Below are positions 1 through 64,000 of a DNA stretch of 64,000 bases, one piece after another. The number at the start of each line of letters is the position of its first letter. Positions within the stretch are counted from its first letter, which is position 1. The notes below the pieces were generated by a model, which was given only the letters and a program-made list of their open reading frames with translations, was not told the origin of the DNA and ran no database searches. The stretch is from Pseudanabaena cinerea FACHB-1277. GTDB lineage: Bacteria; Cyanobacteriota; Cyanobacteriia; Pseudanabaenales; Pseudanabaenaceae. The position numbers and the translations under genes were made by a program. The stretch lies in the NCBI RefSeq assembly GCF_014696345.1, contig NZ_JACJPY010000004.1:23517-87516 (forward strand), in the 5' to 3' direction.

Positions 1-96
1 TGGAATCTAAAGGAGGAATAAGGTCAAGGGAAGAAATACGGTCACGAATGTATGCAAAAAAGCTGATACCCAACTTACGAGTAGTGTCAAAGAGCT
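1..96 (-). pseudogene. C-terminal remnant of an IS transposase at the window edge
   Basis: Minus-strand frame reads *LFDTTRKLGISFFAYIRDRISSLDLIPPLDS running off the left edge; resembles C-terminal segments of cyanobacterial transposases; a TAG precedes it immediately. Confidence 0.45.
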
Positions 97-249
97 AATT
101 GACTGACAAATCTTAACCATAAACGGGCAAGATGTCCGTTCCACAAGAATTCTGCCTTTGTAGGTCAGACAACTGGACTGACAAGGTTTGCTAGTACTTT
201 TGTCAGTCAATCAGCTTTGCTCAGTCCATCAGGTACTACGCAGCTTAAT

Positions 250-897
250 TTACTTTTTCTTAGATACCTTTGCAGCAGGAACCTCTACACTTAACTCTAG
301 GGAGTTAGAATTTTCTGTTTTGTCAGCTTGCTCATCGATTTGCTCATCAGCTTGTTCATCAGATGTTATTGCCGATGATGGTGACTCAACGATAGATTGC
401 AACTCTGGATTTAGCTTAGGATCGGCAGATGGGGATTTGAGAGCATCATCAAGGATTTGCCGAGCATTCTCGGCTTGAGATCGCGCATCTAAGAAGCGCA
501 TATTTAGTTGGGCAAAATTTTTGAGAATCTTAAAACCATCTTTAATATTGTTAATTTGCTCTTCAGATACAGTCTCATCACTGAACAAAATATCAATCTG
601 CGATCGCACCTGCATTGCATCAGTACGTAGCTCTTGAATTTTAATTTTGAGGGTAGCAAGGTTGTTGAGTACTTGCACCGCCTGAGTAATCGGATCTTCG
701 CGCTCTTCGGACATGGTAAGCTCTCTCACTTCTATAAATTGATCGGGACTGAAGCCATCGGCAAGATCGGTATCGAGCTTACCTGAATCCATTAGCTCCA
801 TCAGTTCGTTCATAGCCTTTTCTCGCGCTTTGGGCGAGTCTTTGCCAGCAATGGTTAAAACGATCTCTGGACTCTGAGCAAGGGTATAGCGAACCAT
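250..897 (-). CDS. conserved hypothetical protein with predicted helical core and acidic C-terminal tail
   Basis: 215-aa ORF with normal codon usage; no recognised domain. Confidence 0.7.
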   Translation of the reverse strand: MVRYTLAQSPEIVLTIAGKDSPKAREKAMNELMELMDSGKLDTDLADGFSPDQFIEVRELTMSEEREDPITQAVQVLNNLATLKIKIQELRTDAMQVRSQIDILFSDETVSEEQINNIKDGFKILKNFAQLNMRFLDARSQAENARQILDDALKSPSADPKLNPELQSIVESPSSAITSDEQADEQIDEQADKTENSNSLELSVEVPAAKVSKKK

Positions 898-971
898 AGA
901 ATTAATTTGAGTTTGTTACGTTAAGCGCGATATTTAGGTTTGCGCCCTTTGTAATATATCGCGTAATACCG

Positions 972-1003
972 ATTCACAAAAGTGTTGTCACATTTTTGTG
1001 AAT
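972..1003. promoter_or_regulatory. inverted repeat ATTCACAAAA...TTTTTGTGAAT upstream of sbpA
   Basis: Imperfect dyad ~110 bp upstream of the sulfate-binding protein start. Confidence 0.35.
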
Positions 1004-1064
1004 TACAAACTAAACCCAGTAAATTTGTTTGTACATTGGGCAGAATTGCTGTATGGTATTTAAA

Positions 1065-1071
1065 TACGGTA
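1065..1071 (+). promoter_or_regulatory. TACGGTA motif, putative CysR-type site/promoter element of sbpA
   Basis: AAATACGGTA-N16-GTAGATTAAA; the same layout occurs upstream of the rhodanese gene. Confidence 0.4.
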
Positions 1072-1115
1072 ACTACACCGAGATATCGTAGATTAAATTT
1101 TGGAGATACAACAAT

Positions 1116-2294
1116 ATGAGTTCAAGGTATCAGCAGCCTTTGGGTAAATCCAAATCGGCAATGCAAGCGATCGCTAGTCTAGTCAGCAATACATTCAATA
1201 ACCTGTGGAGACGCAAATTTATCTCCTTTTTCCTCGCAGGCGCACTCATCAGCGTCACCATGGCAGCCTGCACCGCCACCACACCTACGCCCCCTCCTAC
1301 CGCAAGTCCTGCGTCCCAAACAACTACAGCAGCATCACCCACAGGCGCACCCAAAAAGGATGTCGAGTTAACCCTTGTATCCTTTGCTGTCACCAAACAA
1401 GCACACGAAAATATCATTCCTAAATTTGTCGAGAAATGGCAAAAAGAACAAAATCAAAAAGTTATATTTAGGCAAAGTTATGGCGGCTCAGGCTCCCAAA
1501 CTCGCGCTGTCATTGATGGACTCGAAGCTGATGTTGTCCATCTGGCGCTGGCGGCGGATACAAGTAAAATCGAAAAGGCAGGACTAATTGATAAGGGCTG
1601 GGAACAAGAATATCCCAATGATGGCATCGTTTCTAAGTCTGTGCCTGTGATTGTGACCCGTGATGGCAATCCTAAAAACATTAAAGATTGGGCTGATCTG
1701 GAGAAAGATGGCGTTAGCCTAATTACGGCTGATCCTAAGACATCAGGCGTAGCCCGTTGGAACTTCTTAGCGCTCTGGAATGCCGCTTTTAAAAAGGGTG
1801 GTAGCGATGAAAAGGCTCTAGAAGCCTTAACTAGGGTCTATACCAATGTACCGATTTTAACTAAAGATGCTAGAGAAGCCACCGATGCTTTCTTTAAACA
1901 AGGGCAAGGTGATGCCCTGATTAACTATGAGAATGAAATTATTCTTGCATCTCAAAAAGGAACTAAGGTGAATTATGTAATTCCTGAAGTTAATTTCTCT
2001 ATCGATAATCCGATCGCGGTTGTTGATAAGAACGTGGCTAAGCATGGTAACAAGGAAGTTGCCGAAGCCTTTGTGAAATTCCTATATTCTCCTGAAGCGC
2101 AAACTGAATTTGCCAAGGTGGGATTCCGTCCTGTAGATGAAACTGTTGCTAAAGAAAAGCAATTTGTTGAGCAGTTCCCAGTTGTAAAGGATCTGGCCAC
2201 AGTCAAAGACCTGGGCGGTTGGGATGCCATCAATAAAAAATTCTTTGCTGATGGTGCAGCCTTTGACCAAATTCAAGCCAAAATTAAACGTTAG
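1116..2294 (+). CDS. sbpA: sulfate ABC transporter substrate-binding protein
   Basis: Sbp-like features (QSYGGSGSQTRAVIDGLEADVVHLALAADTSKI); lipobox-like N-terminus; followed by cysT and cysW. Confidence 0.93.
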   Translation: MSSRYQQPLGKSKSAMQAIASLVSNTFNNLWRRKFISFFLAGALISVTMAACTATTPTPPPTASPASQTTTAASPTGAPKKDVELTLVSFAVTKQAHENIIPKFVEKWQKEQNQKVIFRQSYGGSGSQTRAVIDGLEADVVHLALAADTSKIEKAGLIDKGWEQEYPNDGIVSKSVPVIVTRDGNPKNIKDWADLEKDGVSLITADPKTSGVARWNFLALWNAAFKKGGSDEKALEALTRVYTNVPILTKDAREATDAFFKQGQGDALINYENEIILASQKGTKVNYVIPEVNFSIDNPIAVVDKNVAKHGNKEVAEAFVKFLYSPEAQTEFAKVGFRPVDETVAKEKQFVEQFPVVKDLATVKDLGGWDAINKKFFADGAAFDQIQAKIKR

Positions 2295-2376
2295 TCTTAC
2301 ATATATTCAAGAATATTTTTAAAAGTATTACTCAGTGATACTTTTAACAATATTTCTGTACTCCTCAAAAATTAAT

Positions 2377-3228
2377 ATGGTCACGACAACACCTGACAGT
2401 AAGCGTCAAGCTAATCCTGTCTTCCTATTTTTTGGCAAAATCCCTTGGACATGGGTAATCACCTTTGTATATCTGGCATTCCTGCTAGTTTTGCCGATCG
2501 CCGCCCTAATTACCAAGGCTGCTAGCGAACCCTTCGATAGTTTTTGGAAAACTGCCACATCTCCTATTGCCATCTCTAGTTACGAAATCACCTTTGTCAC
2601 CGCCCTAGCCGCCGCCACCCTCAATGGCATTTTCGGCACATTGATTGCTTGGGTAATTGTGCGTTACCAGTTCCGAGGCAAACGTTTTCTCGAAGCTGTG
2701 GTGGATTTGCCCTTTGCTTTGCCCACAGCAGTTGCAGGCTTAACCCTCGCTACAGTCTATAGTGATAAGGGCTGGATCGGCTCACTTCTCGCACCCTTAG
2801 GCATCAAGGTTGCCTTTACGCGATTAGGTCTATTTGTGGCGATGGTTTTTATTTCTCTTCCTTTTATTGTCCGCACGGTGCAACCTGTGCTTACGGATTT
2901 AGAAAAGGAAATAGAAGAGGCGGCTTGGTCGCTAGGAGCATCGCAATTCCAGACTTTTACGAAAGTGATTTTGCCACCACTCATGCCTTCGATCTTGACA
3001 GGCATAGCCCTTGGCTTTTCCCGTGCGGTTGGGGAATATGGCTCAACGGTGATTATTGCTTCTAATACGCCTTTTAGGGATTTAATCACACCAATTTTGA
3101 TCTTCCAACGTCTAGAACAATACGACTATGTAGGGGCGACGGTAATTGGGGCAGTGATGTTAGCTATTTCCTTTGTGAGTCTTTTGGCAATCAATCTATT
3201 GCAAGCATGGAGCAAAAAGTATGGCTAA
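2377..3228 (+). CDS. cysT: sulfate ABC transporter permease CysT
   Basis: BPD permease with EEAAWSLGASQFQTFTKVILPPLMPSILTG; likely start is the internal Met at 2377 of the 2335 ORF. Confidence 0.93.
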   Translation: MVTTTPDSKRQANPVFLFFGKIPWTWVITFVYLAFLLVLPIAALITKAASEPFDSFWKTATSPIAISSYEITFVTALAAATLNGIFGTLIAWVIVRYQFRGKRFLEAVVDLPFALPTAVAGLTLATVYSDKGWIGSLLAPLGIKVAFTRLGLFVAMVFISLPFIVRTVQPVLTDLEKEIEEAAWSLGASQFQTFTKVILPPLMPSILTGIALGFSRAVGEYGSTVIIASNTPFRDLITPILIFQRLEQYDYVGATVIGAVMLAISFVSLLAINLLQAWSKKYG

Positions 3229-4102
3229 TCTCAATAGTTCTATAAATGACTATACTCAGAATTTACCTCAATCTCAAACTAAAAAAGTGAAGCAGAACTT
3301 TGCTCGAACAATCTTAATTGGGATTGCTTTTTTATATTTGGGGTTAGTGTTGCTCATCCCTGCGGCAAATGTGTTTGTCCAAGCCTTTGCTAAGGGATTT
3401 GCCCCCTTACTGGATTCTTTCAAGCGTGAAGATTTTCTCTCCGCAATTAAACTAACCGTTGGTTTAGCATTAGTTGCTTTGCCATTGAATACAATTTTTG
3501 GACTCAGTGCCGCTTGGGCGATCGCCCGCAATAAGTTCCCTGGCAAAGCCTTATTACTGAGCATTATTGACTTGCCTTTCTCCATTTCCCCTGTGGTGGC
3601 AGGTTTAATGATCGTTTTGCTATATGGTCGCATTGGTTGGTTTGGCTCATTTCTAGAAGCCAACAACATCAAAATTATCTTTGCTTTCCCAGGAATGCTG
3701 TTGGCGACAATCTTTGTCAGTATGCCTTTTATTGCCCGTGAAGTTATTCCTGTATTGGATGAAATGGGAACCGAGCAAGAAGAGGCAGCACGAACCCTTG
3801 GCGCTAATGACTGGCAGATTTTCTGGAAAGTCGTTGTTCCCAATATCCGATGGGGTTTGCTCTATGGCTTAGTGTTGACTAATGCAAGGGCTATGGGTGA
3901 GTTTGGTGCGGTTTCAGTCGTTTCTGGCAATATTGCGTCAAAAACCCAAAGCTTACCTCTTTTTGTTGAGGAGGCTTACAAAAATTATGAGAATGAAGTT
4001 GCTTATTCGGCAGCAGTTCTGCTTGCTCTGTTAGCTGTTGTTACTCTAGTTCTCAAGGAAATTTTGGAACGCAAAACCCATAATCCTAATGAACGGGAAT
4101 AA
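3221..4102 (+). CDS. cysW: sulfate ABC transporter permease CysW
   Basis: EEAARTLGANDWQIFWKVVVPNIRWGLLYG, AMGEFGAVSVVSG; overlaps cysT by 8 bp. Confidence 0.93.
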   Translation: MANLNSSINDYTQNLPQSQTKKVKQNFARTILIGIAFLYLGLVLLIPAANVFVQAFAKGFAPLLDSFKREDFLSAIKLTVGLALVALPLNTIFGLSAAWAIARNKFPGKALLLSIIDLPFSISPVVAGLMIVLLYGRIGWFGSFLEANNIKIIFAFPGMLLATIFVSMPFIAREVIPVLDEMGTEQEEAARTLGANDWQIFWKVVVPNIRWGLLYGLVLTNARAMGEFGAVSVVSGNIASKTQSLPLFVEEAYKNYENEVAYSAAVLLALLAVVTLVLKEILERKTHNPNERE

Positions 4103-4128
4103 TGGTGATGTAAAAGGAGGTTAATTCT

Positions 4129-4398
4129 ATGACTATTGATACTCGTCCTGTGACCAGAGATGTCAAGATCCGCATACCAGAAGATTTACATAGTGAACCT
4201 GTGATTTCACAGTTAATTTCACAGTACGGGATAACTGTAAATATTGTTTCGGCAAATTTGGGTGTAAATGCTGGTAGCGGCTGGTTTCATCTTAGCTTTA
4301 AGGGAACTCAAGCGCAAATTCAAACGGCGATCGCCTATCTCAACGACCTTGATATCGAGATTTGGCAAGATAATCGTGAACCAAACACGGCTTTGTAA
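4129..4398 (+). CDS. NIL domain-containing protein
   Basis: 89 aa with NIL-type pattern (ISQYGITVNIVSANLGVNAGSGWFHLSFKGTQAQIQTAIAYL). Confidence 0.8.
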   Translation: MTIDTRPVTRDVKIRIPEDLHSEPVISQLISQYGITVNIVSANLGVNAGSGWFHLSFKGTQAQIQTAIAYLNDLDIEIWQDNREPNTAL

Positions 4399-4463
4399 TT
4401 TCTCTACAAATATAAATTCTACATAAGAGAGATTCGCAATGCGGCACTCTTTTATGTGGAATT

Positions 4464-4898
4464 TCAAATATAAAACATTATACCTGAGCGTTTTTTCTCT
4501 TCACATTTTCTGACTAAATCTTCTAGGGTATGTTTGCTTAATACATCAATCGCCCCCCTTCTGGTAAGCTCTCTTATATCTGCAATAACTAGTTTTTCAG
4601 GTGTGATTTGATTATCATTTTGTAACTCTCTAGAGTCTTCACCGTTAAGAGCAACCACTACGTCAATAATTCTAATTTGCCAAGGTTCTTGGGCAAGGTG
4701 ATAGCCTCCTTTAGCTCCTCTCTGACTAGTAATAATGCCTGCTCTCCTTAACATTCCCATGACTTGATCGAGGTAGCGAATGGGAATATTTTGGCTGTGA
4801 GCAATTTCGTTAACAGAGATTGGCTGCCCTTGTCCATGTCGTATCGCTAGTTGTATTAGGGCAATACAAGCATAATCTACCTTACTAGATAGTTCCAT
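4464..4898 (-). CDS. Rrf2 family transcriptional regulator
   Basis: MELSSKVDYACIALIQLA..., RAGIITSQRGAKGGYHLAQEPWQI. Confidence 0.9.
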   Translation of the reverse strand: MELSSKVDYACIALIQLAIRHGQGQPISVNEIAHSQNIPIRYLDQVMGMLRRAGIITSQRGAKGGYHLAQEPWQIRIIDVVVALNGEDSRELQNDNQITPEKLVIADIRELTRRGAIDVLSKHTLEDLVRKCEEKKRSGIMFYI

Positions 4899-4987
4899 TG
4901 ATTTTTTAGACTCAGTTTATAAATGTTTTTTTAGGTCAATTAATGCTCCACTTAGTACAGGATTAATTGACCTAGGGATGAATGCTT

Positions 4988-5992
4988 TTATCTTGAAGAA
5001 ACCAAAGATGAATTCGCAAATTCAGGCTCTTGGAATAGAGCTGTACTGAGATAGCGCTCGCCAAAACTTGGTTGAATTACCACAATTAAACGATCGCGAT
5101 TTTCTTCACGCTTACCCACAGCGATCGCTGCCGCCAGAGCCGCCCCTGACGAAATACCCGACAGCAAACCTTCCTCACGGGCTAAGCGCCGACCGTAAGC
5201 GATCGCTTCGTCATCAGAAATACCAATAATTTCATCAATCAAATCCTTGCGTAAAACTTGGGGGACAAATCCTGCTCCAATGCCCTGAATACGATGCGCC
5301 CCTGGTGTACCACCCGCCAAGACGGGGCTGTTGAGAGGTTCTACAGCGATCGCCTTAAAACTCGGTTTACGCTGCTTAATCACTTCTGCAACACCCGTAA
5401 TTGTGCCGCCAGTCCCCACACCCGCAATCACGATATCCACTTGCCCATCCGTATCATTCCAAATTTCTTCGGCAGTAGTACGTCGATGCACAGCAGGATT
5501 GGCTGGATTATTAAACTGTTGCAGCATATAAGCATTAGGCGTAGAGTCAGCGATTTCTCCAGCCCGCCGAATCGCACCACGCATCCCTTCGCTGGCTGTG
5601 GTTAACTCTAGCTCTGCACCATAGGCTCTGAGCATGGCACGGCGCTCTAGGCTCATAGTCTCAGGCATCGTCAAAATTAAGCGATAGCCCTTAGCGGCTG
5701 CCACCATTGCCAAGGCAATCCCTGTATTACCCGAAGTTGGTTCCACCAATATAGTTTTGGCAGGACTAATCAAACCTTGAGCTTCAGCATCTTCAATCAT
5801 CGCCAAACCGATACGATCCTTAACAGAAGAAGAAGGATTAATACTTTCTAGTTTCAAGACAATTTTGGCAAGGGAGCCATCTTTTTTAGGGATGTTATTT
5901 AGGGCAACGAGGGGCGTACCGCCGATTAGTTGCGTGATATTTTGAGCAATTTTCATAAAAGTTGTTGGGGGTGAGGACTCCGTAGAGAGCAA
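4988..5992 (-). CDS. cysK: cysteine synthase A (O-acetylserine sulfhydrylase)
   Basis: [42 protein letters not shown] motifs. Confidence 0.96.
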
Positions 5993-6013
5993 AAAGTAGC
6001 AATTAATAAAAAA

Positions 6014-6039
6014 TACGGTAACTTCATGGGAATACCGTA
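6014..6039. promoter_or_regulatory. inverted repeat TACGGTA-N12-TACCGTA in the cysK/crp-family intergenic region
   Basis: Exact 7-bp arms read directly; same core motif upstream of other sulfur genes. Confidence 0.5.
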
Positions 6040-6106
6040 CTTAGCAAGATACAATACTTTTCAACGTAATACAAATAAAATCTACTGTTTGCCGATAGAG
6101 TATCTG

Positions 6107-6679
6107 ATGATTTATCTTGAAAAGACTACTGGCATTGCCTATAAGCGTCGTGAGATGCTGCCCCGTAAGGCTAACTATCTCTGGAAAATTGAGTCGGGCG
6201 TGGTGCGATCGCTCACATGGAATGAGGATGGTCAAGTAATTTGCTCTGGTTTATGGGCTGCGGGTGATCTCATTGGCAGTGAATTATCACAGTTATACCC
6301 TTATGAAATGGAATGCTTAACCGATGTGCAGTTAACAGAAATACCGAGATCGCAGTGGGGAAATCACGTTGAAGCAATGATTCGCCGCAATCAAACCAGT
6401 GAGTTTTTGCTAAAGATTGCCCATAGTCGCGCTAAGGATGAGGCTGTAAGGTTGCTGTTAGCTTGGTTAAGCGATCGCTTTGGTGAAGAGGATCATCGTG
6501 ATGGCAGGTTGATTGGTCTGCAACTAACCCATCAAGAACTCGCAGAATTAATCGGCTCTACTCGCGTCACGGTCACCCGCATTATTAATGATCTTGAAAA
6601 GATTGGGTTCTTGTCTCGTAAAGGTCGCAAACTCAGATTTTTGGCAGAGTCTACTGAGCAATGGCACTATGAAATTTAG
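6107..6679 (+). CDS. Crp/Fnr family transcriptional regulator, CysR-like
   Basis: C-terminal HTH_Crp (LQLTHQELAELIGSTRVTVTRIINDLEKIGFLSRKGRKLRFL); likely Met at 6107 rather than 6026. Confidence 0.85.
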   Translation: MIYLEKTTGIAYKRREMLPRKANYLWKIESGVVRSLTWNEDGQVICSGLWAAGDLIGSELSQLYPYEMECLTDVQLTEIPRSQWGNHVEAMIRRNQTSEFLLKIAHSRAKDEAVRLLLAWLSDRFGEEDHRDGRLIGLQLTHQELAELIGSTRVTVTRIINDLEKIGFLSRKGRKLRFLAESTEQWHYEI

Positions 6680-6681
6680 AC

Positions 6682-6710
6682 AAAAAAGCACCCTTTGAGG
6701 GTGCTTTTTT
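6682..6710. terminator. bidirectional terminator between convergent crp-family gene and cysA
   Basis: AAAAAAGCACCCTTTGAGGGTGCTTTTTT. Confidence 0.85.
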
Positions 6711-6719
6711 GTTTCTTGG

Positions 6720-7727
6720 CTAAGCAACTTCAGCAAAGATTTTAGTTTTTAAAGGTTTGACATAGACTTCTTTTTGAGGATAGAGCGAGAGACTGTCAAA
6801 GCGATCGCGATCTAGTTTGACGACGATTTTTTGATTGTCTTGTAGTAGCAATTCCGCATGACCTTCACGACCAAGATTAAAGGCATAGCTGACAGTTGCG
6901 GGGGCAAAGGTTTCTTCTGGTTCGGCTCTAATCGCCAGATCGTGGGGACGTAAGAATACTTGATGATGATCTGCAATTTCAAGATCGGGGAAATGGCGAC
7001 GCGCACCTGAGATAACATTGGTTTCACCGATAAAACGCATCACAAATTCCGAAGTAGGATTATCATAAATTTCGGCTGGTGTACCAATTTGTTCAACTCT
7101 GCCATTATTCATAATCACCACGCGATCAGCGACTTCCATCGCTTCTTCTTGGTCATGGGTGACAAAAATTGTAGTCACATGAACTTGTTCATGGAGTTGG
7201 CGAAGCCATGTGCGTAGTTCCTTCCGTACCTTCGCATCTAATGCACCAAAGGGTTCATCGAGTAGGAGAGTCTTGGGCTGAGCCGCTAGCGATCGCGCAA
7301 GGGCTACGCGCTGACGCTGACCACCCGATAGTTGAGATGGATAGCGATCGCCCAATCCTCTGAGTTGAATTAAGTCCAGCAATTCATCAACCTTTTGTTT
7401 AACTAGGCTTTTAGATGCCTTACGAATATTTAAGCCAAAGGCGATATTGTTACGCACAGTCAAATGCTTAAACAAAGCATAGTGCTGAAATACGAAACCG
7501 ATCTGGCGTTCTTGCACTGAGCGGTAAGTTGCGTCTTCATTTTCAATCCAAATTTGACCATGATCAGATTTTTCTAAACCTGCCATGATTCGCAAGAGAG
7601 TTGACTTACCTGACCCTGATGGACCTAGCAAAGCTACTAGAGAACCACTTTCTACTGTCAAACTAACCCTATCAACTGCTAAAAAATCGCCAAACTGCTT
7701 GGTAATATCTTGAACCAGAATGCTCAT
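6720..7727 (-). CDS. cysA: sulfate ABC transporter ATP-binding protein
   Basis: [36 protein letters not shown]-like C-terminus. Confidence 0.95.
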
Positions 7728-7799
7728 TGTGACTCACAGCATCAAAATTATGTAACTTAGAATATTTCTAGCATTAAAAATACGTTATGTCCACGTATT

Positions 7800-7806
7800 T
7801 ACCGTA
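7800..7806 (-). promoter_or_regulatory. TACGGTA motif upstream of cysA
   Basis: Minus strand reads CTACGGTAAATACG. Confidence 0.4.
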
Positions 7807-7983
7807 GATTAATTAACTATTGCGAATTAGCTTTGTTTTTACTAAGCACCAGTAATGTGCAAACTCACTTTAATAATCAGGTAGTGAAAAGTTAGTAAAG
7901 GGGCTTCACACTGCTCCTCATCTCTTCGGTGGTAGGTCTTAAGCAAAAATTTACATTGAAGTAGTGCTTCGAGGAGAGCAAAA

Positions 7984-7990
7984 TACGGTA
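7984..7990 (+). promoter_or_regulatory. TACGGTA motif upstream of rhodanese gene
   Basis: AAATACGGTA-N16-GTAGATTAAA, same geometry as sbpA. Confidence 0.4.
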
Positions 7991-8053
7991 TTTGCATGGT
8001 AATGTAGTAGATTAAAGCTAGACAAGCTTTTCCCTCTATAAAATATAAATCCC

Positions 8054-9034
8054 ATGACTATTACCCGCAGAAATTCTAGAGCAAAGTCGCTCAGATTTAA
8101 GTTTAAACCTCTCGCCTTTATCGCTGCCGCAGTCATGTCTGTAGTCGTGGCGATCGCCTTCTTCTCTAGCTCCCCCCTCCTTGCCCAAAGTTCCCCAACC
8201 AAGATTTCCTTCGTTCCCCCAAGCTGGGTAAAAGCGAATGCTAATGACCCTAATCTGCGGATTTTAGATGTGCGGTGGAATCCCCTCGACTATTTCAAAG
8301 AACATCTCCCCAACGCTGTTAACTTTGCCGATAACCTTGTGCGTGTTCCCAAGGATGGCTTACCAGTGCAGCTTTTAGACTCTGATAAGCTTGGGGACTT
8401 CCTTGCCAAGGCTGGAGTTAATGACAAAAGCAAAGTCTTAGTTTACTCCGAAGGTAATAATATCCTCGGTTCTAGCCAAATTGCCTATGCCCTAGAGCGG
8501 ATTGGGTTTAAAGGACAGGTTGCAGTCTTAGATGGTGGCTTTAATGGCTACAAAGATGCTAAAGAACCTGTCACCAAAGAGTTTCCTAAATATAAAACAG
8601 GCAAACTTAGTGTCAATGATCAAAAGAATATCCGCGTCACCCTTGCTCAAGTCAAAGACTTGCTTGGTAAAAAAGACGTAAGATTTATCGATCCCCGTCC
8701 CGCTAATGCCTTTGCTGGTGAAGTTGATCTCTTCGTTCGCAATGGTCACATCCCTGGAGCGAGAAATATCCCTTGGCCAACCTTCACCGATCCTCAAAAT
8801 CCTCACAAGCTCAAGCCTTTAGCCGAAATCCAAAAGATTCTTGATGAGAAAAAGATTGATAAGTCCAAGGATATTATTGTCACTTGCACCACAGGTCGCG
8901 AAGCATCTTTGCAGTATGTAGTTTTAAAGCATCTACTGGGCTATCCCAAGGTCAGAGTGTATGAAGGCTCTTGGACAGAATATAGTCAGACTGATTTGCC
9001 TGTAGAAACAGGGCCAGAACGTCCTTTAGCCTAA
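8054..9034 (+). CDS. sulfurtransferase with tandem rhodanese domains
   Basis: VRWNPLDYFKEHLPNAVNF, FIDPRPANAFAG, active-site loop VTCTTGREAS. Confidence 0.92.
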   Translation: MTITRRNSRAKSLRFKFKPLAFIAAAVMSVVVAIAFFSSSPLLAQSSPTKISFVPPSWVKANANDPNLRILDVRWNPLDYFKEHLPNAVNFADNLVRVPKDGLPVQLLDSDKLGDFLAKAGVNDKSKVLVYSEGNNILGSSQIAYALERIGFKGQVAVLDGGFNGYKDAKEPVTKEFPKYKTGKLSVNDQKNIRVTLAQVKDLLGKKDVRFIDPRPANAFAGEVDLFVRNGHIPGARNIPWPTFTDPQNPHKLKPLAEIQKILDEKKIDKSKDIIVTCTTGREASLQYVVLKHLLGYPKVRVYEGSWTEYSQTDLPVETGPERPLA

Positions 9035-9060
9035 TGTGATGCATTCAGTAAATTCAATCA

Positions 9061-9095
9061 AAAGAGAATGTGCTTAGTACATTCTCTTTTTTTGT
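9061..9095 (+). terminator. rho-independent terminator of rhodanese gene
   Basis: AAAGAGAATGTGCTTAGTACATTCTCTTTTTTT. Confidence 0.85.
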
Positions 9096-9164
9096 TTTTG
9101 GCATAACGAGCCTTACGCTATCTCATCTTTGTGATCTTAATTACGGTTAGCTGGGAACTAATCC

Positions 9165-9293
9165 ATGGCGATCGCTTGGACAAGGTTATGTTGGGATGTG
9201 CATTATCCCAGTGATATTTTCGGTGGCTGGTCATTGGCAATTTTTCTGGCGATCGCTGGTGACTACTTAACTAAGGTGAATGCTAAGCTATAA
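9165..9293 (+). pseudogene. C-terminal remnant of a PAP2 superfamily phosphatase
   Basis: Frame reads MAIAWTRLCWDVHYPSDIFGGWSLAIFLAIAGDYLTKVNAKL*; HYPSDIFGGW matches the PAP2 HxPxDxxxGW signature; N-terminal part absent. Confidence 0.6.
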
Positions 9294-9308
9294 CTAACTG
9301 CATCCCGT

Positions 9309-10478
9309 TTGCTCACCCTAAGTCTCAACCCTATGTTTACCGAAGTTCAAATCGAGAACTATAAGTCTATCCAAAGTCTTAAGATAAATTTGGGTCGGGT
9401 AAATGTGTTTATTGGTGAGAATGGTTGCGGAAAGACAAATATTTTAGAAGCGATCGCTTTAGCTGCTGCTGCTGCTGCCGACAAGTTAGATAACGAGTTT
9501 TTAGTCCCTAGAGGGATTAGAGTTACTGAACCAGAATTTATGCGATCGGCTTTTGATAAAGAGAATGTTATAAAAGAGATCAAAATAAACCTACGAAAAG
9601 GTGATCAATTTGGGTTGAGCTTTGCAATACAAAATAAAAACAAAGATTATTCTCCTTGGGAATATATTTTGCGTGAAGTACCTGATCAACTTAATGAAGT
9701 TCAGGCGGATATTGAGATTGTAAATCTATTAAAGAATGATGAGTTAATTCCTGATGAAATTTCATTTCGTTTACATCAAATATTTCATGCCTTGTCTACT
9801 CGGTCAAAAGAAAGATTAAAATTTCTAAAGGATTTTGTTATTTTCTTTCCTGAAAATTCTGCTTTGCGTAATTTTGAAGAAGAAGGACAAGTTCAACCAT
9901 TAGGTACAAAGGGAGAAGGATTACTGAAGCTGTTAAGAGTTTTAAGTAATACTCCAGAAAGAATCAATGAGATTAAACAAAGACTTGAATTTATTGATTG
10001 GTTTGATGATTTCAAAATACATCAAGATTCCGATATAGAAAGAACTATTCAAATTAAAGATAGGTATTTAGACAAAGATTTACCTTACTTTAATCAAAGA
10101 AGCTCTAATGAAGGCTTTTTATTTTTGATGTTTTACTTTGCTTTGTTTGTTAGTGACGATACACCTAAATTCTTTGCAATTGACAACATTGAAAATGCAC
10201 TAAACCCCAAACTATGCACAAGACTAATTCAAGAATTAGTAGAACTTGCAAAAAAACATGATAAACAAGTTATATTCACAACACATAATCCTGCTATCTT
10301 AGATGGTCTGGATTTGAACGATGATGAGCAGCGTCTTTTTGTAATTTATCGAAATATGGAAGGTCATACTCAAGCTAGGCGCATAGCTCCTTTAGATCCT
10401 TTAGATGATGGTGAGATTGTGCCTCTTTCAGAGGCTTTTATAAATGGTTACATTGGCGGATTACCGAAAAATTTTTAA
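9309..10478 (+). CDS. AAA family ATPase (OLD/AAA15-like)
   Basis: IENYKSIQSLKINLGRVNVFIGENGCGKTNILEAIALA Walker A; FFAIDNIENALNPKL Walker B-like; TTHNPAILDGL switch region. Confidence 0.9.
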   Translation: MLTLSLNPMFTEVQIENYKSIQSLKINLGRVNVFIGENGCGKTNILEAIALAAAAAADKLDNEFLVPRGIRVTEPEFMRSAFDKENVIKEIKINLRKGDQFGLSFAIQNKNKDYSPWEYILREVPDQLNEVQADIEIVNLLKNDELIPDEISFRLHQIFHALSTRSKERLKFLKDFVIFFPENSALRNFEEEGQVQPLGTKGEGLLKLLRVLSNTPERINEIKQRLEFIDWFDDFKIHQDSDIERTIQIKDRYLDKDLPYFNQRSSNEGFLFLMFYFALFVSDDTPKFFAIDNIENALNPKLCTRLIQELVELAKKHDKQVIFTTHNPAILDGLDLNDDEQRLFVIYRNMEGHTQARRIAPLDPLDDGEIVPLSEAFINGYIGGLPKNF

Positions 10479-10479
10479 T

Positions 10480-11106
10480 ATGTACACATTTGGAGCAATT
10501 GTAGAAGGAATAACCGATTTTCCTATCATTAATAGTATTTTGATAGGATATTTTAATGACAGTACAATTGATATTAACCTGATTAGCCCTATAAGCTTTA
10601 AAGCGTCATCTAATTACGATAAAGTATTCAAAAGCTGTAAGCCAGAAAAATTAAAGCGAGCTTTTCTAGCTAACAAGTATATTATTATTCATGTCGATAC
10701 TGATGTGTCTGAAAGCTTTGGTGTTTCTCATAGTGAAGATGACAAACCACTTTCTCCACAACAATTGATTGATAAAGTAATAGGCAAATTTAAACAGAAG
10801 ATGGGAGAAGAATTTTATAGTCAGTATGGACATCGAATTATTTTTGCGATCGCAGTCCATTCAATAGAGTGCTGGCTATTTCCGTTATTAGCCTCTAACG
10901 ATAAAAGTGAAGAAATAGAAAACTGTTGTCAAATTTTGGAAAAAACTGTTCCCAGCTTTAGAAAAAAATACGATTATTATCAAGAAATTACTGAGAGATA
11001 TCGCAATCACGATGATTTATTGAATCTCTATCCCAAAAATCCTAGCTTGAAGATGTTTATTGAACAACTTGCAGACAAAAATATTGAAATTTCTGAAGAA
11101 TCATGA
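10480..11106 (+). CDS. TOPRIM/DUF4276-like partner of the AAA ATPase
   Basis: FGAIVEGITDFPIINSIL (TOPRIM Glu region), IIIHVDTDVSE (DxD), HSIECWLFPLL. ATG at 10480 lies 1 bp after the ATPase stop. Confidence 0.72.
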   Translation: MYTFGAIVEGITDFPIINSILIGYFNDSTIDINLISPISFKASSNYDKVFKSCKPEKLKRAFLANKYIIIHVDTDVSESFGVSHSEDDKPLSPQQLIDKVIGKFKQKMGEEFYSQYGHRIIFAIAVHSIECWLFPLLASNDKSEEIENCCQILEKTVPSFRKKYDYYQEITERYRNHDDLLNLYPKNPSLKMFIEQLADKNIEISEES

Positions 11107-11430
11107 CTTAACGAAAGGGAGAAGTTGATAGGTTTCGCTCTCGTAGAGGATGTAAATACCTAAAGCAATTAAGACAAAAGGCACGATCGCATCACTGTAT
11201 TGTGTCAAGAATTTAGCGATCGCAGGATGACTAATGATACTTTTAGCGGCATAACACCAAACTGTAATCAGAACAAAAAAAGTAGCAAGCGTAATTGAGC
11301 GACTAGCGGCATTACTACTCGCAAATAGAGGAATATAAATACCAATATTATCGCCACCATTGGCAAAGGTGACAGCCGCCACATGATAAGTCTGCTTTGA
11401 ATCTAAGGTATCCTCAAGACCTATTAGCAG
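11101..11430 (-). pseudogene. C-terminal fragment of CadD-family cadmium resistance transporter
   Basis: YHVAAVTFANGGDNIGIYIPLFAS is characteristic of CadD-family proteins; N-terminal TM half missing. Confidence 0.65.
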
Positions 11431-11489
11431 TTCAACAGGCACAATATCACTACTTTTATACGGGCAATAAATCAGGTTTAACTTCCATT

Positions 11490-11936
11490 TTAGCAATCAC
11501 GATTTGATTTTATGCCATTGGGGAGCGTGGTTTTACATAGCTTTGCCTTGACTAATTGTGATTCTGAAATGTTGGCACTAGTGAGATCAGCTTCCGTTAG
11601 ATCGGCTTTGTCGAGAATTGCGTCAGAGAAATTGGTTAATAAAAACTTGGTGCGGCGGAGTTTGGTATAGCTCAGGTTCGCTTGGGTGAGGTTGGCACGG
11701 CTGAGGTTAGAAAAGGTGATGCTTGCACCCATGAGGTTGGCTTGACTGAGATCGGCTGCTAGTAGGTAAGTATAGTCGAGTCGAGCCACTGGCAAATATG
11801 CTCCTGTGAGGTCACAGGACTGACAGCTTTTGGTGGTTTGCAATTCTAAAATTTGACTTTGATTGGCTGACCATGCGGGACTAGGAAAGAGAAATAAAAC
11901 CAGCAGGGCGATCGCCAAAAAAATACGATATTTCAT
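11490..11936 (-). CDS. pentapeptide repeat-containing exported protein
   Basis: Signal peptide followed by A(D/N)LxxA repeats (LAADLSQANLMGASITFSNLSRANLTQANL). Confidence 0.85.
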   Translation of the reverse strand: MKYRIFLAIALLVLFLFPSPAWSANQSQILELQTTKSCQSCDLTGAYLPVARLDYTYLLAADLSQANLMGASITFSNLSRANLTQANLSYTKLRRTKFLLTNFSDAILDKADLTEADLTSANISESQLVKAKLCKTTLPNGIKSNRDC

Positions 11937-11992
11937 ACAGCAATCTGGGTTAACTTATGGGACTTGATATCTCAATTTTGATTTTATCAAGC

Positions 11993-12021
11993 AAAAGGGC
12001 ATCGCTTAGCGATGCCCTTTT
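11993..12021. terminator. hairpin terminator
   Basis: AAAAGGGCATCGCTTAGCGATGCCCTTTT. Confidence 0.7.
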
Positions 12022-12038
12022 GCCTATTTATTTGGTTT

Positions 12039-14918
12039 TTATTTAGGCACTACGGACACGATTAATAAATTATCGGGTTTTAATAGCTCTTGGGCAGCGC
12101 GGTTGACCTGCTCTAAGGTCACAGCTTGAATCCGTTCGGGAAACTTATAAAAGTCGCCAACGGGCAGACCGTAAATTTCATCGCTGAGTAAGGAACTAGC
12201 GATACTATCAGGATCGGCAAAATCGGTAGCAAAGCTGTTAATCAGGCTCTTTTTGGCAAAGGCAAACTCTGATTCGGTAATTCCCTTCTCTTTGACATTC
12301 CGTAATAGTGCCACTGTTGCAGCGATCGCCTTATCGCGATCCTTGCCACTGGTTTGCATCTGCACGATAAATGCCCCTTGGGGAGGGCGACCCGCTTGGA
12401 AGAAACTGTAGATGCCATAGGTGAGACCGAGGCGATCGCGTATTTCTGTACCAAGGCGACTGGCGAGAGTGTCGCCACCAAGGACTTGGTTTAATAGCAG
12501 GGCAGGATAATATTGGCGATCAGCTCTAGCAATACTCGGATGACCCATGATCGTAATTGCCTGGGTTTTACCCGCTAGGGCGGATTGTTTTTCCTTAGTG
12601 GCGGCAAAATTCACCATTTTCGGGAAATTAAATTGGGGTGGCTTGCCCTGAGCTTGCCAACTGCCAAGTTTTTCTTCCAGTAAGGCTTTGACCTTGGCTG
12701 GCTCAAAATCGCCCATGATCGTGAGAATCATGGTATCGGGGCGATAGTAGGTTTTATAGAAGTTGATTAAATCCTCACGGGTCAGCGACTTAAGGGAATC
12801 TTCTGTCCGCATGGCATTGAAGGGATGTCCTGCGGGATAGATCGTAGATTGGAAGATGCGTCTAGCAAGGGAGCTAGGGTTATCTAGTTCCGATTTTAAA
12901 GATTGCAAATTGCGCTGGAGGTTGAGATCAAATTCTTTGGCGGGAAATGTGGCGTTTTGCAGTAAATCTGCCATTTGATCGATCACAATTGGTAGATCAT
13001 CGGACAGGGATACGCCAGATATACCCACACTCTCCCGTCCTGCGGAAAAGCCTAAGCCTGCGCCCCGATCCTCTAGACGCGCCGCTAGGGTGAGGGCATC
13101 TTTGGTGGTTGTGCCGTTGGTAATATTTTGGGCAGTGATACTGGCTAACCCAGCTTTGTCGGGTTGATCGAAGCCTGAACCTGCATTCAGTTCACCGACT
13201 AGGGTAATTGTGGGGGTGCTGCGATCGCTGAGTAGCAAGACCTTAATACCATTACTCAAGGTGAAGCGATCAGGCTTTACTTGAGGAGGAACAAGGGCTT
13301 GGGCGGTCAAGGCACTGGGGGGCAGATATTGGGCAACTTCGGCAGGATCGACGGGCTTGCTAGGGGTAAAGGTGGTTTCGGCATGGGCATTGCTGGGGGT
13401 TGTGCCAGCATTGGCGGTAATCACCGATGGCTCAAAGTAACCAACTACACGCCGATCGCTTTGTAAATATTTCTGAGCAACGCGCTGCACATCGGCGATC
13501 GTCACCTTTGCCACCGCTTGCAAATAGCGATCGCTATAGCGATAGTCTTGGGCAACGGTTTGGTTATATCCTATTTGGATTGCTTGTGAGCTAATATCCC
13601 GATTGCCCAAAATGTAACTGGAACGCATATTAATTTTGGCGCGATCGAGTTCTGCTTGGGTGACAGGCTGAGTCTGAATCTTCGCAATTTCTTGCAGGAT
13701 GAGTCGATCTAGCTCATCAAGGGATTTGCCCTCGGTCGGGGTGGCGCTGACAAAATACCAACCAGTACCAATCATTGAGGACAAACTGCCGCTTACACCT
13801 GTTGCCAAGCCAGTTTCGACTAAAGACTGATTGAAGCGAGAACTGCGCCCTGCGGTCAAAATGCTGTCCATCACCTCCAGAGCTGGCACATCAGGATCGT
13901 TAATCTTGGGCAAGTTGGGATAGACCGCTTGCAAAAATGGCACACTACCTGGCTCTTTGAGGCGAATGGGTTCTTTAGTAGATTTCGGCTCTGGTCTAGG
14001 GGGCTTGCGGCTTTGTGCCTCGGCAGTGATCAAGGTTTTGGGCTTAGCGGGAGCAGCGATCGCCCCGAAAATTTCTTTAACTTTTTTCAGGGTTGCTGCC
14101 GTTTCAAAGTTACCAACAATTACCAAAGTGGCATTGTCGGGACGATAAAAGGTGCGGTAATAGTTTTGAATATCCTCAACGGTGTAATTTTCCACATCAG
14201 GGCGATAGCCGATGACGGGCCAGCCGTAACTATTGTCAGGGTATGCCGCTAACATCACTTCTCGATAGAGGCGCGTGCCTGGGCTATTGTTGCCGCCATC
14301 TAGCTCTGATAAAACAACGGTGCGCTCACTCTTGAGTTCGTTTTCCCCTGCCACCGTGTTTACCATGCGATCCGCCTCTAGCATCAGCATTGCCTCTAGC
14401 TTGTCACTGGCAACTGTGCCGAAATAGGCGGTCATGTCATAGCTGGTAAAAGCATTGGAATTACTGCCAAGGGCGCTAAATAGGCGACCAAATTGAATCG
14501 GGCGATCGCTTGTGCCTTTAAACAGCAAATGTTCGAGTTGGTGGGAAATACCTGTGATGCCTGCCGCCTCATTGCGAGAGCCGACCCGATACCAGATCTG
14601 CGCCGTCACCACAGGGGCAGTATTAACCTCCTTAGTCAATACCGTCAGCCCATTATCTAGCACAGTTTTAACCACATTGCCCGTAAGGGCATCGGGCGCT
14701 ATGGGTACATTGGGTACGGCTTTGGCAATTGGGCTAGTTGACTCGGCTAATGCCCGATCGCTCAAGGGCAAAGAAGGCAAAAAGTTTGTCTGCCAAGGCA
14801 GGCTCAAAGGCATACTGAGGGGTATATGGCTAAAGATTACCACGGCGATCGCGGCGGCAACCCCACGGATCAATCCACGACTCAAAAAGGACAGCATAAG
14901 CTCACGATTCTTGATCAC
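12039..14918 (-). CDS. M16 family zinc metallopeptidase, two-domain
   Basis: HQLEHLLFKG zinc motif (HxxEH); second M16-like half; signal peptide. Confidence 0.93.
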   Translation of the reverse strand: MIKNRELMLSFLSRGLIRGVAAAIAVVIFSHIPLSMPLSLPWQTNFLPSLPLSDRALAESTSPIAKAVPNVPIAPDALTGNVVKTVLDNGLTVLTKEVNTAPVVTAQIWYRVGSRNEAAGITGISHQLEHLLFKGTSDRPIQFGRLFSALGSNSNAFTSYDMTAYFGTVASDKLEAMLMLEADRMVNTVAGENELKSERTVVLSELDGGNNSPGTRLYREVMLAAYPDNSYGWPVIGYRPDVENYTVEDIQNYYRTFYRPDNATLVIVGNFETAATLKKVKEIFGAIAAPAKPKTLITAEAQSRKPPRPEPKSTKEPIRLKEPGSVPFLQAVYPNLPKINDPDVPALEVMDSILTAGRSSRFNQSLVETGLATGVSGSLSSMIGTGWYFVSATPTEGKSLDELDRLILQEIAKIQTQPVTQAELDRAKINMRSSYILGNRDISSQAIQIGYNQTVAQDYRYSDRYLQAVAKVTIADVQRVAQKYLQSDRRVVGYFEPSVITANAGTTPSNAHAETTFTPSKPVDPAEVAQYLPPSALTAQALVPPQVKPDRFTLSNGIKVLLLSDRSTPTITLVGELNAGSGFDQPDKAGLASITAQNITNGTTTKDALTLAARLEDRGAGLGFSAGRESVGISGVSLSDDLPIVIDQMADLLQNATFPAKEFDLNLQRNLQSLKSELDNPSSLARRIFQSTIYPAGHPFNAMRTEDSLKSLTREDLINFYKTYYRPDTMILTIMGDFEPAKVKALLEEKLGSWQAQGKPPQFNFPKMVNFAATKEKQSALAGKTQAITIMGHPSIARADRQYYPALLLNQVLGGDTLASRLGTEIRDRLGLTYGIYSFFQAGRPPQGAFIVQMQTSGKDRDKAIAATVALLRNVKEKGITESEFAFAKKSLINSFATDFADPDSIASSLLSDEIYGLPVGDFYKFPERIQAVTLEQVNRAAQELLKPDNLLIVSVVPK

Positions 14919-14968
14919 AAAATACAGTTAAAAATACAGTTAACATTATAGGCAGTTGTTCTTAGTAC

Positions 14969-14975
14969 TACGGTA
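14969..14975 (+). promoter_or_regulatory. TACGGTA motif in M16/ubiD intergenic region
   Basis: CTACGGTAAATAC 13-mer identical to the one upstream of cysA. Confidence 0.3.
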
Positions 14976-15050
14976 AATACCTTTAGAAATTGGCATAGGA
15001 TACAATATTTGAGCAACTCTTGATTCAATGCCTTAGCTTGATTTATTTCT

Positions 15051-16565
15051 ATGTCCCGTGATCTGCGCTCATTTATTGCCCTCCTCGAAGAACGTCAACA
15101 ACTCCATCGCGTCAAAGCCCTAGTCGATCCCGAATTAGAAATTGCGGAGATTAGTAATCGCTTATTGCAGTCAGGCGGTCCTGCCCTATTATTTGAGAAT
15201 GTGAAAGGCTACCAAACCCCTGTGGCGGTGAACCTGTTAGGCACGGTGGAACGGGTCTGCTGGGCAATGGGAATGCGCGAGCAATCGGAATTGGAAGTAC
15301 TGGGCGTAAAATTGGGCAAGTTGCAAAGCCCAAAACCACCAAAAAAGCTTTCGCAGGCGATCGATTTTGGCAAAATTCTATTTGATGTGGTCAAGTCACG
15401 TCCGCAAAAAATGCTCTTCAATCCGCCCTGTCAAGAGGTGGTGCTAAATGGCGATGCGGTCGATCTTGATCAAATTCCGATCCTGCGCCCCTATCCCAAG
15501 GATGGCGGACGGGCTGTGACTCTGGCATTGGTAATTACTAAGGATGTGGAAAATGGCATTCCCAATGTGGGGGTTTATCGGTTGCAGCAACAGTCCAAAA
15601 ATACGATGACGGTGCAGTGGCTATCGGTGCGCGGTGGCGCGAGACATTTACGCAAGGCGGCAGAGGCGGGGAAGAAGTTAGAAATTGCGATCGCGATCGG
15701 GGTTGACCCTGTACTAATTATGGCGGCGGCGACCCCAATTCCTGTGGATTTATCAGAATGGATTTTTGCAGGACTCTATGGCAACGCGGGAGTGCAACTT
15801 ACCAAGTGCAAGACCCTTGATCTAGAAGTGCCAGCGATGGCAGAATATATTCTCGAAGGTACAATTACCCCAGGCGAAGTCGCCACTGACGGACCTTTTG
15901 GCGATCATATGGGCTATTACGGCGGCATTAATGATCAAGCGCCATTACTAAGATTCCATTGCATGACACATCGCAAAGATCCCATCTATTTGACCACCTT
16001 TAGTGGCTTGCCTCCCAAGGAGGAAGCAATGATGGCGATCGCCCTCAATCGTATTTATACGCCGATTCTGCGGCAACAGGTTTCGGAGATTACCGACTTC
16101 TTTTTACCAATGGAAGCCCTATCTTACAAAGCAGCAATTATTTCCATTAAGAAGGCATATCCAGGTCAGGCAAGGCGGGCGGCGTTGGCTTTTTGGAGTG
16201 CGTTACCGCAATTCACCTATACTAAGTTTGTGATTGTGGTTGACCATACGATTAATATCCGCGATCCGCGCATGGTGGTCTGGGCGCTCAGTTCTAAGGT
16301 AGACCCTAGCCGCGATGTCTTTATTCTCCCCGATAATCCCTTTGACTCCCTAGACTTTGCCTGTGAGAAGGAAGGTCTGGGCGGCAGAATGGGCATTGAT
16401 GCTACCACGAAAATCTATCCTGAAACCGATCGCGATTGGGGAGATCCTTTAGAGAGCGATCCTGAGATTGCCGATATGGTGACAAGGCGGTGGGCAGAAT
16501 ATGGCTTAGCGGATTTAAAGATGGATAGTGCTAATCCCAATCTATTCGGCTATGACATCCATTAA
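15051..16565 (+). CDS. UbiD family decarboxylase
   Basis: 504 aa; GDHMGYYGGINDQAP, EGTITPGEVATDGPFGDHMG. Confidence 0.93.
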   Translation: MSRDLRSFIALLEERQQLHRVKALVDPELEIAEISNRLLQSGGPALLFENVKGYQTPVAVNLLGTVERVCWAMGMREQSELEVLGVKLGKLQSPKPPKKLSQAIDFGKILFDVVKSRPQKMLFNPPCQEVVLNGDAVDLDQIPILRPYPKDGGRAVTLALVITKDVENGIPNVGVYRLQQQSKNTMTVQWLSVRGGARHLRKAAEAGKKLEIAIAIGVDPVLIMAAATPIPVDLSEWIFAGLYGNAGVQLTKCKTLDLEVPAMAEYILEGTITPGEVATDGPFGDHMGYYGGINDQAPLLRFHCMTHRKDPIYLTTFSGLPPKEEAMMAIALNRIYTPILRQQVSEITDFFLPMEALSYKAAIISIKKAYPGQARRAALAFWSALPQFTYTKFVIVVDHTINIRDPRMVVWALSSKVDPSRDVFILPDNPFDSLDFACEKEGLGGRMGIDATTKIYPETDRDWGDPLESDPEIADMVTRRWAEYGLADLKMDSANPNLFGYDIH

Positions 16566-18374
16566 TAAGGCAAGATTGTCGCTTCCATAGCCTTTGATCA
16601 TGATGGTACTCTTCGCAAATAGTTCTAGAATCGCTTGACAGTTGACTTTTAAGACATCTTGGCTCACCCATTGCCGCGCCAGATTTGCAACAATCCGTTC
16701 TAAAAATAGATGTCTTTGGATTATCTGAAACTCTTCTGGCGATTCGGATTGTACAAGATGGTGACTGCTAACCAATCCCGATTGGGATAGGCGTTGAGTG
16801 GCAATCAGATCGTTCATATTTTGGCAAAATTCTTGAATAAATCGATTGGAAATATATTTCCGCACCACTGGCTCTAGGGTGTAATGATTTTGGGACGTGA
16901 TTTCTAAATCATCGGTCGATCGCTCCATCACCACGATGTCAGAGGGATCAACCACCTGCAAAAGCGATCGCCGCCGCAGAGACTCCAAAGCATTAATTGT
17001 GGAAGAGTGGGGATTTTCGGCACATAACCAGTTGCTCAGTTGCTGTTGGGTGACAGGGCGCGAGGCGATCGCCAACCAATAGATAATCTCCAATTCCGCC
17101 TTTGCCAAACTTTGACATTGCTCATCTAACAACTGACTGAGGGCATCATCAATCACAAGGGTGCTAAGCCTCAGAAAGTCAGCAATATTGCCGTTAAACT
17201 GTTCGCGCACAATATTGGCGACAATTTGCAGGGCAAAGGGATGTCCTTGATAATGTTGGGCGAGATCGCTTAGTTGCGGTGTATTGGCAGCAAAACCCCT
17301 AGCGATCAAAAGTTTACTAGCGGCCTGCATAGTTAGTCCCTTTAGGCGAAGGATGCGATAGATAGGAGCCGTCAACCTTTCCTTTTCCACAATTTCGATG
17401 GGCATCTCTCGACTGATCACAATGCAGCTACTTTGATGATCATTTGTGCCTAGTTGCCTTAGCAATTCGCTATAGTCGCTATATTCTTTTTGATATATGC
17501 CTGTCCGCGTACTGTCTAGCAGCACTTCCCAATCATCAAGAATTAATAAACAACGTTGCGATCGCAAAAGCGAAATTAATTGACTAATGCCGCGATCAAT
17601 ATTGTTCATAGGAGTGATCCTATGGTCACTAATTTCTGATATCAGATCACTCAATAATTCCTGAATTGGGGGTGCGTGACGCAGCGATCGCCAAACAATA
17701 TTGGAGAAAGCATTTGGATCGATGGGATCATTAGAACTCTTCGGCTCCAAGCAGGGCAGCTTTTTTTGAATCTCTTCAATAAATTTGTGGGCAAGGGACT
17801 TTTTGCCCACACCGCCAATACCGATAATTGCCACCACCCGACTTCGATCAGTCAAAATCCATTTTTCTAACTGCCTTAGTTGGTCTTCGCGCCCATAAAA
17901 TTCCAAGAGCTTAGGCAACTCTCCATGAGCAAGCAGCATTGGTGATGACTGTGTTGACTGTTGCTGCTGTTCGCGGGAGGGCGGTTCTGAAATCGGGGTG
18001 GCAGGTTGTTGATTTTTTGTATCCTCTGGGTTAGGTACACCAATTTGATTGCCAATTTGATGAATATCTTTGTTCTTATTTTCCATTAGCAAGAAAATAT
18101 AGCTCCAAATATTGGAACGACCCAAACGATCTGCCGATGTGACTATGCCTAGATCTTGAAAAACAATGCCCAACTTTTTCCAGAATTTGGGCGATCGGTT
18201 AGTTTTGAGATAGCCAAGCGTACATGAATTATGCAGTGCGTACCTTCTATAGGTTGCCTCGACTGTCAATCCTTCCAAAGATCCCTTTAACAATTGCTTA
18301 TCTAGATGATCAAGTTTTACCCCACAGCGATCGCACTTACTGATAATGAGTTCGACTATCCCTTCTGTATCCAT
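16542..18374 (-). CDS. NB-ARC/STAND NTPase without C-terminal repeats
   Basis: N-terminal domain typical of cyanobacterial NB-ARC proteins, P-loop-like IIGIGGVGKKSLAHK, Walker B RCLLILDDWEVLL, winged-helix region; ends before any WD40/TPR region; overlaps ubiD by 24 bp. Confidence 0.85.
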   Translation of the reverse strand: MDTEGIVELIISKCDRCGVKLDHLDKQLLKGSLEGLTVEATYRRYALHNSCTLGYLKTNRSPKFWKKLGIVFQDLGIVTSADRLGRSNIWSYIFLLMENKNKDIHQIGNQIGVPNPEDTKNQQPATPISEPPSREQQQQSTQSSPMLLAHGELPKLLEFYGREDQLRQLEKWILTDRSRVVAIIGIGGVGKKSLAHKFIEEIQKKLPCLEPKSSNDPIDPNAFSNIVWRSLRHAPPIQELLSDLISEISDHRITPMNNIDRGISQLISLLRSQRCLLILDDWEVLLDSTRTGIYQKEYSDYSELLRQLGTNDHQSSCIVISREMPIEIVEKERLTAPIYRILRLKGLTMQAASKLLIARGFAANTPQLSDLAQHYQGHPFALQIVANIVREQFNGNIADFLRLSTLVIDDALSQLLDEQCQSLAKAELEIIYWLAIASRPVTQQQLSNWLCAENPHSSTINALESLRRRSLLQVVDPSDIVVMERSTDDLEITSQNHYTLEPVVRKYISNRFIQEFCQNMNDLIATQRLSQSGLVSSHHLVQSESPEEFQIIQRHLFLERIVANLARQWVSQDVLKVNCQAILELFAKSTIMIKGYGSDNLALLMDVIAE

Positions 18375-18815
18375 TAATCCACACAGTTTTTTAATTAATT
18401 AGCCAGTAACATGAATAGGGTTTACCTAAACTGATGGATTCTAATTTATCACTGCATGATGTCAAAAGGGGATCAAAATACTTTAAATATTTATCATGTT
18501 CCTACTTAATATATGAATTATATAAACTTAGTTTACATAATTCATATACCGCTACAAACCCACCTACCCCAATTCATAGAAGCAGTGCCACACTTTAATG
18601 AATTAAAACTTAAATTCAGCAACATAGGGCAACCCATAGACTTGAAACCCCGACAGTTTTTTGAAAACGCTGCAAAGTGTCGCTTCCAGAAAATTTTCTC
18701 TGCACCCATCAAAGCCTCAATAGGCTGTAAGGAGTAGGGGCAGTTCATGGATTATGCTTACAATGAGGGTTGTAATCCATTTTGCACCCCGCCCTAAACC
18801 TGTGCAATTAAAACT

Positions 18816-18856
18816 AAAAAGTGCTGGAATGGGCTTTGCCCTTTCCAGCACTTTTT
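18816..18856. terminator. terminator hairpin
   Basis: AAAAAGTGCTGGAATGGGCTTTGCCCTTTCCAGCACTTTTT. Confidence 0.8.
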
Positions 18857-18877
18857 GGTTTTGATAAATTTTTATTC

Positions 18878-19960
18878 CTAAGCAGGTTGGAAATAAAAGG
18901 CAAAGCCTAAAATTGCATAGGTTGCCATGAGTAATGAACCTTCTAGCCAGTTAGAACGCCCATCGGAACTGATGGAATTGGTGATTAAAACGGCTACGGC
19001 TACCGCAACTAACTCAAAGGGCTGAAAATTTAAGTCCATCGGCTGACCAATAAACCAACCCACGATTACTAGTAGAGGGGCAACAAATAGGGCAATCTGC
19101 ATACTTGAGCCCACCGCAACCGACACCGAAAGCTCCATTTTATTTTTCATGGCAACAGTAACGGCGGTTGTATGTTCGGCAGCATTGCCAATGATGGGTA
19201 ACAAAATCACCCCTGTGAATAACTCTGTAAGTCCAAGTTGGGCTGTTGCTTCTTCTAGCGTCCCTACTAAAAGCTCCGACTCTAGCGCCACGAGCAGCGT
19301 TACTGCCAATAGTACACTAATCCATAGCTTGAGATTGATTTTTTGGGGATGCCCTGACTCGGATTCAGCATCATCTGCCTCAGATACACCAACATCATAA
19401 AGATAGGCATGGGTTTTCATGGAAAATAGCAGGGTTAGGCAATAGACCAATATCAGCACGATCGCTACGGCGAGCGATAAATTTTGTAAGATTTCTTCAC
19501 TGATGCCAACGGTGGTAAAGTTGGCGGCTGTGGGCAGCAGAATCGAAATTACGGCTAAGTTCATGACGGAAGCATTTAGCCTCGCCATAGTTGGTTGAAA
19601 CTCTTGCTCTTTGTAACGAAGTCCACCGAGAAACATGGCTAAACCCATGACAAGGAGCAAATTACCAATAATTGAGCCTGTGATACTTGCCTTAACTACG
19701 CCCGTAAAGCCTGCATTTAGGGCAACGATCGCAATGATTAATTCGGTGGCATTGCCAAAGGTGGCATTGAGTAGCCCCCCCCACGATGGTCCCAAAACTA
19801 CCGATATTTCTTCGGTGGCAGTACTTAGCCAGCCTGCTAGGGGCAGAATGGCGATCGCTGAAGTCACAAACACAGCCGAAGGACTCCATTCTAGAAAATG
19901 AGCGATGACTGAGATCGGCACAAACACAAGCAAGCCAAAGGAGAATATTTTTTTAAACAT
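18878..19960 (-). CDS. calcium/proton exchanger (Cax family)
   Basis: GGLLNATFGNATELIIA and PIIGNAAEHTTAV repeats typical of CaCA/Cax. Confidence 0.95.
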   Translation of the reverse strand: MFKKIFSFGLLVFVPISVIAHFLEWSPSAVFVTSAIAILPLAGWLSTATEEISVVLGPSWGGLLNATFGNATELIIAIVALNAGFTGVVKASITGSIIGNLLLVMGLAMFLGGLRYKEQEFQPTMARLNASVMNLAVISILLPTAANFTTVGISEEILQNLSLAVAIVLILVYCLTLLFSMKTHAYLYDVGVSEADDAESESGHPQKINLKLWISVLLAVTLLVALESELLVGTLEEATAQLGLTELFTGVILLPIIGNAAEHTTAVTVAMKNKMELSVSVAVGSSMQIALFVAPLLVIVGWFIGQPMDLNFQPFELVAVAVAVLITNSISSDGRSNWLEGSLLMATYAILGFAFYFQPA

Positions 19961-20151
19961 AGCCAGCTAATTAAAGGTTAAGGCAAGTATTACAGCGCTT
20001 TGCCATCAAAATAATATTCAGAGAGATTTTGAAAGTGTTGCAAAGTCCCGTTTTCAAAAATTTCCCTGTAATCCATTTGAGGGGCAATGGCTGTAAGGCT
20101 AAATATACTGCAATCGTGCTGATAATCAATAAGCAAGTTATACCAAATTTG

Positions 20152-20188
20152 GAAGTGAGAGACGGTGCTTCGCGCCGTCTCTCACTTC
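20152..20188. repeat. strong intergenic palindrome (17-bp stem)
   Basis: GAAGTGAGAGACGGTGC-TTC-GCGCCGTCTCTCACTTC. Confidence 0.75.
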
Positions 20189-20255
20189 TGGAGTTTTAAC
20201 TTGTACTGACTGACTACAGCTAAATATAATTTAGGATAATTTTAGGAGAGCAATA

Positions 20256-20861
20256 ATGGAACTGACTGCTGAGCAACATCGCGCTAAAATGCAGCGCCGT
20301 CAAGAAGTGCAGCAACAGCGTATAGCCGATCGCCAGATCACAAAGGGGTTGGTGATCGTCAATACTGGTGATGGCAAGGGTAAAACTACGGCGGCGCTGG
20401 GGATGGTGCTACGATCGCTAGGGCATGGTTATAAGGTGGCGATCGTGCAGTTTATTAAGGGCGCTTGGGAACCAGCCGAAAAGAAGATTTTTGGAGCATG
20501 GTCAGAGCAGTTAGTTTTTCATGCCCTCGGTGAAGGCTTTACATGGGACACGCAAGACCGCGATCGCGACATTGCTAAAACTCAGGAGGCATGGGCATTG
20601 GGGCTAAGTTATATTCAAAATCCTGCATACAAATTAATATTGCTGGATGAGGTAAATATTGCTCTAAAGCTGGGCTATCTGGATGTGGAAACCGTGATTG
20701 CAGGATTGAGGACTAAGCCAGACGATTCCCATGTGATCTTGACTGGGCGCGGCGCTCCTGCATCTCTGATCGAGTTTGCCGATCTTGTAACCAGAATGGA
20801 ACTAGTCAAGCATCCTTTTCGGGAACAGGGGGTAAAGGCACAGGCGGGGATCGAGTTTTAG
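20256..20861 (+). CDS. cobO: cob(I)yrinic acid a,c-diamide adenosyltransferase
   Basis: NTGDGKGKTTAALGMVLRSLGHG, ILLDEVNIALKLGYL, VILTGRGAP. Confidence 0.95.
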   Translation: MELTAEQHRAKMQRRQEVQQQRIADRQITKGLVIVNTGDGKGKTTAALGMVLRSLGHGYKVAIVQFIKGAWEPAEKKIFGAWSEQLVFHALGEGFTWDTQDRDRDIAKTQEAWALGLSYIQNPAYKLILLDEVNIALKLGYLDVETVIAGLRTKPDDSHVILTGRGAPASLIEFADLVTRMELVKHPFREQGVKAQAGIEF

Positions 20862-20967
20862 GATATACACCAGCATTGTGATCAAGCATTACAATACTTC
20901 TCAATGCTGAAAATGGCTTGTACTATGGTGAGAGCAAAACTAAATTAGCTTTAGCTTTGTTCTTACC

Positions 20968-22578
20968 ATGTTGCATTTGGAGTACAACGAAATGTCTAGA
21001 CTCTGGCTGGATCTTGCGATTAGCCCTTTGGGACAAGTCCCAGCAAACCTCAGTCTTAGTGCCGATAGCCCTTTAGTCAAATTGCTGACAGCGATCGCCA
21101 TCTTGGTTGGCGGCTGGCTCGTGGCAATTGTCCTATCAAGCTTTGTGCAGGGGATACTCAAGCGCACCACCATCGACAATAAAATTGCGGCTTGGCTATC
21201 GGGGCAGGGGAATACAAACCCAGTGCCGATCGAGAAATGGATTGCGACAGCTATATTTTGGATTATTTTGCTGTTTACTCTTGTTGGGTTTTTTCAGTTT
21301 CTCCAACTAGATGCAGTTGCCGCACCTCTTAATGGCTTCTTGGCGCAAATCACCACTTTTATTCCCAAGTTGTTTGGGGCAGTTCTGTTATCTGCGATCG
21401 CTTGGGGCATTGCTACGGTTAGCAAGTTATTAGTATCACGCTCAATGCGATCGGCTAATCTTGATGCGCGACTCGGACAGCAGCTAGACGATGGCACGGA
21501 TACAGTGCCACTCAGTGAAACCCTAGCCAATGCTTTGTACTGGTTTATTTTGCTGCTGTTTTTACCCCTAATTTTAGATGCGCTCGGTTTGCAGCAAGCC
21601 CTACAGCCTTTGCAAAACTTAGTTAATCAATTGCTAAGCGCTCTACCCAAAATCCTGAAAGCTGTTTTGATTGGTGCAGTTGGTTGGCTAATTGCCCAAA
21701 CTGTGCGCCGCATCCTTACTAATCTTTTGACCACCGCAGGTGCTGATCGCCTTTTGCCTCAGTTTCGCTCTAGTCAAGATAATGGTGGACAGTCCCTGTC
21801 TCAACTATTGGGGATGGTTGCCTATATTTTGATTTTGATCCCTACGGCGATCGCTTCTCTTGAAGCCCTAGAAATCGCGGCGGTATCCCGTCCTGCGACT
21901 GCAATGCTCGATCAAGCCCTCAAATATTTACCACAGATCTTTGTGGCAAGTTTGATTGTAGTTGTGGCTTATTTCTTTGCCCAATTTGCCAGAGATATTG
22001 TCACCAATATTTTAACTAGTCTTGGTTTTGACAATATTTTGACTTGGCTCGGTTTACCCGCGATCGCTGGCACTGAACAGACTAGCGATCAAGCCAGTGA
22101 TAGTGATAATGCTGAATCTCTAGCGACTTTACCCAAACTCACCCCATCGCAACTGGTGGGCATTGTTGTCTTAATTGGCATTATGTTAGTGGCGATCGCT
22201 ACTGCCACCGATGTGCTACAAATTGCGGCGCTTACTCGCATTGTTTTTGGTGTCCTAGAAATATCGGGGCGCGTGTTGAGTGGCGTAATCGTCTTTGCGA
22301 TCGGCTTGTATTTGGCTAACCTTGCCTATGGTTTGATTGCTAGTTCTGGCAGTCGCCAAGCAAGGATTCTCGGTCATACCGCCCGCATTTCGATCATTGC
22401 TTTGATCTCGGCGATGGCTCTCAAGCAGATCGGCGTTGCTAGTAATATTGTTGACCTTGCCTTTGGTCTAATCACGGGCGCGATCGCGGTGGCGATCGCC
22501 TTAGCCTTTGGTTTAGGTGGGCGCGATGTTGCCTCTGACCAAATTCGCAGTTGGCTAGAATCTTTCAAGCGTGACTAG
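20968..22578 (+). CDS. mechanosensitive channel-related protein with conserved TM helix repeats
   Basis: Repeated TM segments; C-terminal AIALAFGLGGRDVASDQIRSWLE typical of MscS-like TM-helix proteins. Confidence 0.85.
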   Translation: MLHLEYNEMSRLWLDLAISPLGQVPANLSLSADSPLVKLLTAIAILVGGWLVAIVLSSFVQGILKRTTIDNKIAAWLSGQGNTNPVPIEKWIATAIFWIILLFTLVGFFQFLQLDAVAAPLNGFLAQITTFIPKLFGAVLLSAIAWGIATVSKLLVSRSMRSANLDARLGQQLDDGTDTVPLSETLANALYWFILLLFLPLILDALGLQQALQPLQNLVNQLLSALPKILKAVLIGAVGWLIAQTVRRILTNLLTTAGADRLLPQFRSSQDNGGQSLSQLLGMVAYILILIPTAIASLEALEIAAVSRPATAMLDQALKYLPQIFVASLIVVVAYFFAQFARDIVTNILTSLGFDNILTWLGLPAIAGTEQTSDQASDSDNAESLATLPKLTPSQLVGIVVLIGIMLVAIATATDVLQIAALTRIVFGVLEISGRVLSGVIVFAIGLYLANLAYGLIASSGSRQARILGHTARISIIALISAMALKQIGVASNIVDLAFGLITGAIAVAIALAFGLGGRDVASDQIRSWLESFKRD

Positions 22579-22724
22579 ATTCGACCTATTGAGGCTTTGT
22601 CCTGATTGACGGACAAATTTTCACCCAAAGCAGGCAGTATGTCATCGCTACAGGGATTTTAAATTTGTAGGTCAATCAAGACTTTGACTAGTACATACCC
22701 TGCAAAAATAGATACATCACAACC

Positions 22725-22759
22725 AAAGGATTAGCAATGCGCCGCACTGCTAATCCTTT
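22725..22759 (+). terminator. terminator hairpin
   Basis: AAAGGATTAGCA...TGCTAATCCTTTT. Confidence 0.7.
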
Positions 22760-22803
22760 TGCTTACAGAGGCTGGTTTTACATCCGAATATAAAGGCGTT
22801 TTT

Positions 22804-22890
22804 AAGTAGCTAGGCTATAGGCGATCGCGCGATCGGCAACTTCAATAATTAATAAAATATCCTCTGGCGTTGGCAAAGCTTTAGTCCTCT
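22804..22890 (-). pseudogene. Uma2 family nuclease remnant
   Basis: Frame reads ILERTKALPTPEDILLIIEVADRAIAYSLAT*; PTPEDVLLLIEVAD is the Uma2 active-site region. Confidence 0.6.
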
Positions 22891-22902
22891 CTAATATTCC
22901 TC

Positions 22903-24231
22903 CTATTTCTTAATTTTTCCTTTTGACCTTTCCCTTTTTACTTGTTCCAACAGTACCGATGCTGGCTCATCGTCAGGGTCTTGCGGTACAAGTTCGCCCC
23001 GAAATGCCTTTGCCAATGTTGCCTGTTCTAAGCGATCGCAAAGTTTCGCCGCTTGTTGATATTCTCTTTCCATCCGATCAATTTTCTCAAACATCTCTTC
23101 AACCCGCCGAACAATTTCTTTTTGTTCTTCAAGTGGCGGACAAAATAATTCAATATCGTTCAAAATAGCTAAATTAATATTTTTTTGAGCAGTCGCAGGA
23201 GCAAAAGATTCAAGATCTTCACTGATCATGTCAATCGACCATTTAAAAAACTCTGGTAAACATTTTTTATCATCGCATACGAATCCTACGACACTATCGG
23301 GAAAACAAGCGGGATAAGACAGAATGGCAGTATCTCCAATATTTGCAGCAATTGTTATACAAACTGTACCTGCTTCCCACAATTTACTCTGACTAAGACC
23401 AAATTCACTATAAGTTTGTGAATGATTTTCTATTCTTCCGTTTGATTGTGCAATATCTCCAGTTTGAATAAATGGATAAATACCGCCATACAAACGAGAA
23501 TCATTTCTTGGGCGATGTTTAGATTTTCCGCGTCCTAAGTATCCAATTTCAGCCATTTTGACTCTTCCCCAATTGAATGAAATATTGTTAGTCTCTCGCC
23601 AATCTTCTGTTAATTTACCAGAGCAAGCAGCAGCTAAAACAGCTTGTTTGTAACGCGCAATTAGTTTGGGGATGTGGTTTAGCTCATTACGCGCCGATCG
23701 CTGGCGATCGCCTATCCGATCCAATTTATCCACAATCCGCCGTTGTTCATTAAGTGGCGGGAGATTTATTTGTGTTGTTCGCAAATCTCCTAAAGAAATG
23801 TTATTCATAGCTCCACCACGAGCTTTTTCGCGTAACAACTTAATAGATTCAGAAGAGAGTTGATATAAAAGAAATTGAGGAATGCAATAAAAATTAGTTC
23901 CCCTGATTATTGCAACAGCCTGATTTGTATTTGCTGGGATATCATCTTGTTTAACTAAACAAGTTTCACCAATAGTACCTGCAATAGAAAAGAGGATATC
24001 ATTTTCTTCTAGCTGAGATCTTTTCAGTGTTTCATTAGCTTCTTTAGAAATAAAGGAAGAAATTGAACTTCTAATAATTTGCTTGTTTTTTATGTTTTCA
24101 ATTTTTATAAATCTAATTCCAATATCAAGAAATTGAAATCCTAAAGTTGTTGGTGTTGTTCCTTTTGTAATTAGATTAGAAATATCTTCTAAATTGCATT
24201 TAACCCACCCCATCGGCAAATCATCACTCAT
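22903..24231 (-). CDS. hsdS: type I restriction-modification specificity subunit
   Basis: Two TRD/conserved halves: LPPLNEQRRIVDKLD and CPPLEEQKEIVRRVEEM, plus KLIARYKQAVLAAACSGKLTEDWR. Confidence 0.95.
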   Translation of the reverse strand: MSDDLPMGWVKCNLEDISNLITKGTTPTTLGFQFLDIGIRFIKIENIKNKQIIRSSISSFISKEANETLKRSQLEENDILFSIAGTIGETCLVKQDDIPANTNQAVAIIRGTNFYCIPQFLLYQLSSESIKLLREKARGGAMNNISLGDLRTTQINLPPLNEQRRIVDKLDRIGDRQRSARNELNHIPKLIARYKQAVLAAACSGKLTEDWRETNNISFNWGRVKMAEIGYLGRGKSKHRPRNDSRLYGGIYPFIQTGDIAQSNGRIENHSQTYSEFGLSQSKLWEAGTVCITIAANIGDTAILSYPACFPDSVVGFVCDDKKCLPEFFKWSIDMISEDLESFAPATAQKNINLAILNDIELFCPPLEEQKEIVRRVEEMFEKIDRMEREYQQAAKLCDRLEQATLAKAFRGELVPQDPDDEPASVLLEQVKRERSKGKIKK

Positions 24232-24244
24232 AACCCAACCTCAT
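24210..24244. repeat. direct repeat copy 1 over hsdS start / hepT stop
   Basis: ccatcggcaaatcatcactcataacccaacctca; copy 2 at 24867-24900 with two mismatches. Confidence 0.9.
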
Positions 24245-24578
24245 TACTTAAAATATACTCAATCTGCAAAAACACCTCAGGCAAACTATCAGTCGCAACC
24301 TCCCACACAATATCTAAGTTCACACCAAAATATTCATGAATTAACTTATCCCTCATCCCAGCCATAAACCTCCAAGGAACATCAGGAAAACGCTCTTTTA
24401 TTTTTGGAGAAATGCCCTTACTCGCCTCACCCAAAATTTCCAAAGCCCTAATCACAGCATCTTGAGTTTTAAGATCATTAACAAACTCCTGATAACTGAC
24501 TTGCTCAATATACATCTCAACTCTACGGATAGACTCTAACATATCAGATAGAAGTTCACGATCTGAACGTTTAGACAT
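24228..24578 (-). CDS. hepT: HepT-like HEPN toxin (DUF86)
   Basis: MSKRSDRELL...; RX4HXY motif RDKLIHEYFGV; preceded by MntA-like gene. Likely Met is at 24578. Confidence 0.9.
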   Translation of the reverse strand: MSKRSDRELLSDMLESIRRVEMYIEQVSYQEFVNDLKTQDAVIRALEILGEASKGISPKIKERFPDVPWRFMAGMRDKLIHEYFGVNLDIVWEVATDSLPEVFLQIEYILSNEVGL

Positions 24579-24888
24579 AGACCAGACTCTCAAGGATACT
24601 ACGCGATACATTAGGATTGCGAATATGCTGTACACCCGTCAAAGTCAGCACATCCACCCTACGCCCCAAACACTCCTCAAGGTAATCACACAACTCCATA
24701 AACCGCAAACCAATCGGGCGATCAAACTCAACCACCAAATCCACATCACTAAACAAATTCGCATTCCCACGCGCAAACGACCCAAACAGAGCCAATCTCC
24801 TAATATAAAAATTCTGGCGTAAATATTCCAAATTTTGCCGCAAACACTTGATTATAGATTCCTTATCCATCGGTAAACCATCACTCAT
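24571..24888 (-). CDS. mntA: MntA-like minimal nucleotidyltransferase antitoxin
   Basis: GSX10DXD motif GSFARGNANLFSDVD; overlaps hepT by 8 bp. Confidence 0.9.
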   Translation of the reverse strand: MSDGLPMDKESIIKCLRQNLEYLRQNFYIRRLALFGSFARGNANLFSDVDLVVEFDRPIGLRFMELCDYLEECLGRRVDVLTLTGVQHIRNPNVSRSILESLVYV

Positions 24889-24900
24889 AACCCAACCTCA
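24867..24900. repeat. direct repeat copy 2 over mntA start
   Basis: ccatcggtaaaccatcactcataacccaacctca. Confidence 0.9.
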
Positions 24901-24946
24901 ATTTAACAAACAAACCTTAGCATAAGACAAAAACAGTAGGGATTGG

Positions 24947-25007
24947 GCAATTGCGCCAAAATCTCTCAAACTCATTCAAACCCTTATCCGCAAATGCTCA
25001 ACCCTTA
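24947..25007. repeat. 61-bp direct repeat (B), copy 1
   Basis: gcaattgcgccaaaatctctcaaactcattcaaacccttatccgcaaatgctcaaccctta; copy 2 at 25677-25737, one mismatch. Confidence 0.92.
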
Positions 25008-25069
25008 ACGCCGATCGCCCAGAAATTATGACTGCGGCAGCGAAATTTGGGATAAATGTTAGAGGTTTA

Positions 25070-25134
25070 GGGTAGAGCATTCCCGAATTAAAGTTATCTG
25101 TAAATTAGCAAATCGCGGCAGGAATGCTCTACCC
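25070..25134. repeat. palindromic element with 14-bp inverted ends
   Basis: GGGTAGAGCATTCC ... GGAATGCTCTACCC. Confidence 0.75.
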
Positions 25135-25190
25135 CTACAGCCATTGCATCTTAAATTTACAAACAAGCGATTCAGTCGCTATATTTTACT
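25123..25190. repeat. 68-bp direct repeat (C), copy 1
   Basis: aatgctctacccctacagccattgcatcttaaatttacaaacaagcgattcagtcgctatattttact; copy 2 at 25723-25790, two mismatches. Confidence 0.92.
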
Positions 25191-25302
25191 TTACAAACAA
25201 CCCTAAAAACCTAGATGCAGTCACAACCATCGTACCCTGCGCCCCATTAAATGCCTCAAAATCGCGATCGCCCGTAATGAGATAATCAGCAACTCTAATC
25301 AT
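25186..25302 (-). pseudogene. internally deleted PIN-domain (VapC-like) toxin
   Basis: ATGA-coupled mini-ORF MIRVADYLITGDRDFEAFNGAQGTMVVTASRFLGLFVK*; contains only the PIN C-terminal ADYLITGDRDF segment. Confidence 0.6.
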
Positions 25303-25574
25303 TCGCCTCGCCTATAAGCTGCGATTTCTTCAGCAATCTCTTCATCCGTAATTTCACTGACACCAGGCAAAGCCTGAGTTTCTCTAAATAGCTGCTTCAT
25401 ATCTTCAACCAAAGCTGCACGATTTTCTATTGTTTTAGGCTTTACATGAATACGATTAGTATTTTGTTGAAATATCAAAAAATCCACAAAATCAATCACA
25501 GAATTTAACTTGTCAGATTCAAGATTCTCTAACTTTTCCAAAAGGCGATCGCGTAACATATCAATCGTTGTCAT
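25299..25574 (-). CDS. DUF2281-like antitoxin
   Basis: 91 aa; LLEKLENLESDKLNSVIDFVDFLIFQQ; overlaps PIN remnant by ATGA. Confidence 0.7.
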   Translation of the reverse strand: MTTIDMLRDRLLEKLENLESDKLNSVIDFVDFLIFQQNTNRIHVKPKTIENRAALVEDMKQLFRETQALPGVSEITDEEIAEEIAAYRRGE

Positions 25575-25620
25575 TTGTTTTTAACCTCCGTGCCTTACAT
25601 TCAAACATCATAAGCGATCT
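25571..25620. repeat. shared antitoxin leader repeat, copy 1
   Basis: tcatttgtttttaacctccgtgccttacattcaaacatcataagcgatct. Confidence 0.85.
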
Positions 25621-25722
25621 GAACGTTTAGACATAGACTAGACTCTCATTGTTAGATCCAGAGACGTAGAGGTTGAGCAATTGCGCCAAAATCTCTCAAA
25701 CTCATTCAAACCCTTATCCGCA

Positions 25723-25790
25723 AATGCTCTACCCTTACAGCCATTGCATTTTAAATTTACAAACAAGCGATTCAGTCGCTATATTTTACT
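25723..25790. repeat. 68-bp direct repeat (C), copy 2
   Basis: aatgctctacccttacagccattgcattttaaatttacaaacaagcgattcagtcgctatattttact. Confidence 0.92.
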
Positions 25791-25791
25791 G

Positions 25792-26205
25792 CTACAGAGG
25801 ATTAATTACATCAAAACTATCTGCATCATGAATAAGGTAAAACAAAAAATCAGAATCAGTAGTCAAAATTTGCCTATAACCTAGATTCTCAGCCGCTAAG
25901 ACCAAAGTAGCATCAGCCAAGTCCATAGGGCGATCATGATAACGTTCCATTAACTCTAAAATGCGAACAGAATCTTGCTGTTTAACTTCATAGATGAATA
26001 GATCGTTGTTCAAAAGCATCTTCCCTAATTGTTTTTGGGCAACCCATCCACCACGCTTGTAAGCTAAATACATGGCTTCAGTCAAACAACACCAAGTTGT
26101 AGTCAGAGGCTTATTGAGACGCAAAACCAAATCTCTGTAAGCAATATGTTGAGACTGTTTACGATCGACTAAGCAAAGCATAACGCTAGCATCCTACAAG
26201 ATCAT
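25792..26205 (-). pseudogene. PIN-domain (VapC-like) toxin with nonsense codon near the start
   Basis: ATGA-coupled frame reads MIL*DASVMLCLVDRKQS...DLADATLVLAAENLGYRQILTTDSDFLFY; TAG at codon 4. Confidence 0.75.
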
Positions 26206-26462
26206 AAATCTAATCCTTGATTACGATACTTATCTAATATCGCCTCTTGATACTCATTAACAGGCTCATGCGGTATCAACTCAAGGCGATCGACCTCATC
26301 AAACCACTGTTGCCATTTTGGAGCAACACCATCAGAGAGATTACTAGACTTAACCTCTAACTGATGCCTCATGATCATAAAGTCAATAAAACTATCAACC
26401 TCTTTTAAAATTTCATCTGGCAACTGAAACAGCTTAACCGCAGTCATTTCACGAATTGTCAT
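26202..26462 (-). CDS. DUF2281-like antitoxin paired with PIN toxin
   Basis: KLFQLPDEILKEVDSFIDFMIMRH; overlaps toxin start by ATGA. Confidence 0.7.
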   Translation of the reverse strand: MTIREMTAVKLFQLPDEILKEVDSFIDFMIMRHQLEVKSSNLSDGVAPKWQQWFDEVDRLELIPHEPVNEYQEAILDKYRNQGLDL

Positions 26463-26508
26463 TTGTTTTCAACCTCCGCGCCTTACATTCAAACATCATA
26501 AGCGATCG
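26459..26508. repeat. shared antitoxin leader repeat, copy 2
   Basis: tcatttgttttcaacctccgcgccttacattcaaacatcataagcgatcg. Confidence 0.85.
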
Positions 26509-26556
26509 CCTGTAATTTAGATAATCAGCAGAAGAGCTGATCGCTCTTCACAAGAC

Positions 26557-27006
26557 CTAGGGTAAATTCTCTAAATCCAGCAAATCTTTAAGCCTCCCAC
26601 TAGATAGTTTATTCCGCTTTAAGTCTTGCAAATTAATCGTATTTATACTCAGATCATCGATTTGAACTACCAAACGATTTTCAAAACATTCATCAAATGC
26701 AACTCCTGAAATAGTAGTTAAAATTTCTAACCTTAATGGTGGCACACCCATACGAATTATTTGCTCTTCTTTAAGAAATAGTTCGGGTGATAACTCTGGA
26801 ACTGCAAAACCAAACTCAATGAGAGCATTTACAATACTTGTAGCATTATCTGGGCTAATCCTAACCCAAACATCCATATCACCAGTTGCCCTTACAAATC
26901 CATAATAGCCAACAGCATATCCACCAATCAATAAGTAATCAACTTGATGGAAATTTAGCAATCTCAAAAACTCTTTGAAGTCTTGTGGTATTTGGATCAT
27001 AGCCAT
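26557..27006 (-). CDS. nucleotidyltransferase-like protein (AbiEii/DUF6036-type)
   Basis: VDYLLIGGYAVGYYGFVRATGDMDVWV (GG...DxD). Confidence 0.78.
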   Translation of the reverse strand: MAMIQIPQDFKEFLRLLNFHQVDYLLIGGYAVGYYGFVRATGDMDVWVRISPDNATSIVNALIEFGFAVPELSPELFLKEEQIIRMGVPPLRLEILTTISGVAFDECFENRLVVQIDDLSINTINLQDLKRNKLSSGRLKDLLDLENLP

Positions 27007-27154
27007 ACATTACCTGTCTTAGATGTTCCAATGCTATCAACCTTTCGGAAGGACTTTTGAGCAACCAATAGCCTTTATCTTCACTATCATCATCCTTTAA
27101 ACCAACAACACTAAAAGATGAACTATCAAATTTAAAACCGTTATTGTTGTTCAT
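26939..27154 (-). CDS. small protein partner of the nucleotidyltransferase, putative antitoxin
   Basis: MNNNNGFKFDSSSFSVVGLKDDDSEDKGYWLLKSPSERLIALEHLRQVMYGYDPNTTRLQRVFEIAK; overlaps the NTase gene by 68 bp. Confidence 0.75.
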   Translation of the reverse strand: MNNNNGFKFDSSSFSVVGLKDDDSEDKGYWLLKSPSERLIALEHLRQVMYGYDPNTTRLQRVFEIAKFPSS

Positions 27155-27161
27155 GATACCT

Positions 27162-27204
27162 CATCAAATTCCGTACTTTACATTCAAACATCATAAGCGA
27201 TCGC
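27162..27204. repeat. shared leader repeat, copy 3 (diverged)
   Basis: tcaaattccgtactttacattcaaacatcataagcgatcgcct. Confidence 0.75.
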
Positions 27205-27217
27205 CTAGTAGATAAAT

Positions 27218-27247
27218 AGGGTGCGTTACGCTAAGCTAATGCACCCT
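27218..27247. repeat. palindromic repeat AGGGTGCGTTACGCTAAGCTAATGCACCCT
   Basis: Inverted repeat; related stem at 57753-57837. Confidence 0.6.
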
Positions 27248-27260
27248 ACAGAATTTTTGA

Positions 27261-28745
27261 TTAGTTTAACTCCTCTATCAACCCATCGATCGCCGCTAGT
27301 GCATTTTTTAAATGAGTGGCGATCGCCGCCGCAATTTCTTCTGGCTCCGTCATTTCATCTTCAGGATCATCGCTAGTGTCGCGCAGCCATGCAATATCCA
27401 GATTGTCATTGCGATCGCTAATTTGTTCGCGAGTAAAGCAACGGAATCGCCCTTCTTCACCTTGATCGATGCGTGGTGACTTCCCATAGGGATCTTCACC
27501 AAAGGCGGCTTCAAATTCGGCAAAATCAGCGAGGGTGAGTTGGCGGGTTTTGCCGAAGGTGTTGGTATTGGCTCGCATATCGTACACCCACACGGCTTTG
27601 GTGTTGCCGCGATCGCTCTTACCGCGTGTAAAAAATAGCACATTAGTTTTCACGCCTTGAGCATAAAAAATGCCAGTGGGCAATCGCAAAATCGTATGCA
27701 GATCGCAGAGTTCCATTAGCTGCTGTCTTAACTTTTTGCCTGTATTATCTTCAAAGAGAACGTTGTCAGGTAAGACTACGGCGGCTCTGCCATTGGGTTT
27801 GAGGGCGCGATAGATATGCTCGACAAAGGCAAGTTGTTTATTAGAAGTTTCGGCAGTAATCGAGAAGTCATTGCGGGTGGGACGACCACCGCCTTTTTTT
27901 GTGCCGAAGGGAGGATTAGTGAGGATCACATCAGCTTTGCCAAGGGTTTCGCCATCGGGGGAGAGGCTATCGCCGCAATCAACGGGGCTTTCGATGCCAT
28001 GCAGCATCAAGTTCATCAGGCAAAGGCGATGGGTATCGGGAACTAATTCTAGTCCGCGAAAGGCTTGGCAAATTTGGAATTCTTGAGCTTTGCTACTGAG
28101 TTGGTAAAAATCATCAGTCTGGGCTTTGATGTAATGATCGGCGGCGACTAAGAAACCTGCTGTACCTGCGGCGGGATCTTGGATAACTTCCCCTGCTTGG
28201 GGCTTGATCAGTCTGACGATCGCATCGATCAAAGGTCTAGGCGTGAAATACTGCCCTGCACCCGATTTCTTTTCGGCAGCATTTTTTTCTAACAAGCCTT
28301 CATACAGGTTGCCCAACCCTTCTTCACGGGCGGAAAACCAATCAAGGGCATCGATCGCATCGGTGATCGCTTTGAGATTAGTGGGTTTGCGGAGTTTGGT
28401 TTGAGCATCGGTAAAGATGGCTAGTACCACTGCGTCATTCACTTTCTTCGGTGAACCCAAATCTAGCAATAGCTGTTTGTAAAATTCTAATTGTTCCAAA
28501 CCTTGGCGATCGTCAAGATCTTGCCAGCGATAGTTTTCAGGAAGGCGGCTTTCTTTGCCTGTTTCGGCAAGCATTTTCAGGAATAGCAGATAGGTCAACT
28601 CGGTGACATATTCGTTATAGGTAATGCCATCATCGCGGAGAATATTACAGAGATTCCAGAGTTTCGCGACAATATCACGGGTGATATTCCCATTTGTGCT
28701 ATCGCCATTACTGCCATTATGCTTACTCAAGCTTGCTTTAACCAT
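27261..28745 (-). CDS. hsdM: type I restriction-modification DNA methyltransferase
   Basis: GAGQYFTPRPLIDAIV, QDPAAGTAGFLVAA, ILTNPPFGTKKGG. Confidence 0.97.
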   Translation of the reverse strand: MVKASLSKHNGSNGDSTNGNITRDIVAKLWNLCNILRDDGITYNEYVTELTYLLFLKMLAETGKESRLPENYRWQDLDDRQGLEQLEFYKQLLLDLGSPKKVNDAVVLAIFTDAQTKLRKPTNLKAITDAIDALDWFSAREEGLGNLYEGLLEKNAAEKKSGAGQYFTPRPLIDAIVRLIKPQAGEVIQDPAAGTAGFLVAADHYIKAQTDDFYQLSSKAQEFQICQAFRGLELVPDTHRLCLMNLMLHGIESPVDCGDSLSPDGETLGKADVILTNPPFGTKKGGGRPTRNDFSITAETSNKQLAFVEHIYRALKPNGRAAVVLPDNVLFEDNTGKKLRQQLMELCDLHTILRLPTGIFYAQGVKTNVLFFTRGKSDRGNTKAVWVYDMRANTNTFGKTRQLTLADFAEFEAAFGEDPYGKSPRIDQGEEGRFRCFTREQISDRNDNLDIAWLRDTSDDPEDEMTEPEEIAAAIATHLKNALAAIDGLIEELN

Positions 28746-31700
28746 ATTTCCTCGTTGATATCGCCTAAAATCTGCTCTAATTGTCCTTCAAAAGCACGAT
28801 TAATGTTTTTAAATCCGCCATCCCGTTGAAAACTCCCTTGATCGAATGCCTCGCGATCGACTACTACTTCTTTAATAATTTGATCTCTAATCCGCTCTAA
28901 CCATTTACGCTGTTTTTCTGTCCATGGTTGCCTTTTCAGAATCCTTGTAACTGCCGATCTGACGCGATCTTCATAGGGCATGAGGGGATCGCCGATCGCT
29001 GCTTGACGGACAAAACCAATGATCGAAGCCGCTATATCTTCATTTTTAGTATCGCGCCATGCTTGCTGTAAATAAACATCAGAATAGCCCTTGAGATCGA
29101 GTTCGCGGCGCAATTCTCGCAACTGGGAGCGGGTCAACTCGCGGGGACGCTGCAAAACGACGGTGAGGGCGGCGATTTGATTAACGTTATTGCGGACATA
29201 ATCGGTAAAGCTATCTAAAAAATCTTGCGGTTTTTTGCCTTCACCATAGCCACGAGTAACGGAAATAACTTCATCTTCATGTTCGGAAATAGGAATCCAA
29301 GTACCTTCATAAGTGGGCTTCCATTCCCAAATTTTGCCAAGATAGGGACGCGATCGCACCCATTCGATCATTTCGGCAGTAGTCATCGTTTTGAAATTAG
29401 CGAGACTACTAGCAGGAGTTTCCCCACTTTGGGTTTCGTAATTTTCCTTAGCGCGATCGCCCATTCTGGTAATTTTTTGGCGCATTTTGACCAGAATTTG
29501 ATCGCGAATTTCGGCTTGGTGCTGCGGATCACCGACCTGTATCAATTCATCAAATAGCTGCTCTAGGCTGATTTGCGGATTAACGATCACGGGTTTCATG
29601 GCGCTGACTTCTTGCATTTGTTTGTAAATATCGACAGCATCATAGATTTTGAATACCTGTTTGCCAATCTCATTACAGCGCCTTGTGGCTCTGCCGATCA
29701 TCTGTTCATAGAGAATGCGGCTATTGACGCGACGCAAAAAGACAAGGTTACAGATTTTGGGAACGTCTATCCCTGTGGTGAGTAGATCAACGGTAACGGC
29801 AATGCGTGGTAAGGAATCATTACGGAAAGCGCGAATTTTGCCTTGAACGCCATCGACTGAGCCTGTTAATTTTTGAATGGCATCATTTTCTAATTCTTCA
29901 TAACGTCCTTGCATAGCACGTTTGAGGCATTGCACGACTATATCAGCATGATGATCATTTGCAGCAAAGATGAGAGTTTTCTCGTCTATGAGTGGGTCAA
30001 TACGGGCAGTAAGTTCGAGGGCGATCGCTTGGTTAAAGGATTCTGTAATGACCTGTTTATTAAACTTCTCCACATCAAAATTTAGCTCATCGGGCGTGTT
30101 GCTGAGATCGATCGCGCCTGTAACCGTGTTGTAACGCGAGATTTCTTCATTAGCGGCAAAACTAATCCCAAGTTCGCTGAGTTTGGTACGAATCTGGATC
30201 GGTGGCTCATGGTCGATGAGAATGCCATCGATGACGGCTTCACGATAGCCATAGGTATAAATTGGTTCACCAAAGATCGCTTTAGTATGCAGGGCAGGAG
30301 TGGCAGTTAAGCCGATTTTGACAGCATCAAAATGTTCTAAAACGCGGCGATACTTGGAGATGTAGTCATCTTGATTGCGGAAGCTTAACTCACTATCGGA
30401 CATCTCGCGATCGAGCAGATAGCCACGATGACATTCATCAATCAAAATCAAATCATATTGATCAATCGGTGGAATATCGCCATTTTCTTTGGCATAGAGA
30501 ATGCGCTTGACTAAGCCTTGAATTGTGCAGATATGCACCTTCGTCTCTGATTCGGGATCGATATCCTTTAAGCCCTTGATACCAAAAATATCAGCAAAGG
30601 TTCTCATACTCACAACTTTAGTCGATGTAAATTCATCGGCGGTTTGGTTGCCGAGGGCGCTGCGATCGACAACAAAACAGACACGGCGAAAGCGTTGGGC
30701 AGACAGTAAACGATATAACAGAGCGATCGCTAGTTTGGTTTTGCCAGTGCCTGTTGCCATTGCCACCAGCATCGATCGCTGATCTTTTTCGAGAGCCGCT
30801 TCAATCTTCTCAATGGCGGCGCGTTGGTGTGGATAGAGATCAAAGCCAAAATTGAAACTGGTATTTTTTAACTTCTCATGGGCAGTTTCCCGATCCATTG
30901 CCAAGAGTGCTTCCAAACCTTCGGGAGTATAAAAGTCAACTAGCGCTCGGCTGTGATTGGTGGATTTGCGGCGATCGCGAAACCAAATACCACTTGCGGT
31001 TTCCAGTTGTTTGAGATAGCCGCGCCCATTGGTAGCGAATACGAAGGGAACTTCTGGGCTATACCCTCTCGCATACCGTTCCGCCTGTGCGATCGCCCCT
31101 GCCACATTTTTGCGCCGCCGCTTGGCTTCGATCATGGCGACACAGCGCAAGCCGATGAATAGGGCATAGTCAGCAATACCATCACGGGTGGGATATTCGG
31201 CAATGGCGATATTTTTGCCCTTGGAGGGACGCACACCTTGGCTATAGCGCAGGTTTTGGCTATCCACTTCCCAACCCCGATCGCGTAATTTTTGATCGAT
31301 AATCTGACGGGTTTGGTCTTCATCGAGATCAATACTTTGGGCAGCGATTTCCGACCGTTTAACGATTTCGGCAGTTTGCTTGGGAGTGACGGTGAGATTG
31401 GTAATTTGCTGTGCCAGTTTTTGTTCCGTTTCGATCGCCATTTGTTCCCACAGTTGCTTTTCGGCTTCAGCTTGACGGGCTTTGGCTTCGGCAGACATCA
31501 GGGCGCTCTCTTTTTGGGCTATTTCGAGGCGCGATCGTTCAGCAGCCGACTGACTATCAAGGGCGATCGCTTGCAGTCTCTCAATTTCCGCTTGCAGTTC
31601 GGCTGTGGCATCGATGGGCGCAACAGGTGGCACAAAGGCTCCCGCTTTAAAATTTCTGTCCTTAAAGGTGCGATGAAACCAGATGCCCAATTGTCGCGCA

Positions 31701-32041
31701 TTTTTGAGGAGGGTGAGGGCTTCGCGGCTGTCGGTATTGCGGGAGTTATGGACAGCTTTGTTACCTGCGATGCGGATGGCATGGAAGAGATCGGCGACTT
31801 CACTAGAAATGATGCCTTCAAGTTTGAGGCGTTTGAGCAATTCCGCCTGTGGTTCGTCTGAGGATTGGTACAGCCCCGTATTGGCGGCGATGATTTTGGC
31901 AAGGCGTTCGGCATATTGGCGCAGCTTGATGATGCAGGTGTTGCTGTCGCTATGGAAAAACTGTTCAGCGAGGGCAGCAAGCTTTACCAATTGCGGATCA
32001 TGCTGGTGCAAAAATTCAAAGTTAGCTGACTGTATTTCCAT
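28727..32041 (-). CDS. hsdR: type I restriction endonuclease subunit R (DUF4145-HsdR-DEAD)
   Basis: Nuclease region GIADYALFIGLRCVAMIEAKRR; Walker A MATGTGKTKLA; DECHRGY; C-terminal EcoEI-type region; overlaps hsdM by 19 bp. Confidence 0.96.
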   Translation of the reverse strand: MEIQSANFEFLHQHDPQLVKLAALAEQFFHSDSNTCIIKLRQYAERLAKIIAANTGLYQSSDEPQAELLKRLKLEGIISSEVADLFHAIRIAGNKAVHNSRNTDSREALTLLKNARQLGIWFHRTFKDRNFKAGAFVPPVAPIDATAELQAEIERLQAIALDSQSAAERSRLEIAQKESALMSAEAKARQAEAEKQLWEQMAIETEQKLAQQITNLTVTPKQTAEIVKRSEIAAQSIDLDEDQTRQIIDQKLRDRGWEVDSQNLRYSQGVRPSKGKNIAIAEYPTRDGIADYALFIGLRCVAMIEAKRRRKNVAGAIAQAERYARGYSPEVPFVFATNGRGYLKQLETASGIWFRDRRKSTNHSRALVDFYTPEGLEALLAMDRETAHEKLKNTSFNFGFDLYPHQRAAIEKIEAALEKDQRSMLVAMATGTGKTKLAIALLYRLLSAQRFRRVCFVVDRSALGNQTADEFTSTKVVSMRTFADIFGIKGLKDIDPESETKVHICTIQGLVKRILYAKENGDIPPIDQYDLILIDECHRGYLLDREMSDSELSFRNQDDYISKYRRVLEHFDAVKIGLTATPALHTKAIFGEPIYTYGYREAVIDGILIDHEPPIQIRTKLSELGISFAANEEISRYNTVTGAIDLSNTPDELNFDVEKFNKQVITESFNQAIALELTARIDPLIDEKTLIFAANDHHADIVVQCLKRAMQGRYEELENDAIQKLTGSVDGVQGKIRAFRNDSLPRIAVTVDLLTTGIDVPKICNLVFLRRVNSRILYEQMIGRATRRCNEIGKQVFKIYDAVDIYKQMQEVSAMKPVIVNPQISLEQLFDELIQVGDPQHQAEIRDQILVKMRQKITRMGDRAKENYETQSGETPASSLANFKTMTTAEMIEWVRSRPYLGKIWEWKPTYEGTWIPISEHEDEVISVTRGYGEGKKPQDFLDSFTDYVRNNVNQIAALTVVLQRPRELTRSQLRELRRELDLKGYSDVYLQQAWRDTKNEDIAASIIGFVRQAAIGDPLMPYEDRVRSAVTRILKRQPWTEKQRKWLERIRDQIIKEVVVDREAFDQGSFQRDGGFKNINRAFEGQLEQILGDINEEIWLKQA

Positions 32042-32687
32042 ATTGCTGCATGAGCCATGCGGTGACGGCAGATTGATTGGCTTGGCGACTACGTTCGAGT
32101 GCCTGTTCTAATATTTCTAATTTTAGTCCAGACAGCACTAAGGATTGGCGAATATGATGACTGCCACCATCTGGGGCGATCGCAAAGGCGTAGATTTTCA
32201 TAGTTTGGACATTGACGATCCAATATTCTTTGATACCTAGTTCTTCGTATTGCAGGCGTTTTGTGCCGAGGTCATCGTTGAAAGTGGTGTCCGATATTTC
32301 GATGACGAGATCGGGTAAGGGATAGATATCGAGGTCAATGATGCGCGTTCCCCATGCGATCGCATCGGCATTGTCACCAATGTAATAGGAGGCATCGGGC
32401 TGAAATTCGGTTTTCCCTGTTTTACGATATGAGCAGCCGTCATGCCCATTGATTGGGATGCCTTGCATGGCGGCAAATAGTCCCACAGCCATAATGATGA
32501 TCATGTGGACTTTGGCATGATCGGAACCTGTGGACATATCTTCAAATCTCATCTGGTGGTTGTAATAGTAGCTTTTGCGTTTGTCGCTATCTGGCGCATC
32601 GGCGATCGCCACAAATTCTGTCCAAGGAGCGCTAATCCATGTGTTTAACGTTGTTTTGATTGGGGTTTCGGTTTCTACTAACAGCAT
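32022..32687 (-). CDS. Uma2 family endonuclease (DUF820)
   Basis: PDASYYIGDNADAI...YPLPDLVIEISDTTFNDDLGTKRLQYEELGIKEYWIVNVQ; overlaps hsdR by 20 bp. Confidence 0.9.
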   Translation of the reverse strand: MLLVETETPIKTTLNTWISAPWTEFVAIADAPDSDKRKSYYYNHQMRFEDMSTGSDHAKVHMIIIMAVGLFAAMQGIPINGHDGCSYRKTGKTEFQPDASYYIGDNADAIAWGTRIIDLDIYPLPDLVIEISDTTFNDDLGTKRLQYEELGIKEYWIVNVQTMKIYAFAIAPDGGSHHIRQSLVLSGLKLEILEQALERSRQANQSAVTAWLMQQYGNTVS

Positions 32688-32834
32688 ATTTTTAGGTAGT
32701 TATTTCAGGGATTAGTATAAAAACTAGAAAAATCCTTGCACGAATAAAATTTTATGTACCGATATTCTCCCCAAGGACAACTATCATTGGAGAACTAGGG
32801 CTAATGTGTAAGTCTTAACAGTATTATAATCACC

Positions 32835-34769
32835 CTAAATCGTAAAAACCACTGACTGATTCCTTCCCTTCTGTTTTGCATGATAGAGAGCTTGGTCGGC
32901 TTGGTTGATTAAAACGCAAGGCGATCGCTCAAGGTTGGGAATATCCGACACGATCCCCATACTAACGCTGACAAAATCCTTCACATCTGAACATTGATGC
33001 GGAATTTTTAAATCAGCGATCGCCGCATGAATCCGTTCAGCAACAGCGATCGCCCCTTCAATATTAGTATTGGGCAAAATCACAATAAACTCTTCACCGC
33101 CATATCGCGCCACTAGATCCGTAGCCCGACATAGCAAAAGCTCCACAGCTTGAGCAATTTTGATGAGACAGTCATCTCCAAGTTGATGTCCATAGCAATC
33201 GTTATAGCGTTTGAAATAATCGACATCAAACATGAGCAATGATAAGGGTCGCTGCTCCCGATGTAGCCTTTGCCATTCATACATAATCCGTTCATCAAAG
33301 CATCGCCGATTAGCAATTTGGGTGAGTCCATCGAGGTTAACTAACTTTTGCAATTCCAAATTGACGCGCCTCAATTCTGCTTGTGTTTGCGCGAGGGCTA
33401 AATCTGCTTTTTTGCGATCGCTAATATCTGTCACTCTTACCAAATTCATCTCTTTTCCCGCAACTGCGATGGGCTTAGCCGCCAAATTTCCCCAGAAATG
33501 ATTCCCTTTTTTGGTAATGTATTCTACTTCTTGACTCCAATATCCAAATTGTTCAATATCCCCATGAATTGATTTGATTTGCGCTTCGGTAAACTTGCAC
33601 TTCTGCAAAGTTTGCCCTTCAATGCCGATAAGTTCCTCTTTGCGATCTGCTTCAAACATATTCACAGCACGGCGATTGCAGTCAAAGGTCAACATACTAA
33701 AGGGATCAACTAAAAAAATCGCATCAGCCGAGCCATTATAAATTTCTTCCCGAAGATCGTTGTTGTAAGCTAGATCTAGTTCGGCACGTTTGCGATCGCT
33801 AATATCTAGATAAATCCCTGCTAGAGTCTGAACTTTATTTTGATCATTAACGATTGGAAACTTGGTCATGATGAAGGTATGTGTTCCATCAGGTAACTGT
33901 ACAGTTTCTTCAAAACTGATAGAAATCTCCTCAAAAATCGCCTGTTTTTCCATGCTTCGCAATCTTCGGATTACTTCATAGGGGAAAAAATCTTGATCTT
34001 TCTTGCCTATAATCTCCTCTTTAGGCATCTGCATCCAATAGGCAAATTCGTTATTGATGGATAAATATGTTCCTTCCAAATCTTTGATACAAATTGGTGT
34101 TGGTGCATTCTCTAAAAAAGAATTCAGTAATGCTTCACTTTGACGCAATGCTTCTTCAGTATGTTTAAGATCGCTGATATCCACATAGGCGATCGCCACT
34201 CCATATCCTTTTAAAGGAATAGGAGCCGCACTAACACTCAACCATCGCACATTGCCACTAACATCAAGCAGTCCCATCTTGACATTATCGATCTCTCGAT
34301 TTTCCTTTAAAGCCCTGACGCTGGCATATTCGCTGGTGGGCATAGGCGAACCATCAAAGCGAATAATTTGCCATGCAGGGGAATCATAGGTGCGCTCTAT
34401 TAGTTCTTGATTCGGTACTGTGAGGATCGCCTCAGAAGCGGTATTGCCTTCAATCAGGTTCCCTTCAGAATCAGTTACAGAAATACCGATGGGCAAACTT
34501 TCAAAAAGAAGCTTGTACTTCTGCTCTGATTTTTTGAGGGAAATTTCAATATGCTTGATTGTCTCATTAATCCAACGGGTTGCGACAATTGCAAAAACTA
34601 TCGATAAAATTAGCATGATCCCACAAATGCAAACCGTCCAGAAATAGTTGCATAAAGGATTTAGCAGTCCCACCGACCCAATAATTTGCACCCCCAATGG
34701 CATCACTACCAACCATTGCAATGGGATGTCATCTATACGCGATCGCTGAGTTAGCCATTTAAGGGCCAT
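32835..34769 (-). CDS. PAS-domain diguanylate cyclase
   Basis: Three PAS/PAC-like units; GGDEF variant ARYGGEEFIVILPNT; LDGLTQIANRRCFDE. Confidence 0.95.
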   Translation of the reverse strand: MALKWLTQRSRIDDIPLQWLVVMPLGVQIIGSVGLLNPLCNYFWTVCICGIMLILSIVFAIVATRWINETIKHIEISLKKSEQKYKLLFESLPIGISVTDSEGNLIEGNTASEAILTVPNQELIERTYDSPAWQIIRFDGSPMPTSEYASVRALKENREIDNVKMGLLDVSGNVRWLSVSAAPIPLKGYGVAIAYVDISDLKHTEEALRQSEALLNSFLENAPTPICIKDLEGTYLSINNEFAYWMQMPKEEIIGKKDQDFFPYEVIRRLRSMEKQAIFEEISISFEETVQLPDGTHTFIMTKFPIVNDQNKVQTLAGIYLDISDRKRAELDLAYNNDLREEIYNGSADAIFLVDPFSMLTFDCNRRAVNMFEADRKEELIGIEGQTLQKCKFTEAQIKSIHGDIEQFGYWSQEVEYITKKGNHFWGNLAAKPIAVAGKEMNLVRVTDISDRKKADLALAQTQAELRRVNLELQKLVNLDGLTQIANRRCFDERIMYEWQRLHREQRPLSLLMFDVDYFKRYNDCYGHQLGDDCLIKIAQAVELLLCRATDLVARYGGEEFIVILPNTNIEGAIAVAERIHAAIADLKIPHQCSDVKDFVSVSMGIVSDIPNLERSPCVLINQADQALYHAKQKGRNQSVVFTI

Positions 34770-34935
34770 AACAAGAAGACTCTGGAGCTAGGCTATATAT
34801 GGGCTTGATATGGGTATGTATTTCTATATACACAAGTTTACCAATATTCGCTTTCTTCTTGATTAACAAGCAAGAAAAATTCACGATTCTAGCCATTAGC
34901 TTGTTTCACGAGCTTTTTTTGTAAGCGATCGTTTA

Positions 34936-35074
34936 GAGTCTGTTTGAGAAATCTAGACATTCGCTAAAAATGTCGATTGCTCCCCCCAGCCCCTTACGAA
35001 AGGATGGGTACATATTAAAAAAGTCCCCCTTTTTTATGGGGATTTAGGGGGATCAAAACTTTTCAAACAGCCTC
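34936..35074. mobile_element. MITE-like element with ~15-19 bp terminal inverted repeats and TA flanks
   Basis: GAGTCTGTTTGAGAA ... TTTTCAAACAGCCTC flanked by TA on both sides; no internal ORF. Confidence 0.75.
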
Positions 35075-35083
35075 TAAAACACT

Positions 35084-36223
35084 TCAAGGATAGAGAGTAT
35101 CCTGCACTTCCCGATCCACGATTACCAAAACCCGTTCTTGTTTAATATCAAACCCCTCAGACTTTCTTTTAGTCATATAGGCGATCGCCTCTTGTTCAAT
35201 ATCTTTGCAAAGCTCCTGCCGCTTTTTATTTGTAGACTCACATTCCTGCGCCAAGGCGATCGCCTCTCCCATTTCATCACAGGTTAATAGATCAATAATG
35301 GTTTGAGGATTGCCAATGCGCCCGATCGCATTAATTCTTGGTCCCAAACCAAAGCCGATCGCCTCTGGTTTCATCCCCACTTGTTTATCCTTGCTAATGC
35401 CCGATTCATTAATCAGCGCAATAATCCCAATTACTTTGGACTGCGAGAGTAACCGCAAGCCTTTTTTAACTAAGCGGCGGTTAATGCCCGTTAAGGATGC
35501 CAGATCGGCAATTGTACCGAGTGTGAATAATTCTAAAAGCGGTTGCTCTAATTCTGCCCGTTTGCCAAAGCGATCGCTTAGCTCCAAAGCCAAAATATAG
35601 GCAACGCCAACACCCGCGATCGTGAAGTAAGGGGAATCGGGATCGACTTGGTATTTAGGATTGAGGATGGCTGTGGCAGGGGGCAGCTTGCTAAGGTCTT
35701 CGGGGACTTCGTGGTGATCGGTGACAATTACGGAAATACTTAAGGATTCGGCAAGGGCGATCGCCTCATATGCCGCGATGCCATTATCCACCGTGATAAT
35801 TAATTTCACATCACGCTCATGACAATCTTGGACAATGCGCGGATTAATGCCATAACCCTCCGTCATCCGACTAGGAATTTCATATTCGACCCTTGCCCCT
35901 AGCAATCGTAGGGTGCGAATCAACAAAGCGGTGCTAGTCATGCCATCCACATCATAATCACCGCAAATCGTTATGCGATCGCCATTTTTGATCGCCATTT
36001 CGATGCGATCGACACTTTTTAATAAATCAGGAAAAGCTTGAATAGCAGAGGGAAACTCCTCTAACTCAGGATCAAGGAAGATATGGGCGGCTTCAGGGGT
36101 ATTAATACCGCGATTAAGCAAAACCTGTGCCATTATAGGGGAAAGACCTGTTACATCAGCGATTTCCTGTGCTAATTCAGGTTGCGCGGTGCAAATCTGC
36201 CAACGCTGTTGCGGTAAATTCAT
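35084..36223 (-). pseudogene. recJ: RecJ single-strand exonuclease, C-terminally truncated
   Basis: GDYDVDGMTSTALL and TDHHEVP DHH motifs; ends ...ERVLVIVDREVQDTLYP* where the DHHA1 half is expected. Confidence 0.8.
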
Positions 36224-36307
36224 AGGAACACTTATATAATTATTAAGAATGTCTTAAAAAATTTCTCAAACACTGTCTAGCCAAAATCGTTGCGAGTCCG
36301 CAAACCC

Positions 36308-37420
36308 ATGAGGACTATTCCAACATTACCTGAATCAACCTTACAACTTTTACTCTTCATTGACGATCGCCCCAAAGCTAAAGATCTTGTCAAGGAGGTA
36401 GAGGCATTTTTGCAGCAAGAAAAAGACTGTCGTTCTGAGCTGCAAATCATCAATGTGGCTAGTCAACCGCAATTAGCTGAACTTTTTAAAGTGGTCATGT
36501 CCCCTGCCTTACTCAAACTATCGCCCTTGCCCCGTCAAACCATCGCTGGCAAGAATATCCTGAAGCAGCTAGAAACTTGCTGGGATACATGGAAGCAACA
36601 GGTACTTGAGCAAACCCATAGCCATCCGCCAGAGCTTGCTCAAAATATCGAATATATGAATGCGGTTGCCCACCTTGCCGATGAGGTATTTCGACTGACT
36701 CAAGAAAAGTCAGAAATAGAGGAACAGATCCGCTTTAAAGATCGGGTGTTAGCCATGCTTGCCCATGACTTACGCAACCCGCTTACCGCAATTTTGTTGG
36801 CGATCGATACCATCGAAAAAAGTGCCGATAAGATCGATCCCCAAATAGCAGCAAGGCTCCTAAAACACGCCCGTACTAAGGCAAAGGAGGCAGATAGCAT
36901 GATTACCGACATCCTCGAAGCGGGGCGCGGGGCAAACGCACAATTTCGGACTCAGCGTCAAAAAATTCAATTCGATCAGCTTTGCCACAGCGTAATTAGT
37001 GATTTTTATCTAAATAAATGTTTAGAAAGCAAGCATCAAAAATTAATTAGGGATATTCCCACCGATTTACCCGCCGTTTATATCGATCAAGAAAAAATTC
37101 GGCAGGTTTTAATCAATCTTTTGAGCAATGCCACCAAATACACCCCCGAAGGCGGCAAAATTGAGGTGACAGTCATGCACCGCACCTCCCAAAAAATTGA
37201 GGTGAGCATTACCGACAATGGTCCTGGCATTCCTGCGGAGTTACGCGATCGCATTTTTGATGAGCGCTATCGCCTTGAGCGGGATCACCAAGCCGATGGC
37301 TATGGCATTGGCTTATCCCTCTGTCGCCGTATTATCACCGCCCATTATGGTCACATCTGGGTCGATGATGCGATCGGCAAAGAAGGCAGTTGTTTCCGAT
37401 TTACCTTACCGATTTATTAG
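36308..37420 (+). CDS. sasA: circadian adaptive-response sensory kinase SasA
   Basis: N-terminal KaiB-like domain plus HisKA (AMLAHDLRNPLTAI) and HATPase (NLLSNATKYTPEGG). Met of MRTIPTLPEST used. Confidence 0.92.
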   Translation: MRTIPTLPESTLQLLLFIDDRPKAKDLVKEVEAFLQQEKDCRSELQIINVASQPQLAELFKVVMSPALLKLSPLPRQTIAGKNILKQLETCWDTWKQQVLEQTHSHPPELAQNIEYMNAVAHLADEVFRLTQEKSEIEEQIRFKDRVLAMLAHDLRNPLTAILLAIDTIEKSADKIDPQIAARLLKHARTKAKEADSMITDILEAGRGANAQFRTQRQKIQFDQLCHSVISDFYLNKCLESKHQKLIRDIPTDLPAVYIDQEKIRQVLINLLSNATKYTPEGGKIEVTVMHRTSQKIEVSITDNGPGIPAELRDRIFDERYRLERDHQADGYGIGLSLCRRIITAHYGHIWVDDAIGKEGSCFRFTLPIY

Positions 37421-37580
37421 GTAAATTTATTAGGCAAATTATAGGTAAATTTATTAGGCAAAGAGTTCATTTCCCCGAAAGCGGTCAGGATGACCGCGCT
37501 ACAGAAATATCAATCGGTCTGCTAATCCTTTACAATTCTTACTAGCACTCAATATTTGGCATTAATTTGGCATTAAAACT

Positions 37581-37799
37581 ATGGCACTCAAAAAAGGCAC
37601 AATGGTCAAGGCAATTCGGGAGAAGCTAGAAAATAGTCCTGAAGCAATGGCAAATGATACGCGCTGGTCATCCTATATTTTTGAAACATGGGGAGAAGTA
37701 ACTGACCTGCGCGGCGAATATGTACAGATCAAGTTTGGCAAAGTCCCTACCCCTGTGATCTGGCTGCACAAAGAGCAGCTTGAAGAACAATCCGCTTAG
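37581..37799 (+). CDS. ndhO: NAD(P)H-quinone oxidoreductase subunit O
   Basis: MALKKGTMVKAIREKLENS...FGKVPTPVIWL typical NdhO, 72 aa. Confidence 0.93.
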   Translation: MALKKGTMVKAIREKLENSPEAMANDTRWSSYIFETWGEVTDLRGEYVQIKFGKVPTPVIWLHKEQLEEQSA

Positions 37800-37837
37800 A
37801 AATAGTCCGCACTAAGCGCAGACTCTCTCTAAACCGA

Positions 37838-37868
37838 AAACACCTAACAGCCTGTTAGGTGTTTTTTA
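37838..37868 (+). terminator. ndhO terminator
   Basis: AAAACACCTAACAGCCTGTTAGGTGTTTTTT. Confidence 0.85.
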
Positions 37869-38018
37869 TTGTTAGGCATATCCAAACCCAGACAATTCCT
37901 AACAGACTAAAAGGTGACGATCGCTGCCTAAACGCCTAATCTAATTACATTGAATGCAAAAGCCATGCAAATCATTAACTAAACCTAACAAATAACTTGA
38001 TTAGTTCAGGGCAGAACC

Positions 38019-38861
38019 ATGACTACGGCAACCCATTTCTCAGAGATTAGCGAGACTTCTAAAGTACAAGAGTTGAAAGTGCGCGAGTTTTCGGTTGCCG
38101 ATAAAACCACAACCCTCGAACTACTCAAGCAATATCATCAGTCCCCTTCGCCAATGCGGTCAGTCTATCTACGCGATCGCATTGTCAAATTGAATATTGG
38201 ACTGATTAAAAAAGAAGTCCGCTTTTGGGCAGATCGCCAATCAGAACTTTATGAGGATCTATTGCAAGTGGGGGCGATCGGGCTAATTGGCGCGGTTGAT
38301 CGCTTTGAACTAAATCGTGGTTATGCCTTTAGCTCCTTTGCCGTGCGCTACATTCGCGGCGAAATTCAACATTACATGAGAGACAAGAGTACATCGGTAC
38401 GCATTCCCCGTCGATGCCTTGAACTGCAACAGCAATCAATCAAGGTGATGCAAAAACTCCGTAACACCTTACAGCGAGAACCATCTGCGAGGGAAGTAGC
38501 GCAGGCATTAGGTGTCACCCTTGAGGAATGGCAAGAGACAAAACTAGCTTGCCAAAATCGCGCCCCCTTGAGTCTAGATGCTCCCGTTCGTGCTGAGGAA
38601 TTAGATTCTGCATCCATTGGTGACTTGGTTGCTGATCCTAAGAGCAATCAAGTTTTGCATCAGGATGATAAATTAAGGTTGCAACAGGCTCTAGGCAAAT
38701 TAGAGCAGCGCACTAGGGAAATTGTCGAGTTCGTATTTATCGAAGACCTGCCACAGGTGGAAGTTGCCAAGATGTTTGGCGTAAGCGCGGTAACGATTTC
38801 TCGCCAAATTAAAAAGGGGCTATCAACCTTGCGCTATGTTTTAGAATCTGAAGCTTGCTAA
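38019..38861 (+). CDS. sigF: RNA polymerase sigma factor, SigF (sigma-B/F/G) type
   Basis: LLQVGAIGLIGAVDRFELNRGYAFSSFAVRYIRGEIQHYMRDKS; region 4 HTH QVEVAKMFGVSAVTISRQIKKGL. Confidence 0.9.
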   Translation: MTTATHFSEISETSKVQELKVREFSVADKTTTLELLKQYHQSPSPMRSVYLRDRIVKLNIGLIKKEVRFWADRQSELYEDLLQVGAIGLIGAVDRFELNRGYAFSSFAVRYIRGEIQHYMRDKSTSVRIPRRCLELQQQSIKVMQKLRNTLQREPSAREVAQALGVTLEEWQETKLACQNRAPLSLDAPVRAEELDSASIGDLVADPKSNQVLHQDDKLRLQQALGKLEQRTREIVEFVFIEDLPQVEVAKMFGVSAVTISRQIKKGLSTLRYVLESEAC

Positions 38862-38889
38862 TTTTTACTCGACTTTGACAGTTTTTAGT

Positions 38890-40305
38890 TTACTGACTTT
38901 GTAAGTCAGTTGGCTCAGTAGCTGGGATAGATGGAGTTCTAGGAATTACTGTCGGGGTTTCAACTGGTGCTGGGGAAACTGGTGGATTAACTATGGGGGC
39001 ATTCTGTAAAGATTCTTGAGGAACAGTATTGGGAGAGTTATTTGGAATGGTCACAGGTTTAATCAGTTCAGGCGAAGCGATCGGATCTCCGACAACTTCA
39101 GGGTTAGGAGCTTTTGGCGGCTGAGATGTCTGAGTGGCTGCATCTTGTACAGAGTCTACAGGATTATTGATTGGGGCAGTATTACTGGAATTATTGGGCT
39201 TATTTTCCTGCTGTTCAGATCGTCTCTGCTCGGCTTGCTCTTGTTCCACCCTTCTTTGCTCCTGATTTCTCCTTGCATAATCTGAGTTTTCAATTTGAAA
39301 ATTGATTTTGGCAGGGATTGCGGCTTTGCCACTTTGGGAAGGATCAAATTTCCAGTTCCTAGCAGCTTGTTTTGCTGCTTCATCTAGTTCAGGATGTCCG
39401 CTAGAGTTAATTAAACGCACATTAATAACATTGCCGTTGGCATCAACATCAACAGCAACCTTGGCTTCACCTTCTAGACCACGCTCTTTGGCATTAACTG
39501 GATATTCAGGCTTTGCACAGCTTTGACAACGAATTCTTTGCTTGCCAGACGAGTTATGAGTGGGGTTTGCAGGGTTAGGAGCAGTATTAGTTGTGTTAGT
39601 CGTATTAGTTGTGTTAGTGGAGTTGGGATTTCCTGTTGGTAAACCAAAGGGAGCGCCGATTTTGCCTAAAGTATTGCTAGAAGCACTTCCATCAGTGCGA
39701 TCGCCTGTTTTACCTAGCCCTGTTCCTGTGTTTTTTTTGCTATTGCCATTGGGAGTCAAGCTGCCCAAACCTTGGCCTGTAAATAAATTTTGCATATTAG
39801 GTGCAACTTTGATCGGACTAGAATTAGCGCTAGACAAAACCTTGCTCGGATCGGTGACAATATCTTTTGCTGCTTCAGCAAGATTTTTGCTGTCTAACGA
39901 TTGATCGATATCTGTAGATGCAAGATTACCTACATTTTGCGAAGATTGACTAGGATGATCAAGATTAGCAACAGGTGCATAGGCGATCGCTTCCCGCAGG
40001 CTATCAGCAACCTCTGGCGATGTCTCCTGCTTAGTTTGTAGATCAGTCTCTACAGGCTCATTAGTATCCTCAATTTCAACAATTTGCCAATCTAGCGATT
40101 CCTCTATTTGCCCATTGGAAGAGCCACCAATAAGTCTCCCTAACTGTGGTAGTGCGGATAATGTGACAACATGAAAAGCAATGGAACAAGGGATACTTAC
40201 TGCTAAGAAGATCTGAAGTGCTTTCCATTCGCGATCGCGCTGTTGATTTGCAAGATTATTGGCAGAGCAGTTAGACATTTCTGGCTTTTCTTTGTTGACA
40301 TTCAT
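38890..40305 (-). CDS. TonB-like energy transducer
   Basis: Single N-terminal TM, low-complexity linker, TonB C-terminal domain KPEYPVNAKERGLEGEAKVAVDVDANGNV...SGHPELDEAAKQAARNWKF. Confidence 0.9.
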   Translation of the reverse strand: MNVNKEKPEMSNCSANNLANQQRDREWKALQIFLAVSIPCSIAFHVVTLSALPQLGRLIGGSSNGQIEESLDWQIVEIEDTNEPVETDLQTKQETSPEVADSLREAIAYAPVANLDHPSQSSQNVGNLASTDIDQSLDSKNLAEAAKDIVTDPSKVLSSANSSPIKVAPNMQNLFTGQGLGSLTPNGNSKKNTGTGLGKTGDRTDGSASSNTLGKIGAPFGLPTGNPNSTNTTNTTNTTNTAPNPANPTHNSSGKQRIRCQSCAKPEYPVNAKERGLEGEAKVAVDVDANGNVINVRLINSSGHPELDEAAKQAARNWKFDPSQSGKAAIPAKINFQIENSDYARRNQEQRRVEQEQAEQRRSEQQENKPNNSSNTAPINNPVDSVQDAATQTSQPPKAPNPEVVGDPIASPELIKPVTIPNNSPNTVPQESLQNAPIVNPPVSPAPVETPTVIPRTPSIPATEPTDLQSQ

Positions 40306-40518
40306 AATGAAAAACTAGTGATGCTTGTAATGTAGGGTTTTGCTTAGAGACTGTCAAGTTTGACAGGCTGTCAAACTTTCTTTGCGTCAAAAAAAGCGAT
40401 ATGGTGATTAATGCCCAAAAAAGTCATCACACTTTTGGGAATTGGTATAGCTTCAATGCTTTACATTGCAATAAAAACCAAAGTTTACAACTGAGCGCAC
40501 TTTTATTAGTCTTAACGT

Positions 40519-41163
40519 ATGGATATTGGAAAAATTTTTGTTGCGGGGGGGATTGTCATGTATCCTCTAAGCGCCTTTTCGATTGTAGCAGCAGCCCTTG
40601 CGTCTGAACGCATCAAATTTTGGTGGTCAATTAAACATAAGCAAAGACGTTTGGTGAGGGATATTCTGAATATCTATACAAGCGATCGTCAAACGGCTCT
40701 ATTCAGACTAAGAAATAATTTGCACTTTCCGATCGCTCGTATTTTTTTAGCAGCAATGGAACTAGAGTATCCCAATCCCGAAGAGTTTCGGCTGGCTCTA
40801 GAAAGTGAAGCGCAGGCAGAAGTACCAATTCTCAAACGCTTTAATACTGCCTTTGAAACAATTATTAGTCTTGCACCCCTGCTAGGATTACTAGGTACAG
40901 TGCTGGGATTAATTACTTCCTTTGCTTCACTGACTTTGGGGGATGTTGGCGGTAGTCGTACCACCAACGTTACAGCAGGAATTAGTGAAGCTTTAGTTTC
41001 CACCGCAGCAGGACTAGTGGTTGCAATTTTTACATTGGTTTTTGCTAACACATTTCGCGGATTTTATCAGCAGGAAATTGCACTCATTCAAGAATATGGC
41101 GGTCAGTTGGAACTACTCTACCGCCGTTATTATTATGAGCCAGAACATCGTTTGCAAAAATAA
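40519..41163 (+). CDS. exbB: ExbB/TolQ-type proton channel
   Basis: APLLGLLGTVLGLITSFASL...ISEALVSTAAGLVVAI. Confidence 0.93.
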   Translation: MDIGKIFVAGGIVMYPLSAFSIVAAALASERIKFWWSIKHKQRRLVRDILNIYTSDRQTALFRLRNNLHFPIARIFLAAMELEYPNPEEFRLALESEAQAEVPILKRFNTAFETIISLAPLLGLLGTVLGLITSFASLTLGDVGGSRTTNVTAGISEALVSTAAGLVVAIFTLVFANTFRGFYQQEIALIQEYGGQLELLYRRYYYEPEHRLQK

Positions 41164-41189
41164 GATTAAAAGAAGATTAAAAGAAGATT

Positions 41190-41588
41190 ATGCAACTCCC
41201 TGAAGAACCTGAAGTTCCTTTTCAAATTAACATCATTCCCATGATCGATGTGGTGTTTGCGATTCTGACTTTTTTTATTACCGCAACCCTCGTTCTCAAT
41301 CGCACTGAAGGTTTACCCGTCAGCTTGCCTCAAGCTGCAACTACCAAAACCCAAACTCAAAATAAAGTTGTCGTAACCTTAGATGCTCAAGGCAATCTCT
41401 TTTTAAATCGTCAATCGATCGCTTTAGAGCAATTAGAGGCGCAGGTGCGATCGCTAATGAGTAAAGAGAAACAAAATATTGTGGTGATTAATGCCGATGA
41501 AAATGTTTCCCACGGCAAAGCGATCGCGGTCATGGATCGCATTCGTAACATTGAGGGCGTAAAAATGGCGATCGCTACTAAAAAATAG
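41190..41588 (+). CDS. exbD: ExbD/TolR family protein
   Basis: FQINIIPMIDVVFAILTFFITATL. Confidence 0.93.
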   Translation: MQLPEEPEVPFQINIIPMIDVVFAILTFFITATLVLNRTEGLPVSLPQAATTKTQTQNKVVVTLDAQGNLFLNRQSIALEQLEAQVRSLMSKEKQNIVVINADENVSHGKAIAVMDRIRNIEGVKMAIATKK

Positions 41589-41729
41589 CTGCCCTGAGTC
41601 AAAATGCACTTATTTGACACCCTGTCTTTTGACATTTCTATTGCCAATATCAAACAATAGGGTTTTTAATTTGCAGCTCTCTAGGGCTTTTGATCCTAGT
41701 AGCTAAATTTGTGAGGAGTTGAGATCGCT

Positions 41730-43829
41730 ATGAAATCTATAAAGTTGCTATTTTTAGCACCTAGCTTTGCTCTGTCTGTTTTTAGTCTAGCGGAACTTGC
41801 GAAAGCAGATCCAACTTTAGAAGCAGATAACAATCATATTTTGACCGTTGGCGAATTGAGATCGCAGGCTTCCCAACAAAGTGCTAGTTTATTGCAACCC
41901 AACTTAAACTCTAGTCATACGACAAAGCCCGAAACTGTTGCTCAAATTGAACCTGATAGTGATGAAATTGAAATTGAAGTAACAGGAAAGAAGTCTCCTT
42001 TTATCCCCACCTCTGCCCCCGCATATGTCGTTCCTAAAGAAGAGATCCAGAAGCAAAATCCTAGTACTGCGGCGGAACTGTTGCGAAGCTTACCAGGCTT
42101 TGCGATCAATGACTATGGCTTTGGTGCAGATATTCATACAGGGACTTTTTTGCGTGGTTTTTCCATTAACCAATCCACATTTCAAATTAATGGCAGATCC
42201 TTTGGTAGCAATGTTAGCACCTATCACGGTGGAACCGATCTCAATAGTATCCCCGTTGATGCGATCGAGCGCGTGGAATTAACGGGCGGCACTAGCGCCA
42301 CCCTCTACGGTTCTGAAGCCTTTGGCGGTGTCATTAATTTAATTACCAAAAAAGATCCACAACCACTCAAAGCTACTACCAATGTCGAATTAGGCTCTTA
42401 CGGCTATCAACGCTATCGTGTTGGCTATGGCGGGACTCTAGATGGTGTCAACTTCCGCTTGGGTTACGAGCGCTTCTCAACGGACAATAATTATCCTGTG
42501 CCGATTGGGGCAGCTAATCGCAATCCTACTGATGGCAGACTCTTCAATGGCGACTCGCGCATTGATAATTTTTATGGCAGTGTCGAAGCTCCCATTAATG
42601 CCCGTAATTCCTTTAGCATTGATGCTTATAAGTCAGCAAGTCGGCGTGGATTGCTTTACTTTGGGTTCCCACTCCAACGCGATCGCCTCGATCATGATTT
42701 GTTAAATATTGGTGCAACTTTAACTAGTAAATTGGGCGAAGGTGATGATTCCATCTTAAAAACCACGATCGCTTTCAATCAGGACTTTTTCAACACCTAC
42801 GGTCCCACAGGAGCAACAGCTTTTCGGAGTGGAGCTTTGGACTCAAGGGCTTTAAGCGGTCGTGTCGAGCATCAATGGCAACTTGCTGCCAATAACAAGC
42901 TCACATGGGGATTTGACGTTAAAACTGACTCCATCCGTGGTGATGTGCTTAGCTCCCTGCCTGCTCTTGTGGGATTTAATGGCACTGTCAATCGCGATCG
43001 CTCCCTTGTCGCACTCTTTGCTCTAAACGCATGGAAAATTACCGATGATTTCCAATTGGAACTAGGGTTACGCCAGAATTTCACCAGCGACTATGGCAGC
43101 TATCTCAACCCCACGATCGGCACAAGATGGAACATCACGCCCGAACTCGCTTTTCGCAATAGCTTTGCTGTACTTCAGCGCAATCCAGGGTTAGATCAGC
43201 TTTTTGTGTTCGATACAGTCCACAACTGGCTGGCGAATCCCAACCTCATACCTGAGCGCGGTGTTGCCTATACTGCTGGCTTCGATTTGAGTGTGGCAGA
43301 TGCAGTGGTGGCTCAGTTAACCTATTTTGGTAGTAGCCTAAGCGATCGCATTGGCATCATCGCAGGACGATGGGAGAATGTGGGACAGGTAAACACCAAC
43401 GGAGTTGAGGCTGGAATTAAATGGAAAATCTCTCCAGAGTTCTCATCATTTGTCAATTACACTTACACCGATGCCAAGATTGCTAGCAGTAGGACTGCCT
43501 CTGAAGTTGGATTACAACTAGCTACAGTTCCCTACTCTGTTGGTAAGTTAGGAGTTAGCTATGAGTCCAATGGCTGGCAGGCAAATCTATTTTTCAACTA
43601 TTACAGTGGCTCTCGACGGGCTATTTTCGCTCAAGGCACAGCAGGACAGAGAGCTACTGACTTTTCGCCAGCCTATCTGAGCCTAGATTTTAGTGCTAAG
43701 GTTCCATTGTCTAAAAATTTAGCCTTGACTGTGAATCTAGAAAATCTGACTGACAATAGCTATGAAAAGACTAATCGCATTTATCAACCAGGCTTAACCT
43801 ATAGGATTGGTTTGCAAGCTAGCTTCTAG
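41730..43829 (+). CDS. TonB-dependent receptor
   Basis: Plug domain (VVPKEEIQKQNPSTAAELLRSLPGF..., IERVELTGGTSATLYGSEAFGGVINLITK) and C-terminal aromatic residue. Confidence 0.95.
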   Translation: MKSIKLLFLAPSFALSVFSLAELAKADPTLEADNNHILTVGELRSQASQQSASLLQPNLNSSHTTKPETVAQIEPDSDEIEIEVTGKKSPFIPTSAPAYVVPKEEIQKQNPSTAAELLRSLPGFAINDYGFGADIHTGTFLRGFSINQSTFQINGRSFGSNVSTYHGGTDLNSIPVDAIERVELTGGTSATLYGSEAFGGVINLITKKDPQPLKATTNVELGSYGYQRYRVGYGGTLDGVNFRLGYERFSTDNNYPVPIGAANRNPTDGRLFNGDSRIDNFYGSVEAPINARNSFSIDAYKSASRRGLLYFGFPLQRDRLDHDLLNIGATLTSKLGEGDDSILKTTIAFNQDFFNTYGPTGATAFRSGALDSRALSGRVEHQWQLAANNKLTWGFDVKTDSIRGDVLSSLPALVGFNGTVNRDRSLVALFALNAWKITDDFQLELGLRQNFTSDYGSYLNPTIGTRWNITPELAFRNSFAVLQRNPGLDQLFVFDTVHNWLANPNLIPERGVAYTAGFDLSVADAVVAQLTYFGSSLSDRIGIIAGRWENVGQVNTNGVEAGIKWKISPEFSSFVNYTYTDAKIASSRTASEVGLQLATVPYSVGKLGVSYESNGWQANLFFNYYSGSRRAIFAQGTAGQRATDFSPAYLSLDFSAKVPLSKNLALTVNLENLTDNSYEKTNRIYQPGLTYRIGLQASF

Positions 43830-43854
43830 CAAATAGGACTCACCTGATTCTAGA

Positions 43855-43882
43855 CTAGGGGCAATTCATGAGCCGCCCCTAG
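43855..43882. repeat. palindromic repeat CTAGGGGCAATTCATGAGCCGCCCCTAG
   Basis: Inverted repeat downstream of the receptor gene; related sequences at 18733-18750, 58093-58112 and the right window edge. Confidence 0.65.
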
Positions 43883-43965
43883 TTTTTGCTGTTTTGCAGC
43901 TATTTTGCATAAGCCTTAAAAATATACTAGCCCCTAACAAATTTATTGGGTGAACAACTAGACAT

Positions 43966-44080
43966 GGTACTGTTTCAAAGTTGTTGAATCGAAAAATCGG
44001 ATAAAAATTGCAAAAACAAGCCGGCTATTGATCCTAACTTCGGAGTCTTATTTGTTCACCAACAACCTTGAAACAATACC
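43966..44080. mobile_element. MITE-like element with 21-bp imperfect terminal inverted repeats
   Basis: GGTACTGTTTCAAAGTTGTTG ... CAACAACCTTGAAACAATACC (18/21 complementary). Confidence 0.6.
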
Positions 44081-44291
44081 AGCGTGACATATTACCCCGT
44101 AAATCTAGATCAAGCTAGATCAAGCGGCAAGATGTTATCCCAAGATTTAAGTATCCTAGTAGTTATGCTTTTAACATTTAGCAACTAAATTTAGCAATAT
44201 ATAAATTCAGTATATTAACTTCAATTTATTCTTCCACTCCTTTAATTAATACATTTTCACTTTTCACCTTTTTTCACCTTTCATCTTTCAC

Positions 44292-44364
44292 CTTTTACTT
44301 TTTACTTTTTACTTTTCACTTTTCACTTTTTACTTTTTACTTTTTACTTTTTACTTTTTACTTT
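44292..44364. repeat. heptanucleotide tandem repeat, ~10 units of TTTT(T/C)AC
   Basis: AC dinucleotide recurs exactly every 7 bp from 44297 to 44360. Confidence 0.92.
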
Positions 44365-44378
44365 AGATTACTTTCCCC

Positions 44379-45440
44379 ATGAAACCCCAACTCACCCATC
44401 GAGAACAAAAAGTCCTTTGGGCAACCATTGACCACTATATCCAAACTGCCGAACCTGTTGGCTCTAAAGTTTTGGTGTCAGAATATGATTTCGGGATCAG
44501 TCCTGCCACGATCCGCCAAGTGCTGCATACTCTCGATCGCAGTGGGTTACTCTATCAGCCCCACACCTCCGCAGGGCGCGTTCCCTCTGACTCAGGCTAC
44601 CGCGTCTATGTCGATGAGCTAATCGACCCTGCCAGTGAAGCTCACCGCTATGCCCATTGTTTTTTGCAGGGCGATCGCCTCAATCCATCCAACCTCGATC
44701 GCATCTTTCGTGATGTGGCGCAGCTTTTGGCAACCCTCAGTGGTTGCATTGCGGTGATTACGGCTCCAAATATGCAAATGATGCGGATCAAACATCTGCA
44801 ATTGGTGATGCTAGACTGCCAGACGATCATGGCGATCGCTGTCAGCGACACATACTACACTGCATCACTATCGATAGATCTACCTCACGAAATTAAGCCC
44901 GAAATTCTAGAAGGGGAGCTAAACATCTTAAATAACTTTTTAAATACCCATCTGCGCGATCGCAATTGGACTGCCCTTGGTAGTCCTTTACAGTGGGATG
45001 ATCTTGATCGCCAATTTCAGCAATATGCTCTGCTACTTCAGAAATCCTTAAACCAACTCATGGGACTATGCGATCGCACCGCCCTTGGGCAGATGTTTAT
45101 CAGTGGGCTAACGGAGCTATTGCGTCAACCTGAATTTTCTAATCTCCAACAGGTGCAAAATATTGTGCAGTTACTAGAGGCTGATCGCGCCTCCCTGATG
45201 TCATTGATTGCCGATCAGTCCCACAACCCCGATCATGCTGTCAGCATTAGCATCGGTTCTGAGATCTCCATCGAGCCAATGCAAAACTGTACCTTTATCT
45301 CCAGTCGCTATCATTGCGATCGCCAGCCCATCGGTACTGTCGCTGTCCTTGGTCCCACCCGTCTTGGCTATACTAAGGCGATCGCCTCAGTCCAAGCCGC
45401 CGCCACTCACCTCACCGAAGCAATGAGCAAGATCAAGTAA
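44379..45440 (+). CDS. hrcA: heat-inducible transcriptional repressor HrcA
   Basis: LTHREQKVLWATIDHYIQTAEPVGSKVL; SPATIRQVLHTLDRSGLLYQPHTSAGRVPSDSGYRVYVDEL. Confidence 0.95.
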   Translation: MKPQLTHREQKVLWATIDHYIQTAEPVGSKVLVSEYDFGISPATIRQVLHTLDRSGLLYQPHTSAGRVPSDSGYRVYVDELIDPASEAHRYAHCFLQGDRLNPSNLDRIFRDVAQLLATLSGCIAVITAPNMQMMRIKHLQLVMLDCQTIMAIAVSDTYYTASLSIDLPHEIKPEILEGELNILNNFLNTHLRDRNWTALGSPLQWDDLDRQFQQYALLLQKSLNQLMGLCDRTALGQMFISGLTELLRQPEFSNLQQVQNIVQLLEADRASLMSLIADQSHNPDHAVSISIGSEISIEPMQNCTFISSRYHCDRQPIGTVAVLGPTRLGYTKAIASVQAAATHLTEAMSKIK

Positions 45441-45448
45441 CACCAAAT

Positions 45449-45472
45449 AAAAAAATGGCTTAGCCATTTTTT
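45449..45472 (+). terminator. hrcA terminator hairpin
   Basis: AAAAAATGGCTTAGCCATTTTTT. Confidence 0.7.
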
Positions 45473-45488
45473 ATATTAATCTCTTATA

Positions 45489-45947
45489 TTAATCTATGAG
45501 TGGCTTGGCTTTAGGATCAATGCGCTTGCATAGGGTCAATTGATGGCGCTCATAATCCCAAGTGACTTGCTCAAAAATTTTGCGTAATATATAAAAACCT
45601 CTACCACATTCCAGATCATGACAAGGCGTAGGATCACCATTCTTGCGATGCTCAGGGCTATCGTCTTGGCGATCGCTGCCCTGATCCTGAATGATCCACC
45701 AATATATTTGGGTAGAATCTTGGTGGAGTTTCGTAAAACTGACGTTAATCTGCTTACAAGGATCTAGAGAGTTGCCATGCTTTACCGCATTCACCAAAGC
45801 CTCTTGCAACCCCAAACGCAACTCTGGCTGCCATAGCAAAGGTGCTTCACTTACCAATAGATCTAGTACTGGGGCAAGATAGAGCGTTGAACTAAAACTA
45901 AGATTTCTCCACTTACGCCCCATTGGACGAACAGGTGTCACAATCAC
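45489..45947 (-). CDS. anti-sigma regulatory factor-like HATPase (RsbW type)
   Basis: LGLQEALVNAVKHGNSLDPCKQI N-box; RGFYILRKIFEQVTW. Confidence 0.85.
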   Translation of the reverse strand: MIVTPVRPMGRKWRNLSFSSTLYLAPVLDLLVSEAPLLWQPELRLGLQEALVNAVKHGNSLDPCKQINVSFTKLHQDSTQIYWWIIQDQGSDRQDDSPEHRKNGDPTPCHDLECGRGFYILRKIFEQVTWDYERHQLTLCKRIDPKAKPLID

Positions 45948-46106
45948 GCCCTCTTAACTCCTTTGGGTAACTGCTCTACCATCGTCTGCATCTTTGCCCG
46001 CCACTCAATGAAATCAACTAGACTCATGATCGCCATACAATGGATTCCATATCATTCTAGCGAAAAATCTCGACTAAATAACTTTATATAACTTTCCCCT
46101 AGCGCC

Positions 46107-47936
46107 ATGACCTTTACGCAAAGACAAACTTCCCCCTTTAATCCCACAGAAAACACCCGCACGATGGGCAAAGGAATGCGGGCAGCCATTTTATTTTTGC
46201 TAAGCGTTGTGGTGTTGCTAGGACTTTTGGGGGGCAGACTATTTTACTTGCAACTAATTGAGGGCGATCGCAACCAACAGTTAGCCGAAAATAATCGCAT
46301 CAGGCTGATTGCCAAACCCCCAGAGCGTGGTCGCCTATTTGATCGCAAGGGCAATATTCTCGCCTCTAGCCGCCTTGCCCATGTGGTATATCTCTGGCCG
46401 ATCGCCCAGCCCAAAGAAAAATGGCAGCCAATTATTCAACGCCTATCCGAGGTCATCGGTATCCCCGCACAAACGATCCTTGCCAAACTAGAGCAGGAAG
46501 GCTATAACTCGCCAAATCTCGTGCGTGTTTCCTCAGCCATTAGTCCCAAGATCGTGACCGCACTATTAGAGCATAGCCGTGAGCTATCGGGTGTACAGGT
46601 AGAGCCAGAAGCAGTCCGATACTATCCCAATGGGGACATCGCCGCCCATGTACTGGGCTATACAGGCGAAATTACCGCCGAAGAATTGCCAGAACTGCGC
46701 GAAAAAGGCTATCGTCCTGGCGATGTACTAGGCAAGGCAGGGCTAGAATATGCCTTTGAAAAAATGCTGCGTGGCGAATGGGGAGGGCAGCAGGTAGAGG
46801 TGGATGCCTTTGGGAAGGTGTTGCGAATTCTAGGTCAGAAACCGCCCTTAGCAGGAAATGCCGTGAAGCTTACCATCGACCTTGATCTGCAAAAAGCTGT
46901 GGAAAATATTCTCGGCGATCGCCAAGGGGGAGTTGTCGCCATGAACCCTAATAATGGCGAAATCTTGGCAATGGTTAGCCATCCTGCCTTTGATCCCAAC
47001 CTCTTCTCAGGCAAAATTTCTGAAGCGGCATGGCAACGGTTGCAAGAAAAGGATCACCCCTTTGTGAACCGTGTCCTGCAAGTTTATCCGCCTGCCAGTA
47101 CTTTCAAAGTTGTCACCATGGCGGCGGCTCTGGAAAGCAAATCCTATAGTCCTAACGATGTTCTGCCCACCTATCCATACTTAGATCTAGGCGGCTTCCA
47201 ATTTTGGGATCACAATAAAGCAGGCTTCGGCACAATTGGCTTTTATGAAGCAATGGCCTATAGCAGCAACACCTTTTTTGGGCAGGTGGGAATGCGGATC
47301 GGAGAAAAAAACATAGCCGAATGGTCTCATAAGTTTGGCTATGGCGAATATTCAGGAATTGAGTTAAAGGCTGAGGAAACTAAAGGCACTGTGCCAGATC
47401 CTGCGTGGAAACAAAAGGTGATCGGCGAACCTTGGTATATTGGCAATACGGTAAATATGTCCATCGGTCAGGGAGATGTGCAGGCAAATTTGTTGCAAGT
47501 GGGGATGATGACCGCCAGTGTCGCCAATGGTGGTTTTAAGATCAGACCGCATCTCATGCTAGAGGATAATGATGCGAAGGAATGGCGACAGTCATTAAAT
47601 ATTTCGCCCACAAATTTAGCTGCACTCCAAAAATCCCTCAGAGCCGTTTTTGAGTTTGGTACAGCTTCATCTCTAAGTGTGGCAGATGTCACGATGGCGG
47701 GCAAATCGGGGACAGCCGAAGATCCACCACGTCCTAACCATGCTTGGTTTACCCTCTATGCTCCATATGAGAAGCCTGAGATAGTGGTGACAGCCTTTGC
47801 CGAAAATGCTGGAGGTGGAGGTGGTAGCGCGATCGCTGCGCCATTAGCGGTACAAACCGTTGAGGCATACATGAAAGTCAAAAAGCAACCCAATGCACCG
47901 AATAATCCCTCAATCTCCACCCCAGTCCCAAACTAA
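46107..47936 (+). CDS. mrdA: penicillin-binding protein 2
   Basis: YPPASTFKVVTMAAAL (SxxK), SSN-type motif, AGKSGTAEDP (KSGT). Confidence 0.94.
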   Translation: MTFTQRQTSPFNPTENTRTMGKGMRAAILFLLSVVVLLGLLGGRLFYLQLIEGDRNQQLAENNRIRLIAKPPERGRLFDRKGNILASSRLAHVVYLWPIAQPKEKWQPIIQRLSEVIGIPAQTILAKLEQEGYNSPNLVRVSSAISPKIVTALLEHSRELSGVQVEPEAVRYYPNGDIAAHVLGYTGEITAEELPELREKGYRPGDVLGKAGLEYAFEKMLRGEWGGQQVEVDAFGKVLRILGQKPPLAGNAVKLTIDLDLQKAVENILGDRQGGVVAMNPNNGEILAMVSHPAFDPNLFSGKISEAAWQRLQEKDHPFVNRVLQVYPPASTFKVVTMAAALESKSYSPNDVLPTYPYLDLGGFQFWDHNKAGFGTIGFYEAMAYSSNTFFGQVGMRIGEKNIAEWSHKFGYGEYSGIELKAEETKGTVPDPAWKQKVIGEPWYIGNTVNMSIGQGDVQANLLQVGMMTASVANGGFKIRPHLMLEDNDAKEWRQSLNISPTNLAALQKSLRAVFEFGTASSLSVADVTMAGKSGTAEDPPRPNHAWFTLYAPYEKPEIVVTAFAENAGGGGGSAIAAPLAVQTVEAYMKVKKQPNAPNNPSISTPVPN

Positions 47937-48105
47937 AAGATAGGGGTTGGCGATCGCTGCGGAGATTTACGCTCTAGCTCTGCTTTTGTCTACATTTGCC
48001 TGTTTTTGCCTGTTTGGTTAGCCTTGTGGTTTTTAGGTTTGCATCAATCACCTGATACAATCAACATACAGAATTTATCTATGTAATAAAGAACGTCTCG
48101 GAAAT

Positions 48106-49896
48106 ATGCGCCTATCTCAAATGCTCTGGGTTACGCTGCGGGAAGATCCTGCCGAAGCCGAATTGCCAAGCCACAAATTGCTTTTGCGTGCGGGTTATAT
48201 CAGACGTATTGGTTCAGGTCTGTATGCCTATTTGCCCTTGATGTGGCGAGTCTTGCAAAAGATTTCGGCGATCGTGCGTGAAGAGATGGATGCAACGGGG
48301 GCGCAGGAATGTCTATTGACGCAGTTGCAACCTGCGGAGCTATGGCAAGAATCGGGACGTTGGGATACTTACACCAAAGCCGAAGGGATCATGTTTGCCA
48401 TGACCGATCGCGCTAATCGGGAGGTGGGTTTGGGTCCCACCCATGAGGAAGTAATTACGGCGATCGCGAGGGATGCAATCCGTTCCTATCGTCAACTGCC
48501 CCAACATCTCTATCAAATTCAAACGAAGTTCCGTGACGAAATTCGCCCAAGGTTTGGATTGATGCGCGGTCGCGAATTTATCATGAAGGATGGCTATTCT
48601 TTCCATGTCAATGAAGAGAGTCTTAAGGAAACTTACTACGCCATGGATCGCGCCTATCGCAAAATGTTCGATCGCTGCGGTTTGAAATTTCGAGCAGTGG
48701 AAGCAGATTCAGGGGCGATCGGTGGTTCGGGTTCTCAAGAGTTTATGGTACTAGCGGAAGCGGGAGAGGATGATATTCTCTTTACTGAAGATGGTAGATA
48801 TGCCGCCAATGTGGAAAAGGCGGTATCAATTCCCCCTGAAGCCGTTGCTTCCCATTTTGATAAATTTGAGAAATTGCATACACCCAAAGCTAATACGATT
48901 GAGTCGGTGTGCAAAATGCTGAAATGCAGTCCCACTCAAGTTGTGAAGCAGGTTCTTTATCAAGTCACCTATGACAACGGGATGGCGGTGTTGGTGTTGG
49001 TGAGCATTCGTGGCGATCGCGATGTCAATGAAGTGAAGTTGCAGAATGAATTGGTTAAAGTCGCGGCAAATTATGGTGGCAAAGCGGTGATTAACCTGCA
49101 AGTTGCCGATGCTGAATCGCAACAAAAATGGGCGCATTCCCAACTGCCTCTCGGTTACATTGCACCCGATCTTGCCGATAGTTATATCGATCAAGTCAAG
49201 GACTTTGCGCCCAAGTTTTTACGCCTAGCCGATCGCACCGTTGCCGAATTACATAATTTCGTAACTGGAGCCAATGAAGCGGATTATCACGTTGTCGGTG
49301 CAAATTGGGCTAAGGAATTCCCATTGCCAACGGTGGTCAATCTCGATAAAGCTCAGGCAGGCGATCGCGCTCTTCACGATCCCACGCAAATCCTGCAAAC
49401 CGCCAGAGGCATCGAAGTTGGTCACATCTTCCAATTGGGAACCAAATATTCCCAAGCAATGAAAGCCACTTTCACCAATGAACAGGGTGAAGAACTTCCT
49501 TTGGTAATGGGTTGCTATGGCTTAGGTGTGTCCCGTCTTGCTCAAGCGGCAGTGGAACAGTCCCATGATAAGGATGGCATCATTTGGAATAAGGCGATCG
49601 CCCCTTACCATGTGATCGTGACAGTTCCCAATATCGCCGACACCAAGCAAATAGAAGTTGCCGAAAGCCTTTACCATGCTCTGCAAGTTGCCAAAATTGA
49701 AGTGTTGCTAGATGATCGCGATGAACGCGCTGGCGTTAAGTTCAAAGATGCTGACTTGGTTGGTATTCCCTATCGCGTGGTCACAGGCAAGGCGATCGCT
49801 GATGGCAAAGTGGAAATCGTCAATCGGGCAACTAAAGTAGCGACCTTGGTGGCGATCGCCAATGTGGTGGAATATTTGCAGCAGGAACTTAGTTAA
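48106..49896 (+). CDS. proS: prolyl-tRNA synthetase (bacterial type)
   Basis: [45 protein letters not shown]; YbaK insert; [19 protein letters not shown]. Confidence 0.97.
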
Positions 49897-49947
49897 AATA
49901 GCAATGATTTCGCCATTTACAAACCACGAGTTCAATAATTCAGAAAT

Positions 49948-50547
49948 ATGGAAAAGCCAGCAGTCACCGATCATGACATCCATCCTCTACTTGCAAATCG
50001 CTGGAGTCCTCGCGCCTTTGACAGCAAGTTAGTTGCACCTGAAAAACTAGCCCAATTATTTGAGGCCGCCCGATGGTCAGCATCCTGTTTTAATGATCAA
50101 CCTTGGGTATTTATAGTGGCAACCAAAGACGATACGATCAACTATCAAAAAATGTTGGATTGCCTAGTTCCCTTTAACGTGGCTTGGGCGCAGGCTGCTC
50201 CTGTATTGATCTTGGCGATCGCCCAAAAGCACTTTAAGCACAATGGCAAGCCCAATGCTTGGGGCGAATATGATGCAGGGCAAGCCACCGCAAATTTAGT
50301 ATGCCAAGCCACCGCCCTTGGATTATTCGCGCACCAAATGGGCGGTTTTGATGCTGATAAAGCGATCGCCACCTTCCATATTCCCGATACGGCGAAACCA
50401 ATGGCAGCGATCGCGATCGGCTATGCAGGGGAAGTTAGTAATCTCCCCATTGACCTGCAAGAAAAGGAAACCACGCCCCGTGTGCGTCAGCCCCTATCCA
50501 GTTTTGTCTTCACAGGCGATTGGCAACAGACCGCAGATTTTGTTTAA
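49948..50547 (+). CDS. nitroreductase family protein
   Basis: HPLLANRWSPRAFDSKLV...FEAARWSASCFNDQPWVFIVA. Confidence 0.93.
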   Translation: MEKPAVTDHDIHPLLANRWSPRAFDSKLVAPEKLAQLFEAARWSASCFNDQPWVFIVATKDDTINYQKMLDCLVPFNVAWAQAAPVLILAIAQKHFKHNGKPNAWGEYDAGQATANLVCQATALGLFAHQMGGFDADKAIATFHIPDTAKPMAAIAIGYAGEVSNLPIDLQEKETTPRVRQPLSSFVFTGDWQQTADFV

Positions 50548-50603
50548 ATCAAAAGCTTATGCCGTCCCCTTAGTGGGCGGCATAGACCCTTGGACTGCAA
50601 AAA

Positions 50604-51983
50604 TCAAAAAATACCTGCGGATTCATAAAGGCGGCGGATGAGAGCGATAATTTTGCGATCATAAAGCGGATCGATCGCCCACCGTCCTGTTAACTGATTT
50701 AAATAGGGAGCAGTTCCCCGCGCAATCAAATTAAACCTCGGTGCAACCACAGGTTGAAACAATGGCGCGGCACAGGCATAGGCTTTGAGTTGCTGGATAT
50801 GCGCCCTCACCCCCGTGCGTTGATTATCAAAGCTTGCCCCCAGCACATTAGCGATCGCGATCGCTGTTCCTAGGTTTGCAAAATTGTTTTGCGCGGGATC
50901 AATCCCCTTCCCAAACCGCAAAAAGTCAGTTTCCACACACATTTGACAGAATGCCACATCGTGATTTACCCCCTCAATTTCTGCCTCTTCACGATATAAA
51001 AGCGGCAATTCGCCATAATTAATCAAGGACACCTCATTATTATTTTTGAGAAACATCATCAGTTGCACTTCCGACGCATTGCCCAAACCCATAATCTGAT
51101 CGATCTGTCCCGCAAAAACCTTAAAAAGCGTTTTGAGATAGAGGGTGCGGGTGGCGCTATCCCAAGAAACAGCAGTATTTAACTCACGCAAAGCGATCGC
51201 CTGCACATAGACAATACCTTGATATTGCATTCGACAAGATAAAGGAATCTGGCTAGGATCGAAGCCCAAACGATCAACCAAATCCACAGGCACAAATACA
51301 TTACCCGAAACTAAAATCCCCCGTTCAGGATAGCCCTGCCCATTGAGATTAATATTTGTCTCTGGATAGGTAATTATTTTATTGCCTTGAGTCATGGGGC
51401 TGAAGACAGGAATTGTTGTGGCAGTTTCATGGAGCCATGATTGCAAACCATCGGCAATCCCAATCACATAGTCTCTGCGCCGCGTTTGCATTAATAAACG
51501 TTCAGATGCACTATTCGCAAAATTTAGCTCCAAAACAACCGAAGGAATCGAAACCTGTCGACAAAAACTCAGGCTACCCAGACAGGCGATCGTATCCGCC
51601 TTAGCCCCACGATTGGCAATTTCGGGAACCCGTTTTGTAAGGGCGTTGGTAATGATTTCTGCCTGACGTTTGCGTAAAGCATTGTGGGTAATGTAATAGG
51701 CAGTTGCCCCGCGCAATTCTGGCACTTTCACCACATCCACATTAAGCAAAATCGCAATGTCTTGGCGACCTGCCCTCAGATTAATCCAGTCGATCGCCTC
51801 CTGCAAATTTAAATCATCACTAGGTGCAGCGATCGCTATTCCCCGCGATCGCAACTCCGCAATCAGCAAATCCCTTGTTGCCATCAGCTCCGCAACTTCC
51901 ATCATTGCCCCTGCCCCATCGTTCAGGTCACGAAAGACTCCTTCAAAACCACTGTGACCTGCGGAAATAAATATCTTGCCCAT
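50604..51983 (-). CDS. N-acetylmuramoyl-L-alanine amidase with C-terminal glucosaminidase-like domain
   Basis: N-term MGKIFISAGHSG...LELNFANSASE (amidase_3); C-term HDVAFCQMCVETDFLRFGKGIDPAQNNFANLGT (glucosaminidase). Confidence 0.85.
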   Translation of the reverse strand: MGKIFISAGHSGFEGVFRDLNDGAGAMMEVAELMATRDLLIAELRSRGIAIAAPSDDLNLQEAIDWINLRAGRQDIAILLNVDVVKVPELRGATAYYITHNALRKRQAEIITNALTKRVPEIANRGAKADTIACLGSLSFCRQVSIPSVVLELNFANSASERLLMQTRRRDYVIGIADGLQSWLHETATTIPVFSPMTQGNKIITYPETNINLNGQGYPERGILVSGNVFVPVDLVDRLGFDPSQIPLSCRMQYQGIVYVQAIALRELNTAVSWDSATRTLYLKTLFKVFAGQIDQIMGLGNASEVQLMMFLKNNNEVSLINYGELPLLYREEAEIEGVNHDVAFCQMCVETDFLRFGKGIDPAQNNFANLGTAIAIANVLGASFDNQRTGVRAHIQQLKAYACAAPLFQPVVAPRFNLIARGTAPYLNQLTGRWAIDPLYDRKIIALIRRLYESAGIF

Positions 51984-52231
51984 ATGTGTAGATAAATGCA
52001 GTGCAGCCAGTAAAAATTCATCGACAGTCTAACAGCTTTTTGCCCTGAATTAAAATCTAACCCAAGAAATGAGAGGAAGACTTCTTGCAGTCCTAGCAAA
52101 GCCCAGCTTTCCAAAAATGCTCTTTATCCTCCCCCCGCTTCAATGGTCAGTAATGGCGATACAATTTTAAGAACCAAATAATTTGCCGCCGCTCCCATTA
52201 TGGTGACATCCTGTTGTGAAGCCCCTATCTC

Positions 52232-52636
52232 ATGAAAAAAAGAATTAATCTCACCTTTCCCAAACGGGCAATTAGTATCCCCATCACCTATCGACTCGCC
52301 AAGGATTTTAATATTGCCGCCAATATCATTCGCGCCCAAGTCGCCCCCAATAAAGTCGGCAAAATGGTACTAGAACTATCAGGAGATATCGATCAACTGG
52401 AAGAGGCGATGGAATGGATGCGATCGCAAGATATTGAGGTTTCACAACATGGTCGCGAAATTGTCATTGATGATATGGTCTGCGTTGACTGTGGCTTATG
52501 CACAGGAGTATGTCCCACCGAATCCCTTACCCTCGATCCTAAAACCTTTCAACTCAATTTTTTGCGATCGCGCTGTGTCGTATGTGAGCAATGTGTCACC
52601 GCCTGCCCCGTCAATGCGATCGCGGTCAACTTGTAA
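52232..52636 (+). CDS. NIL domain + 4Fe-4S ferredoxin protein
   Basis: CVDCGLCTGVCPTESL and CVVCEQCVTACPVNAI cluster motifs after a NIL domain. Confidence 0.94.
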   Translation: MKKRINLTFPKRAISIPITYRLAKDFNIAANIIRAQVAPNKVGKMVLELSGDIDQLEEAMEWMRSQDIEVSQHGREIVIDDMVCVDCGLCTGVCPTESLTLDPKTFQLNFLRSRCVVCEQCVTACPVNAIAVNL

Positions 52637-52800
52637 ATGACTGCATACTAAAAATGGCTACGTCATTCCTTAACTTGGTCCAGGGGTTTTGAGTTTTCAT
52701 TTTGCCGTAGACAAAACGAAAAACGCTATATAATGTAATGATACAAAAAGTAACAATTTTTCACAAATCGTTTAACCAATTAAACTTTGAGCTATAACTC

Positions 52801-53547
52801 ATGAACTTTGAGTTCTTTTCACTAGACACTATCCAAGAGTGGATTCAGCAATATGGATACTGGATCGTATTTTTGGGCATTATGCTGGAAAATGCTGGCA
52901 TCCCATTACCAGGTGAAACCATCACCCTAGTTGGCGGTTTTCTCGCTGGCAATGACGAATTACGCTATTCACTGGTTTTACTATGTGCAGTTGCGGGGGC
53001 AATCTTGGGCGATAGCCTTGGTTACTGGCTAGGGCGTTGGGGTGGTTTAGCTGCCTTAGAGAAAATTGGTAAACTATTCCGAATGCCCAGCGATGAGATT
53101 GAACTGGCAAGGGAGAAATTTCGCGGAAGTGGCGATCGCGCAGTTTTTTTTGGCAGATTTGTCGCCATCCTTCGTATTTTTGCAGGACCAATGGCAGGTT
53201 TATCGGGAATGCCTTACCCAAGATTCTTATTTTTTAATGCTTCAGGGGCATTAGTCTGGGGACTAGCCACCACTGGTGTTGCTTACTATGCAGGTAAACT
53301 TATTCCCCTAGAGTCCCTAGTCTCAGGGGTGGTCAAGATAAGCACCATCGCTTTGATACTAGTAGGACTATGGTTTGTCGTTCCCCGCGCCTTTCTATGG
53401 CTCAAGCAAAAATATCCAATTCATAATGACCTCTCACCGCAGCAACATACCATCTCTGCTAACCCCATACCCGTTGCCGCCCATGATTGCTTACAGTCGC
53501 CTTCACATACCAATGCACAAGAATGTGAGGATACGCTTGTGAGCTAA
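52801..53547 (+). CDS. DedA family membrane protein
   Basis: ENAGIPLPGETITLVGGFLAG; FFGRFVAILRIFAGPMAGLSGMPYPRF. Confidence 0.94.
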   Translation: MNFEFFSLDTIQEWIQQYGYWIVFLGIMLENAGIPLPGETITLVGGFLAGNDELRYSLVLLCAVAGAILGDSLGYWLGRWGGLAALEKIGKLFRMPSDEIELAREKFRGSGDRAVFFGRFVAILRIFAGPMAGLSGMPYPRFLFFNASGALVWGLATTGVAYYAGKLIPLESLVSGVVKISTIALILVGLWFVVPRAFLWLKQKYPIHNDLSPQQHTISANPIPVAAHDCLQSPSHTNAQECEDTLVS

Positions 53548-53570
53548 AAAGATAAATATCCAAAAACCTT

Positions 53571-53596
53571 AAAAGCGTGGCTTGCGCCACGCTTTT
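53571..53596. terminator. hairpin terminator between dedA and tRNA-Ser
   Basis: AAAAGCGTGGCTTGCGCCACGCTTTT. Confidence 0.75.
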
Positions 53597-53607
53597 AAAG
53601 CTTTTTA

Positions 53608-53692
53608 CGGAGAGAGAGGGATTCGAACCCTCGGTTGCTTTCACAACATTCGATTTCAAGTCGAACGCATTCGACCACTCTGCCATCTCTCC
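53608..53692 (-). tRNA. tRNA-Ser (anticodon TGA)
   Basis: GGAGAGATGGCAGAGTGGTCGAATGCGTTCGACTTGAAATCGAATGTTGTGAAAGCAACCGAGGGTTCGAATCCCTCTCTCTCC; long variable arm, CTTGAAA anticodon loop, G discriminator. Confidence 0.95.
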
Positions 53693-53796
53693 AAATATTG
53701 CGATCATGATTATACACAAGATTACACCAAATTAATAAATGACATAACCATTTCTTGATTAAAAAAACCTTGCAAAGTTGGGTTTTCAATTCCCCC

Positions 53797-53832
53797 AAAA
53801 GAGGGGCAGCGCTTCGCACTGCCCCTCTTTTT
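53797..53832. repeat. strong palindrome/terminator-like hairpin
   Basis: AAAAGAGGGGCAGCGCTTCGCACTGCCCCTCTTTT. Confidence 0.75.
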
Positions 53833-53895
53833 TAAGAAAGTACTGCAATCGCAGAGTATAAAATAGCTTGGTCGCTTTGTACTCTGCGATGATTT

Positions 53896-55098
53896 CTAAG
53901 CTTTAACTGCCGACATCGACAAAGTGTAATAGCCAAGCTGATTAGGAACTCTCTCCCACTTGCCATCTAGCTTGCCCTTGGAAAGATTCTTGGTCACGCG
54001 ATCCTTAGCTTGACGGAAGTTTTCCATCGATAGATCGCCATACAGAGCCTTGACCACACTATCGGCATTCACAAATTCACCTTTGCGTTCTTGCAGGACT
54101 TTTTCGATCGCATCGGTGAGCGTATTACCATGATAAAGTGGGCGCATCACCAATGAACTCATCCGACCAGAGCGCTTAGGTTGTTCAGATTTGGGGGCAT
54201 CTTCAGCTTTACGGGCATTCACCTTAGAGGCTTTAGTTGGTTTAGGTTCGGTTACATATTTAGGTGCTGAAGCCGTTACCTTTGGTTCCTTGGGAGTCTT
54301 GAGTGCCTTAGGAGTTTTAGGAGCCTTGGGGGCTTTAGGCTCTTTGACTGCCTTATTAGCTTCTGTCTTTACAGAAGCTGCCCTGCCACGCTTGATCGTT
54401 GAAGTGGGAATAATCTTGAGATCTGCAAGGGAGATTGTGTAGTAACCCAATTGACTAGGAACACGATTCCATATACCTTCACCCTTGCCCTTAGAAAGGT
54501 TTTTTGTCACCCTTTCCTTTGCGATCCGAAACACTGGCTCAGTAACTTCTCCATACAGGATATTAACCACATCATCAGCATTAACCGCCTGTCCAAGCCT
54601 TTCCTTCAAAACCTTTTCGATCGCTTCTGTTAGGGTTAGCCCCTCATAGGCTGGACGCATTGCCAAAGAACCACGGCGATGACCTCTTCCTCTACCTTTG
54701 CCAGTAGTGACAGGCTCAGGAGCAGCAACGAAGGAGGGAGTGGCCACAGCTTTTGGTTTGCGACCTCTAGTGGGAGCCACCTCTGCTGATACCACTGGAG
54801 GGATGGCAACAATGGGTGCGGCAACGGGTGCTGTAACGGGTGTGGCAACGGGTGCGGCAACGGGTGCGGCAACGGGAACGACAACTTCCTTCTTTTTGGC
54901 TTTGGGGGCAGGTTCGCCACTAGGCAAGCTTCCTAGCAATGCTTCGACATGAGCCAGTTGGGTACGTGCCTGAGCCACTTTGTCTTCATATTCGGCGAGA
55001 AAACCTTGCAAATGGGTCTGCAAAGCAATCAAGGAAGCACTAAAGCTCTCTGGCTGTAGTGCGACAGGTAAATCTATGGTCATATTGGGAAATTCCAA
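53896..55098 (-). CDS. protein with two copies of a ~75-aa basic domain and Ala/Pro/Lys-rich linkers
   Basis: SLAMRPAYEGLTLTEAIEKVLKERLGQAVNADDVVNILYGEV...NRVPSQLGYYTISL and SLVMRPLYHGNTLTDAIEKVLQERKGEFVNADSVVKALYGDL...ERVPNQLGYYTLSM. Confidence 0.85.
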   Translation of the reverse strand: MEFPNMTIDLPVALQPESFSASLIALQTHLQGFLAEYEDKVAQARTQLAHVEALLGSLPSGEPAPKAKKKEVVVPVAAPVAAPVATPVTAPVAAPIVAIPPVVSAEVAPTRGRKPKAVATPSFVAAPEPVTTGKGRGRGHRRGSLAMRPAYEGLTLTEAIEKVLKERLGQAVNADDVVNILYGEVTEPVFRIAKERVTKNLSKGKGEGIWNRVPSQLGYYTISLADLKIIPTSTIKRGRAASVKTEANKAVKEPKAPKAPKTPKALKTPKEPKVTASAPKYVTEPKPTKASKVNARKAEDAPKSEQPKRSGRMSSLVMRPLYHGNTLTDAIEKVLQERKGEFVNADSVVKALYGDLSMENFRQAKDRVTKNLSKGKLDGKWERVPNQLGYYTLSMSAVKA

Positions 55099-55307
55099 AA
55101 GCTAATAATAGTTTGTGATTTTGATTAGTTTTTTCCTCATGGTTTTGCTTATGATGGAAATAAACTCATGATTCCGTTCTATCACGTTTTGAGAGAACTC
55201 GCAATAGTTTAGAAAGAATTCTCGCTGATCATCCGTTGGTGCCAAGCAGAATATGAGAGATTTTTGAAAACCTTGTAAAATAAGCCTTTCAAAAGTCCCT
55301 CAATTTT

Positions 55308-57719
55308 TTATCGAGCCTTTTTGAGATTTAGGAGAAATTTTGCTTCGGCAGCCCGATCGCTCTTTGGATAGCTGGCTAATAGTCGCTCTAGATAGGTGCG
55401 GCGATCGCTGAGAAAGAAACTGGAAAACAGCAGGTCATCGGTATAAATACTTTGGGGAAACTTGAGTTGCAGTTCGGTGATGATGCTGTCAATGCGTCTT
55501 TGATAGTCTTGAGCAATGTTGGTTTCTAGATTTTGATAATCGAGGTAAGAAAAAATCGGCTTCAAGGTTTGACGAAAGCTTGAACTAGATTGCACGCCTG
55601 CGGGGGGATGGATACTAGTAGTTTCTGAGAAGGTGTGACTTTCCCACTGCTCTAGGAGGATCATCGCTACCATATAAAGGGATTTTTCGCGCAGATCGGG
55701 AGGGAATTGGTTGCTGTCTAGCAAATTTTGATAGAGGGAAAGGGCGATCGCATTTTGGCTGCCCCCCTGATAGGCGGCTAGGATGTCGCTATTACGGCGA
55801 AGGTTGCGATCGCAAACCCACCATCGTTGACAATTCCAGTCTGTGGGTAACAGATAGGCACGGATACCACCCCAGATTGGCAGATAACCATTTTTCCAGC
55901 CACCAATGCCAGCCCAACTGGCGGCAATTTGATATTGGGCAGTTGGTGTGTTTTCTAATTGCCATTGCCTTAGTTGTTGCCACCGTCCTTTCTGCTCTTG
56001 CAGGAGAGCTTGAGATTCTCGTTTAAACTCCGCCACCCGATTATCCTCTGCCCAAGATTTGCCCTGTGGGTGGTAATAGTCTTCAAGGATGCGATCGGGA
56101 ATTGCCTCTATTTGGACTTGGTTAGCAAATATGAGCGCCTGTTCATAGTTGTGTTTACGGGCATAGTTCACGGCGATCGCGTAGTTAAAAAATGGAGCCA
56201 GCACTTTGGCATTAGATGGAGATGCAGGATTTTGATTGATTGTTGTTTGATTGATTTCTGTCAAGAGTAATTGCATCTGCTCAATGGACAATCCCACATC
56301 TAACAAAGTTCGCACATGGGGGAAGGCGAGATAAATGGCATCGCGATCGCCCATTGGTGAAGTCATCATCTTGATCCAAACTCGCATTGCCGCCATAGGG
56401 TCATTATTTTGCTGCAAGCTAATCCCTAAGAAGTAATGGGCATCATCGGCTCCTGAGTGACTGTCATAGCGCTCTAGCCATTCTTGCCAAGCCTTCAGCT
56501 TGTCTTGTGGCGATCGCCTAGCATTGCGGGTGAGAATCTCTGGGCTGCGCTCTTGAGCATCAAAGTAAGAACGTCCTGTGAGGTCGCCATATTCCCGACA
56601 AGCTCGCGCAAATTTGGATTGGGGATACTTTTCCACCATGCCCAATAGCAGGTAATAGGCATGGCTGCCTGTCTCATCGTAATTTTCGTAACTAACGATT
56701 TTGGCGAGGGGATGTAGTTGCGAAAGATCATCATTGAGGATATCTGTGAGTAAATTTGTGCCGATCGCATCGCCATGACGTTCTAATTCGGCGATCGCCC
56801 AAATTTTTTCAAAAGGATCAGCACTATTAGTGATTGTCGCTTCTTGGGCAAGCGCTCGGAAAAAGGCTAGCCCAAAGGGATGGATTTGACCAGCCTTGAT
56901 TGCGCCCAAACGCTGCACCAAAATATGCGATCGCGCCTCCTTGGACAGTTGGCGATAGAAGGCGATCGCTGCTTTTACCTGTGGGGCTGTCGGTTGATTC
57001 AACTTTTCCAACTCTACCCATTTAGGCAACCCCGCAAGGGATAGATCAGGTTGAGATGTAGATTTACCATAGACCGCCTCATAGCCTAGCAACTGAGACA
57101 GAAATCCTAAATTGAACTGCTCATAATATTGCGGATCGCTCTTGGGCTTGAGGTTCGCCTTTGCTAGGGCGATAATTTCCCTACGGACTTTAGGATCATC
57201 CAGTCCAAACTCTTTTTCCCAACTTTTGTCGCTAGAGGATGTGTAAGGAATAATGTCATAGATTTGGGGATAGTTCAGCCCTTTGGTAATATGCCCCCGC
57301 AGCCAGAGGGTTGTGTAGGGTTTACCAAGACTGCGGATACCTTCAATCCCATATTCTTGACGCACCCGATCGCGGGAGCGAGCATAATAACTCAAGAGGG
57401 GATAAGCCTTTGCGCCATAGCGCTGCCACACTGGATTGGCTGGCGCAGAATCTCCCCATTTTTTGATAATTATTTCCTGTCGCACTGCATCCGCAATCTC
57501 TCGCCATTGCGGATCGGCACGAAGGCGATCGCGCAGCACATCATCAATTTCTAATTGGGAAATTTCTTCGGGACTTAAGAACTCAGCACGTTTTGCCAGT
57601 TCCGCAGGACTAGGTATTTTGACTGTGCGGGATTGAATTACTTCTGTCGCTCTCAGGGCGATCGCTGAGGTAAAGAGAGTGAGGGACAGTGACAATATAT
57701 ATAGATAGTGTTTTGACAT
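55308..57719 (-). CDS. large exported protein, TPR/helical-repeat-like
   Basis: 803 aa with signal peptide and repeated helical, tetratricopeptide-like segments. Confidence 0.75.
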   Translation of the reverse strand: MSKHYLYILSLSLTLFTSAIALRATEVIQSRTVKIPSPAELAKRAEFLSPEEISQLEIDDVLRDRLRADPQWREIADAVRQEIIIKKWGDSAPANPVWQRYGAKAYPLLSYYARSRDRVRQEYGIEGIRSLGKPYTTLWLRGHITKGLNYPQIYDIIPYTSSSDKSWEKEFGLDDPKVRREIIALAKANLKPKSDPQYYEQFNLGFLSQLLGYEAVYGKSTSQPDLSLAGLPKWVELEKLNQPTAPQVKAAIAFYRQLSKEARSHILVQRLGAIKAGQIHPFGLAFFRALAQEATITNSADPFEKIWAIAELERHGDAIGTNLLTDILNDDLSQLHPLAKIVSYENYDETGSHAYYLLLGMVEKYPQSKFARACREYGDLTGRSYFDAQERSPEILTRNARRSPQDKLKAWQEWLERYDSHSGADDAHYFLGISLQQNNDPMAAMRVWIKMMTSPMGDRDAIYLAFPHVRTLLDVGLSIEQMQLLLTEINQTTINQNPASPSNAKVLAPFFNYAIAVNYARKHNYEQALIFANQVQIEAIPDRILEDYYHPQGKSWAEDNRVAEFKRESQALLQEQKGRWQQLRQWQLENTPTAQYQIAASWAGIGGWKNGYLPIWGGIRAYLLPTDWNCQRWWVCDRNLRRNSDILAAYQGGSQNAIALSLYQNLLDSNQFPPDLREKSLYMVAMILLEQWESHTFSETTSIHPPAGVQSSSSFRQTLKPIFSYLDYQNLETNIAQDYQRRIDSIITELQLKFPQSIYTDDLLFSSFFLSDRRTYLERLLASYPKSDRAAEAKFLLNLKKAR

Positions 57720-57752
57720 TTTTTTCCCCTAAGTAGGTTGTTGGAATTAAAC

Positions 57753-57837
57753 GTAGGATGTGTTAGCGATAGCGTAACGCATCTCCTTTAAGCGATTGAT
57801 GCGTTACGTTGCACTAACGCATCCTACAAATAATTAA
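57753..57837. repeat. palindromic intergenic repeat
   Basis: GTAGGATGTGTTAGCG...GCGTAACGCATC...GATGCGTTACG...CTAACGCATCCTAC. Confidence 0.7.
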
Positions 57838-58092
57838 GCCTTCCTGCTTAGTATTGGCGATGTTCTACAGGAAACGATGGTGAAACTGCAAACCAAACCA
57901 CAAATTCCAATACTTTACAGAGTATGCCTTTTAGCAATATCTTCTATAAAGTACTTGGGTATCTTAGTTGATGAAAGTGCTTTAATAATTTAATAATTAA
58001 ACTTGATTTTGGGCTATCTAAATCAATTCTCAGTAATTCGCAACAAAATATGAAATGCTTGGCGCTGACTTAAAACTCTGCTGCTAACGTAG

Positions 58093-58112
58093 GGGCAGTT
58101 CATGAACTGCCC
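58093..58112. repeat. perfect 20-bp palindrome GGGCAGTTCATGAACTGCCC
   Basis: Self-complementary on direct reading. Confidence 0.8.
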
Positions 58113-58185
58113 TTAAGCTTATTTGTTTTATGGCTCTTATTTTGCAGGATGGAAAAATGGTTAACTCAGTGCTTTGCGCTGAATA

Positions 58186-58902
58186 TTAAATGAACAGATG
58201 GCTCTCAGGTTGAATATTGATTTCCATCGGTACTGCCTGCGGATCGGCGGTGAGAGCAAACATAATTGCATTGGCGGCAGATGCAGTGGTTAACATCTTG
58301 CTGCGATCGACCTTGAGACTGACCTGATCCCAAAATGGTGAATCAATGCCACCAAAATAAAAGAGCGTTACCTTAATGCCAAAGCGCCGCACTTCATCCG
58401 CCATACATTTACTAAAACCTACCGCCCCAAATTTAGAAGCACAATAGGCAGATGCCATCGCCATCGGATGCTGACCCAAAATGCCAATCACATTACAAAT
58501 ATGTCCAACCTTACGATCCTTCATCGCATTGGCTACCAATTGACTGGTATAAAAGTTACCCTTGAGATTGAGATCCAGCATTCGCTCTAGATCCTCTGGC
58601 TCAATGCGATTGAACTGCTTCATCACGCCCGCCCCTGCGGTATTGACCAAAATATCTATCTGCCCAAATTTGCCGATCGCCTCTTTCACCATCGCTTCCA
58701 CCTGAGCATATTGGGTAATGTCTGTGGGAACAGCGATCGCCTCAATATCATAATCATCTTCAAGGCTATGGGCTAGTTCCGTCAATTTATCGCGATCCCT
58801 TGCCACAAGTACCAGCCTTGCGCCAGATTCTGCCAACTTCGGAACCAATGCCGAGCCAATGCCACCTGTTGCACCGACAACGACAACAACTTTATTTTGC
58901 AT
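58186..58902 (-). CDS. SDR family oxidoreductase
   Basis: VVVVGATGGIGSALVPKLAESGARL, NTAGAG, YCASKFGAVGFSK. Confidence 0.94.
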   Translation of the reverse strand: MQNKVVVVVGATGGIGSALVPKLAESGARLVLVARDRDKLTELAHSLEDDYDIEAIAVPTDITQYAQVEAMVKEAIGKFGQIDILVNTAGAGVMKQFNRIEPEDLERMLDLNLKGNFYTSQLVANAMKDRKVGHICNVIGILGQHPMAMASAYCASKFGAVGFSKCMADEVRRFGIKVTLFYFGGIDSPFWDQVSLKVDRSKMLTTASAANAIMFALTADPQAVPMEINIQPESHLFI

Positions 58903-59372
58903 CTTATTAAGTAGGGTATTTATATTTGACTTTCTTTACAATACTTTACTTTACAATACTTTACTTAACTTTTGTTTGTATGAATATTTCCTTCCCAGTG
59001 AAAAACTAGATGTTGCGGCGCTTCGCGCCACAACGCTAATTCTTGGTTTTATTGTAGTTTGCAAGTTATCAAGGACTGCTTGCAAACCATCAAATCCATA
59101 TTTCTTATTTTCGGTTTTCACCCTGTCCGTACCAAGGTAAAAACCGCGATATATGTCTATTTCTTGGGTGGGAAGGGAGTAGGCGAAGTCACAGTAATTA
59201 CCGATGAAACGAGCCACAAGAAATTTTTTGGAAGCGTTTTGTTTTTGCTTCGTTGACTAGAATAGTGCGGTTTCGTTTAGCAGTGGTTTGCCTATATTCA
59301 CTGGTTTGGGTGTTAGTAATTGTGTGTCTTGAATATCTCTAAGCTTACATCCCAGCCTTTACAAGGTTTACT

Positions 59373-60887
59373 TTACACTCTCAAATTCTTGCGCTTACCC
59401 AGCCAATAGCCCCCATAAACCGCAATACCGACTATACCTGTGGCAATCAGGAAACTCCACCAAGGCAGAGATAGCAATCTGGTACTATCTGCTTTAGTCT
59501 CTGCAACCGTAGCCTTATTAGGATTACCGCGCAGAGATTGAGCATAAAGCAAAGGCGCTCCCTCAGTCACGATGCGATCGCCCTCAAATAAACCACTTTT
59601 TACTTCCACAAAGCCATCGGATGCTTGACCCAAAGTAACTTCTGTTGGTTCAAAGGATTTACCATTCTGGACATAGACTAATTTTTTACCCTGCATATCT
59701 ACTACTGCGATCGCAGGAATAGCGATGACAGGATTTAAGGCTTGACTGGTGAGAAGTTCTAATTCTGCAAACATCCCCGCCTTTAGCTGTCCATTAGCAT
59801 TGTTGATTTCTGCCTTGACAGGAATCACGCGCTGTTCCCCTGCAATTACCGAGCCAATGGTGGTAATTGTGCCTTGAAGCTTTGGATTAGTTGGGGAATT
59901 GGTTGATATTCCTGCGACAGTGACATTGATCTTTTGTCCAATCTTGATGCGATTGATATCCTTTTCAAAAATATTTGCGGTGGCAAAAACGCGGCGATCG
60001 TTCACAATCGACATAATCGGTTTACCTGCCTCTTCAAAACCTTCGCCAATGGTAGCTTCGCGATCGCTAACCACACCTGAAATCGGCGCAACAATTGTTA
60101 CCGTACCGTCAGCATCAGCCTTAGAATCTAACTGTCGTAAACGGGCGGCATATGCCGAACCACTTAACTCAACCTTCGATTGGGCTGCTTCTAGCATTGC
60201 TTCGGCTTTGGTGACTTGAGCCGCCGCTTCTAGCAATGGCAAACGACCTGATGCTTTAGACAAACTAGACTTAGCAGCGAGAAATCGGCTTTCCGATTCT
60301 TGGAATTGTCGCCGCGAAATCGCCCCACTTGCCAATAATTCGCGATCGCGATCATAGCGTTCCTGATCAATCTTCAGCTCAGTTTCCGCTTGACGCAGTT
60401 CCGCTTCCACAATCTGCTGTTGATTGCCATAGTTCTGTTTCGCAAATTGTAAATTCGCGATCGCCTCCTGCACACTTGCCACAGCATCAGTTTGTTTCTC
60501 TAGGGCATTCACCCGCAAATCCGTCAGTTCAGGGCTAGATAGCACAGCGACCACTTGCCCCGCTTCCACCTTATCTCCAGGTTGCACTAGCAAAGAAATC
60601 AAAGTTCCCTTAATCGGTGAGGTTACTTTCACCTTGCCATCGGGTAAAGGTTCAATCTGCCCCGTCGCTTTGATAGCGATCGCCATAGCTTTCTTGCTGA
60701 CAGGTTCAACTTTGATGCCCACTTTTTGAGCTGTACTCTGATCAATTTCAATCGCCGATGGATTAGCGATCGCATCACCATGTCCAAACTCATCGCCATG
60801 TCCTGCATGGGCAAGGATTGCCACAGGATTAAGCAAGGGATTGACAAACAAAACTAAGCTCAGGCAAGTGCCATAAATTCTTTTCAT
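59373..60887 (-). CDS. RND efflux periplasmic adaptor (CzcB-like)
   Basis: His-rich N-terminus HAGHGDEFGHGD; barrel-sandwich hybrid; EGFEEAGKPIMSIVNDRRVFATANIFEKDINRIKIGQ; C-terminal TM. Confidence 0.9.
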   Translation of the reverse strand: MKRIYGTCLSLVLFVNPLLNPVAILAHAGHGDEFGHGDAIANPSAIEIDQSTAQKVGIKVEPVSKKAMAIAIKATGQIEPLPDGKVKVTSPIKGTLISLLVQPGDKVEAGQVVAVLSSPELTDLRVNALEKQTDAVASVQEAIANLQFAKQNYGNQQQIVEAELRQAETELKIDQERYDRDRELLASGAISRRQFQESESRFLAAKSSLSKASGRLPLLEAAAQVTKAEAMLEAAQSKVELSGSAYAARLRQLDSKADADGTVTIVAPISGVVSDREATIGEGFEEAGKPIMSIVNDRRVFATANIFEKDINRIKIGQKINVTVAGISTNSPTNPKLQGTITTIGSVIAGEQRVIPVKAEINNANGQLKAGMFAELELLTSQALNPVIAIPAIAVVDMQGKKLVYVQNGKSFEPTEVTLGQASDGFVEVKSGLFEGDRIVTEGAPLLYAQSLRGNPNKATVAETKADSTRLLSLPWWSFLIATGIVGIAVYGGYWLGKRKNLRV

Positions 60888-60907
60888 AAATTGCCTTTAA
60901 TACATTT

Positions 60908-61669
60908 TTACTTGCCATACCAAGCTTTGCGCCATGCTTGCATCTGTTCAATTTCAGCCTTTTGAGAGTCGAGAATCTCTTGAGCGAGTTTCTGAATTTC
61001 AGGACGTTTTGACTTGGCGATCGCATCCTTTGCCATTACTAAAGCCCCTTCGTGGTGAGGAATCATCGCTTCGATAAATCGCAAATCAAATTGAGCATCG
61101 GCACTTCCCAAATCCATAGTCATCATCATGTTCTTCCGAAATTCGGGAGACATTTCCATGGAGTGCTTCATGTCTTCATGCCACATTACTAACTTATCTC
61201 CAGCCTTGGGATACCATGCTTTGCGCCATTCCCCCATCTGGGCAATCTCTTTTTCCTGCGCGGCAATAATCTCGTTAGCTAACTTCCGTAATTCGGGACG
61301 TTGAGAATTTTTTAAGACATCCTGTGCCATGGCGATCGCGCCTTGATGATGGGGTGTCATGCCATCAATAAATCGTAAATCATATTCGGCATCAGCCACT
61401 CCCAAATCCATCGAATCATGGGACATCATGCCACCTGAATGGTTTATGGGTGTTGATTTGCCTGCTTGGTTTTCGATCTTTATTGCCACAGGATTAGGGG
61501 TTTCTGCTGATATTTGAGTATTGCTGGCTGTGCAAGCCGCCAAGTTAGCACTGGTCGCCGCTAAAATCAGTAAAGCCGAGACAAATCGCCCCCGTGCAGT
61601 GAATAATAGAGTAGATAACATAGTCATATCTTGAGCAGTACATAGAATTGTTAAGGTGTAGTATTTCAT
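60908..61669 (-). CDS. protein with two DUF305 domains
   Basis: Two copies: DLRFIDGMTPHHQGAIAMAQDVL and DLRFIEAMIPHHEGALVMAKDAI; lipobox-like N-terminus. Confidence 0.92.
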   Translation of the reverse strand: MKYYTLTILCTAQDMTMLSTLLFTARGRFVSALLILAATSANLAACTASNTQISAETPNPVAIKIENQAGKSTPINHSGGMMSHDSMDLGVADAEYDLRFIDGMTPHHQGAIAMAQDVLKNSQRPELRKLANEIIAAQEKEIAQMGEWRKAWYPKAGDKLVMWHEDMKHSMEMSPEFRKNMMMTMDLGSADAQFDLRFIEAMIPHHEGALVMAKDAIAKSKRPEIQKLAQEILDSQKAEIEQMQAWRKAWYGK

Positions 61670-61762
61670 AAGAAAATGAAATGAGCATGAAAAACTAAGT
61701 CCTACTGTCTTCCCCGTGAAGAATTGAAGAATTAACGTTGCATCACTTTGTACCCCCTAATT

Positions 61763-63097
61763 TTATGGATTATGAGCTAATTGAATTGTGAAAATACTAC
61801 CTTTACCGAGTTCGCTTTTGACTTGAATATTACCATTGTGAACTTTAGCGATCGCCTGTGCGATCGCCAACCCTAATCCCGATCCCCCTTTTTTGCGAGA
61901 GCGATCGCTACTTACTCGATAGAAGCGATCGAAGATATTTGGTAAATCAACGGCACTTATGCCAATGCCATTATCCTGAATTTGGATCATGGCATGATGA
62001 TCCATGTGATCAAGGAGCAATTCAACCGTGCCATATTCAGGGGTGTAATCGATCGCATTGATTAAAACGTTGAGAATCAGACGATAGAGTTGATCTTCGT
62101 TGCCATTGATATAGATTGGAGAATGATGGAGAATTTTTAGCTTGAGATCGATATTTGACTGGATAGCCAGTGATGATACTTCTTCCACTAAATCGCCCAC
62201 AATTTCATTGAGGCAACAGGTCTGCTTTTGGAGGGTAATTAGTTGGAGATCCATCCGTGAGAGTAGAAGTAAGTCCTGCACCAGTTCTGAAAGACGTACC
62301 GTTTGCCGATTGATTGTTTGGAGAATATCCCTTGATTCTGCTTCGGAAATAGCATCACTATTGAGCGTAGATTCAACAGTGGCACGGATAGCAGCCAAGG
62401 GAGTTCGCAACTCATGGGCAGCATCAGCAGTGAATTGCTGAATTTGTCGATAGGAAGAATAAACTGGTTTAATCGCAATACCTGCCAAATACCAGCTTGC
62501 GACGCTCACCATCAAAAAAGCGATCGGTAAACTGATAATCAAGGTTAGTTTTGATTGTTGCAGATGCTGTTCATAGTCCGCTAGCGATCGCCCTACTTGC
62601 AAATATCCCCATGACTCTCCACGATTATTTTTAAGTAAAAGAGAGATTTGATGATAGCGGTTGCCTTTTCGATCTTCAATTGTTTGCCAAGGATCTTGTC
62701 CAATTTTAGGAATCATCCCTATTGGTGGTTTGCCGACTGTGGCAATCAATCTACCTGAACGAGTTAAAAATAATGCGTAAAAACTATCCTGTTGAATCGC
62801 TCCCAGAATATGCCTTGCGGGAGATTCTGGCTGACATTCTTCACCAATAATACAAAGATTCGGCAGGATTTGTTGGACATTGATAGCAATGCGATCGCTT
62901 TCTGTCAGTAGAGGTTCTAAGCTATCATGCAATGTGCCAGCGACCGACTCTAATTCGCGATCAACTGCTTGCCAGTGAGCATGAGCCATCACCTGATAGA
63001 TACTGACCCCTGACACAGTTAAAATGATACTCATCACTCCTGCATACCAACCCGCAAGTTGTAAACGCGCTCCCCAAAAGATTTTGTTGCTATTCAT
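61763..63097 (-). CDS. two-component sensor histidine kinase
   Basis: AAHELRTPLAAIRATVEST; NVLINAIDYTPEYG; GGSGLGLAIAQ. Confidence 0.94.
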   Translation of the reverse strand: MNSNKIFWGARLQLAGWYAGVMSIILTVSGVSIYQVMAHAHWQAVDRELESVAGTLHDSLEPLLTESDRIAINVQQILPNLCIIGEECQPESPARHILGAIQQDSFYALFLTRSGRLIATVGKPPIGMIPKIGQDPWQTIEDRKGNRYHQISLLLKNNRGESWGYLQVGRSLADYEQHLQQSKLTLIISLPIAFLMVSVASWYLAGIAIKPVYSSYRQIQQFTADAAHELRTPLAAIRATVESTLNSDAISEAESRDILQTINRQTVRLSELVQDLLLLSRMDLQLITLQKQTCCLNEIVGDLVEEVSSLAIQSNIDLKLKILHHSPIYINGNEDQLYRLILNVLINAIDYTPEYGTVELLLDHMDHHAMIQIQDNGIGISAVDLPNIFDRFYRVSSDRSRKKGGSGLGLAIAQAIAKVHNGNIQVKSELGKGSIFTIQLAHNP

Positions 63098-63795
63098 GGA
63101 TTTAAGCGATATCCTAAACCGTAAATCGTTTCAATTTCGATATCACAATTATGTTCTGCTAATTTCTTTCTCAATAGACGAATTTGTGCTGCTACAACAT
63201 TGCTAATGGGTTCTGATTGAAATTCCCATAGACGATTCATAATCTGATCGCGAGTAAGGATTTGGTTGGGATGTTGCATAAAGTATTCTAGCAGTTGAAA
63301 TTCTTTAGCTGTGAGCGTAAGATCTGCGGCGATCGCTTTTTGATCTTGATTTTGGTTCGCGATCGCCGCAGTTGAGTTGCCATAATCAAGGATCAAATTC
63401 CCTACCCGTAAAATTGTTGGCTGCACTTGAGTTGGTCGCCGTAGCAATGCTCTCAGTCGCGCCATTAATTCAACCATGCCAAAGGGTTTAACTAAATAAT
63501 CATCTGCTCCCGAATCTAGTCCCATCACCCGATCTTCAATCTGATCCTTTGCCGTCAGCATTAACACTGGCAGCGAACTAGCCTGCGATCGTAAGCGTTT
63601 ACATATTTCCAGTCCTGACAAACTTGGCAACATCCAATCAACAATCGCTAACACATATTCAACGTCAAGACTCGTAAGATATCTCCAAGCTTCTGCTCCA
63701 TCTTGCACCCAGTCAACAATATATTTTTCTTGTTTCAATCTTTTTTGTAAAGCCTTACCAAGATCTTCTTCATCCTCAACTAGTAAAATTCTCAT
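63094..63795 (-). CDS. OmpR-family response regulator
   Basis: MRILLVEDEEDLGKALQKRL, VDWMLPSLSG, KPFGMVELMARLRALLRR; winged-helix C-terminus; overlaps the kinase by 4 bp. Confidence 0.95.
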   Translation of the reverse strand: MRILLVEDEEDLGKALQKRLKQEKYIVDWVQDGAEAWRYLTSLDVEYVLAIVDWMLPSLSGLEICKRLRSQASSLPVLMLTAKDQIEDRVMGLDSGADDYLVKPFGMVELMARLRALLRRPTQVQPTILRVGNLILDYGNSTAAIANQNQDQKAIAADLTLTAKEFQLLEYFMQHPNQILTRDQIMNRLWEFQSEPISNVVAAQIRLLRKKLAEHNCDIEIETIYGLGYRLNP

Positions 63796-64000
63796 GTGTT
63801 TTCTGATAATTTTCTAGCAATTATAGCCATAGCCAATCTAGTTAGGGCTACGCAAGAAAATAAAGAACCCTTACAGCAATTACCATCGCAGGTAGCAAGC
63901 TATCCTTGACAAATTGCTACCTGCAATATTTTGTTGTAATGATGGGCTGCCTTTATTCCTTAGGACTTATACAAAATGAACTAGCGTAGAGGCAATTCAT

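Follow-up and report, generated by a model that had tools for sequence, protein, structure and literature searches.

Do toxin-antitoxin (TA) modules that stand inside a type I restriction-modification (R-M) operon form one defence system together with it, or is the operon interior a place in which such modules are captured and lost? This question is raised by a stretch of 64,000 nucleotides from the cyanobacterium Pseudanabaena cinerea FACHB-1277 (contig NZ_JACJPY010000004.1, positions 23,517 to 87,516), which is termed the window in the following and to which all coordinates given without a locus name refer. On its minus strand, the genes Uma2, hsdR and hsdM are followed by a TA island of 3,029 bp and subsequently by hsdS. 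This arrangement, with all open reading frames (ORFs) on the minus strand, had been proposed in a preliminary description of the sequence and is borne out, as are the overlaps of a few bases that it reported between Uma2 and hsdR (20 nt), hsdR and hsdM (19 nt), and hepT and hsdS (4 nt, the hepT stop and the hsdS start sharing ATGA). The frame of the operon comprises the following features:

32022-32687, minus strand: gene of a Uma2-family protein, upstream border of the operon (ORF; tblastn 83% identity to a protein of locus L044, the latter being a Pfam Uma2 match)
28727-32041, minus strand: hsdR, type I restriction subunit, EcoEI-like, PRK11448 type, N-terminal DUF4145 (family matches)
27261-28745, minus strand: hsdM, type I N6-adenine methyltransferase (family matches)
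27217-27248, no strand: 12-pair hairpin repeat, REP-like, immediately 3' of hsdM (repeat/hairpin)
22903-24231, minus strand: hsdS, two-domain specificity subunit, 442 aa, ORF intact (ORF and family matches)

With hsdR, hsdM and hsdS all open, the gene set is complete, and these open and matching genes assign it to the EcoEI-like type I R-M systems. According to PMC3710099, the DUF4145 domain at the N-terminus of this HsdR belongs to the HEPN superfamily. The preliminary description had further regarded the whole as a single co-directional unit, of which the shared direction stands, but the modules within the island do not overlap one another and are separated by spacers of about 94-410 bp, which contain repeats and hairpins. 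One transcript across hsdM, the island and hsdS is possible, and the hairpin behind hsdM is a possible transcription boundary.

In the order of transcription, the island contains a 71-aa ORF with a nucleotidyltransferase gene, a VapB-like ORF with PIN gene a, a second VapB-like ORF with the remnant of PIN gene b, and mntA-hepT:

26939-27154, minus strand: 71-aa ORF, partner of the nucleotidyltransferase, without family match (ORF call)
26557-27006, minus strand: DUF6036-like nucleotidyltransferase (Pfam E 1.2e-4, slightly below the curated cut-off)
26202-26462, minus strand: VapB-like antitoxin ORF a (48% identical to L041 8062-7802; weak VapB match)
25789-26205, minus strand: PIN toxin gene a, TAG at codon 4 (L041 carries an intact PIN gene of 67% identity)
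25299-25574, minus strand: VapB-like antitoxin ORF b (L040 has a close relative with a shifted frame)
25186-25302, minus strand: PIN toxin b, a 38-aa C-terminal remnant (91% identity with a truncated remnant from the relative G002)
24571-24888, minus strand: mntA, minimal nucleotidyltransferase (MNT) antitoxin, GSX10DXD intact (Pfam, motif check)
24228-24578, minus strand: hepT, HEPN RNase toxin, RX4HXY intact as RDKLIHEY (Pfam, motif check)

The first of these pairs, a small ORF with a nucleotidyltransferase gene, is present as originally described, and its two ORFs overlap. On the other hand, the two DUF2281/PIN pairs that had been claimed hold only in part: two units of an antitoxin-like ORF and a PIN sequence do exist, but neither VapB-like ORF matches Pfam DUF2281 (PF10047) at E < 0.1, PIN a is interrupted and PIN b is a scrap. 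The in-frame TAG of PIN a (26196-26194, reading 'MIL*DASVML') was recovered independently by the genome-wide PIN search, and the relative locus L041 carries an intact codon at this position; as a result of the stop, the first catalytic Asp falls outside the ORF that begins at 26181. Among the acidic residues, all of which an intact toxin was expected to retain, VapBC module a has consequently lost the first, and module b is left with its 38-aa PIN remnant, so that neither counts as intact. Within L041 (6110-6535), a chimeric ORF joins the C-terminal half of a PIN gene to the C-terminal half of an MNT gene and is apparently a recombination product.

The MntA-HepT pair, also part of the original claim, is clear: HepT (PF01934) and MntA (PF01909) both exceed the curated cut-offs, the antitoxin gene comes first, and both catalytic motifs are present, that of MntA as GSFARGNANLFSDVD. 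Since HepT (47.8 bits) and MntA (42.5 bits) remain below the NCBIfam equivalog cut-off of 60, the pair is filed as HEPN/MNT family and not as an NCBIfam equivalog. To judge from their sequences, both the nucleotidyltransferase pair and MntA-HepT look intact. Across the loci compared, embedded HepTs mostly keep RX4HXY, two of them with K for R, and the MntA motifs are kept as well. In a second hsd locus of the window genome (L139; G000:C103:1-9000), hsdM and hsdS enclose three MNT genes, one HepT gene and a YafQ-like toxin; an internal repeat of 232 nt occurs between two of the MNT copies.

Maintained HEPN/MNT motifs would be expected if TA cassettes were selected for keeping the R-M operon from being lost in recombination, and hsdS replacement is indeed evident in the region. 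However, window toxins have often been lost while the R-M genes remain intact, and in the relative G016 (locus L044, 17950-18096) an in-frame internal deletion (48 aa) has removed the catalytic motif of hepT, with its start and the ATGA overlap kept, beside an intact hsdS. Such locus-stabilising addiction is considered unlikely.

How the island was assembled is suggested by repeats within and around it:

27178-27202, minus strand: 25-nt leader GATCGCTTATGATGTTTGAATGTAA, copy 1 (repeat search)
26483-26507, minus strand: 25-nt leader, copy 2 (repeat search)
25595-25619, minus strand: 25-nt leader, copy 3 (repeat search)
25723-25790, minus strand: repeat D3, 3' of PIN a (97% identical to 25123-25190)
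25123-25190, minus strand: repeat D3, 3' of the PIN b remnant (copy of 25723-25790)
25615-25648, minus strand: mntA/hepT junction relic, 34 nt, joined to the leader, before antitoxin b (97% identical to 24559-24592)
24867-24900, minus strand: hsdS ribosome-binding site with initial codons, duplicated and today forming the mntA start (copy of 24210-24243)
24210-24243, minus strand: hsdS ribosome-binding site and start (copy of 24867-24900)

One copy of the 25-nt leader precedes each of the three upstream modules of the island. Among 13 genomes searched with up to three mismatches, the leader is confined to the orthologous hsd locus, where it lies ahead of cassettes (three copies in the window genome G000, two each in G002 and G016, one each in G023 and G025), and the reversed control gave no match under the same settings. 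The leader is readable as a short ORF (MMFECKARRLK...), and in locus L191 its upstream part is similar to the final stretch of a PIN gene (ADYLISGDRL); from these two observations it may itself be TA debris. In addition, the ribosome-binding site and start of hsdS (GAGGTTGGGTTATGAGTGATG) occur twice, at hsdS and at the start of mntA, the first codons of the latter (MSDGLPM) being a copy of those of HsdS (MSDDLPM). Because the reversed control of the 21-nt hsdS-start pattern yields two chance matches, this pattern is weaker evidence than the leader. Duplications of the hsdS start were found in the window, G016, G023/G025, L223, L229 and L253, and thus in several unrelated hsd families, though in a minority of loci, low-complexity matches in L176, L178, L183 and L193 being left uncounted. 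The same survey of hsd loci revealed no duplication of the hsdM start and a duplicated hsdR start in two related loci; stubs of a former hsdS start persist in L040 and L043.

We read these repeats as traces of successive recombination events that assembled and shortened the island in situ. An origin by transposition was rejected, given that the window island lacks a transposase, the duplications vary in length (31-103 nt) and the leader occurs at one locus only. In G023, the hsdS-hsdR gap contains an ORF that resembles a transposase on visual inspection only (L042, 3491-4318); no such ORF is present in L043, the closely similar locus of G025. Searching plasmids with the island sequence returned short matches only, mostly from Pseudanabaena.

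Whether such an arrangement is particular to this operon was addressed by comparing 95 hsd loci of the genus, 49 of other cyanobacteria and 76 of diverse other bacteria. Gaps of at least 200 bp between hsdM and hsdS occur at 50 of 74 junctions in the genus and 28 of 44 in other cyanobacteria, as opposed to 9 of 71 in other phyla; in both cyanobacterial groups the two genes are often 0.5-3 kb apart, with varying small genes between them that are rich in TA functions. On the contrary, hsdM and hsdS of non-cyanobacteria with the same HsdM subfamily overlap (median -4 bp), and within the HsdM subfamily of the window, gaps of this size are found in 15/20 cyanobacterial versus 9/71 other loci (P = 2e-7, more than chance would give, with related loci treated as independent samples and ORFs called mechanically). 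At least one TA gene lies in the hsdM-hsdS gap of 27/74 loci of the genus, 14/44 of other cyanobacteria and 0/71 of other phyla, the last figure being mostly due to the near absence of a gap and therefore independent of the search seeds. The families encountered comprise PIN, HepT/MNT, BrnT/BrnA, Phd/YoeB, ParE, YafQ, DUF433/DUF5615, XisH/XisI and DUF2281, and further Fic, RhuM, Schlafen/AlbA, YhcG, Uma2 and DUF29.

TA genes and R-M genes might also share genomic regions in the manner of plain defence islands, the hsdM-hsdS position being nothing special, and the occurrence of TA genes at other hsd junctions and, less densely, in the flanks fits such clustering. Yet TA density per kb is about an order of magnitude higher in the gaps than in the flanks, TA genes between hsdM and hsdS are co-directional with the operon in 91 of 95 cases (58/62 in the genus, 33/33 in other cyanobacteria) compared with 32/47 flank TA genes in both cyanobacterial groups, and hsdS starts are duplicated. 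Taken together, these observations make mere clustering very unlikely. The distinction between junctions is less sharp than it first appeared: a 3- to 4-fold excess of the hsdM-hsdS gap over other inner gaps, obtained with seeds, was inflated because the seeds missed PemK, HigB and other TA families in the other gaps, and a Pfam check reduced it to about 2-fold per kb. Among size-matched small ORFs, TA matches to Pfam amount to at least about 43/102 in hsdM-hsdS gaps, against at least about 26/86 in the remaining inner gaps of hsd operons and at least about 14-16/95 in flanks, these sums being approximate minimum counts over 25 listed families per set. In this genus, the interior of hsd operons is accordingly TA-rich as a whole, and the proposed capture region is this interior and not the hsdM-hsdS gap alone, which is its densest part per kb. 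Random placement of the same TA modules elsewhere, named beforehand as the observation that would count against a link to the operon, is not what was seen; TA modules concentrate at internal hsd junctions.

Genome-wide counts point in the same direction, with at least 5 of about 91 HepT genes located at hsdM-hsdS junctions in 26 genomes (about 0.06 expected) and 4 of 154 PIN genes in such gaps in 6 genomes (0.13 expected), where the expected numbers are based on an assumed gene content of about 4,500-4,700 per genome and regard relatives as independent samples, which renders P values rough. A tree of 41 HepTs requires at least four changes between embedded and free, indicating that HEPN/MNT pairs were recruited several times; a single ancestral insertion is rejected by this tree. 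A joint transfer of hsd locus and cassette is also suggested by some of the embedded clades, whose members come from different cyanobacterial families. Moreover, module content turns over between close relatives: in L224 and L225 the starts of hsdM and of hsdS are near-identical, and the content of the gap differs. PIN genes embedded in hsd loci (between hsdM and hsdS or in other hsd gaps) carry in-frame stops in 4 of 7 cases versus 4 of 147 elsewhere (P = 1e-4; P = 1e-3 without the window).

These results bear directly on the composite addiction or abortive system envisaged in the preliminary description, in which embedded TA modules would act as guardians of the R-M system in analogy to PrrC and EcoprrI, so that loss or inhibition of HsdS or HsdM would lower the antitoxin or activate the toxin and arrest growth. 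The concentration of TA genes inside hsd operons is confirmed, and this reading may further point to the intact MntA-HepT with its overlap into hsdS, to HEPN/MNT having been recruited here several times independently, and to the precedents of PrrC (PMC12707154) and of an immunity-suicide coupling hypothesis set out in PMC3506569. The mechanism, however, does not follow: one PIN toxin of the window is interrupted and the other a scrap, stops in PIN genes are frequent at hsd loci, cassette identity varies even among close relatives, and the TA pairs have antitoxins of their own, which is atypical of immunity-coupled toxins according to PMC3506569. For the PIN pairs, the broken toxins argue against a coupling of R-M loss to toxin release; within the window, any coupling could rest solely on MntA-HepT and possibly the nucleotidyltransferase pair. 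Overall, composite defence is regarded as quite improbable, and the island looks like a hotspot for capturing TA pairs and not like one designed combined defence system.

PrrC (PMC12707154) and DarTG2 (PMC12255303) are established examples of toxin or TA genes within type I R-M operons, and a linkage of HEPN genes to R-M operons was reported (PMC3710099). A close likeness is offered by the RRDM island of EPEC, where a full TA module, DarTG2, lies inside a type I hsd operon at a site termed a potential recombination hotspot for defence systems by the authors (PMC12255303). In that E. coli island, a single module with a dedicated repressor is located between hsdS and hsdR, whereas the window carries several unrelated and partly broken modules between hsdM and hsdS, with duplications of the hsdS leader, in a cyanobacterium. 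The anticodon nuclease PrrC of the EcoprrI type IC locus likewise is an RNase toxin of the HEPN superfamily within a type I R-M locus (PMC12707154), but is kept inactive by the R-M enzyme without a separate antitoxin, whereas the HepT of the window has its own MntA. The type VII HepT/MntA system of Shewanella oneidensis (PMC7641770) shares RX4HXY, GSX10DXD, the antitoxin-first order and PF01934/PF01909 with the window pair, which differs in lying inside an R-M operon with translational overlap to hsdS. The accessible parts of PMC3710099 and PMC3506569 treat the linkage of HEPN toxins and R-M in general, without a cyanobacterial hsdM-hsdS junction, start duplication or toxin decay, and our literature search found no report of a cyanobacterial hsdM-hsdS TA junction or of hsdS-start duplication.

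In our judgement, the hsdM-hsdS junction of cyanobacterial type I R-M operons, and less strongly their other internal junctions, is probably a recurrent capture site for TA and accessory cassettes. Building on the location, recurrence and direction of the cassettes, the leader duplications, the decay of PIN and the integrity of HEPN/MNT genes as read from the DNA, capture may be pictured as follows. Diversification of hsdS would supply the recombination by which cassettes enter at the 5' end of hsdS, a route suggested by the sequences, and entry would often place a duplicate of the leader or the start of hsdS ahead of the new cassette. Through this copy, the newcomer would be read in the direction of the operon and could use the hsdS ribosome-binding site, presumably co-transcribed with the operon. 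Cassette content is quickly replaced. Embedded PIN toxins would be passengers that decay, and HEPN/MNT pairs, recruited several times, would persist with their catalytic residues; the intact MntA-HepT might at most stabilise the locus by addiction. A bolder extension, offered tentatively and thought unlikely, holds that both the leader and the start of hsdS are duplicated at every capture, such that expression of the TA pair keeps pace with that of hsdS, HEPN/MNT being retained as a monitor or stabiliser of hsdS replacement.

With the capture site, isolated reports of toxins in R-M operons would fall into a pattern that is quantified at the level of the phylum, and duplication of the hsdS start indicates a concrete mechanism of assembly. 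It furthermore tells persisting modules (HEPN/MNT) apart from decaying ones (PIN). Whether TA genes in immune loci are partners or passengers is an old question, which may now be tested in cultured cyanobacteria.
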